In this document: one piece after another, positions 1 through 64,000 of the stretch
How positions within the stretch are numbered: position 1 is the first letter of the stretch
Layout: each line of letters starts with the position of its first letter
The notes under the pieces: generated by a model
What the model was told of the DNA's origin: nothing
Databases searched by the model: none
Seen by the model: only the letters and a program-made list of their open reading frames with translations
Source: Halorhabdus tiamatea SARL4B
Lineage (GTDB): Archaea; Halobacteriota; Halobacteria; Halobacteriales; Haloarculaceae
NCBI RefSeq assembly: GCF_000470655.1
Contig: NC_021921.1
Location: 620,001-684,000 of the forward strand
Reading direction: 5' to 3'
DNA length: 64,000 bases
Made by a program: the position numbers and the translations under genes

Positions 1-332
1 GGCGACTCCCGGCGAACAGATTCTTCGAGAAACGGGAGGATCGACTCCTCGAGGACCGTGCTGTCTCCGAGCCGCCGGTCCAACAGTGGCGCGTGAACGA
101 CGTTCTGCTCGCCGAACGCGGCCACGTAGCGATCCAGATTGTACTGGAAGCCGTCAGTTTCCGCACCGGGGACCAGACAGCAGACTCGCTGGATTCCACG
201 GTCGCGCATGAACTCGATCCAGGCTGAAACGGCCGTCTCGTGATCGACCGCCGAGTGCCAGCCCGGCGCGGCCGCCCCGTAGACGTACTCCTCTTCGGGG
301 GCAGCCGGCGCGAACCGATACGCGTCGTCCAT
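1..332 (-). CDS. dual-specificity protein phosphatase family protein, N-terminal part (runs off the window)
   Basis: About 110 N-terminal residues are visible, beginning MDDAYRFAPAAPEEEYVYGA. I recognise the start of a haloarchaeal protein of the protein-tyrosine/dual-specificity phosphatase family, with a conserved PGWHS stretch and then a hydrophobic strand VCCLVPG. The catalytic Cys-x5-Arg loop would lie beyond the left edge, so catalytic competence cannot be judged. An in-frame ATG seven codons upstream (base 353) is an alternative start; the downstream one is preferred because homologues that I recall begin at MDDAYRF. It is transcribed divergently from cofD. Family assignment is from recalled similarity, hence moderate confidence. 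Confidence 0.6.
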   Translation of the reverse strand, partial: MDDAYRFAPAAPEEEYVYGAAAPGWHSAVDHETAVSAWIEFMRDRGIQRVCCLVPGAETDGFQYNLDRYVAAFGEQNVVHAPLLDRRLGDSTVLEESILPFLEESVRRES

Positions 333-457
333 GTTTCTTCCAGTGAAACCCATAGCCTTGAGTGTATACCTCCGATTCTCAGGATTGAAAGCCGAAACGT
401 AGCTGCCGACCCCGCGGTGAGGACACGCTTAAGCGTTCCCTGGCCACAACTGGCAGT

Positions 458-1450
458 ATGGTCACGTTTCTGGCCGGCGGGACGGGGACACCGAAACTCC
501 TCGCCGGCACCGACGATGTCTTCACGCCCGCCGAGACGACCGTCGTCGCGAACACCGGCGACGACGTCGAACTCGGTGGGTTGCTGGTCTGTCCCGACGT
601 CGATACGTGTCTCTTTCAGGCGGGCGGAATACTTGATACGGACACCTGGTGGGGGATCGCCGAGGACTCGGCAGAGACCCACGAGTACGTTCGAACGCTG
701 AGTGAGCGGGCAGGACTTGACGGGGGTCCGCGATATCTCCCCGACGATCGACAGACTGCCGGCCGTGAACTCGCACGCTGGCGACGGTTCTCCGCGGTCG
801 GTGAGTTCATGCACATCGGCGACCGCGACCGGGCAATCCACGTCACGCGGACGAGCTTACTCGACGAGGGCCATTCGTTGACCGACGTGACCCGCATTCT
901 CGGCGACGCCCTCGGGGCCGACCGCGAGATCCTGCCGATGAGCGACGACCCAGTGGCCTCGATCGTCCACACGCCTGACGGGCCGATGCACTTCCAGGAG
1001 TTCTGGGTCGCCCACGACGGCGAGCCCCCTGTCGAATCCGTCGCGTTCCGGGGCGCGGAAGACGCGACGGCAACGGATGCGGTGCTCGATGCCCTTTCCG
1101 ACCCGGTCGTGATCGGCCCGTCGAACCCGATCACGAGCATCGGGCCGATGACGGCCATCGACGGGATCGCCACAGCGCTCCGGAAAACTCCCGTCGTCGC
1201 GGTCTCCCCGTTCGTCGAGGATCAGGTCTTCTCCGGCCCGGCGGCGAAACTGATGGCCGCAGAAGGGTTCGAAGCCTCGACAGCCGGGGTCGCCGAAGCC
1301 TACCCGTTCGTGGACGCGTTCGTTCTCGATGAGGCCGATCGAACCGACCTCGAGCGACCCACGATCCGGACGGAGACGACGCTCGACACCGAGGAAGACG
1401 CCGCCCGGGTCGCCCGTGCCGTTCGGGAAGCGCTGGAGGTGGTCACGTGA
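458..1450 (+). CDS. cofD: 2-phospho-L-lactate transferase CofD (coenzyme F420 biosynthesis)
   Basis: This cytoplasmic enzyme joins the activated lactyl (or phosphoenolpyruvyl) guanosine diphosphate donor to Fo, giving F420-0. The 330-residue length is normal for the family. The N-terminus has the CofD nucleotide-binding start [16 protein letters not shown], then NTGDD and a conserved [11 protein letters not shown] motif near residues 220-235, followed by [20 protein letters not shown], all typical of CofD. The stop codon overlaps the GTG start of the next gene by four bases (GTGA), so translational coupling with the dihydrouridine-synthase-like gene is likely. Haloarchaea use F420, so the function is expected. 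High confidence. Confidence 0.93.
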
Positions 1451-2235
1451 CGGGAGACGGACTGTTCCCGTTCGAACTGCGAGTTGCCGCCGCCAGCCTC
1501 AGTGGGGAGTCGGACGCCGAGTGGGCGAACGTAGCTGCCCCCTACGTCGGCGCAGCGTTTCTCGGCGGGCTCGCGATCGACGAGCCGACCCGAACGGCGG
1601 CCCGCGAGATGGTCGACGAACGCGATCGCGAGGAGTTTCTGCCCGCGGATCCACTCGCCTTCGCAGACGAACAGCTGGAAGCGCTGGCGGACGCGCCGCT
1701 CGTTGCCGGATTGAACGTCCGGGCCGCGTCGCCAGCGCCGATCCGAGACCTCGCGGGGGTCTGTGCCGATCACGACGCTATCTGTGAGATCAACGCTCAC
1801 TGCCGACAGGACGAACTGTGCGAGACGGGGGCCGGGCAAGCGTTGTTGTGCGAGCCGGACCGGCTGGCTGGCCAGGTCGAAGCTGCGGCGACGACCGGCG
1901 CGTCCGTCAGCGTGAAAGTCCGGACGGAAGTGGCCGGCGTCGATCTCCCGGCTGTCGCCCGGCGGATCGAGACGGCCGGGGCGGATGTGATCCACGTCGA
2001 TGCGATGGACAGCGAAGGCGTCGTCGCCGACATCGTCGCGGCGACGGACCTGTTCGTCATCGCCAACAACGGCGTCCGCGACCGGGAGACGGTTCGGGAG
2101 TATCTGGCGTACGGCGCGGACGCCGTCAGCGTCGGCCGACCGAGTGATCGTCCTGCCGTTCTTGAACGAGTCAAGGCGGCGACTGAGGCGTGGTTCGAGT
2201 CGGACGGGACAGCCACGACGGGGGCCACGCGATGA
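1447..2235 (+). CDS. tRNA-dihydrouridine synthase-like TIM-barrel flavoprotein
   Basis: The 262-residue product resembles archaeal members of the dihydrouridine synthase (Dus/MJ0144-like) family. The visible family blocks are [20 protein letters not shown] (the loop with the conserved Cys), the basic strand VSVKVRTEV, and the C-terminal phosphate-binding part [10 protein letters not shown]...[13 protein letters not shown]. The GTG start overlaps the cofD stop by four bases, and its TGA overlaps the ATG of the CitG-like gene, so the three genes form one tightly coupled operon. Whether it reduces tRNA uridines or has been recruited to a cofactor pathway cannot be told from sequence; the operon context leaves the second possibility open. 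Confidence 0.75.
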
Positions 2236-3074
2236 CGCGAACGATCGCCCAGCAGGCCGAACTCGCGTTGCTGCTGGAGGTCGCGACGACGCCCAAGCCG
2301 GGCAACGTCGACCGCCACCGCGATCACGACGACCTCCGGTTCGAGCACTTCCTCGCGGGGGCCGTGGGCGCGAGCGAGGGGCTCGAAGACCTGGCCGACC
2401 CCGACGGGCCGCCGATCGGGACGGCCTTCGAGCGGGCAGTCGAAGGCATGAACGGGCAGTCCGGCGGCAACACCCAGTTCGGCGGCCTCCTGTTGCTCGC
2501 GCCGCTGGTCCGGGCCGCCGCGCTGGGAAAAGTGACACCGGAGCGGGCTACAGCTGTCGCCGAGGGGACTGGCGTCGAGGACGCTGCCGGGTTCTATCGC
2601 GCGTTCGAGCACGTCGACGTCGCCGTCGCCGACCCGCCCGACGACATGGACGCCCTGGACGTTCGTCGTGGGAGCGATGCCGTGCCCGATATTCGCGAGC
2701 GCAATCTTTCGCTGTTCGACATACTGGCCCGCTCGGCTGACCACGACGGCATCGCCCGCGAGTGGACGAACGGGTTCGCGCGGACCTTCGACGCCGCGGA
2801 GCGGCTCGTGAATCGCGACGGACCGCTCCTCGATCGTGCCGCCGCCGTGTTCCTCGATCTGCTCGCCGCGGAGCCAGACACCTTCGTCGCGATCAACCAT
2901 GGAGCGGAGACGGCCGAAGACGTCCGCGAGCGGGCCGAGGCCGCCCGAGACGGCGACACCGATCCCGAGACGCTCGCCGAGGAACTACTCGCCGAGGGGA
3001 TCAACCCGGGGACGACAGCCGACATTCTCGCCGGCGGGCTGTTCGTCGCTCTCGAACGGGGGACGGAGGTATGA
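2232..3074 (+). CDS. CitG/MdcB-like triphosphoribosyl-dephospho-CoA synthase family protein
   Basis: The 280-residue protein has the family hallmarks: KPGNVDRHRDHDD near residue 20 (the conserved KPG-x-V-x-R element) and GMNGQSGGNTQFGGLLLLAPL in the middle, then INPGTTADILAGGLF at the C-terminus (nucleotide/phosphate contacts of the family). Bacterial CitG and MdcB make the prosthetic-group precursor of citrate or malonate lyases, but no lyase gene is seen here. Archaeal relatives occur with DUF447 genes, as here. The ATG at 2232 overlaps the preceding stop and gives [17 protein letters not shown], a normal family start. Family call is strong; the substrate is unknown. Confidence 0.8.
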   Translation: MTRTIAQQAELALLLEVATTPKPGNVDRHRDHDDLRFEHFLAGAVGASEGLEDLADPDGPPIGTAFERAVEGMNGQSGGNTQFGGLLLLAPLVRAAALGKVTPERATAVAEGTGVEDAAGFYRAFEHVDVAVADPPDDMDALDVRRGSDAVPDIRERNLSLFDILARSADHDGIAREWTNGFARTFDAAERLVNRDGPLLDRAAAVFLDLLAAEPDTFVAINHGAETAEDVRERAEAARDGDTDPETLAEELLAEGINPGTTADILAGGLFVALERGTEV

Positions 3075-3667
3075 GCGATCCCTGGCCGGTTGAACTGCGG
3101 GGAATCACCGAGTCAGTCGTGACGACGCTCGGCCCCGACGGATCGTATAACGTCGCCGCGCTGGGGCTGTCGGCCGGCGATCCAGTCACAGCGACGACCT
3201 GGGGCCAGACGCGAACCCGCCGGAACTTCGAACGGGAAGGTGAGGGATACGTCCAGTTCACGCGCGACCCGGTGGATTTCGTCGAAGCGGCGTTGACCGT
3301 CTGGGAGGCGGACGAACCGATCCTCCCGACAGCCGACGCCTGGGCGAAGGTGGCGGTTGAGCACCGCGAGGCCGACACGGAAGACGGGACGGAGTGGGTG
3401 GAGTGGACACTCGAACCGATCGAGTCGGCAGTCGAACGCGAGACGGTACCCACGACGAACCGAGGGTACGCCGCCGTGATCGAGGCGACAGTCGCGGCGT
3501 CACGACTCGACGTCCCGGCCTACGACGACGATCGCCTCGCGGCGCGGCTCGCCTATTTCGCGGCCGTCATCGAGCGGTGTGGCGGCGAGCGCGAGCAGGT
3601 CGCGTGGGAGCGCCTGGAGACGACTGTCGACCTCCCGGCGGTAGCCCGGCAATTCGAATCCTTTTAG
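3071..3667 (+). CDS. DUF447 family protein (flavin-reductase-like fold)
   Basis: The 198-residue protein begins WPVELRGITESVVTTLGPDG, the typical opening of archaeal DUF447 proteins, which have a split-barrel FMN-binding-like fold. ATTWGQTRTRRNFEREGEG and YVQFTRDPVDFVEAAL are further family blocks. Its ATG lies four bases inside the CitG-like gene, continuing the overlap chain that starts with cofD. As far as I recall, CitG-like and DUF447 genes also occur together in methanogens and in methylotroph tetrahydromethanopterin gene clusters, which hints at a role in pterin or flavin-type cofactor chemistry; that is inference. Confidence 0.78.
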   Translation: MSDPWPVELRGITESVVTTLGPDGSYNVAALGLSAGDPVTATTWGQTRTRRNFEREGEGYVQFTRDPVDFVEAALTVWEADEPILPTADAWAKVAVEHREADTEDGTEWVEWTLEPIESAVERETVPTTNRGYAAVIEATVAASRLDVPAYDDDRLAARLAYFAAVIERCGGEREQVAWERLETTVDLPAVARQFESF

Positions 3668-3691
3668 GCCCCGAGTCGGCAACGGACCTGT

Positions 3692-3883
3692 ATGGCTATC
3701 AAACCCGCCTACGTCAAGAAGACCGGGACGATCCTGCTGGAGCGGTATCCGCGGGCGTTCTCGGCGGACTTCGAGCACAACAAGGACGTCGTCGAGGAAC
3801 TCACCAACATCGAATCGAAAGGCGTACGCAACCGCATCGCCGGCTACGTAACTCACAAGCAGGGCTCGGCCGTCGAAGCCTGA
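3692..3883 (+). CDS. rps17e: 30S ribosomal protein S17e
   Basis: The 63-residue protein MAIKPAYVKKTGTILLERYP and the following FSADFEHNKDVVEEL and SKGVRNRIAGYVT blocks match the archaeal/eukaryotic S17e family over the full length, which is normal for archaea. It sits 24 bases after the DUF447 gene in the same direction and may share its transcript. Ribosomal small-subunit component; no unusual features. Confidence 0.95.
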   Translation: MAIKPAYVKKTGTILLERYPRAFSADFEHNKDVVEELTNIESKGVRNRIAGYVTHKQGSAVEA

Positions 3884-3971
3884 AGCGGGGCTCGGACTCT
3901 CCTGGTCGAGTCGCTCGCGTGGACGTATATTTTCTCCCGGATATGTATCCAGCGCCGTACTGGCGTGTCTG

Positions 3972-5159
3972 TCAGTACATCGCCGCGAGCAGCGGCCGAG
4001 TAAGTGCCGAATTGACGAGCAAGAGATACGCACCGAACGCGAGTGCTGGTACCCAGACCGATCGCGTTCGCTCGTACCCGATCGACGCGGCAGCCGCGAC
4101 GGCCATGATGCCCACTATCCGCGAGACGGCAACAATCGAGTAGCCCCGAACGACGCCGACGAGTACGAACGCAACCGAGACGATCATCGCCGCGGCCACG
4201 CCCGCATGGACCGTCGTCACTGTGTCGTCCAGTCGCGACTGGAGCGTTCCAATCCCACGCGCGAACAGCCAGGCGGCAGCGACACCGACGACGACCGCTC
4301 CGATAACCCGGCCATTCGATCCCACGAACGGAATCGAGGCCATCGGCCCCTGTCGGAAGACGGTGATCGAATAGAGTTCGATGCTGGCCCAGGCCCGGAC
4401 GGGGAAGAGTACCGTCACCGCCGCCACCGCCTGGGCAGGCCCTGAAATCAGGCCCAACCGCCCCTGGATCGCAGCGTTGTAGAGGAGTGCGTACCCGACG
4501 CCGCCGAGTATCCCGGTGATGACGACGCTATGGAGGACACTGGCCGGCCCGATCCGCGACTGGAAAACCGACTCGAACACGTCGGTGTAGACAGTCCCGA
4601 GACCGATCAGGACAGCCCCGCCAGCCAAGACGGCGAGAAGAGTAACACCGAAGACGCTCGCCAGCGCGTCGCCGTCAGGCATCGACACCCCGATGGGTAC
4701 GTCGCGATACTGGATGTATCCGAGTGCGAAGGCGACCATCGTGACGGGGCCTGCGAGGTCGACGGCGATTGGCGCGACCGAGCGTTGGATCGGGTCGATT
4801 GCGACGTATGCGAGGACGAATACGGCCGCAACAATCGTCCCGGTGATCGTGAACAGATCGGGTGCGTCTATCCGGTCGAGCCGATCGACCCTGCCGCGCG
4901 CCAGGGCGTAGCCGACACCGAGCGCTCCCAGCACGAGGACGGCGTAGACGAACGAAAGGAGGATGCGGCCGGTGAACGCACTCGCGACACCGATGACAGG
5001 CTCGGCGGTCGGCGGTACCCGAGCGAGGTGCTCAAGGACGCGCCGCAATGCCGTCCCGAGAACGACGACGGCACCCAGCAGGACTACCACGCCACCGTAC
5101 TCGACGAGCGACGAACGGGCGTCGATCGAACGCGATCGCTGGAGGGGACGATCGGTCAT
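3972..5159 (-). CDS. polytopic membrane protein, unknown function
   Basis: The 395-residue protein begins MTDRPLQRSRSIDARSSLVE and then alternates hydrophobic segments with short loops; I count roughly ten to eleven membrane spans, starting at GGVVVLLGAVVVLGTALRRV. Loops carry Arg-rich cytoplasmic edges (RGRVDRLDRIDAP). No transporter signature or catalytic motif was recognised. The nearer ATG (5159) is preferred over one eleven codons upstream because it follows the first hydrophobic helix closely and avoids an odd His/Pro leader. It converges on rps17e and stands alone. It could be a haloarchaeal-specific DUF protein. Confidence 0.7.
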   Translation of the reverse strand: MTDRPLQRSRSIDARSSLVEYGGVVVLLGAVVVLGTALRRVLEHLARVPPTAEPVIGVASAFTGRILLSFVYAVLVLGALGVGYALARGRVDRLDRIDAPDLFTITGTIVAAVFVLAYVAIDPIQRSVAPIAVDLAGPVTMVAFALGYIQYRDVPIGVSMPDGDALASVFGVTLLAVLAGGAVLIGLGTVYTDVFESVFQSRIGPASVLHSVVITGILGGVGYALLYNAAIQGRLGLISGPAQAVAAVTVLFPVRAWASIELYSITVFRQGPMASIPFVGSNGRVIGAVVVGVAAAWLFARGIGTLQSRLDDTVTTVHAGVAAAMIVSVAFVLVGVVRGYSIVAVSRIVGIMAVAAAASIGYERTRSVWVPALAFGAYLLLVNSALTRPLLAAMY

Positions 5160-5283
5160 ACGGGGACAAATCACGGGATCGTGCAAATGCATTTATGTTC
5201 GGGCTGAGGGCTGCGACGGGCAGTCGCGACCGCCCACCGGCGATCCAAACAGTTTTGACCCGTCCTCGCCCAATCCTCCAGTC

Positions 5284-6321
5284 ATGCCAGTAAACGTCGG
5301 AATTCTGGGTGCGACCGGGGCCGTGGGCCAGCGACTCGTCCAGCTGCTCGACCCGCATCCGGACTTCGAGATCGCCGCGCTGACTGCAAGTGAGGACAGC
5401 GCCGGCACGTCGTATCGCGAGGCAGCCAAGTGGCGCATCGACACGCCGATCCCCGGCCACGTCGCCGAGATGACTGTCGGGGCGACCGAGCCCGAGGCCG
5501 TTCCCGACGACATCGATCTGCTGTTCTCCTCGTTGCCCTCCTCGGTCGGCGAGGCCGTCGAACCCGACTTCGCCGAGGCGGGCTACGTCGTCTCCTCGAA
5601 CTCCTCGAACTTCCGGACGGACCCGGACGTCCCGCTCACTATCCCCGAAGTCAATCCGGACCACGTCGACTTGATCGACGTCCAGCGTGAGCAGCGCGGG
5701 TGGGACGGCGCACTCCTGAAGAACCCCAACTGCTCGACGATCACGATGGTCCCGCCGCTGGCCGCCCTCGAGGAGGCCTTCGGCGTCGAGCGCGTCGACG
5801 TCTCGACGCTGCAGGCCGTCTCCGGAGCGGGCTACTCGGGCGTCACCTCGATGGAGATCATCGACAACGCCATCCCCCACATCGGCGGCGAGGAGGCAAA
5901 GATGGAGACCGAATCCCGCAAGCTCTTAGGCGAGTTCGACGGGACCGAGGTGGAGTGGCTCGAGGCCGACGTCGCCGCCTCGTGCAACCGGATTCCGACG
6001 CTCGACGGCCATCTCGAGAACGTCTGGGCAGATCTCGCAATGGACGTCAGCGCCGAGGAGGCCGCCGAAGCGATGGCGACCTATCCCTCCGCGGACCTCC
6101 ACAGCTCGCCAGACCCGCTGATCAAGGTCTTCGAGGAACCCGACCGACCCCAGCCCCGACTCGATCGCAACCGCGAGGACGGGATGCAGATCAGCGTCGG
6201 CGGGATCCAGGAAACCGAGACCGGGATCCAGTTCAACACCCTCGCACACAACACCCTCCGTGGGGCGGCCGGTGCGAGCATCCTCAACGGCGAGTTGCTC
6301 CTCGAGAAGGGCTACATCTGA
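5284..6321 (+). CDS. asd: aspartate-semialdehyde dehydrogenase
   Basis: Reduces aspartyl phosphate to aspartate semialdehyde with NADPH, the branch point to lysine, threonine, methionine and isoleucine. The 345-residue protein has the dinucleotide-binding GILGATGAVGQRLVQLL at the N-terminus, the catalytic Cys150 in KNPNCSTITMVPPL, and SGAGYSGV plus the substrate-binding CNRIPTLDGH region expected of the archaeal/fungal-type enzyme. The ATG at 5284 is chosen because the Rossmann strand starts at residue 4; upstream in-frame codons do not resemble the family. Homoserine dehydrogenase, the next enzyme on the threonine/methionine branch, lies elsewhere in the window (32.8 kb). Confidence 0.95.
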   Translation: MPVNVGILGATGAVGQRLVQLLDPHPDFEIAALTASEDSAGTSYREAAKWRIDTPIPGHVAEMTVGATEPEAVPDDIDLLFSSLPSSVGEAVEPDFAEAGYVVSSNSSNFRTDPDVPLTIPEVNPDHVDLIDVQREQRGWDGALLKNPNCSTITMVPPLAALEEAFGVERVDVSTLQAVSGAGYSGVTSMEIIDNAIPHIGGEEAKMETESRKLLGEFDGTEVEWLEADVAASCNRIPTLDGHLENVWADLAMDVSAEEAAEAMATYPSADLHSSPDPLIKVFEEPDRPQPRLDRNREDGMQISVGGIQETETGIQFNTLAHNTLRGAAGASILNGELLLEKGYI

Positions 6322-6383
6322 CGGCGGTTCACTCGGCGACGCCTGATCACAACTACTTCGTAGACGCCACCCGCAGTTGAGAT

Positions 6384-6785
6384 ATGGCCGATCGAAAACG
6401 CGTCCGGTTCGTCATCGGCGCGATCGCGACCGCCGGACTCGTCGGCGTCTCGCTGTTCACTGACCTCGACGACCCCGTCATCCTTGGGGCCGTCGTGCTC
6501 GCGTACTTCGGCGTGATCTACGGCGGGACGAACCTGTATCTGTACCTTCGCGACGAGCAGGCGATGGCGATGAGCGGACGAGTCCGGTTCTTGGCGGCCC
6601 TCCTCGCACTCCTGGCGCTGGGCGCGATCAGCGAGTTCGGTCCAGCGGGAGAAATAGCCGGATTCGACGTCGACGCCGTCCTCGCCTGGTTCGGGCTCGC
6701 GATCCTCGTCGTCTTCGGCGCATTGACCGTCCGTGATCGGTATCTGGCCGGGCGACGCACCGAGTTTCGGGAGGAGCGGCCCTAG
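6384..6785 (+). CDS. small four-helix membrane protein, unknown function
   Basis: The 133-residue protein has four predicted membrane segments: VRFVIGAIATAGLVGVSLF, VILGAVVLAYFGVIYGG, VRFLAALLALLALGAISEF and VLAWFGLAILVVFGALTV, with a charged C-terminal tail RRTEFREERP. Similar small haloarchaeal proteins are common but I cannot name a family. It starts 62 bases after asd in the same direction. No catalytic motif seen. Confidence 0.7.
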   Translation: MADRKRVRFVIGAIATAGLVGVSLFTDLDDPVILGAVVLAYFGVIYGGTNLYLYLRDEQAMAMSGRVRFLAALLALLALGAISEFGPAGEIAGFDVDAVLAWFGLAILVVFGALTVRDRYLAGRRTEFREERP

Positions 6786-6803
6786 AAAACAGCGATCTGA
6801 CGT

Positions 6804-7784
6804 TCAGGCGACTCTGTTTTCGAGTTCGTCGCGATCACCGTCCGCGAGGATCTGCTCGACGTTCGGCGCGACGATGTCGGCCAGTCGCTCGTAGTACTCG
6901 GGCGTGTGCCCGGAGACGTGGGGCGTGATGAGGACGTTCTCGAAGTCCCACAGCGGGTGGTCGTTGGGGAGCGGTTCGGGGTCGGTCACGTCCAGGGCCG
7001 CCCCGCGGAGGTGGTTCTGACGGAGCGCGGCGAGGAGAGCGTCCGTATCCACGATCGGTCCGCGGGCGACGTTGACGAGCACCGCCGAGGGCGGCAGCGT
7101 CTTGAGTTCGTCGGCACCGATCAGCCCGCGCGTCTCCTCGGTGAGCGGGCTGGCGACGGCGACGTACTCCGCGCCGACGAGTGCCTCGTGGATCTCGTCG
7201 AGTCCATAGACCTCGTCGGTCGGTCCCCCCTTTTCAGGGGTGTAGCGGACGCCGACGGTCGTCACGTCGAACCCTTCCAGGCGTTCGACGATCGTCTGTC
7301 CGATCGCGCCCATCCCCACGATCACGACCCGGCTCCCGGTGAGTTCCGACGACTGGAAGTGTCGCCACTCGTGGCGGTCCTGCTGGCGACGGGCGCGCCC
7401 GAAGTTTCGGGCGATCGAGAGGAACGCACCGACGACGTGCTCGGCGATGTTCGGACCGTGGACGCCCGCGGCGTTGGTGACGGCGATGCCCCGATCGGCG
7501 AACGTCTCAAGCGGGAGGTGTTCGTAGCCCGCGTACATGCAGGCGAACAGTTCGAGCGCCTCGGCACGGTCGAGTAGCTCCTGCCGGAAGTGCCCGCCCG
7601 AGACGACCGGCGCGTCGGTCACCATCGCCCGCTCCTCGGCCGGCGTCTGGGCCGTCCGGACGGTCACTTCGTCGGGCAGGCGATCCCGGAGCGCGTCGGC
7701 GTAGGCAGCCCCTGGAATCCCGTGCGGTTTTTGGCGTAACACGAGAACGTCGGGGCGCTCGGGACTCACGTCTCTGTCCTCCAT
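6804..7784 (-). CDS. D-isomer-specific 2-hydroxyacid dehydrogenase
   Basis: NAD(P)-dependent oxidoreductase of the D-lactate/phosphoglycerate dehydrogenase superfamily. The 326-residue protein shows the coenzyme-binding GMGAIGQTIVERL, the catalytic Arg in VNVARGPIVDTDAL, the Glu in DPEPLPNDHPLW and the catalytic His in ITPHVSGHTPEYY, in the right order and spacing. The ATG at 7784 (MEDRDVSPERPDVLVLRQKP) is chosen; an in-frame extension of 59 codons upstream is Arg/Ser-rich and is not coding-like. The substrate cannot be assigned; it is shorter than SerA and lacks an ACT domain, so it is probably not the serine-pathway enzyme. Confidence 0.88.
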   Translation of the reverse strand: MEDRDVSPERPDVLVLRQKPHGIPGAAYADALRDRLPDEVTVRTAQTPAEERAMVTDAPVVSGGHFRQELLDRAEALELFACMYAGYEHLPLETFADRGIAVTNAAGVHGPNIAEHVVGAFLSIARNFGRARRQQDRHEWRHFQSSELTGSRVVIVGMGAIGQTIVERLEGFDVTTVGVRYTPEKGGPTDEVYGLDEIHEALVGAEYVAVASPLTEETRGLIGADELKTLPPSAVLVNVARGPIVDTDALLAALRQNHLRGAALDVTDPEPLPNDHPLWDFENVLITPHVSGHTPEYYERLADIVAPNVEQILADGDRDELENRVA

Positions 7785-7995
7785 CGGGCACTCTCGGTAG
7801 CTTCGCGCATGATTCAGTGATCGGACGGCGACGGCAAAAAGGGTAGCGCGTGCGGACCGGGCGGGCGTCGAACGGTCGTGACCCGCCGTTCGTGAGAATA
7901 GTACAGAGCGACACTCAAACCCGAGAATAAACGATCGTGAACGGTTCGAACGGACGGTCACCTATAGGACGATCCCGGTGGGAAGTGAGACTGAC

Positions 7996-8601
7996 ATGGG
8001 TGTCTCAGTATCGATTCTCGTCGTCGAAGACGACCCGGATCTGCGGAGCCTCCACCGTCTCTGGCTTGCCGAGGACTACGACGTCCAGGCAGTCGCCGAC
8101 GGCGAGTCCGCCCTCGAGCACGCAGACGGGACCGTCGACGTCGTGTTGCTGGACCGAGACCTGCCTGGCATAGACGGAGATACCGTCGCTCGCAGACTCG
8201 ACAGCAACGGATTCCGGGGTTCGATCGCCATGGTGACCGGCCAGGCACCCGATCCGTCCGTCGCGACCCTCCCGATCGAGGACTACGTCACGAAACCGGT
8301 CGACGCGGGCGAACTTGGTGCAGTCGTCGACCGGTTGATCGCTCGTCGTGCGGTACCGCCATCAGTACAGACCCTGTTCGGGTTGCTCACGCGACGCGCT
8401 CGCCTGGAAGCCAGTCTCGATCCGGGCCACCTTGCGGACAGCGACTCCGTCGAGGAACTCACCCAGCGAATCGACGGCGAGTGGGAGACCGTGAGAGCGG
8501 AAACACCGGCGGCGCAAGTGCTGTCTATGGCCGAAGAGTGTCTGCCGCCAGTCGTCGACTGGGGGCGGCCAGCCGAAGTCGTGAGTCGGATCGAGCAGTA
8601 A
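7996..8601 (+). CDS. response regulator with receiver and HalX domains
   Basis: The 201-residue protein has an N-terminal receiver domain: ILVVEDDPDLRSL (acidic pocket), VVLLDRDLPGIDGD with phosphoacceptor Asp53, and the conserved Lys in YVTKPVDAGELG. The C-terminal about 75 residues match the haloarchaeal HalX domain, ending around VDWGRPAEVVSRIEQ. Such proteins take phosphoryl groups from histidine kinases; HalX has no recognised DNA-binding motif. The start MGVSVSILVVE is favoured over an ATG six codons upstream because it places the first beta strand at residue 5. No partner kinase is adjacent. Confidence 0.88.
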   Translation: MGVSVSILVVEDDPDLRSLHRLWLAEDYDVQAVADGESALEHADGTVDVVLLDRDLPGIDGDTVARRLDSNGFRGSIAMVTGQAPDPSVATLPIEDYVTKPVDAGELGAVVDRLIARRAVPPSVQTLFGLLTRRARLEASLDPGHLADSDSVEELTQRIDGEWETVRAETPAAQVLSMAEECLPPVVDWGRPAEVVSRIEQ

Positions 8602-8663
8602 ACGCGACAGTTGACCCGGATCGAGGACAGGACTTTTAAGAGTACCCGGGTCAGGATTGGGGT

Positions 8664-10028
8664 ATGGAGCGGACAGACGTCGCAGTCGTCGGCGGCGGGC
8701 CCGGTGGGGCCGCGGCTGCCCGCACGGCGGCAATAGCTGGCGCTGACGTCACACTCTTCGAAAAGGGGATCCCGCGGGCCGACCGGGACGGACTCGGCCC
8801 GGACTCGACAGATGCCGCAGGTATTCTCGACTACTGGGTCGACATCATGGACGAGGATCCGGCCGAGATTCCGGACGGCGTCGTACTCAGAGAACTCGAC
8901 GGCGCGACCTTCCACGGCCCCAGCGAGTCGATGACGATCACGGATACCGGTCTCGACGGATCTTACGACGGCTTTGGCTTTACGGTCCATCGCGCCCGGT
9001 TCGACGACTGGCTTCGCCAACGGGCCGAAGCTGCCGGTGCCGACTACCGCGTCGGGACGAGCGTGACTGACGTCGAGACGGACCTCACTGGGTCGTCCCC
9101 GACGCACACGCTGTCGCTCGCCGGCGGGGGAGCGATAGAGGCTGACGCGCTGGTACTCGCGGACGGCCCCCAGCGGACCGTGACCCTCGACGCTCTCGAC
9201 CAGTTCCTCCCCGACGACGAGAGCGCGGGGGAGTACCTCTCGCCGGACCGAGCGAATCACATCGCCTATCAAGAGCACCGTCGCATGCCGGCGGAACTGT
9301 TCAATCCCGATCACATCGAGTTCTGGTGGGGCGTCATGCCCGGCCACACGGCCTACCCCTGGATCTTCCCGAACGACGGGCGCGTCGCCCGGATCGGCCT
9401 CACGATGCCGATCGGGATGGACATCGACGACGTCGCCGACCGCGAGGACTACGCGCTGCTCGATCCCGACGACGACTCTATTCCGCCCGGTCGCGTCTAC
9501 ATTCGGCGGCTCCTCCAGCGTGAGTTCCCGGGGTACGACCTCGAGGACTTCCCGATCGTCGAAGACCGGGGCAAGCAATCCGGCACCGAGGCCTACCCGA
9601 TCTCCTCGACCCGGCCCGTCGAGTCGCCCACGGGCGCGAACGTGGCGGTCGTCGGCGGCGCGATGGGCGGGACGTCCGCGTTCCACGAGGGCGGCGATCA
9701 CGTCGCCATTCGGACGGGAAAGATCGCGGGGGAGCTCGCAGCCACGGACAAAATGGAGCGCTACAACGCGGCGTGGAAGGAAGCGCTGGGCCCCGAGATC
9801 CGTCGAAGCGTCACGTTTGCCGACCTGGTTCGTGACATGAAACCGGCGGACTGGGACCGGAACTTCCAGACGGTTCGGCGGATGCTCGAGAGCAAGGGGT
9901 CGCGCAAGCGACAGGCGATCGCGGCGGGACGTAGCGGAATCAGCGTCTATCTTCGCTACCGACGCAAGCGATGGTCCTATCGCCGTGACCGGTACGTCCA
10001 ACTACCGGAATCGAGATACACAGTCTGA
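8664..10028 (+). CDS. geranylgeranyl reductase family FAD-dependent oxidoreductase
   Basis: The 454-residue flavoprotein begins with the Rossmann FAD motif VAVVGGGPGGAAAARTA and continues with FTVHRARFDDWLRQRAEAAG (the conserved R-x3-D-x-W-L block of the family) and the second FAD motif NVAVVGGAMGGTSAFHEGGD near residue 330. Enzymes of this family saturate the geranylgeranyl chains of archaeal lipids or menaquinone side chains. A region HIEFWWGVMPGHTAYPWIF fits the substrate-cavity signature PxxYxWxFP. Which isoprenoid is reduced is not determined; haloarchaea usually carry several paralogues. Confidence 0.85.
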   Translation: MERTDVAVVGGGPGGAAAARTAAIAGADVTLFEKGIPRADRDGLGPDSTDAAGILDYWVDIMDEDPAEIPDGVVLRELDGATFHGPSESMTITDTGLDGSYDGFGFTVHRARFDDWLRQRAEAAGADYRVGTSVTDVETDLTGSSPTHTLSLAGGGAIEADALVLADGPQRTVTLDALDQFLPDDESAGEYLSPDRANHIAYQEHRRMPAELFNPDHIEFWWGVMPGHTAYPWIFPNDGRVARIGLTMPIGMDIDDVADREDYALLDPDDDSIPPGRVYIRRLLQREFPGYDLEDFPIVEDRGKQSGTEAYPISSTRPVESPTGANVAVVGGAMGGTSAFHEGGDHVAIRTGKIAGELAATDKMERYNAAWKEALGPEIRRSVTFADLVRDMKPADWDRNFQTVRRMLESKGSRKRQAIAAGRSGISVYLRYRRKRWSYRRDRYVQLPESRYTV

Positions 10029-10129
10029 AACTGGTCTTCGATACGAGGAGCGCCTCGGTGTCACGAGATCGGCGGCCACTGTAGCCGTTCCAGCGCAACA
10101 TCCATGTCCGGCTGGGCCTGTGTCAGAGT

Positions 10130-10612
10130 GTGAATATCGAAGCCCCGTCGATGAGCGACGTCGACATACTCGCGGATCTCTGGGTCGACCTCGCCGACGG
10201 ACAGCGTGCGTTCGGAACGCATCTCGCCGCGAGCGCGAACAGATCACCGGTTCGCGAGTCGATCAGTCGCCACGTGGTGACGGGCCGAATTCGAGTCGCC
10301 CGTGCGGACGACCGTATCGTCGGCTTCGTGATGTTTACCCTCGAGTCGGACACGCTCGACCGGACTGTCCCGCGCGGGATCGTCGAGAACCTCTACGTCG
10401 TTCCCGACCGGCGTGAAGAAGGCATCGGGACGGAGCTCCTCGAGATCGCCGAGGCAGAGCTACGGGACGAAGGGGCGACCGTCGTCGCCCTCGACGTCCT
10501 GGCCGACAACGAGGCTGCCCGGGCATTCTACCGATCCCACGGGTACGACCCCCACCGCCTGACCGTCGAGAAGTCGATCGAAAGCGATACCTCTTCAAAG
10601 GGCCAGCGGTAA
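10130..10612 (+). CDS. GNAT family N-acetyltransferase
   Basis: The 160-residue protein shows the acetyl-CoA binding motif region ENLYVVPDRREEGIGTELLE (Q/R-x-x-G-x-G/A loop as RREEGIG) followed by ALDVLADNEAARAFYRSHGY, the usual motif B of GNAT enzymes. The GTG start gives VNIEAPSMSDVDILADLWVD, which places the first helix correctly; an internal ATG at codon 8 is an alternative. Substrate unknown: GNAT folds acetylate small molecules, protein N-termini or ribosomal proteins. It lies just upstream of tRNA-Thr. Confidence 0.82.
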   Translation: MNIEAPSMSDVDILADLWVDLADGQRAFGTHLAASANRSPVRESISRHVVTGRIRVARADDRIVGFVMFTLESDTLDRTVPRGIVENLYVVPDRREEGIGTELLEIAEAELRDEGATVVALDVLADNEAARAFYRSHGYDPHRLTVEKSIESDTSSKGQR

Positions 10613-10623
10613 CTACCGACTGC

Positions 10624-10697
10624 GCCAGGGGAGCTTGGGTGGTTCAAGCACTCGACTTGTAATCGAGAATGCGTGGGTTCAAATCCCACCCCTGGCT
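10624..10697 (+). tRNA. tRNA-Thr (anticodon TGT)
   Basis: A 74-base cloverleaf: acceptor GCCAGGG pairs with CCCTGGC plus discriminator T; the anticodon stem CTCGA/TCGAG closes the loop CTTGTAA with anticodon TGT; the T stem GTGGG/CCCAC encloses TTCAAAT. The D arm is GCTTG/CAAGC around GGTGG. Position 8 is G instead of the nearly universal T, and position 14 is G rather than A (see findings). No intron. A short T run directly after the gene could serve as terminator. Confidence 0.93.
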
Positions 10698-10764
10698 TTT
10701 TCGTCAATTTGAACCGCGTGAAAACCACCGAAGAGAGTCAACACCGACAGTTAAGAGACAGCGG

Positions 10765-11049
10765 TCACTCGATGTGGCCTTCGCGCCGGAGCTGGTCTGC
10801 GTCCTGGCTGTCGTATCGCCATTCGATCGTCGCCTTCTCGTCCTGCCAGTCCCACGGCTCGGCGATGACAACGTCGTCCTCTTCGATCCAGACGCGGTAC
10901 TTCATGCGGCCAGGGATCCGACCCATGCGAGTCTCGCCGTCCGCACACCGCAACCGGACGTGGTTCCCGCCGAGGTGTTCTGTGACGACCGCGAACACTT
11001 CGTCGCTGTTGGGCATGCGGAGGTTCCGCCGGCCCGATTCTTCACTCAT
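10765..11049 (-). CDS. eif1a: translation initiation factor aIF1A
   Basis: The 94-residue OB-fold protein has the family core [20 protein letters not shown] and [20 protein letters not shown], with the C-terminal [16 protein letters not shown]. aIF1A binds the A site of the small subunit and promotes scanning/initiation complex assembly. Full-length for an archaeal member. It lies convergent to tRNA-Thr and divergent from the glycosyltransferase gene. Confidence 0.95.
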
Positions 11050-11180
11050 ACTGGCCCCTACGAGCGGGGCACGATTAAGTCATCCGCGATTCCCGGTATC
11101 GTGTGACACGCACTCGACGGTGCTGGCTGTCGGTCGATTCCGGAAACTACTGAACGATCGAGCGCGAGCAACCGGTACGC

Positions 11181-12194
11181 GTGCTCATCAGCCACTACTT
11201 CGAGTGGGAGGGCGTCATCACCGGCGGCCACGCCCAGTCGGTGGCGAACCAGCGGAAGATGCTCGACGCCCGCAACGTCGAGTACACGACCGAACCCGTC
11301 CTGGACGCCGACATCCTCCATCTCAACAACATGGGCCCACGATCGATTTACTACGCGAAGCGGGCCAAACGCGCTGACGTCCCGGTCGTCGTGCATACCC
11401 ATCAGACCGCCGAAGACTTCCGAGAGAGTTTTGCGTTTTCGAACACGCTGGCCCGCCCGATGCGGCCGTACCTCGAATATGCGTACTCGCTTGCGGACCA
11501 CCTGATCTGTCCGTCCGAACACAACCGCGAGGTGATCGATGGATACGCCGACGCACCGAAGACAGTCCTCTCGAACGGTTTCGATCCAGACCGACTGACT
11601 GGCTTCGAGTCGCTCCGCGAAGAATACCTCAAGCGGTACGACCTCGATCCACCGGTGGTCTTCACGGTGGGTCACGTCATCCCCCGGAAGGGACTGGAAG
11701 CGTTTGTCGAGACGGCCCGCGCCATGCCGGACCTCGACTTCGTCTGGTTCGGCTATTTAAATCCGACCGGCGGCGGACCTGTCGATCGACTCCTTCGATC
11801 CAGTGAGACCACCCAACTCGTCGAGAACGCGCCCGAGAACTGCACCTTCACCGGCTACGTCGAGGCCATTCGAGGGGCCTTCGCGGCCGGCGACGTCTTC
11901 TTTTTCCCGACGAAAAACGAAAACGAAGGGATGGCGCTACTGGAGGCAATGGCCTGTCGTCGCCCGCCGGTCGTCCGGGACATCCCAACTTTCGAGTGGC
12001 TCGAAGACGGCGAGGACAGTCTGAAAGCCACCGAGGACTTCACGGAACCACTCGATCGACTGCGCGATCCGGACCTGCGTGAACGCCTCGGCGAGCGGGC
12101 TGCCAAGCGGAGCGAAGCCTTCACGCTCGAGGCCATCGGTGACGATCTGGTCGATCTCTATCGGCGCGTCCTGGACGAATCTATCGAAGAATGA
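11181..12194 (+). CDS. family 4 glycosyltransferase
   Basis: The 337-residue protein is a GT-B fold enzyme. The N-terminal donor/acceptor domain begins VLISHYFEWEGVITGGHAQS; the C-terminal nucleotide-sugar domain shows VVFTVGHVIPRKGLEAFVET, then FTGYVEAIRGAFAAGDVFFF and the GT4 E-x7-E motif as NENEGMALLEAMACRRPPVV. Members of this type glycosylate lipids or surface polymers in haloarchaea; the acceptor cannot be read from sequence. The start is GTG, because the upstream reading frame contains no suitable start and the first strand begins at once. No adjacent N-glycosylation genes were seen. Confidence 0.85.
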   Translation: MLISHYFEWEGVITGGHAQSVANQRKMLDARNVEYTTEPVLDADILHLNNMGPRSIYYAKRAKRADVPVVVHTHQTAEDFRESFAFSNTLARPMRPYLEYAYSLADHLICPSEHNREVIDGYADAPKTVLSNGFDPDRLTGFESLREEYLKRYDLDPPVVFTVGHVIPRKGLEAFVETARAMPDLDFVWFGYLNPTGGGPVDRLLRSSETTQLVENAPENCTFTGYVEAIRGAFAAGDVFFFPTKNENEGMALLEAMACRRPPVVRDIPTFEWLEDGEDSLKATEDFTEPLDRLRDPDLRERLGERAAKRSEAFTLEAIGDDLVDLYRRVLDESIEE

Positions 12195-12284
12195 CAGTTT
12201 CGGAGACGAATGGAGCGCCAGCGGCGTGTCGGAGTGTATCACGTCTCACAGAGTTGGCTTACGTCTGGAAAACGTAGGACGGAT

Positions 12285-12899
12285 ATGAACTACGATCAGG
12301 CACTCGACCGCGCGTACGACTCGCTTCCTGAGCGGCCCTCAGATGGCGACGAGCGACTTTCCGTCCCCGATCCGGAGGCCCAGACCGACGGCGCGTTCAC
12401 GCGACTCACCAACCTGCGGGAGATCGCCGAGGCCCTCTCGCGAGAGGCCGAGCACCTCCATCGCTCGATCCAGCGCGACCTCGGCACGAGCGGGCAGTTC
12501 GACGGGGATCGCGCCCGGTACAACGGCTCGTTCGACGCCGACGATTTCAGCGCCGCGATCGACCGCTACGTCACGGAGTTCGTCACCTGTTCGGAGTGTG
12601 GACTGCCGGACACCGTGTTGACGACCGAGGACGGCATCGAGATGCTTCGCTGCCAGGCCTGTGGGGCCTTCCGACCGGTCGAGACGGGCACCACGTCGAG
12701 CAGCACGCAGGCCGACCGGCCAACCGTCGAGGAGGGCAAGACCTACGAGGTCGAGATCGTCGGCACCGGCCGGAAGGGTGACGGCGTCGCCGAGAAAGGC
12801 AACTACACTATCTTCGTCCCCGGCGCACAGGAGGGCGACGTCGTCTCCGCGTACATCGAGTCGATCAACGGCCACCTCGCGTTCGCACAGCTAGCCTGA
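12285..12899 (+). CDS. translation initiation factor aIF2 subunit beta with C-terminal TRAM domain
   Basis: Residues 1-135 form an aIF2-beta module: MNYDQALDRAYDSLPERP, LGTSGQFDGDRARYNGSF, and a four-Cys zinc ribbon with TCSECGLPD and LRCQACGAF. Residues from about 150 to the end (TYEVEIVGTGRKGDGVAEKG to the end) are a TRAM domain, an RNA-binding beta barrel. The normal-sized aIF2-beta of 134 residues is encoded separately at about 40 kb, so this is a fused paralogue. It may deliver the beta-subunit fold to RNA in a role other than canonical initiation; that is inference. The ATG at 12285 matches the family N-terminus. Confidence 0.9.
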   Translation: MNYDQALDRAYDSLPERPSDGDERLSVPDPEAQTDGAFTRLTNLREIAEALSREAEHLHRSIQRDLGTSGQFDGDRARYNGSFDADDFSAAIDRYVTEFVTCSECGLPDTVLTTEDGIEMLRCQACGAFRPVETGTTSSSTQADRPTVEEGKTYEVEIVGTGRKGDGVAEKGNYTIFVPGAQEGDVVSAYIESINGHLAFAQLA

Positions 12900-12910
12900 C
12901 CGGTTCGCCG

Positions 12911-14251
12911 TCATTGGGTTTCTTGGGCGCCACCGGCGTCGATGACACGGCCAAGAAACAGCAAAGCGTCGGTCGGCCGGTCGCGGATACAGAAGAGGAA
13001 CGGCCGATCGAGACGCAGTTCACCCCACTCCGGCGGGGCCGATTCGTCCATCACCACGGCGGTCGCGGCGGCGGCTTCAGTCCCGTCCTCGTCGATGGTG
13101 AGGAAGGCATCGTGGTACACGTCGTCGATGAATGGGCCATCCCCGTTCTCGACCATCCCGCCGAAATCCGCATCGCTTCTAAAGGGCAAGGGCATCCCGA
13201 GTGCAGCCAGTGCGTCGCGCAACTGCACCTCGGTCTCGAACGCGAATTTCGGCACGGCGAGGTCGCCGGCCGCGTCACTCAATTCCGCAAAGATCCCGAA
13301 CAGTCGATCGGCGTCCAGCGTTTGCTCGAAGGCCGCGAACTCCCCCTCGTCGGGCAGGAGGAACACCATCGAGACGTCCTGACCAACGTACGGGAGTTCG
13401 ATGGCTTCGGCCCCGTCGACTGCGGCGTAGTTCGTCCGAAGGTGCTGGTGCATGAACGGGACGGTCGAGTCGGTGCCGTCCAACGCCGTGAACGTGTCGT
13501 CTTCAGTATCCGCCGGATCGAACTGCTGGTACCAACTCGCCATGAAGTAGATGGCGTTGGTGAGTACCAGCACCGTTTGGGTAGCAATGGAACCCCCTGG
13601 CAGCAACTCGTCGATGCGGCCCTCGGTCGCCTCGGCCACCCACTCGTTGATACGCTCGCGTTCGCCGTCGGGATCACCGGCAAAGTCAGCCCGTCGGAGG
13701 CCGGCGTCGTAGTGCGTGTCGAGGAAGTCGAGGTACCCCTCGGCGAACGCGTAGTCCTCCCGACCCCACAGCGCGTTGGCAATGTCGAGCTGGAAGGCGT
13801 CGACTGTCTCGTCACTCCGAGGATCGACCGTCGTTTCGCGTGCGGCGAGCGCCGCTCGAAGGTCGCCGAAGCCGGAGTGGACTTCGCCGCCGAGTGTATA
13901 CTTGAGTGTCGCTCCCATCTGCTCGCGCGTCTCGCCGCGAGCCCCCGCGTACGTCATCGCCAGCGCCGCGGAGATGCTGTACGGCGAAATGAACAGGTTG
14001 CCCCTTTCTTGCCCAGCCAGGTGCGCGTGCAGGTCGAGTGCGAACGCAGCGTTGCCGGCCGCCAGTTCGGCGAGGCGTTCCTCGTCGATAGTCGACGGGT
14101 CCGACTGTGTCTCCGTCCCTGTCACGGTCGGTGTGTCCGATCCGCCCGCGTCCGACGTCGTCGGCGTCCCGCCATCGTCGAGACACCCTGCGAGGGCGGC
14201 CGTGGCGAGTGCCCCCGAGCGTGCTAAAAGGTCTCGTCTGTTCGTCTGCAT
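12911..14251 (-). CDS. serpin, Tat-exported lipoprotein
   Basis: The 446-residue protein opens with a twin-arginine motif (TNRRDLLARSG) and a lipobox LAGC at Cys19, then a Thr/Ser/Gly/Asp-rich linker to about residue 55. The rest is a complete serpin: NLFISPYSISAALAMTYAGA, the shutter region, and the C-terminal signature DRPFLFCIRD. The reactive-centre loop hinge is canonical (EDGTEAAAAT, residues 388-397: small residues at P12-P9, Thr at P8 and P14), so an inhibitory, conformationally mobile serpin is expected. Counting from the hinge puts P1 near Ser404 (AVVMDESAPPE), with no Arg/Lys. The target would be an extracellular serine or cysteine protease; which one is unknown. Serpins are uncommon in archaea. 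Confidence 0.93.
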   Translation of the reverse strand: MQTNRRDLLARSGALATAALAGCLDDGGTPTTSDAGGSDTPTVTGTETQSDPSTIDEERLAELAAGNAAFALDLHAHLAGQERGNLFISPYSISAALAMTYAGARGETREQMGATLKYTLGGEVHSGFGDLRAALAARETTVDPRSDETVDAFQLDIANALWGREDYAFAEGYLDFLDTHYDAGLRRADFAGDPDGERERINEWVAEATEGRIDELLPGGSIATQTVLVLTNAIYFMASWYQQFDPADTEDDTFTALDGTDSTVPFMHQHLRTNYAAVDGAEAIELPYVGQDVSMVFLLPDEGEFAAFEQTLDADRLFGIFAELSDAAGDLAVPKFAFETEVQLRDALAALGMPLPFRSDADFGGMVENGDGPFIDDVYHDAFLTIDEDGTEAAAATAVVMDESAPPEWGELRLDRPFLFCIRDRPTDALLFLGRVIDAGGAQETQ

Positions 14252-14354
14252 ACGTCATCTACTGATCAGACGACAATAAGACTGCCGTAGCCACAAACAC
14301 CCGGTTGATTCAGATACGCAAACGTGGACAAAGCAACGGAAACAGCGGCCGGCG

Positions 14355-14783
14355 TCACGCGAGTTGCACGTCGTCGATCTCGAAGTGCCGGGCCGCGAGT
14401 CGGCGGGCGAGTTCGATCGTCCGTCCGTCTGCACCGATCGCCGCGCCGGTATCGGCCTCGTCGACGTCAGCGAAGGCGACGCGTTCCTCGTCGCGGTCCT
14501 CGATCGTAACGTCGTAGACCGCGGCCGGCGCGAGTGCGTTGGCGACGAACCCTTCTGGAGTTGGCGCGTCTTCGACGAGCGTGACGTCCCGACCGAGGCG
14601 ATCCTCGATCCGGGAGACCGTCTCGCCGTCCCGGCCGATCGCCTTCCCGACTTCACCGGCCTTGACGACGAAGGCGATCCGGTCGTGATCGTCGTCGATG
14701 AGACAGTCCTTGATGGTGACCTCGGCGATCTCTTCGGCGACGACGATCGCCCGTCGCTCGTCGTCCGAAAGCGAGATCGTCAC
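14355..14783 (-). CDS. nusA: NusA-like transcription factor (archaeal, KH-domain only)
   Basis: The 142-residue protein contains two KH-type RNA-binding domains, seen as the GxxG loops in GEVGKAIGRDGETVSRIE and TGAAIGADGRTIELARRL. Archaeal NusA lacks the N-terminal polymerase-binding domain of bacterial NusA, so this size is normal. It starts three bases beyond the rpoA'' stop and is the last gene of the polymerase operon here. In several studied haloarchaea the next genes are rps12 and rps7; in this window a serpin gene follows instead. Confidence 0.93.
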   Translation of the reverse strand: MTISLSDDERRAIVVAEEIAEVTIKDCLIDDDHDRIAFVVKAGEVGKAIGRDGETVSRIEDRLGRDVTLVEDAPTPEGFVANALAPAAVYDVTIEDRDEERVAFADVDEADTGAAIGADGRTIELARRLAARHFEIDDVQLA

Positions 14784-14786
14784 GGA

Positions 14787-17501
14787 TCAGTCGGCTGCGC
14801 CGCCACCGGTGTGGCTGCCCATCCGGAGGTTGACGTCGCCGGTGCCGAGTTTGATCGGCTTGCCGACGATGACGTTCTCCGTGACGCCGTCGAGGGCATC
14901 GATCTCGCCGTGGATGGCAGCGTCGAGGAGGTGTGAGACGGTGACCTCGAAGGCCGCCCGGGCAAGGACGGAGTCCTTGCTGCCGGAGATGCCGTGACGC
15001 CCGATCGACTCGATGACTCCGTTGTTGGTCATGATGTCGGCGACCAACATGAGATGCCGGACGTTCACGTCGTCCAACCCCTGCTCTTCGAGCGTGTTCA
15101 TCGTCTCGTCGATGATGGCCTCGCGGGCGGCCTCGACGCCCAGATTGCTGTAGATCTCGTGGATGTTGTTACAGGTCGTCCGGGAGGCGTCGACGCCCTC
15201 GATGGAAAGCACGTCACCGAAAGCCGACCCCTCGGTGTAGAGGATGAACTCCTCCTCGCCGTCGTCCATCTCCTCTTTGCGGATGACGACCCGGGAGACT
15301 TCCTCGATGCCCTTGAAGACGATCTCGCGTAACTCCTCGACGAGCTGGAGGAGATCCCGGTAGGACGGCTCCTCGGGCCCGAACTGGATGACGGTCTCCG
15401 TGCGCTGGGTTTCGACGCCGAGCTGGGATTCGATGGTGTTGGCGATCTCTTCGGCGACCGCGTCGACGCTGTCGGCGGTCGGCCAGCGTTCCTCGAGGGT
15501 GTCGGGGTTGAGGTTGATCTGGACAGCCATGTCCGCGACGTTCGTCGAAATGTCTCCCAGCGCGAGGATGCGCGTCGCCTCGATCTTCCAGACGACCTCG
15601 TGGGCGCGCTCGCGCTCGGTGGCGTACTCGCCGTCCAGATGAACGGTCATCATCGGCGTGTCGGGCTCCTTGCGGGCGTCGACCAGCTCGATGAGTCGGG
15701 GCAGCCCCTGGGTGACGTCGATCTCGGCGACACCCGCATAGTGGAAGGTGTTCATCGTGTTGTGAGTCACGACACCCTGTGCGGTGGTGAACGTCTCCAG
15801 ACCGGCCACCGAGAAGTCGTATACGTACTCGCCCTCGGGTTCGACGGTCTGGATGGATTCGATCCGTTCCCAGACGACATCGCCGTCGACTGCCCGTTCG
15901 AGTGCATCCAGTTGCGGGGGACGCTCCTCGGCCGCTTGGTCGATCTGCTCGACGAGCGAAACGAGACGGTTGCGACCGACTCGCTGGCGCTTGTGAGCGC
16001 TATTGACCTGGCGTGATGGGATGCCCGCCGCTTCGGCCGCCTGTTTAAGCGAATCTCCGAAGTTCGGGAGCTGATCCGTCGTATCCGGGCCGTCGGTGTC
16101 GACGTCGGCCGCCAGATCCTCGAGTTCGTTGCCGCGCTCACCGACCATCCCAATGCGATCCGCGAACGCCGGAACGAACTTCTTGGGTACCCGAAGCGTC
16201 TTAGAGTCCTCTTGCGTGCCGAACGTCGCGTAAATATCGAACCGTGCCAGCAGAAGCGTGACACCGTCGATCAGTTCATCGGACGTCGAGCTGGCGCGGA
16301 CGGCGTTTTTGCCAACGTTTCCGTCCCCGCTGAAGTATGCTGAGAGGAGCCCCCGGACAAAGGAGGACGTTGCACCGAACGCGAAGTCCGGGACAGCCTT
16401 CTCGCCGTCCACGGTGCAGACTTCTCGCAGGAAGTCAGCGAGAACGGTACCATTGACGCGAACGTCGTAACCAGTGGCGAATCCGCTGTCGTTCTCGTAT
16501 TCGTTGACGGAGAGATCGAAGCGCTCCGCGAACGCACGGACCCGATTCTGGAACGTCTCGTCGACGTTCGAGATGGAAACGTAGTGATCCGTCAGGTTCC
16601 CCTCGGCGAGGAACGCCCCGACGAAGAATCCGGTTTCCTCGTCGAGCGGGAACTGTTCGGGCAGCCCGACCGTTCCCTGGACGGGGTAGACAGCGTGTTC
16701 CTCGATCTCGCCGGCTTCGAGCGCCTGGCGTTTGTTCCGGATCTGGTCTTCACCGCCGGGGAGCGTCGCGGTCCCACCATCGGTCAGGGTCGACGTGTAC
16801 CAGTAGTCACTCGCAGGGAGATACTCGCGAAGGTCCACGGAATCCTGTTCGTCACCGTCGAGCGAACGGACGACGGGTAACCAGTCGCCATCGTCGAGAT
16901 TACTCCCTTCGACAGGGATGATCTCGTTGTCCTCTCGCGTGACAAACGAGTGTGCTTTCGTCGCCCGGATCGTCCGGCCGGATTCGAGTTCGAACCGGAG
17001 GAGTTCGTCGGGCGCTTCGTGACGACTTACCTGTTCGAGTGGCTTCCACTCGACACGCTCGTCTGCCCGGAGAGACGGGACTTCCATCCCTTCGGGCGCG
17101 GAGATGACCTCGTGGCCTTCGACAGTCGTCGTTTCTCGCACGGAAGTGAGACCGTCAACGAGCGAGCCGATCTCGGTCACGTCGGTCTCGCCGTCCCGGC
17201 GGACGATAACCCTCTCGTCACCAGGAATCGACATCTGCGTGCCGGGTTCCCCGATCGACTGTGCGCTCACAGTCCCGACGGGGTCGAGCGGATCGACGCG
17301 GGTGTCGAGATATCGCGACTCGACCGCTTTGGCGATGTCGTCGGCCTGCTCGATCGTGACGCCGTCGCGGTCCTCGATGGCCTCGTAGACGCGAGTTTTG
17401 AGGCGGCGTGGGAGGTCCGTGTCCTCGACGACGGCCGCGATGTCCGTGTCGACGGTCCCGTAGCGGTTCATCGGATCGTATTCGGTTGGAGTATCCGTCA
17501 T
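14787..17501 (-). CDS. rpoA2: RNA polymerase subunit A'' (Rpo1C), intein-containing precursor
   Basis: The 904-residue precursor is a 413-residue A'' subunit interrupted by a 491-residue intein. The N-extein (residues 1-90) ends [12 protein letters not shown] and the C-extein resumes [20 protein letters not shown], which together form the trigger loop of the polymerase active centre. The C-terminus ends with the usual [17 protein letters not shown] block. The ATG at 17501 is preceded by a good Shine-Dalgarno-like stretch (GAGGTGGT) and gives [15 protein letters not shown]; a longer frame upstream runs into rpoA' and is not real. The intergenic gap to rpoA' is 10 bases. Without splicing the polymerase could not work. 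Confidence 0.95.
15759..17231 (-). mobile_element. intein in RpoA'' with LAGLIDADG homing endonuclease domain
   Basis: The 491-residue in-frame insert begins with Ser ([14 protein letters not shown], block A) directly after extein Met90 and ends VVTHN, followed by extein Thr. Block B is at residues 85-98 (Thr91 and His94 in RATKAHSF), blocks F and G are [13 protein letters not shown] and the terminal His490-Asn491. Two endonuclease motifs are visible: [12 protein letters not shown] (200-212) and [14 protein letters not shown] (292-305), with acidic residues Glu210 and Asp303, so a DOD-type homing endonuclease appears complete. A helix-turn-helix-like stretch lies around residues 395-425. All splicing residues look intact (Ser1, block B His, His490, Asn491, Thr+1). 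Confidence 0.95.
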
Positions 17502-17511
17502 GGTAACCACC

Positions 17512-20500
17512 TCAGTCTCCGGCCTCCGCGTGCCACCACTCGTCGGCGTGTTCGGAGAGGTTCGTCGGCCGTTCCTCCCGGCCGAGGAACTCCGCTTTCT
17601 CCGTGTCGTTCTCGAATTCGGCTTCGACGATACGATCGGCGATCGACTCGACGTCGACATCGTGATCCTCGCTGGATGAGACCCGAACGGGGGAGGTCCC
17701 GTCTTCACCGAACTCGAACTGAATGACAGTGTCGCTGGAATCCCGGACCGTCCCGTCGTACTGGGTCTCGAGCTCGTGGAGGGCGTTGATCAGCCGACGC
17801 TGGAGGTATCCGGACTTGGAGGTCCGGACTGCCGTGTCGACCAGCCCCTCGCGGCCACCCATCGCGTGGAAGAAGAACTCCTTCGGACCGAGGCCCTCGC
17901 GGTAGGAGTGCTCGACGAACCCGTGGGCCTCCGCCGAGAGGTCGTTGGCCTCGAAGTGGCTGAGCGTCCGGTCCTCGTAGCCACGGTTGATCCGCTCGCC
18001 CCGGACTGCCTGCTGGCCGACTGCCCCGGCCATCTGGGTCAGGTTGAGCATCGACCCACGCGCCCCGGAGTCGGCCATCACGACTGCCGGGTTGTCCGAC
18101 GCGAAGTGATCCTCGGCGATGTCACCCGCGCTGTCACGCGCCTGGCCGAGGGTCTGCATGATCTTCATCTCTAAGGTCTCGTCGACCGTCCGACCGGGGA
18201 GCGATTCGAGTTCGCCGGCCTCGTAGGTCTCGATGAGTTCCTGGACGCGGTCGTACGCACTCTCGATGGCTTCGTCGACCTGCTCGACAGCCGCCGGTGG
18301 GATCGACTCGTCGTCGATCCCGATCGAGAACCCGAAGTGCATGATCGTCCGGACCGCGAGCGTCGAGACTTCGTTGATGAAGATCCGCGCTCGCGTCTTG
18401 TCGTAGACCTTCGCGATCGTGTCGACGATCTCGCCGCCGAAGGCCCCGACTGCGCTGTCGTCGATCGTCCCATCGAGCAACTGACCGTCTTCGATGACGA
18501 CGTCGTCGCCCGCTTCGCTCGTGAACTCCAGATCCAGATCGTCGGGCAGGAGTTCGGAGAAGATCGACCGTCCTGTCCAGTAAGCCCGGCCGTCTTCTTC
18601 TCCATCGGGTTCAGGCAACTCGTCGACGTTCGTCGCCCGCAGGAGGTCGAGCGCTTGGGTCTCGTTGAACGTCGGGTTCTGGTTGGTCAACAGGTAGACC
18701 GCGGTGATGTGGTCCTGGATCGCGCCGATGATGTTCTCACCGAAGCGTGGGGATAACAACTGTTCTTGAACCCGCATCAAGACGCGTGCCTCCGCACGGG
18801 CCTCCTCGTTCTGGAGGGCGTGCATGTTCATCTCGTCGCCGTCGAAGTCCGCGTTGTACGGCGGACAGACGACCGTGTTCAGCCGGAACGTCTTGTAGGG
18901 CATCACCACGACCTCGTGGGCCATGATGGACATCCGGTGGAGGCTCGGCTGGCGATTGAAGATCACGATGTCGCCGTCGAGCAGATGGCGGGCGACTTCC
19001 CAGCCCGGCTCGACTTTCTCTGCGAGTTCCTCGCAGTTCTTCTCGGTCACCTTGAGTCGCCGACCGTCCGGCCGGCGGACGTAGTTCGCCCCCGGATGGG
19101 ACTCCGGTCCGTTGGCGACGTACTGGCGGGCCTCCGCGAGATTGCGCTCGTTGACGTTCATCGTCTGGGTCATCTCGCTGGCGACCCGGTCGGGCACCCC
19201 GACCTCGTTGAGCGAGAGGGTGGGGTCCGGTGAGATGACTGTCCGCGCGGAGAAGTTCACCCGCTTCCCGGAGAGGCTCCCCCGGAAGCGTCCCTCCTTA
19301 CCCTTCAGGCGCTGGGAGAGGGTCTTCAGCGGTCGCCCGGAACGGTGGCGGGCCGGCGGCGTCCCCGAAATCTCGTTGTCCATGAACGTTGTGACGTGGT
19401 ACTGCAGCAGTTCCCAGAGGTCCTCGATGATCAGCTGGGGCGCGCCGGCCTCACGGTTCTCCATGAAGCGCTGGTTGATCCGGATGATGTCCACCAGCTT
19501 GTGGGTGAGGTCGTCCTCTGACCGCTGGCCGTTGTCCAGCGTGATCGAGGGACGGGCCGTCACCGGCGGCACCGGCAGGACGGTGAGGACCATCCACTCC
19601 GGCCGGGAGGTCTCGGGGTTGACTCCGATGGCTTCGAGGTCGTCGTCCGGGATCTCCTCGAACCAGTCCCGAATGTCTGAGGGCATCAGCTTGTCCATGT
19701 CCTCCTCGAGGAGGTACGACGAGGGACTCTCGATTTCGAGTTCGTCGCCGAGATGCTCTTCGAGATCGTTGAAGCGATGGAGCGCGCTGCCGATCTCCTG
19801 GAGCGCGGGGATGTCGTTGCGGTCCGGGCGGTAGGTATCCGAGAGGAGTTCCCGGATCCGACCCGCATCGAACGCGCCGTCCGTCGCCTCTTCGAGTTCG
19901 TCCGGCGTGACTGGCTCGCCCTCCGGCGGATCCATCGCCATACTGAGGCGCTCGGCGAGTTCGGCGTGGGGGACCTCGATGATCTCGTAGTAGGTAGTGG
20001 GCTTCTCGTGTTTGACGTCGAACTGCTTTTCCCCGCAGTGGGGACACCGGCTGGCCGAACGGGCCTGCCGGATCGCCGACTTGAGGACGTCCGAGGGGTC
20101 GTTGCTGAGTTCGCGTGCCCGCCGGAGTTCCTCTTTGAACTCGCGTTTCTTGTCCTCGGCGGCGGCCGAGGCGGCCTCCAGGTCGACGTTCCCGTCACCG
20201 TCGGTGTACTTCGAGCCGTCGACCGCGGTCAGGCGCGAACACTCTCGACACGTTCCGCGAAGGAGCCGTCGGATGAGTTTCGAAAAGCCGACGTGGATGA
20301 CGGGCGCGGCGAGTTCGATGTGGCCGAAGTGGCCGTTACAGGACCCGCTGTGCTTGCCACAGGTCTTACACTCCAAACCGGGGTCGATCACGCCCAGCCG
20401 GGGGTCCATCAGCCCCATGTCGATAGGGAACCCGTCGTCGTCGTAGGTGTCGGCCGTGATGACCTTCGTGGCACTCATGTCGCGGTACTCCTCGGGGTTC

Positions 20501-20553
20501 ATCAGCCCGAAGCTGAGACGCCCGATCGACTTGGGTGATTGTCCTGTAGACAT
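17512..20553 (-). CDS. rpoA1: RNA polymerase subunit A' (Rpo1N)
   Basis: The 1013-residue largest-subunit N-part contains the zinc-binding [17 protein letters not shown] and the [11 protein letters not shown] ribbon near the N-terminus and the catalytic [12 protein letters not shown] motif with its three Asp. [19 protein letters not shown] precedes it as expected. It has no intein. The ATG at 20553 ([20 protein letters not shown]) lies one base after the rpoB' stop, so coupling is likely. An alternative ATG twelve codons upstream would overlap rpoB' and is rejected. Member of the operon rpoH-B''-B'-A'-A''-nusA. Confidence 0.97.
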
Positions 20554-20554
20554 G

Positions 20555-22381
20555 TTAGACTGCGTCCTCCAGTTCGATCCGCGGGGCAATACCCAGGGCC
20601 TTCATCTCGTCTAAGAGGAGTTTGAACGCGTAACTCATTTCGACTTCGTGGACGTCGGTCTCCTCGCCGCAGTTGGGACAGTAGACGCGGCGCTGATCGA
20701 CGTTCTCGACGGCGGTCATGCCACACTGCCCACAGACGTTGATCCACTCCTGATCTGACTCGTCGAGCAGGCGCTCCTTGAGGGTCAGAGCGGCACCGTG
20801 CCCGATGAAGACGTCCCGTTCCATCTCGCCGATCCGGAGGCCACCCTCGCGGGCACGCCCCTCGGTCGGCTGGCGGGTCAGCACCTGGACCGGGCCACGC
20901 GAGCGGGCGTGAATCTTGTTCGAGACCATGTGGTAGAGCTTCTGGTAGAAGATGGTCCCGACGAAGATCTCGGCCTCGACCTTCTCGCCCGTGATGCCCG
21001 AGTACATGACCTCCTTGCCCGAGGAGTCGAATCCGTGGTCCTCCAGGGAGTCCCGGAGGTCTTCTTCGTCCTCGCCGGTGAAGGCCGTCCCGTCGACGCG
21101 TCGGCCTTCGAGCGCGCCGACCTTGCCGCCGATCATCTCCAGAATGTGACCGACGGTCATCCGCGAGGGCAAGGCGTGGGGATTGATGATGAGGTCCGGC
21201 ACCACGCCCTGCTCGGTGAAGGGCATGTCCTGCTGGGGGGCGATGTGGCCGACGATCCCCTTCTGGCCGTGCCGGGAGGCGAACTTGTCGCCGAGTTCCG
21301 GGATCCGCTCGTCGCGGACCTTGACCTTCGAGAGCTTCGAGCCGTCCTCACCCTCCATCAGGGTGACCGTGTCGACCACGCCGCTCTCACCGGAGCGCAT
21401 GGTGACGCTCGTCTCGCGGCGCTTCTGGGGGGAGAGGCCACCCATGTCGTCCGGCTCTTCGAGGAACCGCGGCGGCGAGGTCTTCCCGAGCAGGACGGCG
21501 TTCTCGCCGACCTTCGTCTCGGGGTTGACCAGGCCGTCCTCGTCGAGATGCGTGTAGGCGTCCTCGCCGCGTGCGCCCCGAACCTCGTCGTCCGGGATCT
21601 CGAAGCGATCCTCCTGGCCACCGGGGTAGCGGCGCTCCTCGCCTTCGTAGGTCCGGAAGAAGTGCGAGCGAGCGAGTGCACGCTCGACCGACCCCTTGTT
21701 CATGACGAGGGCGTCCTCGATGTTGAACCCCTCGTAGGACATGACCGCGACCGTGAAGTTCTGAGCGGCTGGGCGGTCGTCGTAGCCGATCTGCTCGGTG
21801 GTCTGGGTCTTGACCATCGACAGCTGGGGGTAATGCAACAGGTGCTGGCGCGTGTCCGGGCGAACCCGGTAGTTCGCGCTGGGTAGCCCCAGAGACTGCT
21901 TGATCATCCCCGACCCCATCGTAATCCGCGGGCTGGCGTTGTGCTCGGGGTAGGGGATCATCCCCGCACCGATCCCGAAGATGAGCTGTGGGTCGACTTC
22001 GAGGTGGGTATGATTCTCCGTGAGTTCGTCCGTGTCGACGGCGACGAGGATGTCCTCTTCCTCCTCGGCGTCGATGAACTCGACGAACCCGCGATCGACG
22101 AGGTCCTCGAAAGTGAGTTCATCGTTCTCGATGGCGGCGTACTCCTCGTCGGAGATCAGCGGCTCGCCGTCCTCGACGACCAGGAGTGGGCGGCGCGCCC
22201 GGCCGGCGTCGGCGTTGATGATGACTTCGCCGGTGCGGGGTTTCACCGAGACGTTGACCATCTCGCTGATCTCGCCGCGGCGGCGCGCGCGTCGCACCTG
22301 GTCGGCGAGCTGGTTCGGTTCGGGATGGGTCCCGACGAGACTTCCGTTGACGTAGACTTTGGCGTCGCGTCCCTGACTCAT
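20555..22381 (-). CDS. rpoB1: RNA polymerase subunit B' (Rpo2C)
   Basis: The 608-residue C-terminal half of the second-largest subunit. It carries the conserved [20 protein letters not shown] and [10 protein letters not shown] (lobe that contacts the nascent chain and substrate), [20 protein letters not shown], and the clamp zinc ribbon [12 protein letters not shown]...YCPNCG near residues 545-575. Splitting of subunit B into B'' and B' is typical for haloarchaea and methanogens. It starts one base after the rpoB'' stop. Confidence 0.97.
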
Positions 22382-22382
22382 G

Positions 22383-23948
22383 TTAATCGTCCGCGGGCTG
22401 TTGTGCAGCTGTCTCGATGGCGGGGATGCCCTGGACCCCCATCTCAGCGAGCGTCTGTTTGAGTTCCCGTTCGTCCTCGACGTGCTGGGAGAGTTCCATC
22501 GCCTGCGCGAAGTTCTTCACCAGCCCACAATTGGGACCCTCGGGCGTCTCCGAGGGACAGATCCGGCCCCACTGCGTGGCGTGGAGGTCACGCGCTTCGA
22601 AGTGTGGCTGTGACCGACTCAGCGGCGACCGCAGCCGACGGAGGTGGGAAAGCACGCCCATGAAGTCGGTCCGGTCGACCAGCTGGCTCACGCCGGAGCG
22701 CCCGCCGACCCAGTTGCCGGTCGCGATCGGGTGCTCGAGACGTTCGGTGAGCACGTCAGATCGGACGACCGTCGAGACCGACAACTGGCGGTTGCGCATG
22801 TTTGCGCGTTCGAGCTGGTACTTCACGTCGCGTGCCAGCTTGTTCAGCGCCGTCCGGAAGAGGTCCCGCATGAGGTCCCCGGAGACTTTCAGGCGCTTGT
22901 TGGCGTAGTGGTCCTTGTCGTCGCTCTCCCGGCGGTCCAAGGCGAGTTCGAAACACGCCTCGGCCATCCGACAGAGGTAGTAGGCCTTGTTGATCCGGAC
23001 CTCCTCCTCGTCGATGCCCTCCTCGTGGAGGTGCGGCAGGAGATACCGGTCGATGACGTAGTTGGCCCGCTTGAGCTGGTAGTTCTTGCCCTGCCCGGAG
23101 GCGACCCGCTGACCCAGCGTCTCGATGGCTTCCTCCTGAGTCTGGACTTCGGCAGCCTCCAGATTCTCGAGCATGAACTTCACGATCTCGGGATCGTCGC
23201 TAACCTGATGGACGATCTCCTCGTCGCTTTCGAGGCCAAGTGCGCGCACGAGCGTGACGAAGTTGACCGAGCCCGAGACGCTCGGGAACGACACTTCGAG
23301 CAGGCCGTCCCGCGTCCGCTCGGTCAGCACCAGTGCCCGGTAGCCACGGCGCTGGGAGAAGGTCTTTGCGACCTGGATCTCGTCACCGTACTTGGTGTCG
23401 TATTCGGCGAGGATCTTGTTCGGCGCGAGGTCCTCGCTGGTCATCAGGACGCGTTCGGAGCCGTTGACGATGAAGTACCCACCGGGGTCGGCGGGGTCCT
23501 CGCCGATGTCGATGAGTTCCTCGTCGGTGAAGCCGGCAATGTTACACTTCTGTGAGCCGACCATGATCGGCATCCGACCGACCTTCGTCTCGGTCTGGTC
23601 GACGACCCGCTCTTCCTCTTCCTCGCCGCCCTTGACGATCGCCATTTCCATGAAGACCGGCGCGGCGTAGGTGATGTTCCGGAGGCGGGCCTCCTGGGGG
23701 TACAGCAGTTCCTCGCTGCCGTCGGCCTCCCGGACCCGCGGGGTGACGATCCGGACGTCACCGAGTTCGACCCACACCGGTTCCTCGCCCTCCTTGTCGC
23801 CGATGTCGGTCTCGATGGTCGCCTTTTCGTCGACGACCTCCTGCATGCCCCGGTCGAGGAACGCGTTGAACGACCGGAAGTGATGTTCGGCGAGTCGATC
23901 CCTCGAGAAGTACTCCCGTGATATGGTGCGTCGGTGTTCCGTGTCCAT
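22383..23948 (-). CDS. rpoB2: RNA polymerase subunit B'' (Rpo2N)
   Basis: The 521-residue N-terminal half of subunit B. The start [20 protein letters not shown], the protrusion/lobe regions with [20 protein letters not shown], and the fork region [20 protein letters not shown] followed by [20 protein letters not shown] are all diagnostic and in normal order. The gene is one base from rpoH upstream and one base from rpoB' downstream, consistent with a tightly translated operon. Confidence 0.97.
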
Positions 23949-23949
23949 G

Positions 23950-24177
23950 TTATTCCACGACGAGTCGATAGACGACCGCGGTGTCAGTTGTTCGTGAGTC
24001 CCGGGCGATCTCGATGACGTCCCCGACCTCTGCCTCGTCAGGCAGCGCCGGATCCGCGCGTTTGATCTTCGGGAGGTCTGTCCGTTTGATGTCGTATTCC
24101 CCGAGCACGTCCTCGAGTTTCTCGTCGTCGAGGACGGTGTGCTCCGGGACGAGTTCGTGTTGGCTTACATCTACCAT
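23950..24177 (-). CDS. rpoH: RNA polymerase subunit H (Rpo5)
   Basis: The 75-residue protein [20 protein letters not shown] matches archaeal subunit H (homologous to the C-terminal domain of eukaryotic Rpb5) over its full length, ending [11 protein letters not shown]. It is the first gene of the polymerase operon; a TATA-like element lies about 70 bases upstream of the ATG. Confidence 0.96.
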
Positions 24178-24244
24178 GTGTGGGGTGGCTGTATCGACTG
24201 GAGAAGGCTGTTCGAGATACTACAGGCGTCTACAGGCGGGAGGC

Positions 24245-24250
24245 ATTTAA
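24245..24250 (-). promoter_or_regulatory. candidate TATA box for the rpoH-nusA operon
   Basis: On the minus strand the sequence GCGTTAAATGCC lies about 70 bases upstream of the rpoH ATG. With the usual archaeal distance of about 26 bases from TATA centre to start site, transcription would begin near 24221, leaving a leader of roughly 44 bases. It is the only AT-rich hexamer in the right region. By-eye call only. Confidence 0.4.
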
Positions 24251-24421
24251 CGCTTGTCAATAACGCCGGCATCGGCTATCGACGTGGGGGCGATCAGTAC
24301 CCATGTGTAAGTCAACCATGGATAAAGGTGTTCTGGTCGGAGTGGAAGTGGTCACGGGACGTGAGACCACGACAGATCGCCCCACGGCATCCGTCCGCAG
24401 TCCGGATCTGTTTGGAAAGCC

Positions 24422-24428
24422 TTAATAT
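24422..24428 (+). promoter_or_regulatory. candidate TATA box for tRNA-Asp
   Basis: TTAATAT in the context GCCTTAATATGGG is centred about 33 bases before the mature tRNA 5' end, a plausible position for an archaeal promoter that gives a short 5' leader removed by RNase P. By-eye call. Confidence 0.5.
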
Positions 24429-24457
24429 GGGCACCCCGATACGGAGTAGTGTAGCAG

Positions 24458-24530
24458 GCCCGGATGGTGTAGTGGCCCATCATACGACCCTGTCACGGTC
24501 GTGACGCGGGTTCAAATCCCGCTCCGGGCG
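24458..24530 (+). tRNA. tRNA-Asp (anticodon GTC)
   Basis: A 73-base cloverleaf: acceptor GCCCGGA pairs with TCCGGGC plus discriminator G; the anticodon stem/loop ACGACCCTGTCACGGTCGT contains GTC; the T arm is GCGGG TTCAAAT CCCGC. The 22 bases of its 3' end recur twice downstream (see the repeat entry). It is divergent from rpoH. Confidence 0.95.
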
Positions 24531-24786
24531 CTTCTCTGAATTCAACTCCGTGAGCGATCGCGTTAGCGTGTCGCGAACAGCCGAATGCTGTGTGCGACCA
24601 AGAGAGATTTGAACCCTGCCAGTCGCGCGCAACGAAGTGAGCACGTCTGGCTTCGGTTCACAATCCCGCTCCGGGCGTACTTTTGCGGCGAGCAAACTCG
24701 CGAGCCGCAAATACCCAAAAAGGGATTTGAACCCTGGAAGACGAGCGGTAGCGAGTCTTCATCCGGTTCAAATCCCGCTCCGGGCG
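24531..24786 (+). repeat. two imperfect palindromic units, each ending in a copy of the tRNA-Asp 3' end
   Basis: The last 22 bases of tRNA-Asp (GGTTCAAATCCCGCTCCGGG plus CG) recur perfectly at 24765-24786 and, with one inserted C, at 24655-24677. Each copy is preceded by an inverted copy of the T-arm sequence (GGGATTTGAACC at 24722-24733; GATTTGAACC at 24606-24615), and between the arms lies a second inner dyad (GAAGAC/GTCTTC in one, GCCAG/CTGGC in the other). A further hairpin TTGCGGC/GCCGCAA lies between the units. The sequence after the last copy (CTTCTCAAATTCAAATCC) resembles the sequence after the true tRNA (CTTCTCTGAATTCAACTCC), as expected if the units were inserted at, or duplicated from, the tRNA 3' end. 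No coding sequence is seen. Confidence 0.8.
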
Positions 24787-24876
24787 TCTTCTCAAATTCA
24801 AATCCTGGAGGAAGACGGCAGTGCCGAGCAACCTGGGCCGGGGAACACCGGAACAGAGAGGAGCGTCCAGTCGCGT

Positions 24877-25323
24877 CTACTCGTCCATGCTGGCCGCCTG
24901 GGCGCGGATCTCGTCGAGCGTGGTCCCGTCGTAGGAGTTCTCGAGCAACGCGACGAGCGCAGCGACGCCAAGTGCCTGCCTGACGTCGGGTTCCAGGTCG
25001 GTGTCTGGATCCGGAGCGTCCCCGAGGTCCGCGAGCGTGTCGTCGTCGATGTCCAGGACTTCGTGGAGATCCAGTTCCTCGACGGCGGTGAGATGTGAGA
25101 AGTCAGCGAGGCCGGCACGCACGTCCGCCAGCAGCTGGTCGTGATAGGCAACCTCGGGGTCGAGTGGTCGTGCGCCGTGACGAACGCCCTGGAGGTACTG
25201 GATCGACGAGCGGTGTAAGAATCCGTCACGCGGCTCCGTAGCACCGCTGAGCCGTTCCCCACACCGGTCACAGTACCGCGCGTCGTCCTCGGCGTCGGCA
25301 CCACAGTACGGACACTCGATCAT
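24877..25323 (-). CDS. zinc-ribbon protein, function unknown
   Basis: The 148-residue acidic protein starts MIECPYCGADAEDDARYCDR and has one rubredoxin-like zinc ribbon (CPYCG...CDRCG) at residues 4-21. The remainder is an alpha-helical region without recognised motif, ending LDEIRAQAASMDE. The ATG at 25323 puts the ribbon at the very N-terminus as in related haloarchaeal proteins; an upstream in-frame ATG adds only nine residues. Possibly a nucleic-acid or protein-binding adaptor; no better assignment. Confidence 0.7.
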   Translation of the reverse strand: MIECPYCGADAEDDARYCDRCGERLSGATEPRDGFLHRSSIQYLQGVRHGARPLDPEVAYHDQLLADVRAGLADFSHLTAVEELDLHEVLDIDDDTLADLGDAPDPDTDLEPDVRQALGVAALVALLENSYDGTTLDEIRAQAASMDE

Positions 25324-25411
25324 GGGGACTGGTTCGACCCTCCCCATCAATTGCCTTTCGCCGATATGGAGTTCAGTATTCGTCTAGTGTGGTGACGTCA
25401 GCTCTTCTTTC

Positions 25412-25782
25412 AACAGCAAGAAAGCCCCAGCCGGCTACGCTCCCAGGCCTCGCTGCGCTCCTCGGTCGCTTCGCTCCCTGTGGTGCTTACGTCGGCCGGG
25501 TTCGCGTAGCCGGCTGCCCCTTTCAGTCCCGCCCAATTTGGTTTGCCACGCCGGGTGGGACTGAAAGGGGCGTGTAGTTCGACGAGCGAGACGATGTAAG
25601 TAGCGAGGGACCGCAGGTTCCTCGGACCATGCGAACGGCGGCTTCGCCGCCGTGAGCAGAGACCGCAACGAACGTAGTGAGTGAGGTCCACAGCGAGTCG
25701 CAGCCAGTGCGGGACCGAGGTCCCGCTTGAAGTCGGCGCTACGCGCCGACGACGTCGAACGACACGGGGCTTTCTTGCTGTT
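25412..25782. repeat. 371-bp element bounded by 17-bp perfect inverted repeats, filled with hairpins
   Basis: AACAGCAAGAAAGCCCC at 25412-25428 is matched exactly by its complement at 25766-25782. Inside are further perfect dyads: CAGCCGGCTACGC (25428-25440) with its complement at 25504-25516; CCCCTTTCAGTCCC (25517-25530) with its complement at 25557-25570; and short GC hairpins (CGGCGGCTTCGCCGCCG, GCGGGACCGAGGTCCCGC, GTCGGCGCTACGCGCCGAC). No convincing open reading frame and no clear target-site duplication were found. It could be a MITE-like non-autonomous element or a highly structured RNA gene; it fills the space between the zinc-ribbon gene and the next gene. Confidence 0.75.
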
Positions 25783-25880
25783 CTCATTCTACTTCCCAGC
25801 AACTCCTGGGAGGCTTACAGGATTGGATACAGACAATGCTAGGCGAGAAGGGTTTTGTATTGCGACCCGAAACGGCGAGC

Positions 25881-26540
25881 ATGGACCAGCCGGACGAACC
25901 CAGCGGCGAACTCCCGGGCATGCTCGCCGAGGAGTATCTACAGCGCGAGGCAGGGGTGCGGGCGCTACTCGACGATCTCGATCGCCAGGCGCTCGAGGGT
26001 GACCACGAAGGGGTGCGCGAACGGATCCGGTCACTCGCCGAGACCGACCAGGGCGTCTTCTTCACGATCGCGTTGAGCCTGACCGGCTCGGCGCAGTTCT
26101 TCGGCGACGTCGAAGCCCAACTCGACGTGTCTGCCGCCGATCGACTTCGGGATCTCGCCGAGACGTATCCCGCCTTAGAGCAGCCATTCAACGTCGTCAG
26201 GCGCGAGCAGGCCCACGATCGGCGGAATCCAGTGACTGGCCTCCAGACGACGACCAGCTATCACGCCGAGGAAGAGCTACCCCTGATCCGCTATACGGTT
26301 TCGTCCGGGTCGGTCGACCTCTACGAGGGGTGTGAATCGCCCGAGGAGATCCTCGGTGTGGCGACGCAGTTCGTCCAGTCGACGACCGATTCTCTGGACG
26401 CCGCACTCGACGAGGAGTTCTCCGTGAACACCGAAGAGTTGAGCAACCTCATCGATCGCCGGGAGGAACTCGAATCCGAACTCGACCGGCTGCGCGACCA
26501 GATCGACGAACTCCGTCGTCGGCCGATCGGCGACGAGTGA
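25881..26540 (+). CDS. acidic protein with C-terminal coiled coil, unknown function
   Basis: The 219-residue protein begins MDQPDEPSGELPGMLAEEYL and is mostly alpha-helical. The last 35 residues (ELSNLIDRREELESELDRLR onward) show heptad-like Leu/Ile spacing and should form a coiled coil. No catalytic motif. The start was chosen at the ATG 45 bases downstream of the longest frame because the extension (MLGEKGFVLRPETAS) lies in the boundary of the hairpin element and does not look conserved. A haloarchaeal hypothetical protein. Confidence 0.65.
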   Translation: MDQPDEPSGELPGMLAEEYLQREAGVRALLDDLDRQALEGDHEGVRERIRSLAETDQGVFFTIALSLTGSAQFFGDVEAQLDVSAADRLRDLAETYPALEQPFNVVRREQAHDRRNPVTGLQTTTSYHAEEELPLIRYTVSSGSVDLYEGCESPEEILGVATQFVQSTTDSLDAALDEEFSVNTEELSNLIDRREELESELDRLRDQIDELRRRPIGDE

Positions 26541-26583
26541 ACACGTTCGGCGTTCCGACGGGGAGTACCGTTGGTTGTGGAGT

Positions 26584-27294
26584 TCAGCGTATCGTCAGCG
26601 TCGCCAGACCGATCGTCGCTATCGACATGAGTGCGAGCACGCCCAGTGCCGTGACGAAGTCCGTCTGACTCCCCCCATCCAGGATGACGTATTCCATCGC
26701 GTCGATGAGGTACGTTATCGGCATCGCTCTGGCCGGCCACTCGAGATACACCGGCAACGTCTCGACCGGCGTGAAGGTGCCACCGAGGATGACCTGCGGG
26801 GAGATGACCAGGGGGATGAACTGGATCGCCTGGAACTCGGTGCGGGCGAACAGCGACAACACCACGCCGATCCCGAGCGCCGAGAACGCCCCCAGCAACT
26901 CGACGAGTACGAACAGCGCGAGGCCGTTCGCAAAACTCGTCTCCAGGAAGACGATCGCCGAGGTCAACAGAATCACGGACTGGATCGCGGCGAGGACGCC
27001 GTAGCCGAGGACGTACCCCAGGACGAACCCGCTGCGAGAGATCGGCGAAACAAGCACCCGTTCGAGCGTCCCGGCCGTTCGCTCCCGAAGGAACCCGATC
27101 GCCGTCAGAATGTACGTCAGGAAGAACACGAACACACCCAACAGGATCGGCGTGACAGGTTCGGGACGGGCGAAGACTTCACTGAAGAGATAGATGATGA
27201 ACACGGGGACGACCACGACGAGTCCGAGCGTCCGCCGATCACCCCGTAACCCGCGGAGGATACGGATCGCGACCGGGAGGGTTCCGCGGATCAT
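26584..27294 (-). CDS. ABC-2 type transporter permease
   Basis: The 236-residue protein has six hydrophobic segments in the ABC-2 arrangement, beginning LGLVVVVPVFIIYLFSEVFA, with the family motif region RERTAGTLERVLVSPISRSG between spans 2 and 3 and ISPQVILGGTFTPVETLPVY near the fifth. Its ATG overlaps the stop of the ATP-binding gene by four bases, so the two make one exporter. Substrate unknown; such pairs export drugs, lipids or polysaccharides. Confidence 0.88.
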   Translation of the reverse strand: MIRGTLPVAIRILRGLRGDRRTLGLVVVVPVFIIYLFSEVFARPEPVTPILLGVFVFFLTYILTAIGFLRERTAGTLERVLVSPISRSGFVLGYVLGYGVLAAIQSVILLTSAIVFLETSFANGLALFVLVELLGAFSALGIGVVLSLFARTEFQAIQFIPLVISPQVILGGTFTPVETLPVYLEWPARAMPITYLIDAMEYVILDGGSQTDFVTALGVLALMSIATIGLATLTIR

Positions 27295-28022
27295 AACTCC
27301 GCCTCGAGCAAGGCGAGAAACGCCGCTTCCATCGAATTTGTGCCGGTGCGCTCGCGGTGGGACTCGGGGTCGTCGAACGCGAGTACGCGACCGTCCCGCA
27401 GAAAGAGCACCTGATCACACTGGGAGGCCTCCGCGAGGTAATGCGTCGAAACCAGGATCGTCGCCCCACCGTCGCGTCGATCACGGAACGCGTCCCACAT
27501 CGATGCCCGGAGTTCCGGATCGAGGCCGACAGTCGGTTCGTCGAGGACGAGGAGTGCAGGATCGTGGACGAAGGCACACGCGAGGCTCGCGCGTCTGATC
27601 ATCCCGCCCGAGAGGGACGCGATCCGGCTTTCGGCCCGCTCGGCCAGCGACACCGTCGAGAGTGCACGCTCGATGGCATCCGCACGGTTCTCGACGCCGT
27701 ACAGTCGCGCGAAAAACGCCAGGTTCTCTCGCACGGTGAGGTCCTCGTAGAGTGCCCGGTGCTGTGGCATGTACCCGATCCGAGCGCGATCGGCCGCGCC
27801 GAGCGTTCGGGCCGCCGTTCCGTCGATCCGTGCCTCGCCGGCCGTCGGCGTTTCCACCCCGAGCAGACAGCGAAGGAGTGTCGTCTTTCCCGACCCGTTC
27901 GGGCCGGCGATTCCCACGATCGACGGCTCGGCGAGTTCGAGATCGATACCCCGGAGCGCCGTTGTATCCCCGAAGGTCTTTTCCAGACCATCGAGGATGA
28001 CCTCTGAATCAACCCGTGACAT
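27291..28022 (-). CDS. ABC transporter ATP-binding protein
   Basis: The 243-residue ATPase has Walker A GPNGSGKTTLL, the Q-loop at YMPQHRALYEDLTV, the signature LSGGMIRRASLACA, Walker B LLVLDEPTVGLDP and the switch His in LVSTHYLAEA. It is the first gene of a two-gene operon with the overlapping ABC-2 permease. The Bat-like regulator starts 85 bases away in the opposite direction, so it may control the exporter. Confidence 0.92.
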   Translation of the reverse strand: MSRVDSEVILDGLEKTFGDTTALRGIDLELAEPSIVGIAGPNGSGKTTLLRCLLGVETPTAGEARIDGTAARTLGAADRARIGYMPQHRALYEDLTVRENLAFFARLYGVENRADAIERALSTVSLAERAESRIASLSGGMIRRASLACAFVHDPALLVLDEPTVGLDPELRASMWDAFRDRRDGGATILVSTHYLAEASQCDQVLFLRDGRVLAFDDPESHRERTGTNSMEAAFLALLEAEL

Positions 28023-28107
28023 GACTGGAACGTCGGCGGGAACTGCGGTAGGGATTCTGCCGGCTATAGCAGGCTGATTTAAGTTTCAGAGGGGAATCGG
28101 TGCGCCT

Positions 28108-28755
28108 ATGAAGCACGCCCAGGTGCGAACGTCTCCGGATCCGGACCGCACGCCGCCGATCTTCCAGTTGATCGCCGAGGCACCGTTCGTCACGGAGACG
28201 CGGCTGGTCGAGTGGAGTCTGACCGAGCGGCCGACGGCGCTGTTCGTCGTCGAGGGAAATCGGGAGCGGCTTCGGACCGAACTCGAGACGCTATCGGGGG
28301 TGACCTGGGACCTCGCCCCGATCGAGCCCGGACGGACGTATCTCCGGGCCGGTATCGACCCTGGACCGCTCCTCGCGTCGGTCCTGTCCGCGATTCGGAC
28401 GGCGGGAGTCATCGTCGTCAAACCGATCGTCTACCGGGACGGTTACGTGTCCGTCCGACTCGTCGGCGACGCGGAGCAACTCCAGAGCCTGCTGGACGCG
28501 ATGCCCGACGGTGCCGAGGTCACACTCGAAGGGATCAGATCCGGCGCGCCGACGCGTCCCGAACCCGCGACGGTACTCAGCGATCGCCAGCGGGAGGCAG
28601 TCCGGACGGCACTCGATCTTGGCTACTACGACCAGCCACGTGGCGCAACACACGCCGACGTGGCCGAGGCACTGGGCTGTTCGTCGAGTACCGCGAGCGA
28701 GCACCTCCAGAAGGGCGAAGCGGCACTCATCCGTTCGCGCTTCGAAACGGCCTGA
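28108..28755 (+). CDS. bacterio-opsin activator-type HTH-10 transcriptional regulator
   Basis: The 215-residue protein ends with an HTH-10 domain: LSDRQREAVRTALDLGYYDQ then ATHADVAEALGCSSSTASEH and LQKGEAALI, the haloarchaeal Bat-type DNA-binding region. The N-terminal about 150 residues form the bacterio-opsin-activator-associated sensor-like region without a recognisable ligand motif. It lies divergent from the ABC exporter operon with an 85-base gap, and a TTTAAG element in the gap could serve its promoter. Probable local regulator of the exporter (inference). Confidence 0.88.
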   Translation: MKHAQVRTSPDPDRTPPIFQLIAEAPFVTETRLVEWSLTERPTALFVVEGNRERLRTELETLSGVTWDLAPIEPGRTYLRAGIDPGPLLASVLSAIRTAGVIVVKPIVYRDGYVSVRLVGDAEQLQSLLDAMPDGAEVTLEGIRSGAPTRPEPATVLSDRQREAVRTALDLGYYDQPRGATHADVAEALGCSSSTASEHLQKGEAALIRSRFETA

Positions 28756-28796
28756 CCAGGGCGTCCCAAAATCCCACCAGGCCGGCGGCCGTCTGC

Positions 28797-29900
28797 TCAC
28801 AGACCGTCGAGTAGCCGGTCAATATCCGCCGCGGTGTTGAACCCGTGAACCGAAGCTCGGACTGCCTCCGGAAACGGGAGTGAGCGAACGACAACACCAG
28901 CGTCTGCCAGTCGCTCGACCGTCGCCTCGGGATCGTCGGCCGCGAACGTGACCAGGCCCGACTCGTACTCTCGGGGACTCATGAGCCGATCGCCGAGGCC
29001 GTCTTTCAGCCGGTCGGTCAGTCGTTCGATCCGGGTTTGCACAGTTTCCATCCCGATCGACTCCAGCAGGTCGATCGCCGCGGCGAGGCCGACGTGCGGG
29101 GCGGGCGAGGCCGTCCCGAGTTCGAACCGGGCGGCCCCAGGCTTGTACTCGAACGGAGACGCTGACGGATCCTCGACGCTCCGGTAGCCGATCTGTCGCG
29201 GGGTGAGTGCGTCGATCGCATCCGGCGCGACATAGAGGAAGCCAGCGCCCCAGGGCCCCAGCAGCCACTTGTGGCCAGAGCCGGCGACGAAGTCCGCGCC
29301 CCACGACTCGAAGTCGACGGGTCGCTGCCCCGGCGACTGGACAGCGTCGATCAGGACGCGCGCGCCTGCGTCGTGGGCGATGTCGACCGCTTCCTCGACC
29401 GGCAACCGGGTGCCGTGACTCCAGGTGACGGAACTCATCGCGAGCAGTCGAGCGTCCTCGACGGCCGTCCGGAGTTCGTCGAGGTCGATCCGACCGTCGG
29501 TAGTTTCGAGCGTGCGGACGTCGATCCCGTGGAGGTCAGCCATGCGGTCGAACGGGAGGGTGCCCGCTGGGTGTTCGAGGTCGGTCCGGACGACGACGTC
29601 GCCGGGTTGCCAGTCGATCGACGAGACGATCAAGTTGATGCCGTGGACGGTGCTGCCGGTGAGGGCGATGGTTTCCGGCGGGACACCCAGAAACGGGGCG
29701 ATGGTCTCGCGGGCCGCCTCGTAGCTGTCCCAGGCGTGCGGGTAGATCCCCTCGTCAGTCGGGGCCTCGAAGTTGTGATATTCGATCCAGTCCGTCGTCG
29801 CTTCGACGACCGACCGTGGGGCGGGGCTGCTCGCACCGGTGTTCAGGTACGCGACCTCATCAAGGACGGGAATGTCGTCGCGAAGCGCGTCGAGGTCCAT
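28797..29900 (-). CDS. class V aminotransferase (cysteine desulfurase/isopenicillin-N-epimerase-like)
   Basis: The 367-residue PLP enzyme has YLNTGASSPAPRSVVEATTD at the N-terminus, the cofactor Asp in VLIDAVQSPGQRPVDF and the Schiff-base Lys in AGSGHKWLLGPWG. An active-site Cys loop of true cysteine desulfurases is not seen, so it is more likely an epimerase/lyase-like or kynureninase-type relative. Length is at the short end of the family. No Fe-S assembly genes are adjacent. Specific reaction undetermined. Confidence 0.85.
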   Translation of the reverse strand: MDLDALRDDIPVLDEVAYLNTGASSPAPRSVVEATTDWIEYHNFEAPTDEGIYPHAWDSYEAARETIAPFLGVPPETIALTGSTVHGINLIVSSIDWQPGDVVVRTDLEHPAGTLPFDRMADLHGIDVRTLETTDGRIDLDELRTAVEDARLLAMSSVTWSHGTRLPVEEAVDIAHDAGARVLIDAVQSPGQRPVDFESWGADFVAGSGHKWLLGPWGAGFLYVAPDAIDALTPRQIGYRSVEDPSASPFEYKPGAARFELGTASPAPHVGLAAAIDLLESIGMETVQTRIERLTDRLKDGLGDRLMSPREYESGLVTFAADDPEATVERLADAGVVVRSLPFPEAVRASVHGFNTAADIDRLLDGL

Positions 29901-30248
29901 ATCGGACGGAGGGGCGGACGGTACGTGAATCCACGGAACGAGTTCGTCCGGTGTTTGTGGTGTGACCTGCCGGAACGCAATTCAGGTGGTAGGTGACCGA
30001 CCCAAACGATGCGTTCGTGAGTCCGTTCTTCGTACTCCCGAGTGGCGTTCAGGCGAAGCTCTTCGAGCTCGTCCTGTTCGGCATCGACTTTTCGGCGTCG
30101 GTCATGGTCATCGGCAAGAAGCCGGGCGGGAGCAAGAGTGGACTCGCGGGGGTCACGCGAGGTGCGAGACGTGAGCACCGCGAACGTCTCGCAGCGAGTG
30201 TGACCACGCGAGGGAACGAGTGTGTTCGCGCAACGCGCGAACCACGAG
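29901..30248. other. intergenic stretch between the aminotransferase gene and tRNA-Ala
   Basis: No gene can be supported. The plus strand from 29993 has an open frame with a hydrophobic piece (AKLFELVLFGIDFSASVMVI) and the minus strand has a charged open frame, but neither resembles a known protein and both run into tRNA-derived repeats. The right part (30136-30245) holds a copy of the tRNA-Ala 3' end and nested GC-rich dyads. It may be degraded coding sequence. Confidence 0.5.
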
Positions 30249-30261
30249 TGGACTCGCGGGG
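30136..30261 (-). repeat. duplicated tRNA-Ala 3' end flanking palindromic DNA
   Basis: The 16 bases GAGTGGACTCGCGGGG at 30246-30261, which cover the tRNA-Ala 3' end and T stem on the complementary strand, recur exactly at 30136-30151. The roughly 95 bases between the copies contain inverted repeats such as GCGAGACGT/ACGTCTCGC and GTCACGCGAG-type arms. The organisation parallels the units after tRNA-Asp: a partial copy of the tRNA 3' end plus GC-rich dyads on the 3' side of the gene. Confidence 0.7.
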
Positions 30262-30320
30262 ATTTGAACCCCGGGCCTCTTCCTTGCGAAGGAAGCGATC
30301 TGCCACTGATCTACGAGCCC
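30249..30320 (-). tRNA. tRNA-Ala (anticodon CGC)
   Basis: A 72-base cloverleaf on the minus strand: acceptor GGGCTCG pairs with CGAGTCC (one G-T pair) plus discriminator A; the anticodon arm CTTCCTTCGCAAGGAAG has anticodon CGC; the T arm is GGGG TTCAAAT CCCC. It follows rps10 by about 125 bases on the same strand and may be co-transcribed with tuf-rps10. Confidence 0.94.
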
Positions 30321-30444
30321 GCATGGGAAGATCCGGGATGCGGATAGTTGAATCCGACGATTCGACCTGCGCGTGAGGGCGCACGGGGATCGTCGATCGA
30401 TCGACAGTCAGTCGTCGGGTTCGCGACCCGAAACCGCCGACCGC

Positions 30445-30753
30445 TCAGTCCTCGAGGACGATCTCGATCGAGACGTCGTTCGGAACCTGGATGCGCATCA
30501 GCTGGCGGAGCGCACGTTCGTCGGCGTCGATGTCGATCAGACGCTTGTGGACGCGCATCTCCCAGTGCTCCCACGTGGCGGTCCCCTCACCGTCCGGGGA
30601 CTTTCGGGCGGGAACTTCGAGCGTCTTCGTCGGGAGCGGCACCGGACCGGACAGCTCGACACCGGTCTTGTTCGCGATCTCCTGGACGTCGTCGCAGATG
30701 TCGTCCAGGTCTGCGGGGCTCGTCCCGGCGAGACGGACGCGTGCTTGCTGCAT
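30445..30753 (-). CDS. rps10: 30S ribosomal protein S10
   Basis: The 102-residue protein [20 protein letters not shown] with [20 protein letters not shown] and [12 protein letters not shown] matches archaeal S10 over its full length. Its ATG shares one base with the tuf stop codon (TAATG), the usual tuf-rps10 coupling in archaea. Small-subunit head protein. Confidence 0.96.
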
Positions 30754-32024
30754 TATTCGCGCTCGTCGACGCTGAGGACCTGTCCGGCCGCGATGGTCTG
30801 GCCCATGTCACGGATGGCAAAGCTCCCGAGTTCGGGGATGTCGCCAGCCGCCTCGATGCTGAGGGGCTTTTGCGGTCGGATGGTCACCTTCGCGGCGTCG
30901 CCCGACTCGATGAAGTCAGGGTTCTCCTCGGCGACCTCGCCGGAGGAGGGGTCGATCTTCGCGTCGAGTGACTCGATCGTACAGGCGACCTGTGCCGTGT
31001 GGGCGTGGAAGACCGGCGTGTAACCGGCCGTAATTACGCTCGGGTGCTGCATGACGACGATCTGGGCCTGGAAGGTCTCGGCGACCGTCGGCGGGTCGTC
31101 GGCCGGACCACAGACGTCACCGCGACGGATGTCGTCCTTGCCGATGCCACGGACGTTGAACCCGACGTTGTCGCCGGGGCCCGCGCTGTCGACTTCCTCG
31201 TGGTGCATCTCGACGGTCTTGACCTCGCCGCCGACGTCGCTGGGCTGGAAGCTCACGTCGTCACCGGGGAACATCTGGCCAGTCTCGATCCGGCCGACCG
31301 GGACGGTCCCGATACCGGAGATGGTGTAGACGTCCTGAATCGGCAGCCGGAGCGGGGCGTCCGTCGGCGGTTCGGGCTCCGGCAGGTCGTTGAGTGCCTC
31401 GAGGATGGTCGGCCCATCGTACCACGGCATGTTGTCGCTTGCGTGCTCGACGTTGTCACCCTCGAACGCCGAGGAGGGGATGAAGCTCGCGTCCTCGGTG
31501 TTGAACTGGACCTGCTTGAGCAGATCCTTGACTTCCTCGACGACCTCGTCGTAGCGGTTCTGCTCGTAGTCGACGAGGTCCATCTTGTTGACCGCGACGA
31601 TGAGCTCGTCGATACCCAGGGTGCGGGCCAGGAAGACGTGCTCCTGGGTCTGGGGCTGGACGCCGTCGTCGGCGGCGACCACGAGGACGGCGTTGTCGGC
31701 CTGGGACGCGCCCGTGATCATGTTCTTCACGAAGTCACGGTGGCCCGGACAGTCGACGATGGTGAAGTTGTACTCCTCCGTGTCGAACTCCTGGTGGGCG
31801 ATGTCGATGGTGACACCACGCTCGCGCTCCTCGGCGAGGTTGTCCATGACGTAGGCGAACTCGAAGCCGCCCTTGCCCTTCTCTTCGGCTTCCTCTCGGT
31901 GCTGCTCGATGACGTGCTCCGGAACGCTGCCAGTCTCGAACAGCAGTCGACCGACGAGAGTGGACTTCCCGTGGTCGACGTGTCCGATGATGGCGAGGTT
32001 CTGGTGTGCTGTATCCTCACTCAT
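30753..32024 (-). CDS. tuf: translation elongation factor EF-1 alpha
   Basis: The 423-residue GTPase delivers aminoacyl-tRNA to the ribosome. It has the G1 motif [10 protein letters not shown]3 DCPGHRDF, G4 NKMD, and the beta-barrel domains 2 and 3 with [13 protein letters not shown] and [15 protein letters not shown]. The start [19 protein letters not shown] is chosen; an upstream ATG in the same frame adds a basic leader atypical of the family. A TATA-like TTTTAA preceded by CGAAATGG on the minus strand (32075-32080) would give a leader of about 27 bases. Confidence 0.97.
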
Positions 32025-32074
32025 TTGAATCTCACGCGCAGAGGCGCTGTATCGGAATCGTTCGGCTGTTGGTG

Positions 32075-32080
32075 TTAAAA
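32075..32080 (-). promoter_or_regulatory. candidate TATA box of the tuf-rps10 operon
   Basis: On the minus strand CGAAATGGTTTTAACACC has the look of a haloarchaeal BRE (purine-rich CGAAA) followed by a TATA-like TTTTAA. It is centred about 53 bases upstream of the tuf ATG, so the predicted start site leaves a leader of about 27 bases. By-eye call. Confidence 0.45.
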
Positions 32081-32274
32081 CCATTTCGATAGCGAGCGTA
32101 AATCACGACGGCGCTGTCTTGCGATTTGGGAACCGCTGTCACGGGCCCCCAGTCGGGTTGTGGCCACTCGATTCGAGCGGGAGCGGGCCACCAACGGTCG
32201 ATGAGTGGACAGAACGGTCGACAGGGAATCACGAGGGGCCGATCCGGCCGCCGGGCATCTCCGACAATACAGTT

Positions 32275-32790
32275 ATGCCACAGGCAGACCCAGCGCCACG
32301 CATGAGTGGACTGCATCGCGTCTTCGAAGGACTCACAGCCGTCTTCGCGGTCGCAACGCTGCCGGCGGGACTGCTCGCCGGGATGTTTGTGGGCGGGGGA
32401 GCGGCGGCGATCGTCTTCATCGTCGGTTGGTTCCTGCTGGTTCCCGTCGCCGGCATTCTCGCCGGGAGTCTGAGTGACCCGGCCGAAGAGATCGAGCGAG
32501 CGACGGAGATACGGGACCTGGCAGCGGGGATCGGCGACGGCGAGACCAACAGCGAGGACGGGAACGCGGACGACCCGCTGGACGCACTCCGACGTCGATA
32601 CGCGGAGGGAGAGATCGACGAAGAAGCACTCGAACGGGGGCTCGAAGCATTGCTGGAGACTGAAGACGCACAGGCGACGGACACAGATTCGATCAGAAAC
32701 GCCCTCGACAGATTGGACGAAGGGGAAACCGCGACGTCCCGTCGACCGGAAGGGACCGAACGCCAGGAGCCGGCGCTCGACGTCGAATGA
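32275..32790 (+). CDS. membrane protein with C-terminal SHOCT domain
   Basis: The 171-residue protein has two membrane segments (VFAVATLPAGLLAGMFVGGG and AAIVFIVGWFLLVPVAGIL) and then an acidic tail that includes a SHOCT motif, DPLDALRRRYAEGEIDEEAL, common in haloarchaeal small membrane proteins and thought to mediate oligomerisation. The ATG at 32275 is preceded by no coding-like sequence; a second ATG ten codons later is an alternative. Function unknown. Confidence 0.78.
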   Translation: MPQADPAPRMSGLHRVFEGLTAVFAVATLPAGLLAGMFVGGGAAAIVFIVGWFLLVPVAGILAGSLSDPAEEIERATEIRDLAAGIGDGETNSEDGNADDPLDALRRRYAEGEIDEEALERGLEALLETEDAQATDTDSIRNALDRLDEGETATSRRPEGTERQEPALDVE

Positions 32791-32833
32791 ATCGTTTCGG
32801 ATGACGTAGCGGACCGCGGAAGAGTAACTGCGA

Positions 32834-33793
32834 TCAGCGGTCGGGGAGCCGATTGACGTCCGCGAGAATCGCCGTCGCGGTCTCGGGGCCGCCCGCGCCC
32901 CGGCCCGAGAGATTGAGCCGCCCCGCATTTTCGGTTTCGAGTTGGACGATATTGGTCGTCCCGCTGACGGCGAGTTCGCTGTGCTCGGGGACGAGTCGCG
33001 GACTCACCCGGATCTCGTCGCCGGTGACCTCGCCGATCAGCCGGATCGTCCGACCGTCCTCGCGGGCGAGTTCGAGCGCGGTGCCGGGGATATCCTTGAT
33101 CCCCTCGACGGTCGCGTCCGCGAGGGAGAACTCGCGGTCGCCCTCAGCGAGGACGTTCGCCAGGATGACGCACTTCAGGGCGGCGTCGGTCCCTTCGACG
33201 TCGAAGGCCGGATCGGCCTCGGCGACACCCAGGTCCTGGGCCTCCGCGAGGACGTGCTCGTAGCCCAGTCCTTCGGCGGCCATTCGCGTGAGGATGAAGT
33301 TCGCCGTCCCGTTGAACACGCCCCGGACGGCAGTCATCGTCCCGGGGCCGTAGTCTTCGATGGTCGAGAGCACGGGGATCGCACCCGCGACGGTGGCCTC
33401 GAAGCGGACTTCACCCGTGCTTTCGGCTTCGAGAGCGCGGACGTCGGCGTAGCGTTCGGCCATCGGCCCCTTGTTCGCGAGCACGACGTGTTTGTCGCGT
33501 TCGAGGGCGGCCTCGACGTGGCTGAAGCCCGGTTCGGCGTCACCCAGCGTGACGGGCGTCACCTCGACGAGGGCGTCGTACTCGGCAGCCAGGACATCGT
33601 CGGGATCGGCGTCGCCCAGGTGGGCTTGGCCCTCGGATTGCTGGCGTTGCAGTGCTGCCGCCGTGTCGATGCCGTCGGGGTCGATCGCCGCGGCGTCGAC
33701 GTTGGCCATCGCGGTGACCGTGTGTCCGTACTCGCCGGCGAGTTCTGCGACGGAACTCCCGACCGTCCCCGTCCCCATGATCGCGAGGTCCAT
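32834..33793 (-). CDS. hom: homoserine dehydrogenase
   Basis: The 319-residue enzyme reduces aspartate semialdehyde to homoserine. It shows the dinucleotide motif IMGTGTVGSSVAELAGEYG, the VLANKGPMAERYADV block, and the catalytic-domain signature GVFNGTANFILTRMAAEGLG with the Asp/Lys-containing region DPAFDVEGTDAALKC. It lacks a C-terminal ACT domain, but an ACT-domain gene is immediately upstream (stop and start share one base), which probably supplies amino-acid regulation in trans. Confidence 0.94.
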   Translation of the reverse strand: MDLAIMGTGTVGSSVAELAGEYGHTVTAMANVDAAAIDPDGIDTAAALQRQQSEGQAHLGDADPDDVLAAEYDALVEVTPVTLGDAEPGFSHVEAALERDKHVVLANKGPMAERYADVRALEAESTGEVRFEATVAGAIPVLSTIEDYGPGTMTAVRGVFNGTANFILTRMAAEGLGYEHVLAEAQDLGVAEADPAFDVEGTDAALKCVILANVLAEGDREFSLADATVEGIKDIPGTALELAREDGRTIRLIGEVTGDEIRVSPRLVPEHSELAVSGTTNIVQLETENAGRLNLSGRGAGGPETATAILADVNRLPDR

Positions 33794-34323
33794 CAGGCCT
33801 CACCCCCCGGTGCGAGCGGCGCGACGACGCGGAGGTCTTTCTGGTCGGCCACAGATCGGACCGCTTCGAGCGTGTCGTCGACTGCTCCCTGCTCGGTCCG
33901 GAGTCGGAGGCGCGCACTCGAGACCTCGTCTGCGCCCTCTGGGGCGGTGAGTGAAATATCAGTCACCGCACCGTTCTCCGCCCGGAGTTGCGAGAGCGTA
34001 TCCGAGAGGTCCGTATCCACGAGGTGGCCGACGAGGACGACAGTGAGCTCCTCGCTGTAGCGTTCCTTGCCGGCCTGGATGACGTTGACGCCCGCGTCTC
34101 TGAGCGCGTCGACGATCCCGTCGAAGCGCTCGGGCGACGCTTCGAGATCGACCTCGACGGGGATGTGACCCCGGGGAGTCATGTTCCCGCGTTCGTGGTA
34201 GATACTCAGGAGGTTGCCGCCATTGTCGGCGATCGGTTCCAGCGCCCGGAGGAGTTCTCCCGGTTCGTCGACGAGTTCGAGCCGAACTGTGTACGCCCGG
34301 ACTTCGTCCTGCGGATCGCTCAT
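33793..34323 (-). CDS. ACT-domain amino-acid-binding regulatory protein
   Basis: The 176-residue protein contains two ACT-like repeats: residues 8-80 (YTVRLELVDEPGELLRALEP, with GNLLSIYHERGNMTPRGHIP) and 95-170 (ELTVVLVGHLVDTDLSDTL). It overlaps homoserine dehydrogenase by one base and is transcribed first. ACT pairs bind amino acids such as threonine; the natural inference is feedback control of Hom. The ATG at 34323 starts MSDPQDEVRAYTVRLELVD; an upstream in-frame extension is not ACT-like. Confidence 0.88.
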   Translation of the reverse strand: MSDPQDEVRAYTVRLELVDEPGELLRALEPIADNGGNLLSIYHERGNMTPRGHIPVEVDLEASPERFDGIVDALRDAGVNVIQAGKERYSEELTVVLVGHLVDTDLSDTLSQLRAENGAVTDISLTAPEGADEVSSARLRLRTEQGAVDDTLEAVRSVADQKDLRVVAPLAPGGEA

Positions 34324-34508
34324 CGCACGTTCACCTCGGCTATCGAAGACGCGTGTCTGGGCGCGTACATCGTGTTCCATCCACAGGGAGGGAGGTATAA
34401 GAATCTGCTTGAACTGGCCCACGCACGGAGCGGCGAGTCGGCCCCCACGAACGCCCGCCAGTGAGGGTATCGTCAGCCCTTAATGGATTGTTCCCCTAGA
34501 CGACCCAG

Positions 34509-35864
34509 ATGGAGTCAGTGCGTGCCGACACTGTTGGAACTGCCCACGACGGCGACGCTCTCGCCGTGCGTGGCTGCCAGCTCGAAGACGTCGCGCCAGC
34601 CGCCGTTCTCGACGCGGCCGTCCGCGACCGACCCTGGACGGCCTGGGCCGGCCCCGAAGAGACAGTCGCGGCGACGGGTGCCGCGGCGACGATCACCGCG
34701 ACGGACGGCGATCGGTTCGAACGCGTTCGCCGGCAGGCGGCGGCCCTCTTCGCAGACCGGGACGTCCAGTCGTCCCTCCCGACGTTCGCTCGCCCGCGGC
34801 TGTTCGGTGGGTTCGCGTTCCACGACGGAGACGGGGGCCACCATCCGGAGGCCGACTGGACGGGCTTTCCGGACGCGAACTTTCACCTGCCGGCGGTCTC
34901 GGTCGTCGAACGCGACGGCCGGACCTGGCTGACGACGGCTGCCGTCGGCCCGGACGCCGAGAGCACCGCCGAGACAGCCCTCGATCGCTGGCGAGAGAAG
35001 TTGGCCGACGCCAGCCCACCGACCACGTCGCCGCCGGGGATCAGGATCCGGTCAGAAATCCCCGATCGCGACGCCTGGATCGCGCAGGTCGAGGCTGCCG
35101 TCGACCGGATCGACCGTGGCGACCTCCTGAAAGTCGTCCTGGCCGGCGCACAGACCGTCGACCTCGCGGGATCGCTGTCCGCGCCCGCCGCTCTCGGCCG
35201 ACTCGGGGAGACCTACCCGGACTGCTATCGCTTCGGGTTCGCGCCCGGGAACACAGACGCGGGGACGTTCTTCGGGGCGACACCCGAGCGTCTACTACGG
35301 CGGGACGGTCGCCGAGTGCAGACGGCGGCACTGGCCGGGTCGACCGGGCGCGGCGACACCCAGGCCGAAGACGAGTGGCTCGCCGAGGAACTCGCCGAGA
35401 GTCGAAAGGACACCCACGAACACGCGCTCGTCGTCGATGCCATCCGGGAGCAACTCGACGACTTCGCCGAGAGCGTCGAGACCGGCGAGCGCACCGTCAG
35501 ACAGCTCGCGACCGTCCAGCACCTCCAGACGCCGATCGAGGCGACCCTCGCGACGGACGTCCACGTCCTCTCGCTGGTGGAGGCGCTCCACCCGACGCCG
35601 GCGGTCGGGGGACTGCCACCGGACGAGGCGCTGGCGGCGATCCGTGATGCGGAAGCCTTCGACCGCGGGTGGTACGCCGCCCCTGTCGGGTGGTTCGACG
35701 CGGCCGGCGACGGCGAGTTCGCGGTCGGCATTCGGTCGGCGCTGGCCCGCGATCGGGCGGCCACACTGTTTGCGGGGGCCGGCATCGTCGCCGACAGCGA
35801 CCCCGACGCCGAGTGGGACGAGATACAGCTCAAGTACCGGCCGGTCCTCGACGCCCTCCGATGA
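34509..35864 (+). CDS. menF: isochorismate synthase (menaquinone biosynthesis)
   Basis: The 451-residue chorismate-utilising enzyme converts chorismate to isochorismate. The conserved C-terminal domain holds the family motifs: DLLKVVLAGAQTVDL, FGATPERLLRRDGRRVQTAALAGSTGRG, SRKDTHEHALVVDAIREQL, the VQHLQTPIEATL strand and PTPAVGGLPPDEAL. The N-terminal half is the divergent part usual in archaeal MenF. The stop overlaps the menD start by four bases, so the first two steps of the classic menaquinone route are one operon. Confidence 0.93.
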   Translation: MESVRADTVGTAHDGDALAVRGCQLEDVAPAAVLDAAVRDRPWTAWAGPEETVAATGAAATITATDGDRFERVRRQAAALFADRDVQSSLPTFARPRLFGGFAFHDGDGGHHPEADWTGFPDANFHLPAVSVVERDGRTWLTTAAVGPDAESTAETALDRWREKLADASPPTTSPPGIRIRSEIPDRDAWIAQVEAAVDRIDRGDLLKVVLAGAQTVDLAGSLSAPAALGRLGETYPDCYRFGFAPGNTDAGTFFGATPERLLRRDGRRVQTAALAGSTGRGDTQAEDEWLAEELAESRKDTHEHALVVDAIREQLDDFAESVETGERTVRQLATVQHLQTPIEATLATDVHVLSLVEALHPTPAVGGLPPDEALAAIRDAEAFDRGWYAAPVGWFDAAGDGEFAVGIRSALARDRAATLFAGAGIVADSDPDAEWDEIQLKYRPVLDALR

Positions 35865-37618
35865 CGGCCCCTAACCGCAACACGCTGTGGGCGGAGACGC
35901 TCGTCGACGAACTCGCCGCCGCCGGCGTCGAGTACGCCTGTCTCGCGCCGGGGAGCCGCTCGACACCCCTGACGACTGCCTTCGCAGCCCACGACGACGT
36001 CGAGGCAGTCTCGCTGCTCGACGAACGCTCGGCCGCCTTCTTCGCGCTCGGCCGGGGTCGCCAGACCGGCGCGCCGACGGCCGTCGTCACGACCTCGGGG
36101 ACGGCGACGGCGAACCTCCACCCCGCCGTGATGGAAGCGAGCGAGGGCAGGGTGCCGCTTGTCGTTCTGACTGCCGATCGGCCACCGGAACTCCAGGACA
36201 GCGGCGCGAACCAGACCGTCGACCAGACGAAACTCTACGGGTCGGCCGTCCGGACGTACAAGACGCTGCCCGAGCCAGCGCCGCGACCGCGGGCGCTCCG
36301 CTCGCTTCGAGTGACGGCGGCCCGCGCTGTCGCCGACGCGACCGGGACGCCCGCGGGTCCCGTCCACCTCGACGTCCCCTTCCGGAAGCCACTCGAACCA
36401 ATCCACGTCGAGGGTGACGTCCCGGAGGACCTCGGCGATCGCGCGCCGCTGGCAGTCGAGGGGCGCGACGGGCCGTTCGTCGACGTCACCCGGGGGACGC
36501 CGACGCTCGCTTCCGGGGAACGCGATCGCGTCGTCGACGCCCTCGAGGGGGCCGATCGCGGACTCGTCGTCGCTGGCCCGGCGAGTCAGCCCACGCCGAG
36601 CAGGGACACGCTGGCCGCGCTCGCCCGCGCGAGTGGTTTCCCCGTTCTTGCCGATCCACTCTCGGGCCACCGGTTTGGACACGCCGAAGACGTCCCGATC
36701 TGTGGCGGGTACGACTCGTATCTCGACGCGAGCGAGGCGTGGGACTGGCCCGACCCCGACATCGTCGTTCGGTTCGGGGCCTCTCCCACCTCGAAGGTTC
36801 TCAGACACTATCTCCGGGATGGAGACGCCCGCCAGTTCGTGGTCGATCCGGCCGGCGAGTGGCGCGAGGCCGAGTTCACGGCGAGTGACTTGCTTGTCGC
36901 CGATCCCACACGACTCGCTGGGGCGCTGGCCGAGCGAATCGAGCCCGGCGGGAGTGCGGCGTGGCGCGAACGCTTCGAACGCGCCGAGGACGACTACTGG
37001 TCGCTGGTCGCAGAACGAACGGCCGACGCTCACTTCGAAGGCGGCGCGCTCTCGACCGTCGCGGCGAATCTCCCGACGGGATCGACCCTTGTCGTCGGCA
37101 ACAGCATGCCCGTCCGTGAGCTCGACCGGTTCGGCCAGCCGGGATCGACGCCCGTCCGGGTCCTGGGCAATCGCGGCGTGAGCGGGATCGACGGCGTCAC
37201 CAGTACGGCGCTGGGAGCCGCGAGCGCGGCCGACGGCCCGGTCGTCGCCGTCCTCGGCGATGTGTCGTTCTATCACGACATGAACGGGCTGCTCGCCCTA
37301 CAGCGAGCAGACGTCGACGCGACGATCGTCGTGCTCAACAACGACGGCGGCGGCATCTTCCACATGCTCCCGATCGAGAACTTCGACCCACCGTTCGGCG
37401 AGTTCTTCAAGACACCACACGGCCTGGATTTCTCGCCCGTCGGCGAACTCTACGACGCCGAATTCGTCCGAGCGGGGTCGCTCGACGCATTCGAATCGCT
37501 CTATCGAGAGTCCCTTGGTGCGTCCGGCACACAGATCATCGAAGTCGGCTTCGACGCGGCGGAGAGCCACCGCACCCGGGAAGCGATCCACGAGGCAGTC
37601 CAGGCTACGCTGTCCTGA
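35861..37618 (+). CDS. menD: 2-succinyl-5-enolpyruvyl-6-hydroxy-3-cyclohexene-1-carboxylate synthase
   Basis: The 585-residue thiamine-diphosphate enzyme condenses isochorismate with 2-oxoglutarate. Diagnostic blocks are LAPGSRSTPLTTAFAAH with the ThDP-activating Glu in VEAVSLLDERSAAFFALG, TSGTATANLHPAVMEAS, the ANQTVDQTKLYG loop, and the cofactor pyrophosphate motif GDVSFYHDMNGLLALQR...LNNDGGGIFHMLP. Full length. It overlaps menF by four bases. No further men genes follow in the window; the next gene is convergent. Confidence 0.95.
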   Translation: MTAPNRNTLWAETLVDELAAAGVEYACLAPGSRSTPLTTAFAAHDDVEAVSLLDERSAAFFALGRGRQTGAPTAVVTTSGTATANLHPAVMEASEGRVPLVVLTADRPPELQDSGANQTVDQTKLYGSAVRTYKTLPEPAPRPRALRSLRVTAARAVADATGTPAGPVHLDVPFRKPLEPIHVEGDVPEDLGDRAPLAVEGRDGPFVDVTRGTPTLASGERDRVVDALEGADRGLVVAGPASQPTPSRDTLAALARASGFPVLADPLSGHRFGHAEDVPICGGYDSYLDASEAWDWPDPDIVVRFGASPTSKVLRHYLRDGDARQFVVDPAGEWREAEFTASDLLVADPTRLAGALAERIEPGGSAAWRERFERAEDDYWSLVAERTADAHFEGGALSTVAANLPTGSTLVVGNSMPVRELDRFGQPGSTPVRVLGNRGVSGIDGVTSTALGAASAADGPVVAVLGDVSFYHDMNGLLALQRADVDATIVVLNNDGGGIFHMLPIENFDPPFGEFFKTPHGLDFSPVGELYDAEFVRAGSLDAFESLYRESLGASGTQIIEVGFDAAESHRTREAIHEAVQATLS

Positions 37619-37645
37619 CGTACTCCCTGTGGGCTGACCTTCTCT

Positions 37646-38497
37646 TCAGTATCTGACGAGTCGAAATACGACGACCGACAGCCCGAACGGGATCCAGGTA
37701 GCTGTCATCGCGAGGACACCGGGGAGCGTGAGGACGCCGAGGGAACCACTCACCATCGCGCCGGCCGTGACGAGTCCCCAGAACCCGAAGACGACCACGC
37801 CGACCTCCGGCAGGGAGACCAGATAGCCGGCGAGCACGAGCGTACACGCCGCGACGATGAGGTTGAAGACAGTCGGAAATGGCGGATAGACGCTAAAGAG
37901 GACGAACGGCGGATAGCAGACGAACGCCGCGAGCAAGAGCACGACCGACTGGCCCGTCGGGAACAGCCGACTCCACCGGACTGCGTTCGGGTCCGACGGC
38001 TGGGCGACCGTCCCACCAGCGCCGTTCGCCCAGGCGTGGCCGGCGTCCGCGCCACCGGCCGATTGCCGTCGATCGGCGTCTCGTGGCCTCTCAGACGGGG
38101 GAGAACCAGGCGTCCGCTCGCGGCCTGTGTGTGCTGTCTGTCGGCGTCGGCCCGACTCGCCACCACTCGTCGAGGTACGCTCGGACTGTCCGAAATCAGT
38201 GTCGTCAGATCGCGTTCGGCTTGCCGTCGGACCTGTCGAGTCGCTGGATTTCGAGACGCTCCGCGTCGGATCGCCCGATACGTAGGCTTCGTGGCCCAGC
38301 CGATCGTAGCGGGCGCGCTCGGCTTCGTCGGTCAGGACGTCTCGGGCGTCGATGACTACCTGGACGGCGTCGGTCGCGTCCGGGTCGTCGGTAACGTCGG
38401 GATGGGTCTCCTTGAGCCGGTCGCGGTAGGCCGTTTCGATCTCGGCCGTCGAGGCCGACTCCTCGACGCCGAGGACGTCGTAGTACGTTCGGACCAT
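37646..38497 (-). CDS. J-domain protein with C-terminal membrane anchor
   Basis: The 283-residue protein starts with a J domain (TYYDVLGVEESASTAEIETA, HPD motif at ETHPDVTDD, residues 4-66), then a low-complexity Ser/Arg/Thr/Gly linker of about 100 residues, and ends with about four membrane spans (SVVLLLAAFVCYPPFVLFSV onward). It lacks the Gly/Phe and zinc-finger regions of true DnaJ, so it probably recruits DnaK to the membrane. Convergent with menD. Confidence 0.87.
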   Translation of the reverse strand: MVRTYYDVLGVEESASTAEIETAYRDRLKETHPDVTDDPDATDAVQVVIDARDVLTDEAERARYDRLGHEAYVSGDPTRSVSKSSDSTGPTASRTRSDDTDFGQSERTSTSGGESGRRRQTAHTGRERTPGSPPSERPRDADRRQSAGGADAGHAWANGAGGTVAQPSDPNAVRWSRLFPTGQSVVLLLAAFVCYPPFVLFSVYPPFPTVFNLIVAACTLVLAGYLVSLPEVGVVVFGFWGLVTAGAMVSGSLGVLTLPGVLAMTATWIPFGLSVVVFRLVRY

Positions 38498-38550
38498 CCA
38501 ACGGGGAACTTGCTCGTGTCCACGAGCGCGGGGCTACTAACATCCGTCGG

Positions 38551-38610
38551 TCGAACGAAACGTCCGCCGCTCGGCAAAAGTCGAACGAAACGTCCGCCGC
38601 TTGGCAAAAT
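38551..38610. repeat. two tandem copies of a 30-bp unit
   Basis: The unit TCGAACGAAACGTCCGCCGC followed by TCGGCAAAAG is repeated directly in tandem with two mismatches (TTGGCAAAAT in the second). It lies between the J-domain gene start and the stop codon of the OxsR-like gene and touches that stop codon. Two contiguous units without spacers, so not CRISPR; replication slippage is the simplest origin. Confidence 0.8.
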
Positions 38611-39014
38611 TAGCCGTCGGTCGGCGAGTCGACGATGGCCTCTGGGTCGTACTTCTCGCGGAACTCGCCGATGAGCTGGCCCATCTTGGCGTACCAGTCG
38701 TTGAGCGTCCGCTGCATCTGGTCGGCGATCTGGTCCGGGTCCGTCGGATGATAGACGTGGTAGTACCCGCCCTGGTCGTAGTTGACCTGTTCCTTCTGGA
38801 TGAATCCCGACTGGAGGAGTCGCTGGACCGCCCGATACGCAGTCGAACGTTCCCGGTCGACGGCCTCGGCGATCTCGTCGATCGTCATCGGCTCGGCGCG
38901 TCCGGTCAAGGTCACGAACACCTCCCGGTCGAGTTCCTTGAGTCCGTGGATACACTCGAGTAACCCCTCACATTCCATGTCCTGTTGGAGGTACTCGTTG
39001 ATCGACTCTGACAT
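38610..39014 (-). CDS. OxsR-like TrmB-family winged-helix redox regulator
   Basis: The 134-residue protein begins MSESINEYLQQDMECEGLLE, with Cys15 and Cys21 in a short N-terminal helix, followed by a TrmB-type winged helix: LTGRAEPMTIDEIAEAVDRE and STAYRAVQRLLQSGFIQKEQ, and a C-terminal dimerisation helix. It resembles, as I recall, the haloarchaeal thiol-based regulator OxsR, in which an N-terminal Cys senses hypochlorite. The divergent neighbour is thioredoxin, and both promoters contain the same 11-mer TCACAACACTT, which supports a redox regulon. The nearer ATG is chosen over one ten codons upstream because its predicted TATA spacing is better. Confidence 0.78.
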   Translation of the reverse strand: MSESINEYLQQDMECEGLLECIHGLKELDREVFVTLTGRAEPMTIDEIAEAVDRERSTAYRAVQRLLQSGFIQKEQVNYDQGGYYHVYHPTDPDQIADQMQRTLNDWYAKMGQLIGEFREKYDPEAIVDSPTDG

Positions 39015-39044
39015 TCTACGGCGTTCTACGGGGGTCGTGTTCAA

Positions 39045-39055
39045 AAGTGTTGTGA
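39045..39055 (-). promoter_or_regulatory. shared promoter motif TCACAACACTT (OxsR-like gene side)
   Basis: On the minus strand ACTCACAACACTTTTGAACA lies about 31-41 bases upstream of the regulator ATG, overlapping the expected BRE/TATA position. The same 11-mer is found before the divergent thioredoxin gene. It may be an operator for the encoded winged-helix protein or merely a similar core promoter. Confidence 0.5.
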
Positions 39056-39218
39056 GTGGTGTGCATCACTCTAAGACGATCAAGGGCCGTCACGAGGCCA
39101 CACTCGACTGCCGATCCACCGAGTCGATCCGGGCGGAACCGGCGCATTTGGCCACCCAAATTCGTCACGATCGTCCGTTGTATATCGGCCCATCTCGAAT
39201 CGGTCTTGTATGATACAT

Positions 39219-39229
39219 TCACAACACTT
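39219..39229 (+). promoter_or_regulatory. shared promoter motif TCACAACACTT (thioredoxin side)
   Basis: TTCACAACACTTAAACAGG combines the 11-mer shared with the OxsR-like gene and a TATA-like CTTAAAC centred about 30 bases before the thioredoxin ATG, which predicts a leaderless or nearly leaderless mRNA. Identity of the motif on both sides of a divergent pair suggests common control. Confidence 0.5.
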
Positions 39230-39259
39230 AAACAGGCCTGTGACGTACGTGAAACCGCT

Positions 39260-39670
39260 ATGAGCGGCGGAGACGATATCGACGCGATCAAACAACGCAA
39301 GAAAGAGCAACTCATGCAACAGGACACCACGGAGACGACGCAAGCACCGGACGAACCGATTCACGTCGAGGGAACCGATCACTTCAGTGAGGTCGTCGAC
39401 GCCCACGACGTCGTCATGGTCGACTTCTACGCGGACTGGTGTGGTCCGTGCAAGATGCTGGAGCCGATCGTCGAGGAACTCGCCGCCGACACCGACGCGG
39501 CGATGGCCAAGGTCGACGTCGACGCCCACCAGCAACTCGCGAGCCAGTACCAGGTCCGAGGCGTCCCGACCGTGATCGTCTTCGCAGACGGCGAGGTCGC
39601 CGAACAGATCGTCGGCGTCCGCGACGAGAGTCACTATCGGGACCTGATCGAACGCCACTCGACGGCCTGA
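39260..39670 (+). CDS. trxA: thioredoxin
   Basis: The 136-residue protein has the active site WCGPC at residues 60-64 within VVMVDFYADWCGPCKMLEPI and the conserved cis-Pro in RGVPTVIVFADGE. A 35-residue hydrophilic N-terminal extension (MSGGDDIDAIKQRKKEQLMQ...) precedes the thioredoxin fold, as in several haloarchaeal thioredoxins. Cytoplasmic disulfide reductase. It is divergent from the OxsR-like regulator, with which it shares a promoter motif, so oxidative stress control is likely. Confidence 0.95.
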   Translation: MSGGDDIDAIKQRKKEQLMQQDTTETTQAPDEPIHVEGTDHFSEVVDAHDVVMVDFYADWCGPCKMLEPIVEELAADTDAAMAKVDVDAHQQLASQYQVRGVPTVIVFADGEVAEQIVGVRDESHYRDLIERHSTA

Positions 39671-39754
39671 TCAGTTGCTGACTGCGCCGCGACAGTGACG
39701 GACCCCGTCACTGGACAAACCTTATTTCCGTGGGTGTGCCATACACACTCATCG

Positions 39755-39934
39755 ATGGAGGAAGCGTACGTCAGACTCGTCTGTCCCGAGTGTCGCAAAG
39801 AGTGGCAATCGACGCCGAGTGACCTTCCTGCGCCCGAAAACCGCTATACGTGTCCCGACTGTGGGGAACAGCGCCGCCTCGCGGAATTCATGCGGACCGA
39901 CCGCGACCTCGAAACGTTACGGGAGTTGCACTAA
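39755..39934 (+). CDS. small zinc-finger protein
   Basis: The 59-residue protein MEEAYVRLVCPECRKEWQST has two CxxC pairs (CPEC and CPDCGEQ) that should bind one zinc ion, followed by a short charged helix. Many haloarchaea encode such small proteins; the function is unknown. The ATG at 39755 is preferred because the in-frame upstream part overlaps a promoter-like region (AAACCTTATTTC). Confidence 0.75.
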   Translation: MEEAYVRLVCPECRKEWQSTPSDLPAPENRYTCPDCGEQRRLAEFMRTDRDLETLRELH

Positions 39935-39966
39935 CGCCGGGTCGACGGTTCCGCAGAAAATCTGCA

Positions 39967-40371
39967 CTATCCGCTGGTGGCCGAGCGCGCGCCACAGGCC
40001 TCACACCGGAGCAAGATCGCGCCCTGCTCACGGATGAGCCGTGTATCCGGGAGGCCACACTCCGAGCAGATGACGAACTCCTCGGTGTACGCGTCGATGG
40101 CCTCGCTGATACGGCGCTGCCCGAATTCGCCGGTGAGTCGGGCGCGACCGCTCTCGTCGATGTGGCCGCTGGTGCCGAGTTCGTCCTGGAGGAACTTCAT
40201 GACGTGTTCCTCCTCGCGGTCGAGCCGGCGCACGGTCGCCTGGAAGTTCTCGTAAACCGTCATGTTGCCCTCCTGGCGGACGTCCGGAGCGGGCACGTCG
40301 AAGCGGTCGGTCCCCGACTCGATGTCCGGTGTGTCCTCGATCGCCCGATCGAGCATGTCGTCGTAGTCCAT
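39967..40371 (-). CDS. eif2b: translation initiation factor aIF2 subunit beta
   Basis: The 134-residue protein MDYDDMLDRAIEDTPDIESG has the canonical aIF2-beta architecture: central alpha/beta domain with LGTSGHIDESGRARLTGEFG and a C-terminal zinc ribbon (ICSECGLPD...LRCEACGA). It is the normal-length form and the likely partner of aIF2-gamma; the window also encodes a longer paralogue with a TRAM domain at about 12.3 kb. Confidence 0.94.
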   Translation of the reverse strand: MDYDDMLDRAIEDTPDIESGTDRFDVPAPDVRQEGNMTVYENFQATVRRLDREEEHVMKFLQDELGTSGHIDESGRARLTGEFGQRRISEAIDAYTEEFVICSECGLPDTRLIREQGAILLRCEACGARSATSG

Positions 40372-40646
40372 GGCCGTACGTCGGCCATGGCCGGATAAAA
40401 ATCTTTCAAACCGGCGAGAACGGGCCTCCAGGAGGAAATGTAATCAGAACAGAAAGAGGGTGGCCCGGCTGGAACCGATCCCGGATTATCTATCATGTTT
40501 GATATGTCTCGGATCGGCGATCGGTAGCCAGAACTCGTTTCGGAACCATCGATATCAACCGTTAGGAACGCCCTCGCTTCCGAAGAAGTGTGGTAACAGT
40601 ACTCAGGATACTACTATAACCCTCCAGTCGTTACGAATGAGTGACC

Positions 40647-40886
40647 ATGAAAAAGCAGGAGCTCATCCATCTCCATGGGCTGCTGGCGCAGGTACGAGAT
40701 CACTACGAACAGACACTCGACACCGACGTCGAGCACACGCGATACACGGAACTCGGCGTGAAGCCGACGTCGATTCACAAGTCCAAGACGGACCACAAGG
40801 CCGCCGTGTTCGCACTCGCCGAGGGCATCACCGGGGAAATGGAGTCCACGACGGACACCGAACGCGTCTCCGCGACTGCTGACTAA
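40647..40886 (+). CDS. UPF0058 family protein
   Basis: The 79-residue protein MKKQELIHLHGLLAQVRDHY is typical of the archaeal UPF0058 family, which has a helical fold; TELGVKPTSIHKSKTDHKAA is the conserved core. No function is established. The ATG two codons into a slightly longer frame is the family-type start. A TACTATAAC element about 35 bases upstream could be its TATA box. Confidence 0.85.
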   Translation: MKKQELIHLHGLLAQVRDHYEQTLDTDVEHTRYTELGVKPTSIHKSKTDHKAAVFALAEGITGEMESTTDTERVSATAD

Positions 40887-41051
40887 TCCTGCTGGGAACC
40901 ATCCCGACAGTTTTCGGCGTTTCACTTCCGACAGCGACAGCGCCGGTGGGGCGAAATACGTCTCGGCAAGGGAACGGCGGGTCTCTAAAGGAAGTTCCAG
41001 TCGAGTCGTCAAACGACAGGCATGCAGACGGACGTCGGGCGGTCGCCGGGT

Positions 41052-41525
41052 TTACTCGTCGATCAGTTCCTCGAACTCCGGCAGTACGTCGCCGTCTTCC
41101 CGATCGGTCGGTTCGGCGACAGGCTCGGAGTCGGCCGCCTCCTCGACCGGTTCGTCGTCAGTCTCGTCACTGTCACCCCCGTCTTCGTCCTCGATCTCTT
41201 CGATTTCGAGGACCTCGAGCGGGATGTTCTCGAGGCGCTGGCCGATCTCTTTGCGGGCGATCCGGGCGGCGTGCTCGTCACGCTCGACGTTGAAGACCGT
41301 CATCTCGAGTTCGAGGGCGACGAGGCTCTCGTCGGCGGCCAGAAACGCCGGGTCGAGTTCCTCGCCACAGTGGGGACACTGGCGCTCGCCCATGTTGATC
41401 TCGACGTAGTTGAGATCGGGGTTGAGCATCTCCCCGGTCTTCGAGATGGCGATGCGGACGGCCTCGTCTGCGGTCTCGACGTCGTAGACTGGCACGGCCG
41501 CTTCGACGACAACTCGACAGTTCAT
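41052..41525 (-). CDS. UPF0212/DUF555 family protein
   Basis: The 157-residue protein starts MNCRVVVEAAVPVYDVETAD and includes the family core EAVRIAISKTGEMLNPDLNY, a CxxC pair (CPHCGEE) and AADESLVALELEMTVFNVER. The last 40 residues are a very acidic low-complexity tail. Conserved in archaea without a known role. Ends near the GC-rich region upstream of the UPF0058 gene. Confidence 0.85.
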   Translation of the reverse strand: MNCRVVVEAAVPVYDVETADEAVRIAISKTGEMLNPDLNYVEINMGERQCPHCGEELDPAFLAADESLVALELEMTVFNVERDEHAARIARKEIGQRLENIPLEVLEIEEIEDEDGGDSDETDDEPVEEAADSEPVAEPTDREDGDVLPEFEELIDE

Positions 41526-41609
41526 GGGAGACACTTTGCTCGCCTCTGATATGAAGGTTAGCCCGGTCGAACGCGAAACCGACTAACGTGGGTGGTCCGG
41601 AGGGGAGGC

Positions 41610-42536
41610 ATGCATCGCGGGACGCTGTCGCTGTCGTCGATCGGCCCGTTCGACCTCCAGTCGACGGTAGAGAGCGGGCAGACCTTCCGCTGGACCCGCG
41701 AAGACGGCCGAAGCTACGAGGAGAGCGACGCTTACGGCGGGGACGCGTGGTACGCGACGGTCGTCGTCGGCGACGGGCCAGCTTCGGATGAACGTGACCT
41801 CGATGTCGTCCGGGTCCGGCAGACCGACGACCGACTGGAGTGGGAGGCGAGTTTCGACGCCGAGGCGACGCTCCGGCGACGCCTCCGGCTGGACGACGAC
41901 CTGCCCGCGATCAGGGACGCGACGCCATCGGATCCGCTGCTCGAGACAGCCTTCGATCGCTACTGGGGGCTGCGTCTCGTCCGGGACCCCCCATTTGCCA
42001 CGCTGATCGCGTTCATCTGCTCGGCCCAGATGCGAGTCGAGCGAATCCACGAGATGCAGCGCGCCCTAGAGGAGCGTTTCGGCGAATCGATCACCTTCGA
42101 CGGGGAGGAGTACTATGCCTTTCCGACGCCCGAACGACTCGCCGAGGCGACGGAAGCGGAACTCCGGGACCTCGGGCTGGGCTATCGCGCTCCGTACGTT
42201 CAGCGGACGGCCGAGATGGTTGCCGAGGGGACGGCCCACCCCCAGGAAGCGACGGACCTGGCATACGAAGACGCCCGGGAGTATCTCGCCCAGTTCGTCG
42301 GCGTCGGCGAGAAAGTGGCCGATTGCGTGCTGTTGTTCTCGCTGGGATTCATCGAGGCGGTCCCGCTTGACACCTGGATCCGGTCGACGATCGAGGAGTA
42401 TTACCCTGAATGTGACCGGGGCTCCTACGCCGAGACCTCCCGGGCGATTCGGGAGCGCTTCGGCGGGGAGTACGCCGGCTACACCCAGACGTACGTTTTC
42501 CATCACCTCCGCAACGGCGGCGGGTCGAGCGAGTGA
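41610..42536 (+). CDS. ogg: 8-oxoguanine DNA glycosylase (OGG1-type, HhH-GPD)
   Basis: The 308-residue protein has an N-terminal AlkA/OGG-like domain with GQTFRWTR and then the helix-hairpin-helix/GPD motif FVGVGEKVADCVLLFSLGFI followed by AVPLDTWI: catalytic Lys235 and Asp254 are in place. CSAQMRVERIHEMQ aligns with the N-N-N-x-R-I region of OGG1. It should excise 8-oxoguanine from DNA opposite C. The ATG at 41610 (MHRGTLSLSSIGPFDLQSTV) fits the family start. No operon partner. Confidence 0.9.
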   Translation: MHRGTLSLSSIGPFDLQSTVESGQTFRWTREDGRSYEESDAYGGDAWYATVVVGDGPASDERDLDVVRVRQTDDRLEWEASFDAEATLRRRLRLDDDLPAIRDATPSDPLLETAFDRYWGLRLVRDPPFATLIAFICSAQMRVERIHEMQRALEERFGESITFDGEEYYAFPTPERLAEATEAELRDLGLGYRAPYVQRTAEMVAEGTAHPQEATDLAYEDAREYLAQFVGVGEKVADCVLLFSLGFIEAVPLDTWIRSTIEEYYPECDRGSYAETSRAIRERFGGEYAGYTQTYVFHHLRNGGGSSE

Positions 42537-42593
42537 GGACGACAAGTGACACCCGGGAGTAGCATTTTTGCCTCGGCGTCCGAACTGCAGCAC

Positions 42594-42872
42594 ATGAGTG
42601 ATCAAGTTCGCGCACACGTCCACGTCTCCGGCAACGTACAGGGCGTTTTCTTCCGGGCGACGACCCGCGACACAGCCGAGGAGCACGGCGTCGACGGCTG
42701 GGTGAAGAACCTGCCCGACGGCCGCGTCGAGGCAGTCTTCGAGGGGAGCGAGTCGGCAGTCGACGCGATGGTCGAGTTCTGTCACGAGGGCAGTCCGGCA
42801 GCCCGGGTGGACGATGTCGAGGTGACGTCCGAGGAGCCCCAGGGACTGGACGGCTTCGAGATCAGGCGGTGA
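42594..42872 (+). CDS. acyP: acylphosphatase
   Basis: The 92-residue protein has the phosphate-binding loop GNVQGVFFRATTRDTA with the catalytic Arg, and the Asn in DGWVKNLPDGRVEAVFEG, both required for hydrolysis of carboxyl-phosphate bonds. Length and fold are normal for the family. The ATG at 42594 is chosen; an upstream ATG adds 16 residues not found in the family. Confidence 0.94.
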   Translation: MSDQVRAHVHVSGNVQGVFFRATTRDTAEEHGVDGWVKNLPDGRVEAVFEGSESAVDAMVEFCHEGSPAARVDDVEVTSEEPQGLDGFEIRR

Positions 42873-42898
42873 CAGTCGAATGGCGGCCCGGCGGCCGA

Positions 42899-43051
42899 TC
42901 AAATCTCGGCGATCGAATCGTACTCCTCCCAGCACGCACAGTCGAGGTCGTCCATGGAGGTGACCTCGTCCGGCAGATCCGAGACAGGCATCCAGCCGCT
43001 CTCTTGCTTCTCGCAGTCGTCGTCGTGGATGGAGAAGTCGTCATCTGACAT
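42899..43051 (-). CDS. 50-residue acidic protein, unknown function
   Basis: The minus strand encodes MSDDDFSIHDDDCEKQESGW then MPVSDLPDEVTSMDDLDCAC and WEEYDSIAEI. It is strongly acidic in the haloarchaeal manner, with three Cys (Cys13, Cys38, Cys40). It lies in the convergent space after acylphosphatase and before the Nnr gene. Composition and start codon context look genuine; I recall similar very short haloarchaeal proteins but cannot name a family. Confidence 0.6.
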   Translation of the reverse strand: MSDDDFSIHDDDCEKQESGWMPVSDLPDEVTSMDDLDCACWEEYDSIAEI

Positions 43052-43160
43052 CAGCGGCATGCACGGAATAGTTGCTCATCGACGCCGAAAAGCACCCGGA
43101 TCCACCTTCAATCGCTGATAATGCTGAACTGTTAACCGCCGAGCGTTCGAACCCCCGGCC

Positions 43161-44612
43161 ATGACCTTCGGGAGCGAACTCACTGGCCGGGAGATCGCCA
43201 TCGTCGACGCAAATGCCGCCGCGCTAGGTGTAACCCGGAAACAACTCATGGAATCGGCCGGCAACGCCGCCGCTGGAGTGATCCGCGATGTCGCCGACGC
43301 CGACGATCGGATCGAGATCGTGGCCGGCCGTGGCAACAACGGCGGGGACGCGCTCGTCGCGGCGCGGTTCCTCGGCGCGTACGACTGTCGCATCACACTC
43401 CTGGGCGATCCCGACGACATCGGGACCGACATTGCCCGCGAGAACTGGGACGCTCTCGAGCGCTCGACCGTGGAAACCCGGACGATCGGCGACTCGACGG
43501 CGTTCGACCTCTCGGATCCGGACGTGGTCGTCGACGCGATGCTTGGAACGGGGATCTCGGGTGCGCTCCGGGAGCCGGTCGCCACCGCCGCCGACACGAT
43601 CAACGCCGCCGACGCGACGGTCGTAAGTCTCGACGTGCCTTCGGGACTCGACGCCGCCGCGGGAACCCTGGCTGAGGGGGCCGTCCGTCCCGACCGTGTC
43701 GTCACCTTCCACAAACCCAAGCCGGGCCTTTCCGATCTCGACGCCCCGATCGAGGTAGCGGACATCGGTGTTCCGCCTGGCGCGGAGTACTTCGTCGAAC
43801 GCGGCGACCTCCTACGACTCGACCGGCCGGCCGACAGCCACAAGGGCGACTTCGGCGAGGTGCTGGTGATCGGCGGCGGGCCCTACACCGGCGCGCCGGC
43901 GCTCGCGGCCCAGTCGGCGCTTCGAGCGGGGGCTGACCTCGTCCGGGTGGCCGTCCCGGCGGCGATCGCCGACGAGGTGCAGGGATTCAGCGAGAACCTG
44001 ATCGTCCGGCCCTTCGACGGCACCCAGCTTACAGCACCGGCCGTCGACCCACTGCTCGATCTGGCGGCCGACCACGACAGCGTGGTCCTCGGCCCCGGGC
44101 TGGGTGACGCCGAAGCGACGCGCTCGGCCGTCGAGGACCTCCTCGCGGACTTCGAGGGGACGGCCGTCGTCGACGCCGACGCGCTTCGGGTCGTCCCCGA
44201 CGTGGAGACCGACGCCTCCCTGATCTGTACGCCCCACCGTGGCGAGTTCGAGCGCATGGGCGGCCGCGACGCGACCGACTGGGAGACGCGAGCCGAGCAC
44301 GTGGCGGACCTTGCAGCCGAACTCGGTGCCACGCTGCTCGTGAAAGGGCCGGCAGATATCATCTCGGACGGCGAGTCGACCCGCGTCAGCCGGACTGGCA
44401 ACCCGGGGATGACTGTCGGCGGGACTGGGGACGTGCTCGCGGGCGTCACGGGCGCGCTCGCGGCGACGCTCGACCCCCTCCCGGCGGCGTCACTCGGCGC
44501 GTACGTGACCGGGCGGGCCGGCGATCTCGTGGTCGAGGAGAACGGATACGGGCTCGTGGCGACGGACCTGCTGGATCGCGTGCCGACCGCGATGTGGAGC
44601 GAGCGACCCTGA
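43161..44612 (+). CDS. nnr: bifunctional NAD(P)H-hydrate epimerase / ADP-dependent NAD(P)H-hydrate dehydratase
   Basis: The 483-residue enzyme repairs hydrated nicotinamide cofactors. The N-terminal epimerase domain (about 1-215) shows VAGRGNNGGDALVAARFL and VVDAMLGTGISGALREP; the C-terminal dehydratase domain shows KGDFGEVLVIGGGPYTGAPA, ADALRVVPDV, ICTPHRGEFERM and the ribokinase-like GNPGMTVGGTGDVLAGVTGA. Both halves are complete and in the normal order. Confidence 0.95.
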   Translation: MTFGSELTGREIAIVDANAAALGVTRKQLMESAGNAAAGVIRDVADADDRIEIVAGRGNNGGDALVAARFLGAYDCRITLLGDPDDIGTDIARENWDALERSTVETRTIGDSTAFDLSDPDVVVDAMLGTGISGALREPVATAADTINAADATVVSLDVPSGLDAAAGTLAEGAVRPDRVVTFHKPKPGLSDLDAPIEVADIGVPPGAEYFVERGDLLRLDRPADSHKGDFGEVLVIGGGPYTGAPALAAQSALRAGADLVRVAVPAAIADEVQGFSENLIVRPFDGTQLTAPAVDPLLDLAADHDSVVLGPGLGDAEATRSAVEDLLADFEGTAVVDADALRVVPDVETDASLICTPHRGEFERMGGRDATDWETRAEHVADLAAELGATLLVKGPADIISDGESTRVSRTGNPGMTVGGTGDVLAGVTGALAATLDPLPAASLGAYVTGRAGDLVVEENGYGLVATDLLDRVPTAMWSERP

Positions 44613-44618
44613 ATTCGG

Positions 44619-45938
44619 TCAGGACGCCGACTCTGCAGGAACCAGATCACTCGCCTTCGCCCGTGATTGCTCGATGACGGCAGGACGGCCCTCGAACTCG
44701 ACGACGACCTGCTCGCCGTAATCGACGGTCTCGACGTTGGCGTGATCGTGGATCCAGGAGACGACGCTCATCGCGTCGTCGGTCATCGGGAGGACGAGCC
44801 GTTCGCGTTCGAGTTCCGGCAGTGACTCGTCGATCCGCTCGCGGAGCGCGTCGACGTTCTCGCCGGTTTTTGCGCTGACAGCGACGGGATTCGGCGCGAG
44901 CGCCGAGAGGGCCTCGCGCTTGCGGTCGAGTTCCGCCGCCTCGACGGTGTCTATCTTGTTGAGGACGGTCAGGATCGGGGCCTCGTTGCGCTCATAGAGC
45001 GTGTCGTGGGCGGTGACGAGTTTCTCGCGGATCGACTCGACGGACTCGCCCACGTCGACGACCAGCAGGACGAGGTCGGCCTGATAGACCGAGCCGAGCG
45101 TGGACTTGAAGGACTCGACCAGCCAGTGTGGGAGATCTGAGATGAACCCGACCGTGTCGGTCACGAGGACGTCCCGGCGGTCGAAATCGGCCCGGCGAGT
45201 CGTGGTCCCGAGCGTCGTGAACAGCCGGTCCTCGGACGCGGCCGTCTCGTCGAGATCGGGGTGGATATCCTCGTTCTCGTCGACGTCCAGATCCTCCGCC
45301 AGCCGACGAAGGAGCGTCGACTTCCCGGCGTTGGTGTACCCCGCCAGCGCCACCAGATCGAAGCCCGACTCCCGACGCTGTTCGCGACGGTGTTCGTCGG
45401 TCCGCTCGATCTTCTCGAGTTCGTCGCGGATCCGGGCGATCCGGTTTTTGATGTCCTGCTCGCGGCTCTCGTCGTACTCGCCCAGCCCCATGAACCCCGG
45501 GTGCTCCTCGCGCCGGGCGAGGCTGGCCTTGGCTTCGGCTCGCGGGAGTTCGTACCGGAGTTCCGCGAGTTCGACCTGGAGCTGGGCTTTTCGCGTCTGG
45601 GCGCGCTGGCCGAAGATTTCGAGGATCAGCCGGAACCGATCCAGTAGTCGCACGCCCTCGGGGAACTCGGTGCCGAGGTTGTACGTCTGGTAGGGCCCAA
45701 GCTGGTTGTCGAAGATGACGACTGCTGCGTCGCGAGCGCGGAGCTGGTCGGCGATCTCGGCGGCCTTGCCCTCGCCCACGTGGTAGGCTGGGTCCTCGGT
45801 TCGGGTCTGGGTGAGCGTCGCCAGGACGTCGTAGCCCGCGGCGTCGGCGAGTCGTTCGATCTCGGTCGTGTCGGCGGAGCCCGCCTCTACCCGCTTGACG
45901 ACGAGCGCCCCGTCGGTGGGTCGGTCTGTTCCGGTCAC
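44619..45938 (-). CDS. hflX: GTPase HflX
   Basis: The 439-residue protein has the HflX N-terminal domain with PAYHVGEGKAAEIADQLRA and FDNQLGPYQTYNL, a coiled segment, then the GTPase domain: LAGYTNAGKSTLLRRL (G1), LFTTLGTTTRRAD, DTVGFISDLPHWLVESFKST (G3 region) and NKID (G4). HflX binds the large ribosomal subunit and rescues stalled or heat-damaged ribosomes in other organisms. Convergent with nnr. Confidence 0.95.
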   Translation of the reverse strand: MTGTDRPTDGALVVKRVEAGSADTTEIERLADAAGYDVLATLTQTRTEDPAYHVGEGKAAEIADQLRARDAAVVIFDNQLGPYQTYNLGTEFPEGVRLLDRFRLILEIFGQRAQTRKAQLQVELAELRYELPRAEAKASLARREEHPGFMGLGEYDESREQDIKNRIARIRDELEKIERTDEHRREQRRESGFDLVALAGYTNAGKSTLLRRLAEDLDVDENEDIHPDLDETAASEDRLFTTLGTTTRRADFDRRDVLVTDTVGFISDLPHWLVESFKSTLGSVYQADLVLLVVDVGESVESIREKLVTAHDTLYERNEAPILTVLNKIDTVEAAELDRKREALSALAPNPVAVSAKTGENVDALRERIDESLPELERERLVLPMTDDAMSVVSWIHDHANVETVDYGEQVVVEFEGRPAVIEQSRAKASDLVPAESAS

Positions 45939-45995
45939 TCACTCCGTGCTACGGCCTACCGATATTTAAGTTTGCGTCGATTTTTGGTGGGTGGT

Positions 45996-46457
45996 TCAAA
46001 CTCCCTCGCCGGTGTCGTCGGGAACGGCCGTGAACTCAAGCGTTCGGAAGTGATCAGGATCGAACGTGAACACGTGCTCGATATCTCGGTCGGCAGCCAG
46101 CACACCGCTCATGTGGTCCGTGAGTGAGATCTCGTGATCGTCGTAGCGCGCAAACGCCTCGCATGTCCGATCGAAGTCCGCCCGGTCCGGCTGGATGACA
46201 GTCGTCGGTGACTCACGAACTCGCTCGAGCGCGGCCGTCGCAGCGTCGTGATCCCGATGGCTGAGGATGAGTGTCGCCAGTTCGTCGAGAACGTAGGTCG
46301 AAGTATACAGCGGACGATACGCAACCTCCCCGGTGCCGATCGCTTCGAACACCGCCGTGGCGCGGTCGTGGCGCTGTGCCGTCCCCACGAATCGAGCGTA
46401 GAACGCACCAGTGTCGATGAATAGCGGCGTTGCGCCGGGATCAACAGTCCGCGACAC
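45996..46457 (-). CDS. PIN-domain ribonuclease toxin (VapC-like)
   Basis: The 153-residue PIN-domain protein carries the usual acidic metal-binding set: Asp15 (PLFIDTGAFYARF), Glu59 (YVLDELATLIL), Asp114 (ISLTDHMSGVLA) and Asp133 (FTFDPDHF). It starts three bases after the stop of an HTH-protein gene, the standard antitoxin-toxin order. VapC-type toxins cleave tRNAs or rRNA; the target is not predictable. It has a short N-terminal extension before the first strand. Confidence 0.88.
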   Translation of the reverse strand: MSRTVDPGATPLFIDTGAFYARFVGTAQRHDRATAVFEAIGTGEVAYRPLYTSTYVLDELATLILSHRDHDAATAALERVRESPTTVIQPDRADFDRTCEAFARYDDHEISLTDHMSGVLAADRDIEHVFTFDPDHFRTLEFTAVPDDTGEGV

Positions 46458-46460
46458 GTC

Positions 46461-46805
46461 TCAGCCCTCACTGTAGAGAACGTCGTCGATCTCGGTCTCG
46501 TCGACCGGGTCGTCCGGAGATAGCAATGGCTCGCCGCTGAAGAGTGGGTCGTCCGTTGGGAAATCGTGTGCGGACGCGTTGTCGTCCGGGACCCACCACA
46601 CACGGCTCCGCCCGCCAACCTTTTTGCTCGTGAGGTGGCCACGCTCCGCCAGTTCGTGGAGCCGGTCGAGTACTGTCCGGCGCGAGCAGTTGAGATCGTC
46701 CGCGATCTCCGGTGCGGTGAGCGGCTCGCTATCGTCAGCACGATCGCGGAAGACGTCGAGTACGTCCTCGGCGACGACCTCCGGATTCGGTCCTGGTTTC
46801 CCCAT
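46461..46805 (-). CDS. HTH-domain antitoxin/regulator paired with the PIN toxin
   Basis: The 114-residue protein begins MGKPGPNPEVVAEDVLDVFR and has a winged-helix region LTAPEIADDLNCSRRTVLDR with SKKVGGRSRVWWVP as the wing, followed by an acidic, probably disordered C-terminus that would bind the toxin. It is located directly upstream of the PIN gene, three bases apart. A 14-bp dyad seven bases before its start codon is a likely autoregulatory operator. This haloarchaeal HTH type replaces the usual AbrB- or RHH-type VapB. Confidence 0.8.
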   Translation of the reverse strand: MGKPGPNPEVVAEDVLDVFRDRADDSEPLTAPEIADDLNCSRRTVLDRLHELAERGHLTSKKVGGRSRVWWVPDDNASAHDFPTDDPLFSGEPLLSPDDPVDETEIDDVLYSEG

Positions 46806-46812
46806 ATCTAAC

Positions 46813-46826
46813 CCTACGCACGTAGG
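46813..46826. promoter_or_regulatory. 14-bp dyad upstream of the HTH-PIN pair, candidate operator
   Basis: CCTACGCACGTAGG consists of CCTACG and its complement CGTAGG around CA. It ends seven bases before the ATG of the HTH gene, where a bound antitoxin or toxin-antitoxin complex would block initiation. It is the only clear dyad in the intergenic stretch. Confidence 0.5.
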
Positions 46827-47032
46827 AATCAAAAATCTTTCTCGGCCGGATTGATGCCATGAATTACCGGCAAAGCGGTTTACAGCTGAGCACTATCAAT
46901 ATACACGTGGGTACAGTTAGAATGCAATACTTTCGATAAACACGACTCTCACACGACCGGCGCTCCTTTGTGCGTGCCGACCGACAACTATCGACGAACG
47001 ATGACTGCACACGATCACGCGGGGGCAGACCG

Positions 47033-47704
47033 ATGACGCAAGACCTCCAGGCGCTCCTGCTCGGCGGGACGGCGTTCCCGTTCCACGATATCGAAGAACT
47101 CGGCCCGCACATCGAGGCCGCGCTTTCGGCCGAAGGCATCGACGCCGAGATCACGACCGATCGCGAAGAACTCGCGGTGCTGCCCGACAGCGAATACGAC
47201 GTCTGCATCGACTACACGACCGACAGCGAGATGACCGACGCCCAGCTGTCGGGGCTACTCGAGTTCGTCGAGCGCGGCGGTGGCTATGCGGGCGTCCACG
47301 GCGCGGCGGCGCTCGAGACTACAGTTCCCTCGGACCCCGACGATGTCGTCGGGGAGCGTGAGGAGCCAAACCCCGAACTCGAGGAACTCATCGGCGGGCG
47401 ATTTATTCGCCATCCCGATCCAGCCGCCTTCGACGTCCGGATCGTCGATTCCCACCACCCGATCACGATCAACCGCGCGGACTTCCAGGCCTACGATGAA
47501 CCCTACGAGGTCGTCACCGACGACGTCCACGTCCTCGCGCGGATGGACCACCCAGACCTGGGGGACATGCCGGTCGCCTGGGTGAAACCCTACGGCGATG
47601 GTCGGTCCTTCTATACCGCGCTCGGACACTTTCGGTCGGCTTTTGAAGGAGAGGCGCGGGCGCTGCTCGGGGCCGGCGTGCGGTGGGCTGGCGGTCGGGC
47701 GTGA
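47033..47704 (+). CDS. ThuA-like domain protein
   Basis: The 223-residue protein has the ThuA/class I glutamine-amidotransferase-like fold: LQALLLGGTAFPFHDIEELG, ELAVLPDSEYDVCIDYT, FVERGGGYAGVHGAAALETT, DSHHPITINRADFQAYDEPY, and the C-terminal VAWVKPYGDGRSFYTALGHF. ThuA-like proteins are linked to sugar metabolism, but no enzyme activity is assigned here. The last 375 bases (from codon 101 on) are partly repeated at 55742-56026, where the copy is truncated and fused to another gene. This is the intact member. Confidence 0.85.
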   Translation: MTQDLQALLLGGTAFPFHDIEELGPHIEAALSAEGIDAEITTDREELAVLPDSEYDVCIDYTTDSEMTDAQLSGLLEFVERGGGYAGVHGAAALETTVPSDPDDVVGEREEPNPELEELIGGRFIRHPDPAAFDVRIVDSHHPITINRADFQAYDEPYEVVTDDVHVLARMDHPDLGDMPVAWVKPYGDGRSFYTALGHFRSAFEGEARALLGAGVRWAGGRA

Positions 47705-47784
47705 ATCCTAAAGTGTGTCATAGAAACGTTCACAGCTGATTCACTGCGATGCAATCCAGTTCGTAAATGTTGAGATACACAGGG

Positions 47785-48348
47785 TTACGGAAGACAGTGC
47801 AAGATACAGCAGCTTTGTGCAGCACTGTTAGTCATCAGTACTTGAGTGTCATTCAATAGTCTATTTGGTGGCAATTCTCCATCACATTGTCGTTCGTGTT
47901 TCACCATCCAGTTTGAATCGATACCGTCTGTACCTAATTCCTCACCTTGGTAAACCGTGATACTCAATTCTGTATCCTCATCACACGGTGATTCTTCGGC
48001 CTTGAATGTCAGTAAATGGGGAAATCCTTCGCAGGAAATTCGGTATGGGCCATAATCTCTATTTTCTTCGACAGTCCCTATCTGTTTTCTACATACTTCC
48101 GTTCCTGCACGCGAAAACCCTACAATATGAACAGCGTGGAACGTATTCCATTGATCAGACTCACCAGTAGCGCTCATATATATAGTTATTTCTAGTTGAT
48201 AGCTGTCATCAGTATGCTCTTTCAACTCTGTGGCCCGGAATCCCAACTTACGCTTCCGTGGATAATCTCCTGGACATCCGCTGAGTAAACCCATTCCGCT
48301 AACAGCGAATGCTCCCAATATATTCCGGCGGGATATTTGCTTAGTCAT
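47785..48348 (-). CDS. Tat lipoprotein, partner of truncated protease module 3
   Basis: The 187-residue protein has a Tat motif (ISRRNILGAF) and lipobox LLSGC at Cys25. Its exported domain resembles the partners of the two other protease modules: AVHIVGFSRAGTEVCRKQIG and LLTFKAEESPCDEDTELSIT correspond to the same beta-rich domain in the 48.7-kb and 50.4-kb partners. It starts inside the stop region of the preceding fragment (8-base overlap ATGACTAA). Codon usage is visibly AT-richer than the chromosome around it. Function unknown; extracellular inhibitor/immunity partner is my hypothesis. Confidence 0.7.
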   Translation of the reverse strand: MTKQISRRNILGAFAVSGMGLLSGCPGDYPRKRKLGFRATELKEHTDDSYQLEITIYMSATGESDQWNTFHAVHIVGFSRAGTEVCRKQIGTVEENRDYGPYRISCEGFPHLLTFKAEESPCDEDTELSITVYQGEELGTDGIDSNWMVKHERQCDGELPPNRLLNDTQVLMTNSAAQSCCILHCLP

Positions 48349-48646
48349 CGATTGATGGAACGTCTTTGAGATCTACCGTAGTCAACTCTTCAATACTATA
48401 TGCTAACCGTCTTCCCATCATCGCTGCACTATACCCATCTGTCATTATACTCCATTCTGGCTCGTCAAACCCAGATATGTATTCCGGCGTCTCGTCTTCT
48501 CCTCCACCGACGAGTTTGACACCAGCGATCGACCCATTGACACAGTCACTCCCGCTGTAACACTCGGCAATGTGCCCGTCGCCTTTGTCGTGGAGCCAGC
48601 CGATACTTAGAGCGTGCCCCAACTCGTGCATTACCTCGGATTGCAT
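48341..48646 (-). pseudogene. C-terminal fragment of the metallopeptidase domain (module 3)
   Basis: The 101-residue frame starts just before the zinc site (MQSEVMHELGHALSIGWLHD) and keeps HExxH at residues 7-11, the GGGEDETPE segment and the Met-turn WSIMTDGY, but lacks everything N-terminal to the active helix. Bases 48482-48631 are closely similar to 49257-49406 in the next module. It lies only 21 bases after the partner gene of module 2 and in the same frame, so the 5' part was probably lost by deletion. Most likely a remnant, although still open. Confidence 0.75.
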
Positions 48647-48667
48647 GACGTGGAAATGCTGATTTTC

Positions 48668-49123
48668 TCACTCACATCCCATGTCTACTATTGTCCAATT
48701 CGATTTATTATCGTTTTCACCTTGATACTGAAGGATTTCAATAACAGTATCATCTTCACATATATTTTCACCCACATTGAAAGTGATACTGTCTGGCCAG
48801 CTTTCACACCGTAATATCGAAGTGAACTCTTGACTTTCAGTCAACGTTCCGAGAGACTGCGAACACAATTTTGTCTGGTCCTCTGTTCGTCCAACGAGAG
48901 AAACCCCTGTGAATTGAGCCCAACTCTCCGCGCCTTGAAGACTGACCGATATTTCTACCTCGAATCTGTGCCCTCCATTTGAATATGAGTGATTGATACG
49001 ATTGAACCCGAGATATCTATCACATGTCCCGGTATCATCAACCGATATACAACCGGACATATTCAAAAGGCCCAGTGTCGTCCCTGTCACGATAAATCTC
49101 CGTCTCGATATCCCGTCAGTCAT
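48668..49123 (-). CDS. Tat lipoprotein, partner of truncated protease module 2
   Basis: The 151-residue protein has a Tat signal (GISRRRFIVTGTTLG) with lipobox MSGC. The mature part is beta-rich with four further Cys and shares the block SLVGRTEDQTKLCSQSLGTL / ITFNVGENICEDDTVIEILQ with the other partners. Start and protease stop overlap as ATGACTGA (8 bases). Low GC relative to the genome. Anchored outside the membrane, it is placed to meet a secreted protease. Confidence 0.75.
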   Translation of the reverse strand: MTDGISRRRFIVTGTTLGLLNMSGCISVDDTGTCDRYLGFNRINHSYSNGGHRFEVEISVSLQGAESWAQFTGVSLVGRTEDQTKLCSQSLGTLTESQEFTSILRCESWPDSITFNVGENICEDDTVIEILQYQGENDNKSNWTIVDMGCE

Positions 49124-50276
49124 CTGTTGATGGGATATCATCTGTATCGATTGAAATTAATTCTTCCAAGCTATAGACCAGTCGATTGTTGCTGTACTCA
49201 TTTGCTCGATATCCTCGTGTCATTATACTCCACCGAATATCGCCAATTCCAATCTCTTCCGGCGTCTCGTCTTCTCCTCCACCGACGAGTTTGACGCCAG
49301 CGATCGACCCTTTGACACAGTCACTCCCGCTGTAACACTCGGCGATATGTCCGTCACCTTTGTCGTCGAGCCAACCGATAGATAGCGCATGTCCAAGTTC
49401 ATGCATGAGTAATTTTTTCGCCTCGCTGAATGATGAAGTCTCGTTATCGAAAACGACCGTCCCGTATGGAACACGGCCCGTCGTTTCCAGCGCGGCCACC
49501 TGGCCAGGCGAGCCAGTATGTCCTTCTAACCCAATTACGTTGCCAGGGATGAATTTATCGTGAGGGAGATATTCCGGCTCGTCAGACCCATATTCGTTAG
49601 CGTAGAGCAGGTGTAGCTTGCTATCATCGTCGTGATATTCGTTCTCGATTACCGAAAGTTCCTTCACGTTCAAACTATCCGGTGTGACGTAGATCGGAAC
49701 TGGAACCGTTATTGTACTCCCTGGGAATAGCAGTTTCCGTTCATGGCCTTTGACGAGGTCTTGAAGGTCACTCTTTTCGATCGAGTCGCTATTGCTCTCA
49801 TCGAACGTCACATTGATTCCATACAGGGCTAGATTCTTTTTTGTCGAAGAGAGTACCGTTTCGCCGCCACGGCGAATTTGGGACGGGTTGTGGCCTGTTA
49901 GCCAATCGACTTCGATTTCGAGCGACGTTTTCTCGTCCAATTGTTCCGGATTAGGGTCAGTTGGATCCGAATCCCAGTGTAGCTCTCCGAGATGAACGTT
50001 CGAATGCCGCTTTACGGAAGAGCCGGGAGAATTGTCGAGATACGCTCCGGGGTCCTCGGGGTGAACTACGTGCACACCAACCTGCTCGTCGACGCGTTCG
50101 TCAGCACCGCTAACGCCATTGCCTGACTGCAAATTCTCTCGGTAGAGGATCACGTTGTCCGAATACCCGACACCGTGAACACCGATCCAGCCGTCCCAGT
50201 AGCCGTCGCCGTCCGTATCTAGGTTCAGCGGATCGATCTGTTTCGACACCTTCTCATCTACAGATACGGTTGTCAT
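49116..50276 (-). CDS. orphan C-terminal module of the secreted metallopeptidase (module 2)
   Basis: The 386-residue protein corresponds to the last third of the giant protein at 50.9-55.5 kb. Residues 21-103 (TDGDGYWDGW to GELHWDS) are almost identical to residues 1175-1257 of the giant protein; DNA identity is perfect over 168 bases. Beyond that the peptidase domains diverge, keeping HELGH at 292-296, Cys314/Cys320 and a Met-turn WSIMTRGY at 349-356. There is no signal peptide, so without recombination it would stay in the cell. The ATG follows a relic of the parent frame (see below), so the start is uncertain. Confidence 0.75.
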   Translation of the reverse strand: MTTVSVDEKVSKQIDPLNLDTDGDGYWDGWIGVHGVGYSDNVILYRENLQSGNGVSGADERVDEQVGVHVVHPEDPGAYLDNSPGSSVKRHSNVHLGELHWDSDPTDPNPEQLDEKTSLEIEVDWLTGHNPSQIRRGGETVLSSTKKNLALYGINVTFDESNSDSIEKSDLQDLVKGHERKLLFPGSTITVPVPIYVTPDSLNVKELSVIENEYHDDDSKLHLLYANEYGSDEPEYLPHDKFIPGNVIGLEGHTGSPGQVAALETTGRVPYGTVVFDNETSSFSEAKKLLMHELGHALSIGWLDDKGDGHIAECYSGSDCVKGSIAGVKLVGGGEDETPEEIGIGDIRWSIMTRGYRANEYSNNRLVYSLEELISIDTDDIPSTDD

Positions 50277-50335
50277 CTGAAGTTCGGGAACCGGGTAATA
50301 TGCCGGAGTTCCTGACCGTCGGTCAGGCAGTCGTC
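50276..50335 (-). pseudogene. out-of-frame relic of the parent Asp-rich repeat upstream of module 2
   Basis: On the minus strand the 20 codons before the module-2 start read DDCLTDGQELRHITRFPNFR and stop. DDxxLTDGQELxxIT matches DDDGLTDGQELKGIT at residues 1126-1140 of the giant protein. The relic is shifted by one frame from the module-2 ATG, so the cassette was once longer and has been shortened. A TATATATG element directly precedes it and might provide a promoter. Confidence 0.6.
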
Positions 50336-50415
50336 ATATATAGATTCAGGCCAGTCCCTTCCGAGAGGTCTCCTCTTTTGATGCCCATGTATGGTTCTTA
50401 AATATGAGACGGAAA

Positions 50416-50880
50416 TCAGCACTCTTTGTGAATTTGAACAAATGGTTCGTAGCTTCCGTTTGCCCGTTGAAGGCCTTTTATCCAGTATTCCGCATCGGGA
50501 TTCTCTTCTTCGAGGGTTCCAATCTCGAGACGAATACGCTCAGGAATATTGTTAAGTTGGATAGTTCTTGTTTCATTCCAATTTCCAGAGAACGTCCCCA
50601 GATGAGTCCGTCGAAAAACGGTTCCGTTTATGTCTTCGTATTCGATTACAACGTTATGGAACGTTGCTACGGAGTGGCCAGAGCTAACAACCTCGATCTC
50701 TAGTTCGACACCTCCATCCTGGAGAGCGGTTTCTTCATACACCCAAGCCTCCAGCTCCCACGATGCTTGGCTGAGTCCTATCGGACACATAGAGACGGAA
50801 GATAGTAACGTCAATCCCCCTATTAACAGGATGATGATCACCACTAGCACGAGGAGGATCTTCTTTACCATGTTACTCAT
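50416..50880 (-). CDS. membrane-anchored partner of the full-length protease (module 1)
   Basis: The 154-residue protein starts MSNMVKKILLVLVVIIILLI, a single N-terminal signal-anchor, and continues with an extracytoplasmic beta-rich domain: NVVIEYEDINGTVFRRTHLG and NNIPERIRLEIGTLEEENPD align with the blocks of the two Tat-lipoprotein partners. It lacks a Tat motif, unlike them. The start overlaps the protease stop by 8 bases (ATGAGTAA). Together the three partners form one divergent family of unknown fold and function. Confidence 0.7.
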   Translation of the reverse strand: MSNMVKKILLVLVVIIILLIGGLTLLSSVSMCPIGLSQASWELEAWVYEETALQDGGVELEIEVVSSGHSVATFHNVVIEYEDINGTVFRRTHLGTFSGNWNETRTIQLNNIPERIRLEIGTLEEENPDAEYWIKGLQRANGSYEPFVQIHKEC

Positions 50881-53800
50881 TCTGGCTATCGATATTCTCG
50901 AATTCGATTGTAAATAGCTCTTCAATGCTGAAAGCAATATAATCTCCGTTCATCGGTCGATTGGTGACTGGCCGATTCCAGCCACTGCTCATCACGCTCC
51001 ACTCATACTGGTTTGGCCCAGAAAAGCCGACATCTTCTTTCGTCTGATCATCATCGTTCCCACTGTAGACTTCGTCAGGTACGACGCCAGTTCCATAGCG
51101 TGAGCTGTCGTCGTTTCTACCGGCACCGATCAGGTGGCCGATTTCGTGAACGATCGTCTTTTGATACGCAATGGGCTTTGGGTCGTTTTGATGGTCCTTC
51201 GTGAACACGAGCGTGCCGAATCCAAACCCGTGAACGTGGCCCAGTACCCAGTCCGATCCGTCCGAGGAAGCAACGCCGTCGACACCGTCCCAGCTTGGCA
51301 GGACGTTGTAATGATTGTCAGCACCTTTTGTCGTAATGAACATGTACGCACGCGATTCGTTATCGTGGTGCTCTTGCTCGATCCATTTTGCTTCTGGGTA
51401 GGTCGTTGGTGGAGTAAACTCGTCTTCGGTCTCTACGCAGACTTCGGGGCCGTGTTTTTGATAGCATTTTGTCTTTTTCTCGGTCAAATCACTATCATTG
51501 AGGGGGTCCCCGTCCAAATGCAAATTTGCGTTTATGCCGTATAGTGCATAGTTCTGTTCCACGCCACTATGTGCTTGGAGGGCTCTGGAATCAGCGTTGG
51601 CGTATCGATCCACCTCAACATCGAGTGATGGATCCGGTTTCACAGAGTCGTCATTCGGGTCTGCGGTCTGACTCGGATCGAAGCTATCCCAGTGTAGCTC
51701 TCCGAGATGAACGTTCGAATGCCGCTTTACGGAAGAGCCGGGAGAATTGTCGAGATACGCTCCGGGGTCCTCGGGGTGAACTACGTGCACACCAACCTGC
51801 TCGTCGACGCGTTCGTCAGCACCGCTAACGCCATTGCCTGACTGCAAATTCTCCCGGTAGAGGATGACGTTATCCGAATAGTCGACATCGTAGACGCCGA
51901 TCCAGCCGTCCCAGTAGCCGTCGCCGTCTGTGTCTGGATTCAGTGGAACAGTCGGTTCTTCTAGTATGTTCGCCTCTCTAACGTTGAAATATGTGAACGA
52001 TGCTATACCACCGGTAGTCCCTTGGGTGGCTTTCGTGATCCCTTTCAGTTCTTGTCCATCGGTCAACCCATCGTCGTCAAAGTCGGGATCCCATGGGTCC
52101 GTTCCCTCCTCCAATTCACGAGTGTTTGACAGCCAGGTGTCCGTCCGCTTGGTTCCATCCAGAGCAGTGAACGTGATCCGATTGAACAGTTCGCGACTAC
52201 GCGAAGCGTAGTTCCAGTCAAGCGAGTCGTCAGTGACGAAATCAAAATCACTCGTCGCATCGTTCAACCCGCTTGGCCCGACCGTAATTTCTTCTGTCGC
52301 TAATTGTTCTGGAATGCCGAGAGCGTCTGCACCGAATCGGAATCGAAAAACCTCTCCATCTGCTTCGATCAGTTCGATCATTTCGGCTTGCTCTGCAGTA
52401 ATCCCGTACGTCACGGGCTCGCGCGGATCCGTATGCGTGTATTCCTTCTCCTCGGTATCATTCAGTCCGTCGCCGTCCGTATCTTTCAGCATGGGGTTGG
52501 ACGTGACGGTGATATTGGCGTCCGGATTCTCATCGACACTGCCAGCCCACCGGTAGGGCTGGCCGCTCTCGTTGATCACCGAGATGTTCCAGCCGTCGGC
52601 CTTCGAGTTGTTCTCCAGAGAGACTTCCTCGTGATCTTCGAGGCCATCACCGTCCGAATCGGCGCGCGTCGGATTGGATCGCAGTTCGAAGTACGAGACG
52701 ATGTACTCGTGCTCGAGGTCGTTGACGACGAAGTCGATCGGGTACTCTCGGTATTCCTTGGCCTCTTCGCCGTCCGTGAGCTCGTCGCCATCAGTGTGCT
52801 TGTCGGTTGCGTTGGTCGGAAGCCGGCGGAGGTCCGAGCCAGTGTGACCAATCGGCAGTCCGTTTTCTTCGAGGACGTCCGGCAGTCCGTCGCCGTCGGT
52901 GTCTTTCGGTTCGACCTCTTCGGCGACACGCGAGAAGACGTTCGGCAAGTCCGAGGCGTCCTCGACGTAATTGTACGTCCCATTGGTGATCGATGCGATA
53001 TCCGAGAGTTTGTTTCCATCCGCTCCCCCGAACCCGATCGTGTGGATCGTGATATTCCGGTCGGCGGCTGTCCGTGCCTGAGCCCGGCCGCCCGAGCCCT
53101 GGCCGTCAGTCAATAGGATCGCAACCTTTGCGCGAGAGTTGTTGCTCGCACTCGCGAAGTGCTGGTTTGCCCGCGCGACACCGCTGCCGATGTCCGTCCC
53201 GCCACTCGCGTCCAGACTCTCGATCGTGACGTTGACCGCGCCGAAGTCCGTCGTCAACTCCTGAGCGACGTGGGCAGTGTGATCGAAGTCCACCACGCCC
53301 GCCCGGTCGCCCGGAATGAGCGCGCCGACGAACTCTTTGGCTGCTTGCTTCCGGAATTCCTGAGGATCGTTTCCGCCCATCGAGCCCGAGGAGTCGATGA
53401 TGAACTGGACGTCCACGGACTGGATCGAATCGTCCCCGCTCGATCCGTCTGACCCGTTCGACGGCACCTCGGCGGTGACATCATCTGCCCAGTTCGAAAT
53501 CGAGAAGACGGCGAACGTCGAGAAGTGTTCGGTCTGGGCTGTCACCGTGTTGTTCTCGGCGTCGATCGTCGAGTTGATCGGGACGTAGAGTTGCTTCTCG
53601 GGGTCGTAGGTGACGACTGCCAGATCTGACTCGTTGCTCGCAGCGGGAAGAGAATCGTCGTATGAGATGGTGACGTTCGCCGACTCGAACTCGCGCGTGG
53701 ATTCGATCTCGACGATCTCCGAGACGCTTATGTTCGCAACGCGATCGCCTTCGGCGAAGCGTTCAGTATCCTCGCCAACAGTCACGCCACCAGCTACGTT

Positions 53801-55453
53801 CCCCTGACCAGTCAACTCGATGTCGACGCCCAGACTCTCGTTGCCTGTCGTCGTCGTGTAGGTCTCGTTGCCATCCTCTACGCCGTCATCGTCGGTATCG
53901 GGATCGAGCGGGTCCGTGTTGAACGGGTCGGTCGGTTCGACGCCATCGTCGAGGCCGTCGTCGTCAGTGTCGGCCTGCCACGGATCCGTCCCGTTAGCGA
54001 GTTCCTGGGGATCGGTCAGCCCGTCACCGTCGATGTCGGCATACTGTGGCGAAGTCTCCGCTTCGTACTCCTCTGCGTTGGTTAACCCGTCTCCGTCGAG
54101 GTCTTCCGCACCATCGGATGTACCGTCATCGTCTGTGTCGGCGTCGAGTGGGTCCGTCCCGATCACGAACTCCTCGAAGCCATCAGGTAGATCGTCACCG
54201 TCTGTATCAGCTTCGAGTGGATCCGTCCCGAGTTCCCGTTCTCGGATCGTCGACAACCCATCACCGTCGAAGTCCTCGTGGCCGTCGATCGTGCCGTTGT
54301 CGGCCTCGTTCACCTCGGTCGACGGTGCGTCACTGTCAGGATCCAGCGGATCAGTGCCCGTCACATTCTCCTCGTAGGTATCGGGCAGGCCATCACCGTC
54401 CAGGCGAAGCACCACCGTGCTCGTCTGGCTCTGCCCGGATGAGACGCCACCGTTGCCGTTGTTGCCCTTCTTTTTGCCCTTCTGCTTGGATTTCTGCTTG
54501 CCGTTGTTCGACTGTTGGTTGTCAGTACTCTCGACGACCGCAATTTCGATCGTATTCACACGCTCGGTGAGATTGATCGTTTTCACGAACGTGCCGTTGG
54601 CGTAGCCACGGCGAAGCGGAAGGTCGACTGTCCGATCATCGTTGATCGTCGCAGTGACGTTCACCGCGTCCAATCCGGTGGGATCCGAAACGTGCCCCAC
54701 AAGCGTATAGCCAGCTCGTTCGCTCCCGTTACGGATCGGATCCGTCCGCCGTGTCAACGACACCTCCGGGCCGACCTCGCCATCGATCATTCGCAAGGCA
54801 GTGTGAGCCTGGTTGACCGCCGAGCCGTACGTTCGGACGGCCCGTGCCGTTGTACGAATCGACTGCGCTCCCGATTGCTCGCCAGCGCGATCGCGGATCC
54901 GCTCGGCGCGGGCGAGTTGCCACCGAGCATTGTCGATGTGCGCCTCAGCACTATGTTTCATTCCCGAGCCGAGGTCCGCCTCAGTCGCCGTGAATGCAGA
55001 TTCAGCATCACGGATGACTTGTCTGGAAGACTGGTTATCCGCCCGCGTCACCAACTCGACGATCTGGTCGAGTCGCTTGCTCTGATTCGTCCCGGCGAAG
55101 TCAGTCAGCGCGCGGAGTACTTCCGCATCGCGAATGAACGCGTGCTGGTCGTCGACGCGTATCGGATCCTGGTAATACGAAAAGGAATCGTTCAGTCGCG
55201 AGCGAGCCCGTTCCTTAGCCGACTCGAGTTGGTTCGACGAGGCCGAGAAGTTCTCGATTCGCTCCATGGCCTGGGCTTTCAGTATCACCGGCGGCCCGTC
55301 CATGGATACTTCAGAAACCGGATCAGCCGCCGCTGTATTCCCCGCGGTTTCGGAAACCGTCTCGGCAGACACCGTTCCCGCCGGCAACATCGAGACAATC
55401 ATAAGAACCGATGCGATCACCGCGAACAATCTCCGCCGCCCACTTGCGGACAT
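50873..55453 (-). CDS. giant secreted surface protein: Asp-rich calcium-type repeats, vWA domain, C-terminal metallopeptidase (module 1)
   Basis: The 1526-residue protein has a Sec signal peptide (LFAVIASVLMIVSMLPAGTV, cleavage near AETVSET at about 30), a helical region to about 225, a Lys/Gln/Asn/Gly-rich spacer (316-340), then thrombospondin type-3-like Asp-rich repeats (about 350-530, 850-1010 and 1115-1180). A vWA domain (about 678-845) has an intact MIDAS (DSSGS 687-691, Thr and Asp downstream). The C-terminal peptidase has HEIGH at 1436-1440 and a Met-turn SVMSSGW (Met1488), as in metzincins; the third zinc ligand is not obvious. A TATA box centred 27 bases before the ATG predicts a leaderless mRNA. 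Overlaps its partner gene by 8 bases. Confidence 0.88.
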   Translation of the reverse strand: MSASGRRRLFAVIASVLMIVSMLPAGTVSAETVSETAGNTAAADPVSEVSMDGPPVILKAQAMERIENFSASSNQLESAKERARSRLNDSFSYYQDPIRVDDQHAFIRDAEVLRALTDFAGTNQSKRLDQIVELVTRADNQSSRQVIRDAESAFTATEADLGSGMKHSAEAHIDNARWQLARAERIRDRAGEQSGAQSIRTTARAVRTYGSAVNQAHTALRMIDGEVGPEVSLTRRTDPIRNGSERAGYTLVGHVSDPTGLDAVNVTATINDDRTVDLPLRRGYANGTFVKTINLTERVNTIEIAVVESTDNQQSNNGKQKSKQKGKKKGNNGNGGVSSGQSQTSTVVLRLDGDGLPDTYEENVTGTDPLDPDSDAPSTEVNEADNGTIDGHEDFDGDGLSTIRERELGTDPLEADTDGDDLPDGFEEFVIGTDPLDADTDDDGTSDGAEDLDGDGLTNAEEYEAETSPQYADIDGDGLTDPQELANGTDPWQADTDDDGLDDGVEPTDPFNTDPLDPDTDDDGVEDGNETYTTTTGNESLGVDIELTGQGNVAGGVTVGEDTERFAEGDRVANISVSEIVEIESTREFESANVTISYDDSLPAASNESDLAVVTYDPEKQLYVPINSTIDAENNTVTAQTEHFSTFAVFSISNWADDVTAEVPSNGSDGSSGDDSIQSVDVQFIIDSSGSMGGNDPQEFRKQAAKEFVGALIPGDRAGVVDFDHTAHVAQELTTDFGAVNVTIESLDASGGTDIGSGVARANQHFASASNNSRAKVAILLTDGQGSGGRAQARTAADRNITIHTIGFGGADGNKLSDIASITNGTYNYVEDASDLPNVFSRVAEEVEPKDTDGDGLPDVLEENGLPIGHTGSDLRRLPTNATDKHTDGDELTDGEEAKEYREYPIDFVVNDLEHEYIVSYFELRSNPTRADSDGDGLEDHEEVSLENNSKADGWNISVINESGQPYRWAGSVDENPDANITVTSNPMLKDTDGDGLNDTEEKEYTHTDPREPVTYGITAEQAEMIELIEADGEVFRFRFGADALGIPEQLATEEITVGPSGLNDATSDFDFVTDDSLDWNYASRSRELFNRITFTALDGTKRTDTWLSNTRELEEGTDPWDPDFDDDGLTDGQELKGITKATQGTTGGIASFTYFNVREANILEEPTVPLNPDTDGDGYWDGWIGVYDVDYSDNVILYRENLQSGNGVSGADERVDEQVGVHVVHPEDPGAYLDNSPGSSVKRHSNVHLGELHWDSFDPSQTADPNDDSVKPDPSLDVEVDRYANADSRALQAHSGVEQNYALYGINANLHLDGDPLNDSDLTEKKTKCYQKHGPEVCVETEDEFTPPTTYPEAKWIEQEHHDNESRAYMFITTKGADNHYNVLPSWDGVDGVASSDGSDWVLGHVHGFGFGTLVFTKDHQNDPKPIAYQKTIVHEIGHLIGAGRNDDSSRYGTGVVPDEVYSGNDDDQTKEDVGFSGPNQYEWSVMSSGWNRPVTNRPMNGDYIAFSIEELFTIEFENIDSQNE
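51683..51931 (-). repeat. recombination-handle repeat in the giant protease gene (second copy at 49968-50216)
   Basis: This 249-base segment codes for residues 1175-1257. It matches 49968-50216 with about eleven differences, all in the 5' third of the coding strand; bases 51686-51853 and 49971-50138 are identical over 168 positions. Downstream, in the peptidase-coding part, the two genes are only distantly similar. Near-identity upstream of diverged ends is the signature of recombination between a parent gene and an orphan C-terminal cassette. Confidence 0.88.
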
Positions 55454-55476
55454 GTTTTCCGCAATTACGTACCAAT

Positions 55477-55484
55477 TTAATATA
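55477..55484 (-). promoter_or_regulatory. TATA box of the giant protease gene
   Basis: On the minus strand CGAAACGTATATTAAATTGG contains a purine-rich BRE and TATATTAA. The TATA centre is about 27 bases from the A of the start codon, so transcription should begin at or within a few bases of the ATG. This is one of the clearest promoters in the window and supports the chosen start. Confidence 0.65.
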
Positions 55485-55630
55485 CGTTTCGGTAGTAAAC
55501 TACACCGATATAACAGGAGTGAATTTCAATTGAAATTGAGTAGATTGGTCGGTATTCAACGACACCCTCCGATCAAACCGCCTTCGCCGGGGACCAACCG
55601 TTTTTGCCCGTCCCGGTCGTCGCTCTCACT

Positions 55631-56023
55631 ATGCACAACGTGGACGCCGCAGGGCTCGGGATCGGCGACGATCACCCGCCCCGGATCATGGGCGTGCTCA
55701 ACGTGAGTCGTGAGTCGCCGTACGATCCCAGCGTCTTCGCCGACCCCGACAACATCGTCGGGGAGCGCAAGGAGCCAAGCCCCGAACTCGAGGAACTCAT
55801 CGGCGGGCGATTTATCCAGCATCCCGAGCCGGAGGTCTTCAACGTCCGCGTCCTCGCGCGGATGGACCACCCAGACCTGGGGGACATGCCGGTCGCCTGG
55901 GTGAAACCCTACGGCGATGGTCGGTCCTTCTATACCGCGCTCGGACACTTTCGGTCGGCTTTTGAAGGAGAGGCGCGGGCGCTGCTCGGGGCTGGTGTGC
56001 GGTGGGCTGGCGGTCGGGCGTGA
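55631..56023 (+). pseudogene. chimeric frame: 5' end of dihydropteroate synthase gene fused to ThuA-like 3' end
   Basis: The 130-residue frame starts MHNVDAAGLGIGDDHPPRIM with GVLNVSRESPYDPSVFADP, which I recognise as the N-terminus of haloarchaeal dihydropteroate synthase (FolP). After residue 39 it switches to the ThuA-like protein (IVGERKEPSPELEELIGGRF), lacks 30 codons present in the intact ThuA gene, and then matches its last 177 bases with two differences by eye. The junction lies in the shared bases GACCCCGAC. Neither parent fold is complete, so a functional product is unlikely although the frame is open. Confidence 0.8.
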
Positions 56024-56033
56024 ATCAATCAGT

Positions 56034-56720
56034 TCAGTACTCGAAGACGGTCACGCCGTCTTCAGTCCCCATGTGAACGGCGTCAGCGTAGCCGGGGAAG
56101 ATCCCGTGTTCGACCACGCTGGGGATCGTCGCGATCTCCGTCGCGAGGGCTTCGGGATCGTCAATCGCGCCAAAGTCGGCATCGAAGAGGAGATTCCCGT
56201 TGTCGGTGACGACCGGGCCGCTCTTGCGCTGTGCCCACCGGAGTTCGGGCTCGCCGCCCATCTCGCGGATCGCGTTGGCGACCGTCGTCCGGGCGTCGGG
56301 GAGGACTTCCACGGGAACCACAGTGTCCAGCACGTCGGTTTCCTTGGTCGGATCGGCGACGATCTGGAGGCTGTCGGTCGCACTGGCGACGATCTTCTCG
56401 CGGGCGTGGGCCGCGCCGCCGCCCTTGATCAGATCCGGGCCGGCGAACTGGTCCGCGCCGTCGATCGTGACGTCGATGTGGCCGTCGGTCTCGTCCAGCG
56501 TCGTGAGGTCGATCCCCTTCTCGATGGCGATCTCCCGGGCCTGAAAGGAGGTCGTCACGCCGACGATATCGAGCCCCTCCTCGACCCGATCGCCGAGGAT
56601 GCGGATGGCGTGCTCGGCTGTGGAACCGCTGCCGAGGCCGACGACGTCGCCGTCGGAGACGGCTTCGACCGCACTCTCGCTCGCCCGCCGCTTCGCCGCG
56701 TCGCGCGTTTGCTCGTCCAT
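56034..56720 (-). CDS. rpiA: ribose-5-phosphate isomerase A
   Basis: The 228-residue protein interconverts ribose 5-phosphate and ribulose 5-phosphate. It shows VVGLGSGSTAEHAIRILG, the catalytic region DVTIDGADQFAGPDLIKGGG (Asp and Lys), AREKIVASATDSLQIVADPT and the C-terminal FDADFGAIDDPEALATEIA. Full length for RpiA. Convergent with the chimeric ThuA copy (10 bases apart) and divergent from rpe, with which it shares a pathway. Confidence 0.95.
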   Translation of the reverse strand: MDEQTRDAAKRRASESAVEAVSDGDVVGLGSGSTAEHAIRILGDRVEEGLDIVGVTTSFQAREIAIEKGIDLTTLDETDGHIDVTIDGADQFAGPDLIKGGGAAHAREKIVASATDSLQIVADPTKETDVLDTVVPVEVLPDARTTVANAIREMGGEPELRWAQRKSGPVVTDNGNLLFDADFGAIDDPEALATEIATIPSVVEHGIFPGYADAVHMGTEDGVTVFEY

Positions 56721-56807
56721 GTCCCACGGATCGCCGCCGGGGAGGAAATACCCTGCCCTTCGTCGGCGGTAGACACCGTTATGGGACTCGGTCCGAAACC
56801 GGAAAAC

Positions 56808-57452
56808 ATGGCGCGCATCGCACCGTCGATCCTCGCGGCGGACTTCGCGGATCTCTACGGCGATGTCCGAGAAGTCGAGTCGGCCGAGATCCTCCATCTC
56901 GACGTCATGGACGGCCACTTCGTGCCGAACATCTCCTTTGGCCCGCCGGTGATCGACTCCCTCCGGGACCGGACCGATCTCTACTTCGATACGCACCTGA
57001 TGATCGAACACCCGGGCGAGTACGTCGGGGCGTTTCAGGACGCCGGCGCGGATCGACTCACCGTCCACGTCGAAAGCGAGGACGATCCGGGAGACGTCAT
57101 TGAAGCTATCCACGACCACGGCATGGACGCCGGGATCGCTCTCAATCCAGACACCGACGTCGAGGCGGTCGAGCGGTATCTCGACGACGTCGAGGTCGTC
57201 CTCGTGATGAGCGTCCAACCGGGCTTCGGCGGCCAGTCGTTCATGCCGAAGACGCTCGACCGAATCGAAAAGCTCGACGCGATGGGAGCCGCCGAGATCG
57301 AAGTCGACGGCGGCGTGAACAGTGAGACAGGGGCCAAGTGTGTCGAGCGCGGGGCGGAGACACTCGTCATCGGGTCGTCGCTGTTCGGCCAGCCGGACGT
57401 GGCACGGGCGCTCGCGGATCTCCGAGAGAGTATCGGTATCAAGGACGAGTAG
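56808..57452 (+). CDS. rpe: ribulose-phosphate 3-epimerase
   Basis: The 214-residue TIM-barrel enzyme interconverts ribulose 5-phosphate and xylulose 5-phosphate. Motifs: RIAPSILAADFADLYGDVRE, the metal-binding HLDVMDGHFVPNISFGPPV (His and Asp), DTHLMIEHPGEYV, MSVQPGFGGQSFMPKTLDRI and EVDGGVNSETGAKCVE. All catalytic residues are present. The ATG at 56808 is preferred; one nine codons upstream is possible. With rpiA and prs nearby it suggests a pentose-phosphate neighbourhood. Confidence 0.95.
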   Translation: MARIAPSILAADFADLYGDVREVESAEILHLDVMDGHFVPNISFGPPVIDSLRDRTDLYFDTHLMIEHPGEYVGAFQDAGADRLTVHVESEDDPGDVIEAIHDHGMDAGIALNPDTDVEAVERYLDDVEVVLVMSVQPGFGGQSFMPKTLDRIEKLDAMGAAEIEVDGGVNSETGAKCVERGAETLVIGSSLFGQPDVARALADLRESIGIKDE

Positions 57453-57473
57453 CGATCGGAGAATCAGCGACGG

Positions 57474-58316
57474 CTACAGCACGTCGGCGATCGGCGGCGC
57501 GGCGCTGACGCGGCTGATCGACCGGTCGATCGTGTCGGTCGCGTACAGCGACTTCACGCCGGCCCGGGAGAGTTTGCTCAGGGCGTTGTCGACCAACAGC
57601 GGGTGGACGCAGGAGACGTAGACGCGGTCGGTGTCCTGCTTGCTGATGAGGCGGACGGCCTCGCTCATCGTCCCGCCCGTCGCGATCATGTCGTCGACGA
57701 GAACGACGTCGCGGCCGGTGAAGTCCTTGTCGTCGGCACGCATCTCCACCTCGGTCGCGGAGTGACGGATCTTCTCGAAGTTGTCCACGACTCCCTCGCC
57801 GTAGGTCTCCTGGACGGACTCGGCGAGCCACACCGCGTCCTCGTCGGGGCCGAGGAAGACGGGATCGGAGAGGTCATCGGGCAACGGCTCGGCGAGTTGG
57901 GGGGCCGCGTCGATCGGTTCGGCGGGGACGTCGAAGTAATCAAGCACCGACACGTTGTGCGGGTTGACCGAGTAGACGCGGTCTGTGCTCGGGCTGAGTG
58001 CCTTCGCGATCGCCCGCACCGAGACGGCTTCCCCGGGGTTGAACAGTTTATCCTGGCGGGAGTACCCCATGTAGCCGATGACCGTGACGATGTCGTCGGG
58101 GTCGCGCTGGACGGCCCGCTCCTGAAGTTCCAGGAGTTCGAGGTGGGCCTGACTCGACGTCGTCGAGCCGACGATGACGACCCGTTCGTCCGCACCGACG
58201 GTGACGTCTTCGGCCGCCTCGACGCTCCCGTCGTAGGCCAGATCGACCAGTGGCTCTCCCAGAATGTTCGAGACTTCCATCGCGATAGGCTGGGCAGTCG
58301 ACGTCCCCGTGATCAT
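57474..58316 (-). CDS. prs: ribose-phosphate pyrophosphokinase
   Basis: The 280-residue enzyme makes PRPP from ribose 5-phosphate and ATP. It has GYMGYSRQDKLFNPGEAVSV (the ATP/R5P flexible region), YSVNPHNVSVLDYF, and the PRPP-binding loop DVVLVDDMIATGGTMSEAVR. Length matches archaeal class III-like PRPP synthases. It lacks the C-terminal extension of bacterial enzymes. Divergent from the CARF-like regulator gene with a 260-base gap; rpe converges on it. Confidence 0.95.
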   Translation of the reverse strand: MITGTSTAQPIAMEVSNILGEPLVDLAYDGSVEAAEDVTVGADERVVIVGSTTSSQAHLELLELQERAVQRDPDDIVTVIGYMGYSRQDKLFNPGEAVSVRAIAKALSPSTDRVYSVNPHNVSVLDYFDVPAEPIDAAPQLAEPLPDDLSDPVFLGPDEDAVWLAESVQETYGEGVVDNFEKIRHSATEVEMRADDKDFTGRDVVLVDDMIATGGTMSEAVRLISKQDTDRVYVSCVHPLLVDNALSKLSRAGVKSLYATDTIDRSISRVSAAPPIADVL

Positions 58317-58576
58317 GTATGCCTCCCTTCGACGGAGGTGAATAAGACACTTCGGTCTTCGCCCGCGTGAGAGATCCCGGTGTCCAGTCGGGAGAGCAAC
58401 GAGCCCTGGCCACACAGTTTGGCCAGCGCGATCAGTTTCCCCGCACACGTGGTCAGGCAACAGTCGAAAGACTCGCTTGACCTCTCTGAGCATGCACATC
58501 ACCAGGACGGACGCCAATGAGAGAGCGGTCGCCGACGACCGAAACGTTCCTGACAGTTGGCGTTGGGGTCTACGAC

Positions 58577-59329
58577 ATGCAACCCATCGATGAAGTCCAC
58601 GTCGTGCCGCTGGGGTACGAGCACGACCGGATCCTCTCGCCGATTCGCAAACACGACGCCGACGTCGTCTATCTGCTCACAGAACAGACTCACGACCGGA
58701 ACCTGACGCCCTATCAGGAAGTGCTCGTCGAGGAACTCGAATCCGACAGTCGCACCGTCGGGTTTCGAGAGGTCGACCTCGGCGACATCTACGACGTCCT
58801 CGCGGTCGTGACGACCCTCGCCGCCGAACACGCCGAGGATGTCGTCCGCGTCAACGTCTCCAGCGGTGGGAAACTCGCCGCCATCGGGGGTGCGATCGCC
58901 TGCATGGCGACTGATGCGACCGCCTATTACGTCCACGTCGAGGAACACGTACCGGACCTCGAATCCAACCCACGAACGCGAGGGTTCGAGGAGGCCGAGG
59001 TCCTCCCGTCGTATCCGATCGAAGCCGTCTCCTACGATCAGGTCGCGATCCTCGATTACCTGGCCGAGACGAACACCGACGCCTACACGGCGAAGAAGTC
59101 GGACCTGATCGAATTCGCCGAAACCGCCGAGCTATCCTTTATGACCGAAGCCGATCCGGCCAACGACAAGGCCAAGTTCGCGCTGTTGAACGCCAACGTC
59201 GTCGATCCGCTCGAATCTGACGGCTACATCGCGGTCGAGACAGTCGGCCGCCAGAAACAGATCGAACTCACGGAAACCGGCTGGAACGTCCTCCACGCCT
59301 TTCGGCACAAATTGCAGGACGGTCGCTGA
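58577..59329 (+). CDS. CARF-like domain plus winged-helix regulator (HFX_2341/DUF6293 type)
   Basis: The 250-residue protein starts MQPIDEVHVVPLGYEHDRIL and has an N-terminal Rossmann-like domain with RVNVSSGGKLAAIGGAIACM, the Ser-Gly-Gly-Lys ligand loop typical of CARF-like domains, and a C-terminal winged helix (KKSDLIEFAETAELSFMTEA; YIAVETVGRQKQIELTETGW). CARF domains bind cyclic or linear (oligo)nucleotides, but there is no CRISPR array here. The start was chosen at the ATG 20 codons into a longer frame, where family similarity begins. It may regulate the divergent prs gene (inference). Confidence 0.8.
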   Translation: MQPIDEVHVVPLGYEHDRILSPIRKHDADVVYLLTEQTHDRNLTPYQEVLVEELESDSRTVGFREVDLGDIYDVLAVVTTLAAEHAEDVVRVNVSSGGKLAAIGGAIACMATDATAYYVHVEEHVPDLESNPRTRGFEEAEVLPSYPIEAVSYDQVAILDYLAETNTDAYTAKKSDLIEFAETAELSFMTEADPANDKAKFALLNANVVDPLESDGYIAVETVGRQKQIELTETGWNVLHAFRHKLQDGR

Positions 59330-59725
59330 CTGCGCCGAGAGCAACGCTGTCTCGACGCCGTCGATAGTCTCGGTAGCAAAGAGACCACGAAATACTAAAT
59401 TAGGAAAGATAGTAACGGTACTATTGATAGTAACGATAGTACGTCGACAGAATATACCAGCGTCCCAGGTATAGCCAGAGTTGCGCAGGATGGCGGGGTG
59501 TGGAAAGCCCTGACGCGTTCCGCCCCTCCCCTGCCCACTTCGGCCCTCCCGAGCCCGTCCCGCCACCCTGTGCATCGAGACGATCCCTTTCGATGGCCGC
59601 ATACGTCGACAGCGAATCCGTACACGAAGGCCGAACGGTTTCGTCGTGAGCCGTGCATCGCAACCGCTAGGTGGAACAGATCATCAGCACGGCCTTTTTG
59701 TCCGGAAGCCGAGTAGTCCCCGCCA
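59330..59725. other. 396-base non-coding region before the TIM-like gene
   Basis: No gene is supported. Near its left end GATAGTAACG occurs twice 18 bases apart (59408-59417 and 59426-59435), followed by the partial match GATAGTAC, in an unusually AT-rich patch. The central part is pyrimidine-rich on the plus strand (GCCCCTCCCCTGCCC). The repeats could be binding sites; nothing else was recognised. Confidence 0.5.
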
Positions 59726-60412
59726 ATGAGTCTGTCGTATCCACACTTCCAGATCAATTTCAAGATCTACCCGGAGACGTGGGGCGAGGGCGGACTCGCG
59801 CTCGCGGAGACGATCGAACGCGTGGGCCAAGAGACCGGCGCGAACTTCGTCGTGACGCCCCAGATCCCCGACGTGCGATTGATCGCCCGTGAGACCGACC
59901 TGCCAGTCTTCGCGCCGGCCGTCGATCCGGTCGAGCCGGGTCGCGGAATGGGCACACTCCTTCCGGAAGCACTCACAGCAGCCGGGGCGGTTGGCGCAAT
60001 CATCAACCACGCCGAGAATCGTGATACCCTGGCCGACATCGAAACCAAAATCGACCGGTGTGAGGGGGTCGGGCTGGAGTCGGTCGTCTGCGTCGATAGC
60101 GTCGAGATGGGACGAGCCGTCGCAGCGTTCGAACCCGACCAGTTGCTCTTCGAACGCCCGGGCGACATCGCAACCGACCGGGCGATCAGTCGAAGCCACC
60201 CTGATCGTATCGAGGCGTTCCTCGAGATGCGTGACGCGGTGGCTCCGGAGACAAAGGTCCGCGTCGGCGGCGGCGTCTCGACCGCCGAGGACGTCCGGCT
60301 GGCCTTCGAACTCGGCGTGGCCGCGACCGGTGCTGCGTCGGCGATCGCGACAGCGAAAGACCCCGAAGGCCGGCTCCGGGCGATCGGCGAGGTGCTCGCC
60401 GACCGCGACTGA
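59726..60412 (+). CDS. tpiA: triosephosphate isomerase family protein, divergent
   Basis: The 228-residue TIM barrel keeps the catalytic set: Asn11 and Lys13 (INFKIYPE), His95 (IINHAENR) and a Glu at 143 (LLFERPGDIATD), and the phosphate-binding VRVGGGVSTAEDVRLAF. The active-site lid (loop 6), normally EPPELIGTG in archaea as I recall, is RPGDIATDRAIS, which is unusual. It may be the glycolytic isomerase of this organism or a paralogue for another phosphosugar. The aldo-keto reductase gene follows 68 bases downstream on the same strand. Confidence 0.82.
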   Translation: MSLSYPHFQINFKIYPETWGEGGLALAETIERVGQETGANFVVTPQIPDVRLIARETDLPVFAPAVDPVEPGRGMGTLLPEALTAAGAVGAIINHAENRDTLADIETKIDRCEGVGLESVVCVDSVEMGRAVAAFEPDQLLFERPGDIATDRAISRSHPDRIEAFLEMRDAVAPETKVRVGGGVSTAEDVRLAFELGVAATGAASAIATAKDPEGRLRAIGEVLADRD

Positions 60413-60480
60413 CGGGCGCGGTCGCGGGACGCGTCGAGCGAGGAGGTTAAAACTCGGGACGCCGAATATCTACATGAATC

Positions 60481-61320
60481 ATGACTGTCCCAACAACGCG
60501 ACTCCCGAGTGGCGACGAACTTCCCGTCGTCGGGAAAGGAACCTACGAACTCGAAGGCGAGACCGTCCAGGAGCCAGTCGAGACGGCGCTGGACGTCGGA
60601 TACACCCACGTCGACACCGCCGAGGGGTACATGAACGAGCCGGCCCTCGGCGAAGTGTTGGCCGAGCACGACCGCGAGGAGGTGTTCCTGACCTCGAAGG
60701 TACTCGCAAAGCACCTCAATTACGAGTCGGTGATCGAGAGCGCAAAGCAGACGCTTTCCGACCTCGGGACCGACTATCTCGACCTCTATCTGATCCACTG
60801 GCCCAATCCCGCGATCTCGGTGCGTGAGACGATGGACGCGATGGCGACGCTCAAAGAACAGGGACTCGTCCGGAACGTCGGCGTCTCGAACTTCGACACC
60901 TACCAGCTGAGTGCGGCGATGCACGTCAGCGACGTCGCGATCGCCGTCAACCAGATCGAGTTCCACCCCTATCTCCAGCGACCGGACCTGCTCGAGTACT
61001 GCCGGGAACACGACATCACCGTCGAGGCCGCCGCGCCGCTGGCCCGGACCAAAGTCCTCGACGACCCTGTCATCGAGGAACTCGCCGAGAAATACGACCG
61101 CACGCCCGCCCAGATCGTCCTCCGGTGGGCCACCGAGAAGGACGTCGTCGTGCTGCCGCGCTCGACGTCCCGGGAGCACATCGAACAGAACGTCGATCTG
61201 TTCGAGTTCGAACTCGACGAGCCAGACCACGCCCGCATCGACGACCTCGACCGCGACGAGGCCGTCTACGACACCCGGACGCGCGAGTGGGACGACGACG
61301 TCTGGGGCATGGCCGAATAG
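60481..61320 (+). CDS. aldo-keto reductase
   Basis: The 279-residue NAD(P)H-dependent oxidoreductase has the complete AKR tetrad region: VDTAEGYMNEPALGEVL (Asp, Tyr), VFLTSKVLAKHLNYESV (Lys) and DLYLIHWPNPAISVRE (His), plus GVSNFDTYQLSAAM and the coenzyme part VVVLPRSTSREHIEQN. It reduces aldehydes or 2-keto sugars; the substrate is not predictable. It follows the TIM-like gene and could be co-transcribed. Confidence 0.93.
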   Translation: MTVPTTRLPSGDELPVVGKGTYELEGETVQEPVETALDVGYTHVDTAEGYMNEPALGEVLAEHDREEVFLTSKVLAKHLNYESVIESAKQTLSDLGTDYLDLYLIHWPNPAISVRETMDAMATLKEQGLVRNVGVSNFDTYQLSAAMHVSDVAIAVNQIEFHPYLQRPDLLEYCREHDITVEAAAPLARTKVLDDPVIEELAEKYDRTPAQIVLRWATEKDVVVLPRSTSREHIEQNVDLFEFELDEPDHARIDDLDRDEAVYDTRTREWDDDVWGMAE

Positions 61321-61336
61321 ACGCGCCGACCGCCAC

Positions 61337-64000
61337 TTACGCCTCGAGTACGTCGACGCCGGTGAATTCGAATCGCGCGCCGCCCGCCTCACGGTCCGTG
61401 ACAGTGACTGTCCAGCCGTGGGCATGGGCGATCGCTTCGACGATTGCGAGCCCGAACCCAGTCCCGTCCGCCTCCGTCGAGTGGCCGGCTTCGAAGACCG
61501 TTTCGACCGCGTCGGGCGGGATGCCCGGCCCGTCGTCAGCGACGAAAAAGCCGTTCTCGAGGGGACCCACCGTGACGGCGACGTCCGCGCCGGCGTGAGC
61601 CACGGCGTTCGAGAAGAGGTTCTCCAGCAACTGTCGTAACCGCCCCGGATCGGCGCTGATCGTTCGCTCGGCCTCGACGGTGAGAGACGCCTCGGCCGTC
61701 ACCACCGTCTCCCAGCTGTCGTGGGCCACCCGGGCGAGATCGACCGGCTCAGTCTCGCATGCCGCCACACCCTCGGCGGCGAGTGCCCGGAGGTCGGCGA
61801 CCAGCGAGAGCGCGCGTTCGACGGCTGTCGCCACGTGTTCGAGGTGGTCGCTGTCACACTCCTCGGCGGCGAGTTCGAGCCGACTGCTCGCGACGTTCAG
61901 TGGGTTTCGGAGATCGTGGCTGACGACGTCGGCGAACTGATCGAGACGCTCGTTTTGCTGTTTCAGGCGCTGGCGGTCGCGTGTCCGCTCAGTGACGTCC
62001 CGGTAGAGCCAGAGGTTGGCTTCCCCGTCGGGCAACGTGTAGGGCACGTAGTCGCGTTCGAGAACGCGTCCATCGGCGAGTTCGAGACGCTCGCCGGTGA
62101 CAGGGTCGCGCGCGTCGATCCGGTCGTCGATGCCGTCGAGAAAGCCCCGGGGATCGGCAAAGCGGTCCATGAGCGCCTCGGCGGCGCGCGTACAGTCCTG
62201 GCCGATCAGCTCCTCGGCATCGGCAGGCACGTCGAGAAGCGACGTCAGCCGGTCGTTGACCATCAGGACGTCGCGGTCGGCGTCCTCGACGAGGACACCC
62301 ATCGGCAGGTTCTCGACGATCGTCCGCAAGACAGTGTTGGTCGTCTCGAGTTCGCGCTGGCGGTGCTCGCGCTCGGTGACGTCGGTGTTGATCGCGACGA
62401 AGCGCTCGATCTCGCCTGCGTCGTCGGTGACGGGCGTGATCGTCTGTTCGACGACGTACCGCTCGCCGTCGGCGTCCTCGTTGACGAGTTCGCCCTCCCA
62501 CGTCTCGCCGTCGAGGATCGTCTCCCAGAGGGCGTCATAGAACGCCTCGTCGTGCTCGCCCGAGCTGAGAAGTGACGCATTCTCGCCGATCGCGTCCTCG
62601 GCGACGTAACCGGTCTGGGCCTCGAAGGCCGGGTTGACGTACTCGATGGACCCCTCGGGATCCGTCCAGTAGACCGCGTGACCAGTGTGCTCGACTGCCT
62701 GGCGGAACGCCCGGAGTTCCCGTTCGCGTTCGCTCCAGTCGGAGACGTCCGTATACCACACGTAGTTGCCGTCGGGAGCGTCGTCAAGTCCGAACGGGAT
62801 GACGTGCATGAGGAACTCCCGAGTGCCCTCACGTGTGCACCGCTCGACGCGTTTCGTGATAGCCTCTCCGTCGGCGGATCGTTGGCGGAACTCGACGTGT
62901 TCGTCGTGGTGTTCCTCGGGAACGAGCACGTCAGAGACCTCCTCGCCGACGAGGGTCTCGCGATCGAACCCGAAGACGTCCTCGAAGGCGTCGTTGATGT
63001 CGGTGACGTACTGCTCGTTGCCCGCGCCGAGCGGGCGGGACGCGGCTACCGGTGTCGGCGCGTTCGCAAACAGCGCCTCCCGACGGTCACGCTCTTCGCG
63101 GCGCTGTTCGTCGATGGCGAAGGAGTCCAACGCGTGGGCGATGTCGTCCCCGAGTTCCCCTAGCAGGTCACGCTCGTCCGCGTCGAAGGGCTGTGGTTCG
63201 TCGGCATACAGCGTGAGGACGCCGTACAGCGTCTCATCGTGGGCGAGCGGGACGGCCGCAATCGACTCGAACCCGTAGGCGGTCGCGACGTCCGCCCACC
63301 GATCGAGTTCGGGATCGGCCGCGATGTTCTCCGTGACGGCGACGCGGCGCTCGCGGGCCGCCGTCCCCGCCGGCCCCTGTCCTGTCGGGCTGTCGTCGGC
63401 CGTGATCGTGATCTCCTCGAGGTAGCCATCGGCCTCGCCAGCCCTCACCCGCGGCTCGAGTCGACCCGTCTCGGCGTCGACGTCCCCGATCCACGCGAAC
63501 GTGTACCGATCGGTGTCGACGATCCGCTCGCAGACGCGGGATTCGACCGCCTCGCGGGACTCCGCTCGCACGAGAATCTGATTGAGGTCACTCATGAGCG
63601 ACCGGATGCGATCGAATTTCGCCGCCCGCTGCTGAGAGCGATACTGGGAAACCGCGTTGTATATCCGATTTGCGAGCAGGTCGTACTGTTCGGTCCCGCC
63701 ACCTTTCTGAAGGTAATCTGTGGCCCCGGCGGTGATAGCCTCGCTCGCGACCTCCTCGCTGCCCTTGCCAGTATAGAGGATGAACGGGAGATCAGGGGAC
63801 TCCACTCTGACAGCCTCGAGGAACTCGATGCCGTCCATCCCCGGCATCGCGTAATCCGAGACCAGACAGTCGAAGTGCCCCTCCGCGAGCAAATCGAGTC
63901 CCTCGCTCGCGCTCGTGGCCGTCTCGACAGTGATCTGGCCGTCGCGTTCGAGCATTTCAGCCGTCAACGCCGCCAAATCTGGCTCGTCGTCGACGTGAAG
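61337..64000 (-). CDS. hybrid sensor histidine kinase: receiver, GAF, PAS and kinase domains (5' end beyond the window)
   Basis: About 888 residues are visible. The N-terminus enters in a receiver domain (LHVDDEPDLAALTAEMLERD; phosphoacceptor Asp in FDCLVSDYAMPGMDGIEF; Lys missing from the usual KP, as LQKGGG), then a GAF domain (YGFESIAAVPLAHDETLYGV), three PAS domains (YVTDINDAFEDVFGFDRETL; VYWTDPEGSIEYVNPAFEAQ; PMGVLVEDADRDVLMVNDRL), the HisKA site VVSHDLRNPLNVASSRLELA with its phospho-His, and an HATPase with NLFSNAVAHAG, DDGPGIPPD and TGFGLAIVEAIA. Cytoplasmic (no membrane span seen). Sensed signal and partner unknown. Confidence 0.92.
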   Translation of the reverse strand, partial: LHVDDEPDLAALTAEMLERDGQITVETATSASEGLDLLAEGHFDCLVSDYAMPGMDGIEFLEAVRVESPDLPFILYTGKGSEEVASEAITAGATDYLQKGGGTEQYDLLANRIYNAVSQYRSQQRAAKFDRIRSLMSDLNQILVRAESREAVESRVCERIVDTDRYTFAWIGDVDAETGRLEPRVRAGEADGYLEEITITADDSPTGQGPAGTAARERRVAVTENIAADPELDRWADVATAYGFESIAAVPLAHDETLYGVLTLYADEPQPFDADERDLLGELGDDIAHALDSFAIDEQRREERDRREALFANAPTPVAASRPLGAGNEQYVTDINDAFEDVFGFDRETLVGEEVSDVLVPEEHHDEHVEFRQRSADGEAITKRVERCTREGTREFLMHVIPFGLDDAPDGNYVWYTDVSDWSERERELRAFRQAVEHTGHAVYWTDPEGSIEYVNPAFEAQTGYVAEDAIGENASLLSSGEHDEAFYDALWETILDGETWEGELVNEDADGERYVVEQTITPVTDDAGEIERFVAINTDVTEREHRQRELETTNTVLRTIVENLPMGVLVEDADRDVLMVNDRLTSLLDVPADAEELIGQDCTRAAEALMDRFADPRGFLDGIDDRIDARDPVTGERLELADGRVLERDYVPYTLPDGEANLWLYRDVTERTRDRQRLKQQNERLDQFADVVSHDLRNPLNVASSRLELAAEECDSDHLEHVATAVERALSLVADLRALAAEGVAACETEPVDLARVAHDSWETVVTAEASLTVEAERTISADPGRLRQLLENLFSNAVAHAGADVAVTVGPLENGFFVADDGPGIPPDAVETVFEAGHSTEADGTGFGLAIVEAIAHAHGWTVTVTDREAGGARFEFTGVDVLEA

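What the first reader, a model, noticed from the sequence alone, without database searches (positions are those of the whole stretch)
47785..55453. Cassette array of secreted metallopeptidase plus exported partner, arranged like a polymorphic toxin locus
Seen: a 1526-residue secreted protein (Asp-rich calcium-type repeats, vWA, C-terminal HExxH/Met-turn peptidase) with a small exported partner gene, followed by two progressively shorter copies of the peptidase end, each with its own diverged exported partner. Known: in polymorphic toxin loci (CDI, Rhs and others) a full-length parent with a C-terminal toxin and an immunity gene is followed by orphan C-terminal/immunity cassettes that lack secretion signals and can recombine into the parent; such systems have been predicted in archaea. 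Inference: the peptidase is the swappable effector and the beta-rich partner an inhibitor or immunity protein on the outside of the producer. An alternative is a simple decaying tandem duplication of a secreted protease and its chaperone.
Basis: partly seen in the sequence, partly recalled or inferred. Interest (0 to 1): 0.85.

Follow-up and report, generated by a model that had tools for sequence, protein, structure and literature searches.

The report
Swappable secreted protease with exported immunity
In the salt-loving archaeon Halorhabdus and its relatives, a large surface protein carries an interchangeable protein-cutting end, each version inherited with its own membrane-anchored partner, so it looks like a toxin system whose antidote sits outside the cell rather than inside.

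Summary
On the minus strand a 1526-aa secreted head protein (TSP3 repeats, VWA, HExxH peptidase end) is followed by an anchored partner and two shorter peptidase-end/lipoprotein cassettes. The same scaffold in other Halorhabdus ends in unrelated, partly nuclease-like domains. In two species at one chromosomal site, the head's end and immunity gene of one lie as a displaced orphan behind a different head in the other. Two Halosimplex species show the same head/orphan exchange for peptidase ends. Partners track the peptidase domain (Mantel r 0.62-0.66) but not the pretoxin region (0.07) or scaffold (-0.12). Partners behind dead peptidase fragments stay intact under purifying selection. Partner-only arrays exist. 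Partners of peptidase ends are membrane-anchored (54/55); genes behind other ends are cytosolic (11/12). The peptidase is metzincin-like at best; the partner is a confidently predicted beta-sandwich. Toxicity, binding and delivery are untested. Archaeal toxin systems, zincin toxins and one lipoprotein immunity family are known. The new part is a peptidase warhead paired with surface immunity on a scaffold that also carries cytosol-acting warheads.

The parts
50873..55453 (-). Head (parent) protein, 1526 aa: signal sequence, family-specific N-terminal region, TSP3 Ca-type repeats, VWA, pretoxin region, C-terminal HExxH peptidase
   Evidence: 88% and 74% identical paralogues in the same genome
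52931..53413 (-). VWA domain (residues 681-841)
   Evidence: Pfam PF00092 E 9e-22
51686..51957 (-). Pretoxin homology tract in the head (DGYWDGWIGV..HSNVHLGELHW), about 95% identical over 262 nt to cassette 2, flanks about 50%
50876..51730 (-). Peptidase domain of the head; HEIGH at 51134-51148, then GxxDD, EVYSG, WSVM, SIEEL
   Evidence: alignments A1/A4; motif table
50416..50880 (-). Partner 1 (predicted immunity), N-terminal membrane anchor plus beta-rich domain; ATG at 50880 overlaps head stop by 8 nt
49116..50276 (-). Orphan cassette 2: pretoxin region plus complete peptidase domain (HELGH at 49389-49403), no signal peptide
49971..50242 (-). Cassette 2 copy of the pretoxin homology tract
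48668..49141 (-). Partner 2, lipoprotein (lipobox MSGC); AlphaFold2 model beta-sandwich, mean pLDDT 84
48341..48646 (-). Orphan cassette 3: 101-aa peptidase tail starting just before HELGH (48614-48628); DD altered to HD
49257..49380 (-). Second homology tract (HExxH region) in cassette 2; 93.5% identical to 48482-48605 in cassette 3
48482..48605 (-). Second homology tract (HExxH region) in cassette 3
47785..48348 (-). Partner 3, lipoprotein (lipobox LSGC)

Best explanation
This is a haloarchaeal polymorphic toxin locus. The head is exported by its signal peptide and displayed or released; its TSP3/VWA part is the constant scaffold and its C-terminal zinc-peptidase domain the variable warhead. 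The anchored partner protects the producer and its kin, most simply by binding and blocking the peptidase at the outer face of the membrane. Downstream cassettes are displaced former ends with their partners: the peptidase pieces lack signals and decay, the partners are kept. New ends enter the head by recombination in the pretoxin tract and perhaps at HExxH. SHOWN by computation: scaffold/warhead decoupling, warhead-partner linkage, orphan cassettes, allelic exchange between species, partner anchoring specific to peptidase ends, selection on partners behind dead peptidase fragments. INFERRED: peptidase activity, toxicity, inhibition by the partner, action at the target cell surface, recombination at HExxH. 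UNKNOWN: how the head reaches its target and what it cleaves.
For: Same scaffold, different ends: Halorhabdus heads with N-terminal E < 1e-100 (L045: 3e-98) end in peptidase (window, L041, L042, L045) or in other domains (L049 barnase/EndoU/colicin-like PBECR3 at E 7.5e-4, below its cut-off; L122; L053). Head identity to L041 is 100% at residues 751-1050 and 34-37% at 1276-1425. Site exchange 1: L049 (H. amylolytica) and L122 (another Halorhabdus genome) share one site; the scaffold is mosaic (65-91% aa over residues 1-525, 24-61% over 526-975, 81-100% over 976-1275), the last ends differ, and the L049 immunity gene lies 84% identical behind the L122 head with a tail remnant. Our own genome keeps an orphan cytosolic immunity gene 68% identical to the L122 one near its L041 peptidase head. 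Site exchange 2 (peptidase ends, two Halosimplex genomes): heads' ends 27% alike, each head's end 67-75% alike to the other's orphan, partners 85% and 59%, head partners without similarity; flanks 90-92%. Partner directly behind nearly every peptidase end. Co-phylogeny r 0.65, permutation maximum 0.22; in subsets tail-partner 0.62, N-lobe-partner 0.66, pretoxin-partner 0.07, scaffold-partner -0.12. Anchored partners 54/55 vs 1/12. All 35 peptidase ORFs of 230 aa or more keep [H/E]ExxH, D13 and the Met; 19 of 25 short ones do not. Partner omega 0.17, 0.00, 0.18 vs fragments 0.53, 0.54 (pooled Fisher p 3e-4). Partner-only array L174.
Against: No activity, toxicity or binding evidence. One clade has EExxH, which may be inactive or bind metal differently. 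The peptidase fold was not confirmed: AlphaFold2 mean pLDDT 53, no PDB fold match, metzincins only at E 0.08 or worse. Close tails can have distant partners (cassettes 2/3: tail 74%, partners 31%; L047: 69%/31%). Raw pairwise identity gives only r 0.20. Co-inheritance alone would also give linkage. Toxin fragment c has omega 0.19, like the partners. Non-peptidase ends are nuclease-like by weak matches and E-x-K motifs only.
Confidence: 0.82

Rival explanations
1. Secreted digestive or adhesive metalloprotease with its own exported chaperone or inhibitor; downstream copies are a simple decaying tandem duplication.
For: Progressively shorter copies; serralysins have small periplasmic inhibitors encoded next to them (PMC4070987); head and partner always adjacent.
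Against: Copies are identical only in short tracts, not throughout; the same scaffold carries unrelated ends with cytosolic partners; head/orphan exchange between species; partner-only arrays; partners kept behind dead peptidase fragments.
Confidence: 0.09
2. Antigenic or self-recognition variation: the head is a surface adhesin whose end varies to escape phages or to mark kin, the anchored partner being its surface receptor; no killing.
For: VWA/TSP3 scaffold; variable end; anchored partner; Makarova et al. keep such a reading open for the Thermococcales VARTIG loci (PMC8416519).
Against: Catalytic motif kept in all 35 ORFs of 230 aa or more; alternatives on the same scaffold resemble intracellular toxins with cytosolic immunity.
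Confidence: 0.06
3. The peptidase is a processing or release enzyme of the head, not the effector.
For: Such peptidases exist in polymorphic toxins, e.g. the PVC-metallopeptidase (PMC3482391).
Against: It sits at the extreme C-terminus, nothing follows it, and other warheads replace it rather than follow it.
Confidence: 0.03

Closest known systems
Polymorphic toxin systems of archaea (predicted; Makarova et al. 2019 mBio e00715-19, not held here, cited through PMC8416519) and of bacteria (Zhang et al. 2012, PMC3482391)
   Same: Constant secreted N-terminus, variable C-terminal effector, adjacent immunity gene, orphan cassettes without signals, polyimmunity arrays
   Different: Most common archaeal warheads are said to be DNases/RNases; here a peptidase with an exported partner; TSP3/VWA scaffold without RHS, FilH or PVC parts in the Pfam scan
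Tox-MPTase1-5, HopH1-like and ALF-like zincin toxins (PMC3482391)
   Same: HExxH zincin-type domain at the end of a polymorphic toxin
   Different: Table there lists no immunity family for Tox-MPTase1-5; mostly RHS-linked; our motif is HExxHx4GxxDD plus Met-turn; homology not tested
Tox-JAB-1 / Imm65 (PMC3482391, Bacteroidetes)
   Same: Peptidase-type toxin domain with a lipoprotein immunity protein
   Different: JAB fold, unrelated; Imm65 is stated there to be the only lipoprotein immunity protein in that collection
Serralysin AprA and its inhibitor AprI (PMC4070987)
   Same: Secreted metzincin with a small exported inhibitor encoded nearby
   Different: No end swapping or orphan cassettes described; homology of partner not shown
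BsuPI intracellular proteinase inhibitor, PDB 3isy
   Same: Best single Foldseek match of the partner model (prob 0.99)
   Different: E 1.7e-3, TM 0.27-0.33, many other beta-sandwiches follow; not evidence of homology

Membership tests
Polymorphic toxin system | Constant N-terminus with unrelated C-terminal ends in relatives | tested here: met
Polymorphic toxin system | Cognate gene immediately downstream that co-varies with the end and not the scaffold | tested here: met
Polymorphic toxin system | Orphan end/immunity cassettes without secretion signal, interchangeable with heads | tested here: met
Polymorphic toxin system | Polyimmunity or solitary immunity genes | tested here: met
Polymorphic toxin system | C-terminal domain toxic, neutralised by the partner | not testable with these tools
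   needs expression in a haloarchaeal lab strain
CDI (CdiA/CdiI) | Two-partner secretion domain, FHA repeats, CdiB | tested here: not met
   Pfam scan of the head shows only TSP3 and VWA above cut-off; no CdiB gene was sought
Rhs toxins | RHS repeats | tested here: not met
Metzincin metallopeptidase | HExxHxxGxxH/D plus Met-turn | tested here: inconclusive
   HExxHx4GxxDD and W-x-x-M conserved; spacing two residues longer; profile matches to metzincins only E 0.08-1
Tox-MPTase1-5 | Profile match to those families | not tested
   no profiles under those names on hand; Pfam and NCBIfam gave no toxin family
BsuPI or serralysin-inhibitor family | Significant sequence or fold match of the partner | tested here: inconclusive
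   no Pfam match; Foldseek 3isy E 1.7e-3

The most novel reading that the evidence does not exclude
One haloarchaeal surface scaffold carries warheads for two compartments: cytosol-acting enzymes with cytosolic immunity, and a surface-acting metzincin-like peptidase with lipoprotein immunity. Partner location thus reports where each warhead acts, and ends may even be exchanged inside the peptidase domain at HExxH.
Probability: 0.55. Interest if true: 0.75.

Novelty: new variant of a known kind. Interest (0 to 1): 0.62.

Why it matters
A 2021 paper states that archaeal polymorphic toxin systems are predicted but not experimentally characterised (PMC8416519). This family offers sharply defined head, cassette and partner pairs, natural swaps between sister species, and a partner whose location is a built-in prediction of where the toxin acts. 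It would add a peptidase class with externally anchored immunity to the archaeal armoury and gives a compact test: peptidase with and without partner, outside the cell.

Tried and rejected
Makarova 2019 is not held, so prior mention of this exact family could not be excluded. The first profile search for loci failed for lack of a conserved stretch and was redone with A3 (13 loci). AlphaFold2 of the peptidase was poor and its fold search meaningless. Raw identity was a poor measure of partner distance (r 0.20); tree distances were used instead. The first motif table indexed wrongly and was replaced. NCBIfam and PADLOC gave nothing useful. Simple tandem duplication was rejected for the reasons given under the rivals. 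CDI and Rhs membership was rejected because defining domains are absent from the Pfam scan.

Full report
WHAT IS THERE. On the minus strand of the window lie a 1526-aa head protein (50873-55453), a small anchored partner (50416-50880), a 386-aa peptidase cassette with lipoprotein partner (49116-50276, 48668-49141) and a 101-aa peptidase tail with lipoprotein partner (48341-48646, 47785-48348). The head has TSP3 repeats and VWA and ends in HEIGH..GxxDD..EVYSG..WSVM..SIEEL. The window is G000:C2:620001-684000.

IT IS A FAMILY WITHIN ONE GENOME. The genome has four further loci of the family: L041 and L042 with full heads, L044 as an array of cassettes broken by insertion, and L043 as a broken N-terminal piece. 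Head and L041 head are 76-100% identical to residue 1200, 100% over 751-1050, then fall to 34-37% in the peptidase. So the scaffold is shared and the end is not.

SAME SCAFFOLD, OTHER WARHEADS. In the family (146 genomes searched, 76 with some match, many only to VWA or repeats), heads with strong N-terminal homology end in other domains. L049 (H. amylolytica) shows a sub-threshold PBECR3 nuclease match (E 7.5e-4). L122 has a different end. L050, L052, L124, L127 and L129 show E-x-K motifs of the restriction-nuclease kind (my reading, no profile support). L049 and L122 occupy one site with 85-89% flanking DNA identity. Their heads are mosaic: 65-91% aa identity over residues 1-525, 24-61% over 526-975, 81-100% over 976-1275, then 25-42%. 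The immunity gene of L049 sits 84% identical as an orphan with a 58-aa tail remnant behind the L122 head. This is the displaced-cassette pattern of polymorphic toxins. Our own genome keeps, beyond the L041 peptidase head and a transposase, an orphan cytosolic gene 68% identical to the L122 immunity gene.

PEPTIDASE ENDS SWAP TOO. Two Halosimplex genomes (L060 and L056) share a site with 90-92% flanks. Their heads' ends are 27% identical. The L060 head's end matches the L056 orphan (67%) with partner 85%; the L056 head's end matches the L060 first orphan (75%) with partner 59%; the two head partners have no detectable similarity. The L056 head is shortened and may be decayed. L056 is placed in Halosimplex carlsbadense by its contig length; L060 shares its genus label.

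PARTNERS. Nearly every peptidase end is followed within a few nucleotides, mostly overlapping, by a homologous exported partner. Tree distances of peptidase tail and partner correlate (38 pairs, r 0.65, best of 5000 permutations 0.22). Among 25 complete domains the partner follows the tail (0.62) and the N-lobe (0.66) but not the preceding pretoxin region (0.07, p 0.17); among 11 heads it does not follow the scaffold (-0.12) while tail-partner is 0.45 (p 0.004). Partners of peptidase ends carry a lipobox or strong N-terminal hydrophobic segment in 54 of 55 cases; the gene after other ends does in 1 of 12, that one being an internal pattern match. These are simple rules, not a trained predictor, and related loci are not independent.

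ORPHANS. Of 35 peptidase ORFs of 230 aa or more, all keep [H/E]ExxH, the Asp and the Met; of 25 shorter ones, 19 have lost or altered a motif residue or lack it by truncation (my count from the table), and about 14 of those still have a partner of 145 aa or more directly behind. Comparing the arrays of L042 and L054 from two genomes of the genus, the partners behind the fragments show omega 0.17, 0.00 and 0.18, two fragments 0.53 and 0.54, the third 0.19; for the first two pairs the pooled contrast has Fisher p 3e-4 (genes overlap slightly). Partner-only arrays exist, e.g. about seven partners with only remnants of a peptidase in L174, and single partners at loci without a peptidase match. This is what immunity genes do and what a private chaperone would not.

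RECOMBINATION TRACTS. Head and cassette 2 share 262 nt at 94.7% in the pretoxin region with about 50% on both sides; cassettes 2 and 3 share 124 nt at 93.5% around HExxH with about 50% outside. The first looks like the homology used to join a new end to the scaffold. The second suggests exchange inside the peptidase domain, which could also separate a tail from its partner and explain why cassettes 2 and 3 have similar tails (74%) but distant partners (31%).

STRUCTURE. The partner model is good (mean pLDDT 84, eight strands). Its first PDB match is a bacterial proteinase inhibitor (3isy) but with low TM-score among many beta-sandwiches, so this is a lead only. The peptidase model is poor. Profile searches put metzincins first at E about 0.1, and Pfam gives sub-threshold reprolysin and matrixin matches. 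The spacing to the third ligand candidate is two residues longer than the metzincin consensus (from general knowledge). A clade (L047, L057, L058, L105) has EExxH.

HOW IT MOST LIKELY WORKS. The head is exported and presents its end to neighbours. The peptidase acts outside or at the surface of a neighbouring cell; kin survive because their own lipoprotein blocks it there. Haloarchaea have one membrane, so a lipoprotein faces the medium (general knowledge). What is cleaved, and how scaffolds deliver cytosol-acting ends, is unknown.

WHAT IS KNOWN. Polymorphic toxins in archaea are predicted, mostly with nucleases (PMC8416519, citing Makarova et al. 2019, which I could not read). Zhang et al. 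2012 (PMC3482391) list zincin toxin families Tox-MPTase1-5 without an immunity family, and name Imm65, partner of Tox-JAB-1, as the only lipoprotein immunity protein in their collection. Toxin-immunity pairs have been shown to work in haloarchaea for a type six system (PMC11566945). So the kind is known and the peptidase/lipoprotein variant on a TSP3/VWA scaffold appears new, with the reservation about the unread paper.

DISTRIBUTION. 20 of 391 genomes of the class have the peptidase domain, 17 of them in this family, 3 in other families. A Halomicrobium mukohataei plasmid carries one, annotated hypothetical. One hit lies in a MAG labelled Salinivenus, probably a misbinned haloarchaeal contig (not tested).

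Noticed in passing
window 55604-56023 (+) and 46970-47704 (+): The ORF upstream of the head is a chimera of a dihydropteroate synthase N-terminal piece and a ThuA C-terminal piece; 55557-55749 is 92% identical to the folP flank of the L044 array and 55842-56026 98% to the intact thuA on the other side. The array probably arrived by recombination between loci.
   Followed up: partly
L047, L057, L058, L105 peptidase domains: A clade with EExxH in place of HExxH, otherwise fully conserved and with normal partners; may use another metal or be inactive.
   Followed up: partly
L174:6516-10833: Halosimplex aquaticum array of about seven partner genes with only remnants of a peptidase: a polyimmunity locus.
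   Followed up: yes
L048:1-14000 and L052:1-13001: Very large heads (2669 and 2050 aa) with repeated helical pretoxin-like regions and several downstream nuclease-like/immunity-like cassettes; they share the VWA region with our head.
   Followed up: no
L043 (own genome C2:1254000-1268000): A head of this family broken into pieces by transposases and a beta-propeller lipoprotein gene.
   Followed up: no
window 45996-46832 (-): PIN-domain protein with an upstream HTH gene next to the array, a likely ordinary toxin-antitoxin pair.
   Followed up: no

Follow-up and report, generated by a model that had tools for sequence, protein, structure and literature searches.

We found that a 130-codon open reading frame (55631-56023) in the window, that is, the whole 64,000-bp stretch of DNA analysed, begins with 39 codons from the start of folP and continues in the same frame with the middle and the end of thuA. 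This ORF is probably an unselected relic, left when an island carrying the 5′ end of a folP gene inserted at a palindrome in thuA and duplicated the 3′ half of thuA. In-frame illegitimate recombination between folP and thuA, the core of the original prediction, is supported; beyond that prediction, the fusion forms the edge of an 8-kb island, bears a captured putative folP promoter and has its joint in a strong palindrome. The features of the region are listed in Table 1. Throughout, G000 is the window's own genome, G005 and G006 are sister species, and G002 and G004 are relatives used for comparison.

Table 1. Features of the thuA-rpiA region, in positions of the window.
Feature	Position	Strand	Basis or remark
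Intact thuA, 223 aa	47033..47704	+	Pfam ThuA
Palindrome CCCCGACGA-TG-TCGTCGGGG in intact thuA; homologous site of the fusion joint	47335..47354	+	
Dispersed haloarchaeal repeat of ~100 bp at the left island edge, ~5 bp after the duplicated thuA segment	47712..47809	.	
Rest of island: small lipoprotein-like ORFs (47785-48348, 48668-49141, 50416-50937)	within 47785..50937	-	
Rest of island: orphan HExxH tips (49116-50276) and remnants	within 47785..50937	-	
Gene for a 1526-aa VWA/TSP3 surface protein with HExxH tip, divergent from the fusion; island start at the right edge	50873..55453	-	Pfam VWA, TSP3
Captured folP upstream region with conserved promoter-like block TCGCCGGGGACCAACCGTTTTTG	55557..55630	+	Alignments to own and sister folP
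First 39 folP (dihydropteroate synthase) codons, MHNVDAAGLGIGDDHPPRIMGVLNVSRESPYDPSVFADP, ending in the shared GACCC-GA joint	55631..55749	+	Alignments
Middle of native thuA (bases 301-407); joint within the left arm of the palindrome, which starts here	55742..55848	+	
Seam of the 90-bp in-frame deletion (thuA bases 408-497, equal to 47440-47529 of the intact copy)	55842..55850	+	
3′ end of native thuA, adjoining rpiA; 98% identical to the end of intact thuA	55849..56026	+	
rpiA, native convergent neighbour of thuA	56034..56720	-	17 bp from thuA in sister genomes

Both parents of the fusion can be identified in the same genome. When the ORF was searched against its own genome, bases 1-119 matched folP (C2:2398485-2398603, 92% identity), whilst bases 112-226 and 212-393 matched the intact thuA at 84% and 98%, respectively. 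The assignment of the first 39 codons to the N-terminus of FolP is therefore confirmed by direct alignment to the genome's own folP (92% over 55631-55749), and the same stretch is 95% identical to the folP of a sister species. With its flank the folP match spans 55557-55749 (177/193 bp identical) and begins 74 bp 5′ of the ATG. The own folP (C2:2397731-2398603) encodes a full-length DHPS that exceeds the NCBIfam DHPS cut-off (170.8 vs 162.6) and matches Pfam Pterin_bind. The fusion, with its 39 folP codons, lacks the whole pterin-binding barrel and gives no Pterin_bind match in Pfam. Its product scores as ThuA at residues 69-126, covering profile positions 149-209 of 209, and the full ThuA domain is not present.

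The fusion is separated from the intact thuA, which lies on the plus strand, by an 8-kb island of minus-strand genes, and is followed by rpiA on the minus strand. In both G005 and G006 thuA is directly convergent with rpiA and no island is found between them; because the two genes are direct neighbours in both sister genomes, the island was inserted here. Two copies of the thuA 3′ half flank it (repeats D3/D5; repeat pair 47523-47707 and 55842-56026). The five larger island ORFs were compared with Pfam, where one matched VWA and TSP3 and four matched nothing. Neither the ORFs listed for the island nor these five included one recognisable as an integrase or a transposase, the Pfam scan covering the larger ORFs. 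An AlphaFold model of the island's orphan tip was uninformative (mean pLDDT 30.8).

The dispersed repeat at the left island edge is present in 10/39 genomes (own included) and in 9 plasmid records. It is mostly intergenic, occurs in many haloarchaea and is 70-84% identical. A comparison with Rfam gave no match at E<=1, and the features listed for three annotated plasmid records included no transposase.

At the folP/thuA joint thuA has GACCCCGAC, the own folP reads GACCCGGAG and the G005 folP GACCCGGAC, such that the shared bases are GACCC-GA. The junction sequence originally proposed, GACCCCGAC, is thus present in thuA, and the folP side shares GACCC-GA of it, not the full nine bases. Homology at both seams of the fusion is short rather than long, being GACCC-GA here and an imperfect ACGTnCG at the deletion. 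The joint sits in the left arm of the palindrome CCCCGACGA-TG-TCGTCGGGG, which is the sole palindrome with an arm >=9 and a loop <=2 in the 64-kb window and its strongest short-loop one. In G005 and G006 the palindrome at this site is perfect over 20 bp, and neither 16-kb stretch has a longer one. The palindrome sequence occurs once in the genome, and as single-stranded DNA the site folds better than shuffled sequences (z = -2.9 for the intact copy of G000, z = -2.2 for G005). Chance coincidence of the joint with one 20-bp site in 64,000 is unlikely, but the palindrome was sought after the joint was known, which counts against the explanation we prefer. The second joint lies just past the thuA stop codon (GAATC, 47707), ~5 bp before the dispersed repeat. 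A literature search on palindromes, template switching and gene fusion found nothing directly relevant.

Relative to the intact thuA and to the thuA of both sister species, the remnant lacks exactly 90 bp, in agreement with the 30-codon in-frame deletion originally described in a ThuA-like remainder. The deletion lies between ACGTCCG and ACGTGCG of native thuA. It had been placed between ACGTCC repeats; short repeats do flank it, but the second ACGTCC is peculiar to the intact copy, the native sequence being ACGTGCG. In the sister genes the sequence at this point is ACGTGCGCGTCC, and their CGCGTCC state has been retained in the fusion. We also considered a single mosaic joint, from an old to a young thuA, instead of a true deletion, and rejected it on this sister state to the right of the seam.

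Over its last 175 bases the remnant differs from intact thuA at 2 positions, and a third difference falls on the deletion seam at 55848; the near-identical tail of the original prediction (177 bases, two positions) stands, if shorter by two bases. The tail is 1.1% diverged and the middle much more, a mismatch in age that counts against the explanation we prefer. Compared with both sisters, remnant and intact copy share 2 derived states in the middle (107 bp) and 10 in the tail (175 bp), and thuA was therefore duplicated within this lineage. The fusion alone has changed at 5 sites of the middle, each time nonsynonymously; 4 of these sites lie no more than 38 bp from the folP joint and the fifth beside the deletion. 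Its 2 specific changes in the tail are synonymous. Specific to the intact copy are 9 changes in the middle and 0 in the tail; 7 of the 9 cluster within 19 bp, and the higher divergence of the part preceding the tail stems partly from this cluster. The cluster (47407-47425, thuA bases 375-393) is specific to the intact thuA of this genome; across all loci compared, no template for it longer than 14 bp was found besides itself.

These data bear on a course in two steps, in which the thuA 3′ duplication and the island came first, the folP start was added later and the tail was homogenised by gene conversion. We regard this as a serious possibility, though short of probable. On the remnant branch the share of changes that postdate the duplication is 5/7 in the middle vs 2/12 in the tail (Fisher P = 0.045), and on the intact branch the corresponding events are 3/5 vs 0/10 (Fisher P = 0.022), whilst the total distance of the remnant lineage is uniform (7/107 in the middle, 12/175 in the tail, Fisher P = 1.0). 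Gene conversion in polyploid haloarchaea is, moreover, the subject of a reference whose title appears in PMC7776575. However, both tests are marginal, and a burst of mutation near the rearrangement joints fits the numbers as well: remnant-specific changes alone are 5/107 vs 2/175 (P = 0.11), the middle is bounded by two such joints, where local bursts could occur, and the intact copy has its own separate cluster. The recent conversion of the 3′ end that had been suggested is possible; the greater divergence of the preceding part was borne out, whilst the test of conversion itself was only marginal. A literature search on haloarchaeal illegitimate recombination with gene conversion yielded nothing directly relevant.

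The folP side of the fusion includes the region upstream of the gene. The 50 bp 5′ of the ATG show 2 differences from the own folP and 2 from the sister species; the upstream match to the own folP starts at 55557 and that to G005 at 55575. Within it the block TCGCCGGGGACCAACCGTTTTTG is largely common to the folP upstream regions of the aligned relatives, and its position ~25-50 bp before the start codon suggests that it is the folP promoter, captured with the fusion.

The own folP also has an island beside it, a decayed one containing the same surface gene; it separates folP from the ancestral neighbour DUF/trmJ, a position at which G005 has no island. G006 carries an island at the same folP-side place, with 97-99% protein identity to that of G000 over the shared genes, and in G002 a piece of the surface gene lies ~5 kb from folP. 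Accordingly, the folP start of the fusion was most likely carried along at the edge of an island of this folP-side kind. In the decayed G000 paralogue at folP (L006 3780-4826, 6004-6456) the start-codon region is joined directly to the VWA part. In G006 (L101, G006:C1:2714000-2733000) the island occupies the place of folP and of the first half of mptE, and the only folP-like match left in that genome is a distant one in an 842-aa open frame.

Such an island could have been assembled within the genome, the folP-side copy having been transferred intrachromosomally to thuA and the own folP having changed later. We consider this unlikely. It would account for the surface-gene paralogue being in the same divergent position at both loci and for a short stretch before the promoter that is common to the two and missing in G005. 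The shared layout, with almost equal start-codon spacing (178 bp at the fusion and 176 bp at the own folP), and the short stretch also support the explanation we prefer. Between surface-gene leader and folP promoter, the 55 bp of one locus do not significantly resemble those of the other (90/1000 shuffles were as good), which counts against that explanation. Against an origin within the genome, the folP piece of the fusion is further from the own folP (9/119) than from G005 (6/119, all synonymous), with the latter two differing at 3/119. At bases 48, 96 and 117 the fusion retains the G004 base, whereas the own folP and G005 agree on another, and in the 119-bp folP piece 0 coding sites group the fusion with the own folP. 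Moreover, the surface gene is full length in the thuA-side island and mostly deleted at folP. Three synonymous sites only, these positions point to a donor folP outside the own/G005 pair, and since the donor appears to lie there, the island may well have come in from a close relative. No donor genome carrying the exact folP allele was found.

The fused stretch across the joint was found in its own genome only, both among 59 genomes and in a 116-genome family set (own included in each). Some match was present in 44/59 and 91/116 genomes, with those of the other genomes ending at or near the joint from either side; 8 plasmid records gave a partial match and none covered 80% of the query. A fused gene conserved across species, which would have contradicted the prediction, was thus found neither in the 58 relatives nor in the 116-genome set.

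A function of the fused ORF is unsupported by these data, and we infer that it has none. The thuA part has accumulated 5 nonsynonymous and 2 synonymous changes; the 5/5 nonsynonymous changes of its middle are as expected without selection. The folP part has 3 fusion-specific changes, all synonymous and 0 nonsynonymous, and differs from the thuA middle in this respect (0/3 vs 5/5, Fisher P = 0.018). Either these synonymous changes predate the fusion or the N-terminal piece is constrained; their pattern suggests an origin before the piece was separated from a functional folP. The 130 codons are free of stops and frameshifts, which counts against a relic. However, the chance of keeping frame through two events is 1 in 9 if each is random, and therefore selection is not needed. 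That the ORF is instead a young functional gene driven from the folP promoter, such as one for a small partner of the island surface protein, is very improbable: it would explain the retained promoter-like block, the open frame and the folP piece without specific nonsynonymous change, but the gene is present in a single genome, its product would be a 39-residue folP stub on a C-terminal ThuA part with 30 residues missing, and the changes in its thuA part are mainly nonsynonymous.

Genomic islands can duplicate the 3′ end of their target gene, such that direct repeats flank the insert and one gene copy stays intact. The island described here resembles them in exactly these respects, and the thuA 3′ end might accordingly be read as the attachment site of a site-specific integrative element, the direct repeat being the 3′ end that it displaced. 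This is hardly credible, given that no integrase was recognised among the listed ORFs, that four of the five larger ORFs lack a Pfam match, that the displaced copy starts in folP sequence, a foreign 5′ gene fragment, rather than in a clean att core, and that the 3′ part of the intact copy, with its 10 derived tail sites in common with the remnant, is not a foreign allele.

The closest parallel is with chimeric pseudogenes formed by illegitimate recombination or microhomology-mediated end joining. As in these, unrelated genes are joined in frame at a short shared sequence, a deletion has occurred between short repeats, the partners are truncated and the product is confined to a single genome; what sets the present case apart is its link with a palindrome and its place at the edge of a multi-gene island bearing the promoter of a flanking gene. 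According to the review PMC7776575, microhomology-mediated end joining involving Mre11-Rad50 is documented in Haloferax volcanii, which is without Ku homologues, making it a route open to haloarchaea. The short homologies at broken ends and the resulting deletions and rearrangements are alike; however, end joining alone leads to deletions, and the duplicated thuA half would need template switching or joining between sister copies.

We therefore favour insertion of a folP-bearing island at the thuA palindrome, by template switching or microhomology end joining. A segment with the VWA/TSP3 gene divergent to folP would have reached the thuA-rpiA region by copying or by transfer; the folP locus of a close relative is its probable source. 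One end, at folP codon 39, would have joined native thuA within an arm of the GC-rich 20-bp palindrome via the GACCC-GA microhomology, and the other just beyond the stop codon of thuA. With the second joint downstream of the first, the thuA 3′ half was duplicated, which would have left the full thuA to the left of the island and a headless remnant against rpiA. The remnant would then, or simultaneously, have lost 90 bp between short repeats, and with both steps keeping the frame a 130-codon ORF would have arisen behind the folP promoter. A copying event seems most likely: a broken or stalled end at the thuA palindrome may have annealed to the island folP by a few bases, copied through the island (or the reverse) and rejoined thuA past its stop, duplicating the 3′ half in one event.

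The island genes belong to a wider family. At least five G000 loci (47785-55453 of the window, and C2 893-896k, 1688-1695k, 1255-1265k and 2398-2404k) have VWA/TSP3 surface proteins with a conserved N-terminal region, HExxH tips, orphan tips and lipoprotein-like ORFs. By sequence this architecture appears polymorphic-toxin-like. In the loci of PMC3482391 and, for a Thermococcales Ig module, PMC8416519, as here, a large surface protein is conserved in its N-terminal region and varies more at its C-terminal tip, and arrays contain orphan tips together with small downstream proteins. However, the compared tips of the island are all of one HExxH family, and the likeness concerns the island genes and not the fusion. 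It is conceivable, if rather unlikely, that the surface-protein islands of the genus use the folP-DUF/trmJ gap as a home and spread from it by template switching seeded at palindromes, taking the folP promoter and start with them. Each landing site would then gain a promoter-driven fused ORF, and the same process could delete folP, as in G006.

In summary, the fusion is an ordinary kind of event with unusually complete evidence. It is a readable fossil, in which both parents, the empty sister site, both joints and a likely fragile palindrome can be identified. For annotation it serves as a warning, in that a 130-residue ORF labelled ThuA is probably not a gene. Moreover, it helps to show how gene islands enter haloarchaeal chromosomes without an integrase, and if the link to the palindrome is general it would provide a testable rule for the landing sites of such islands.
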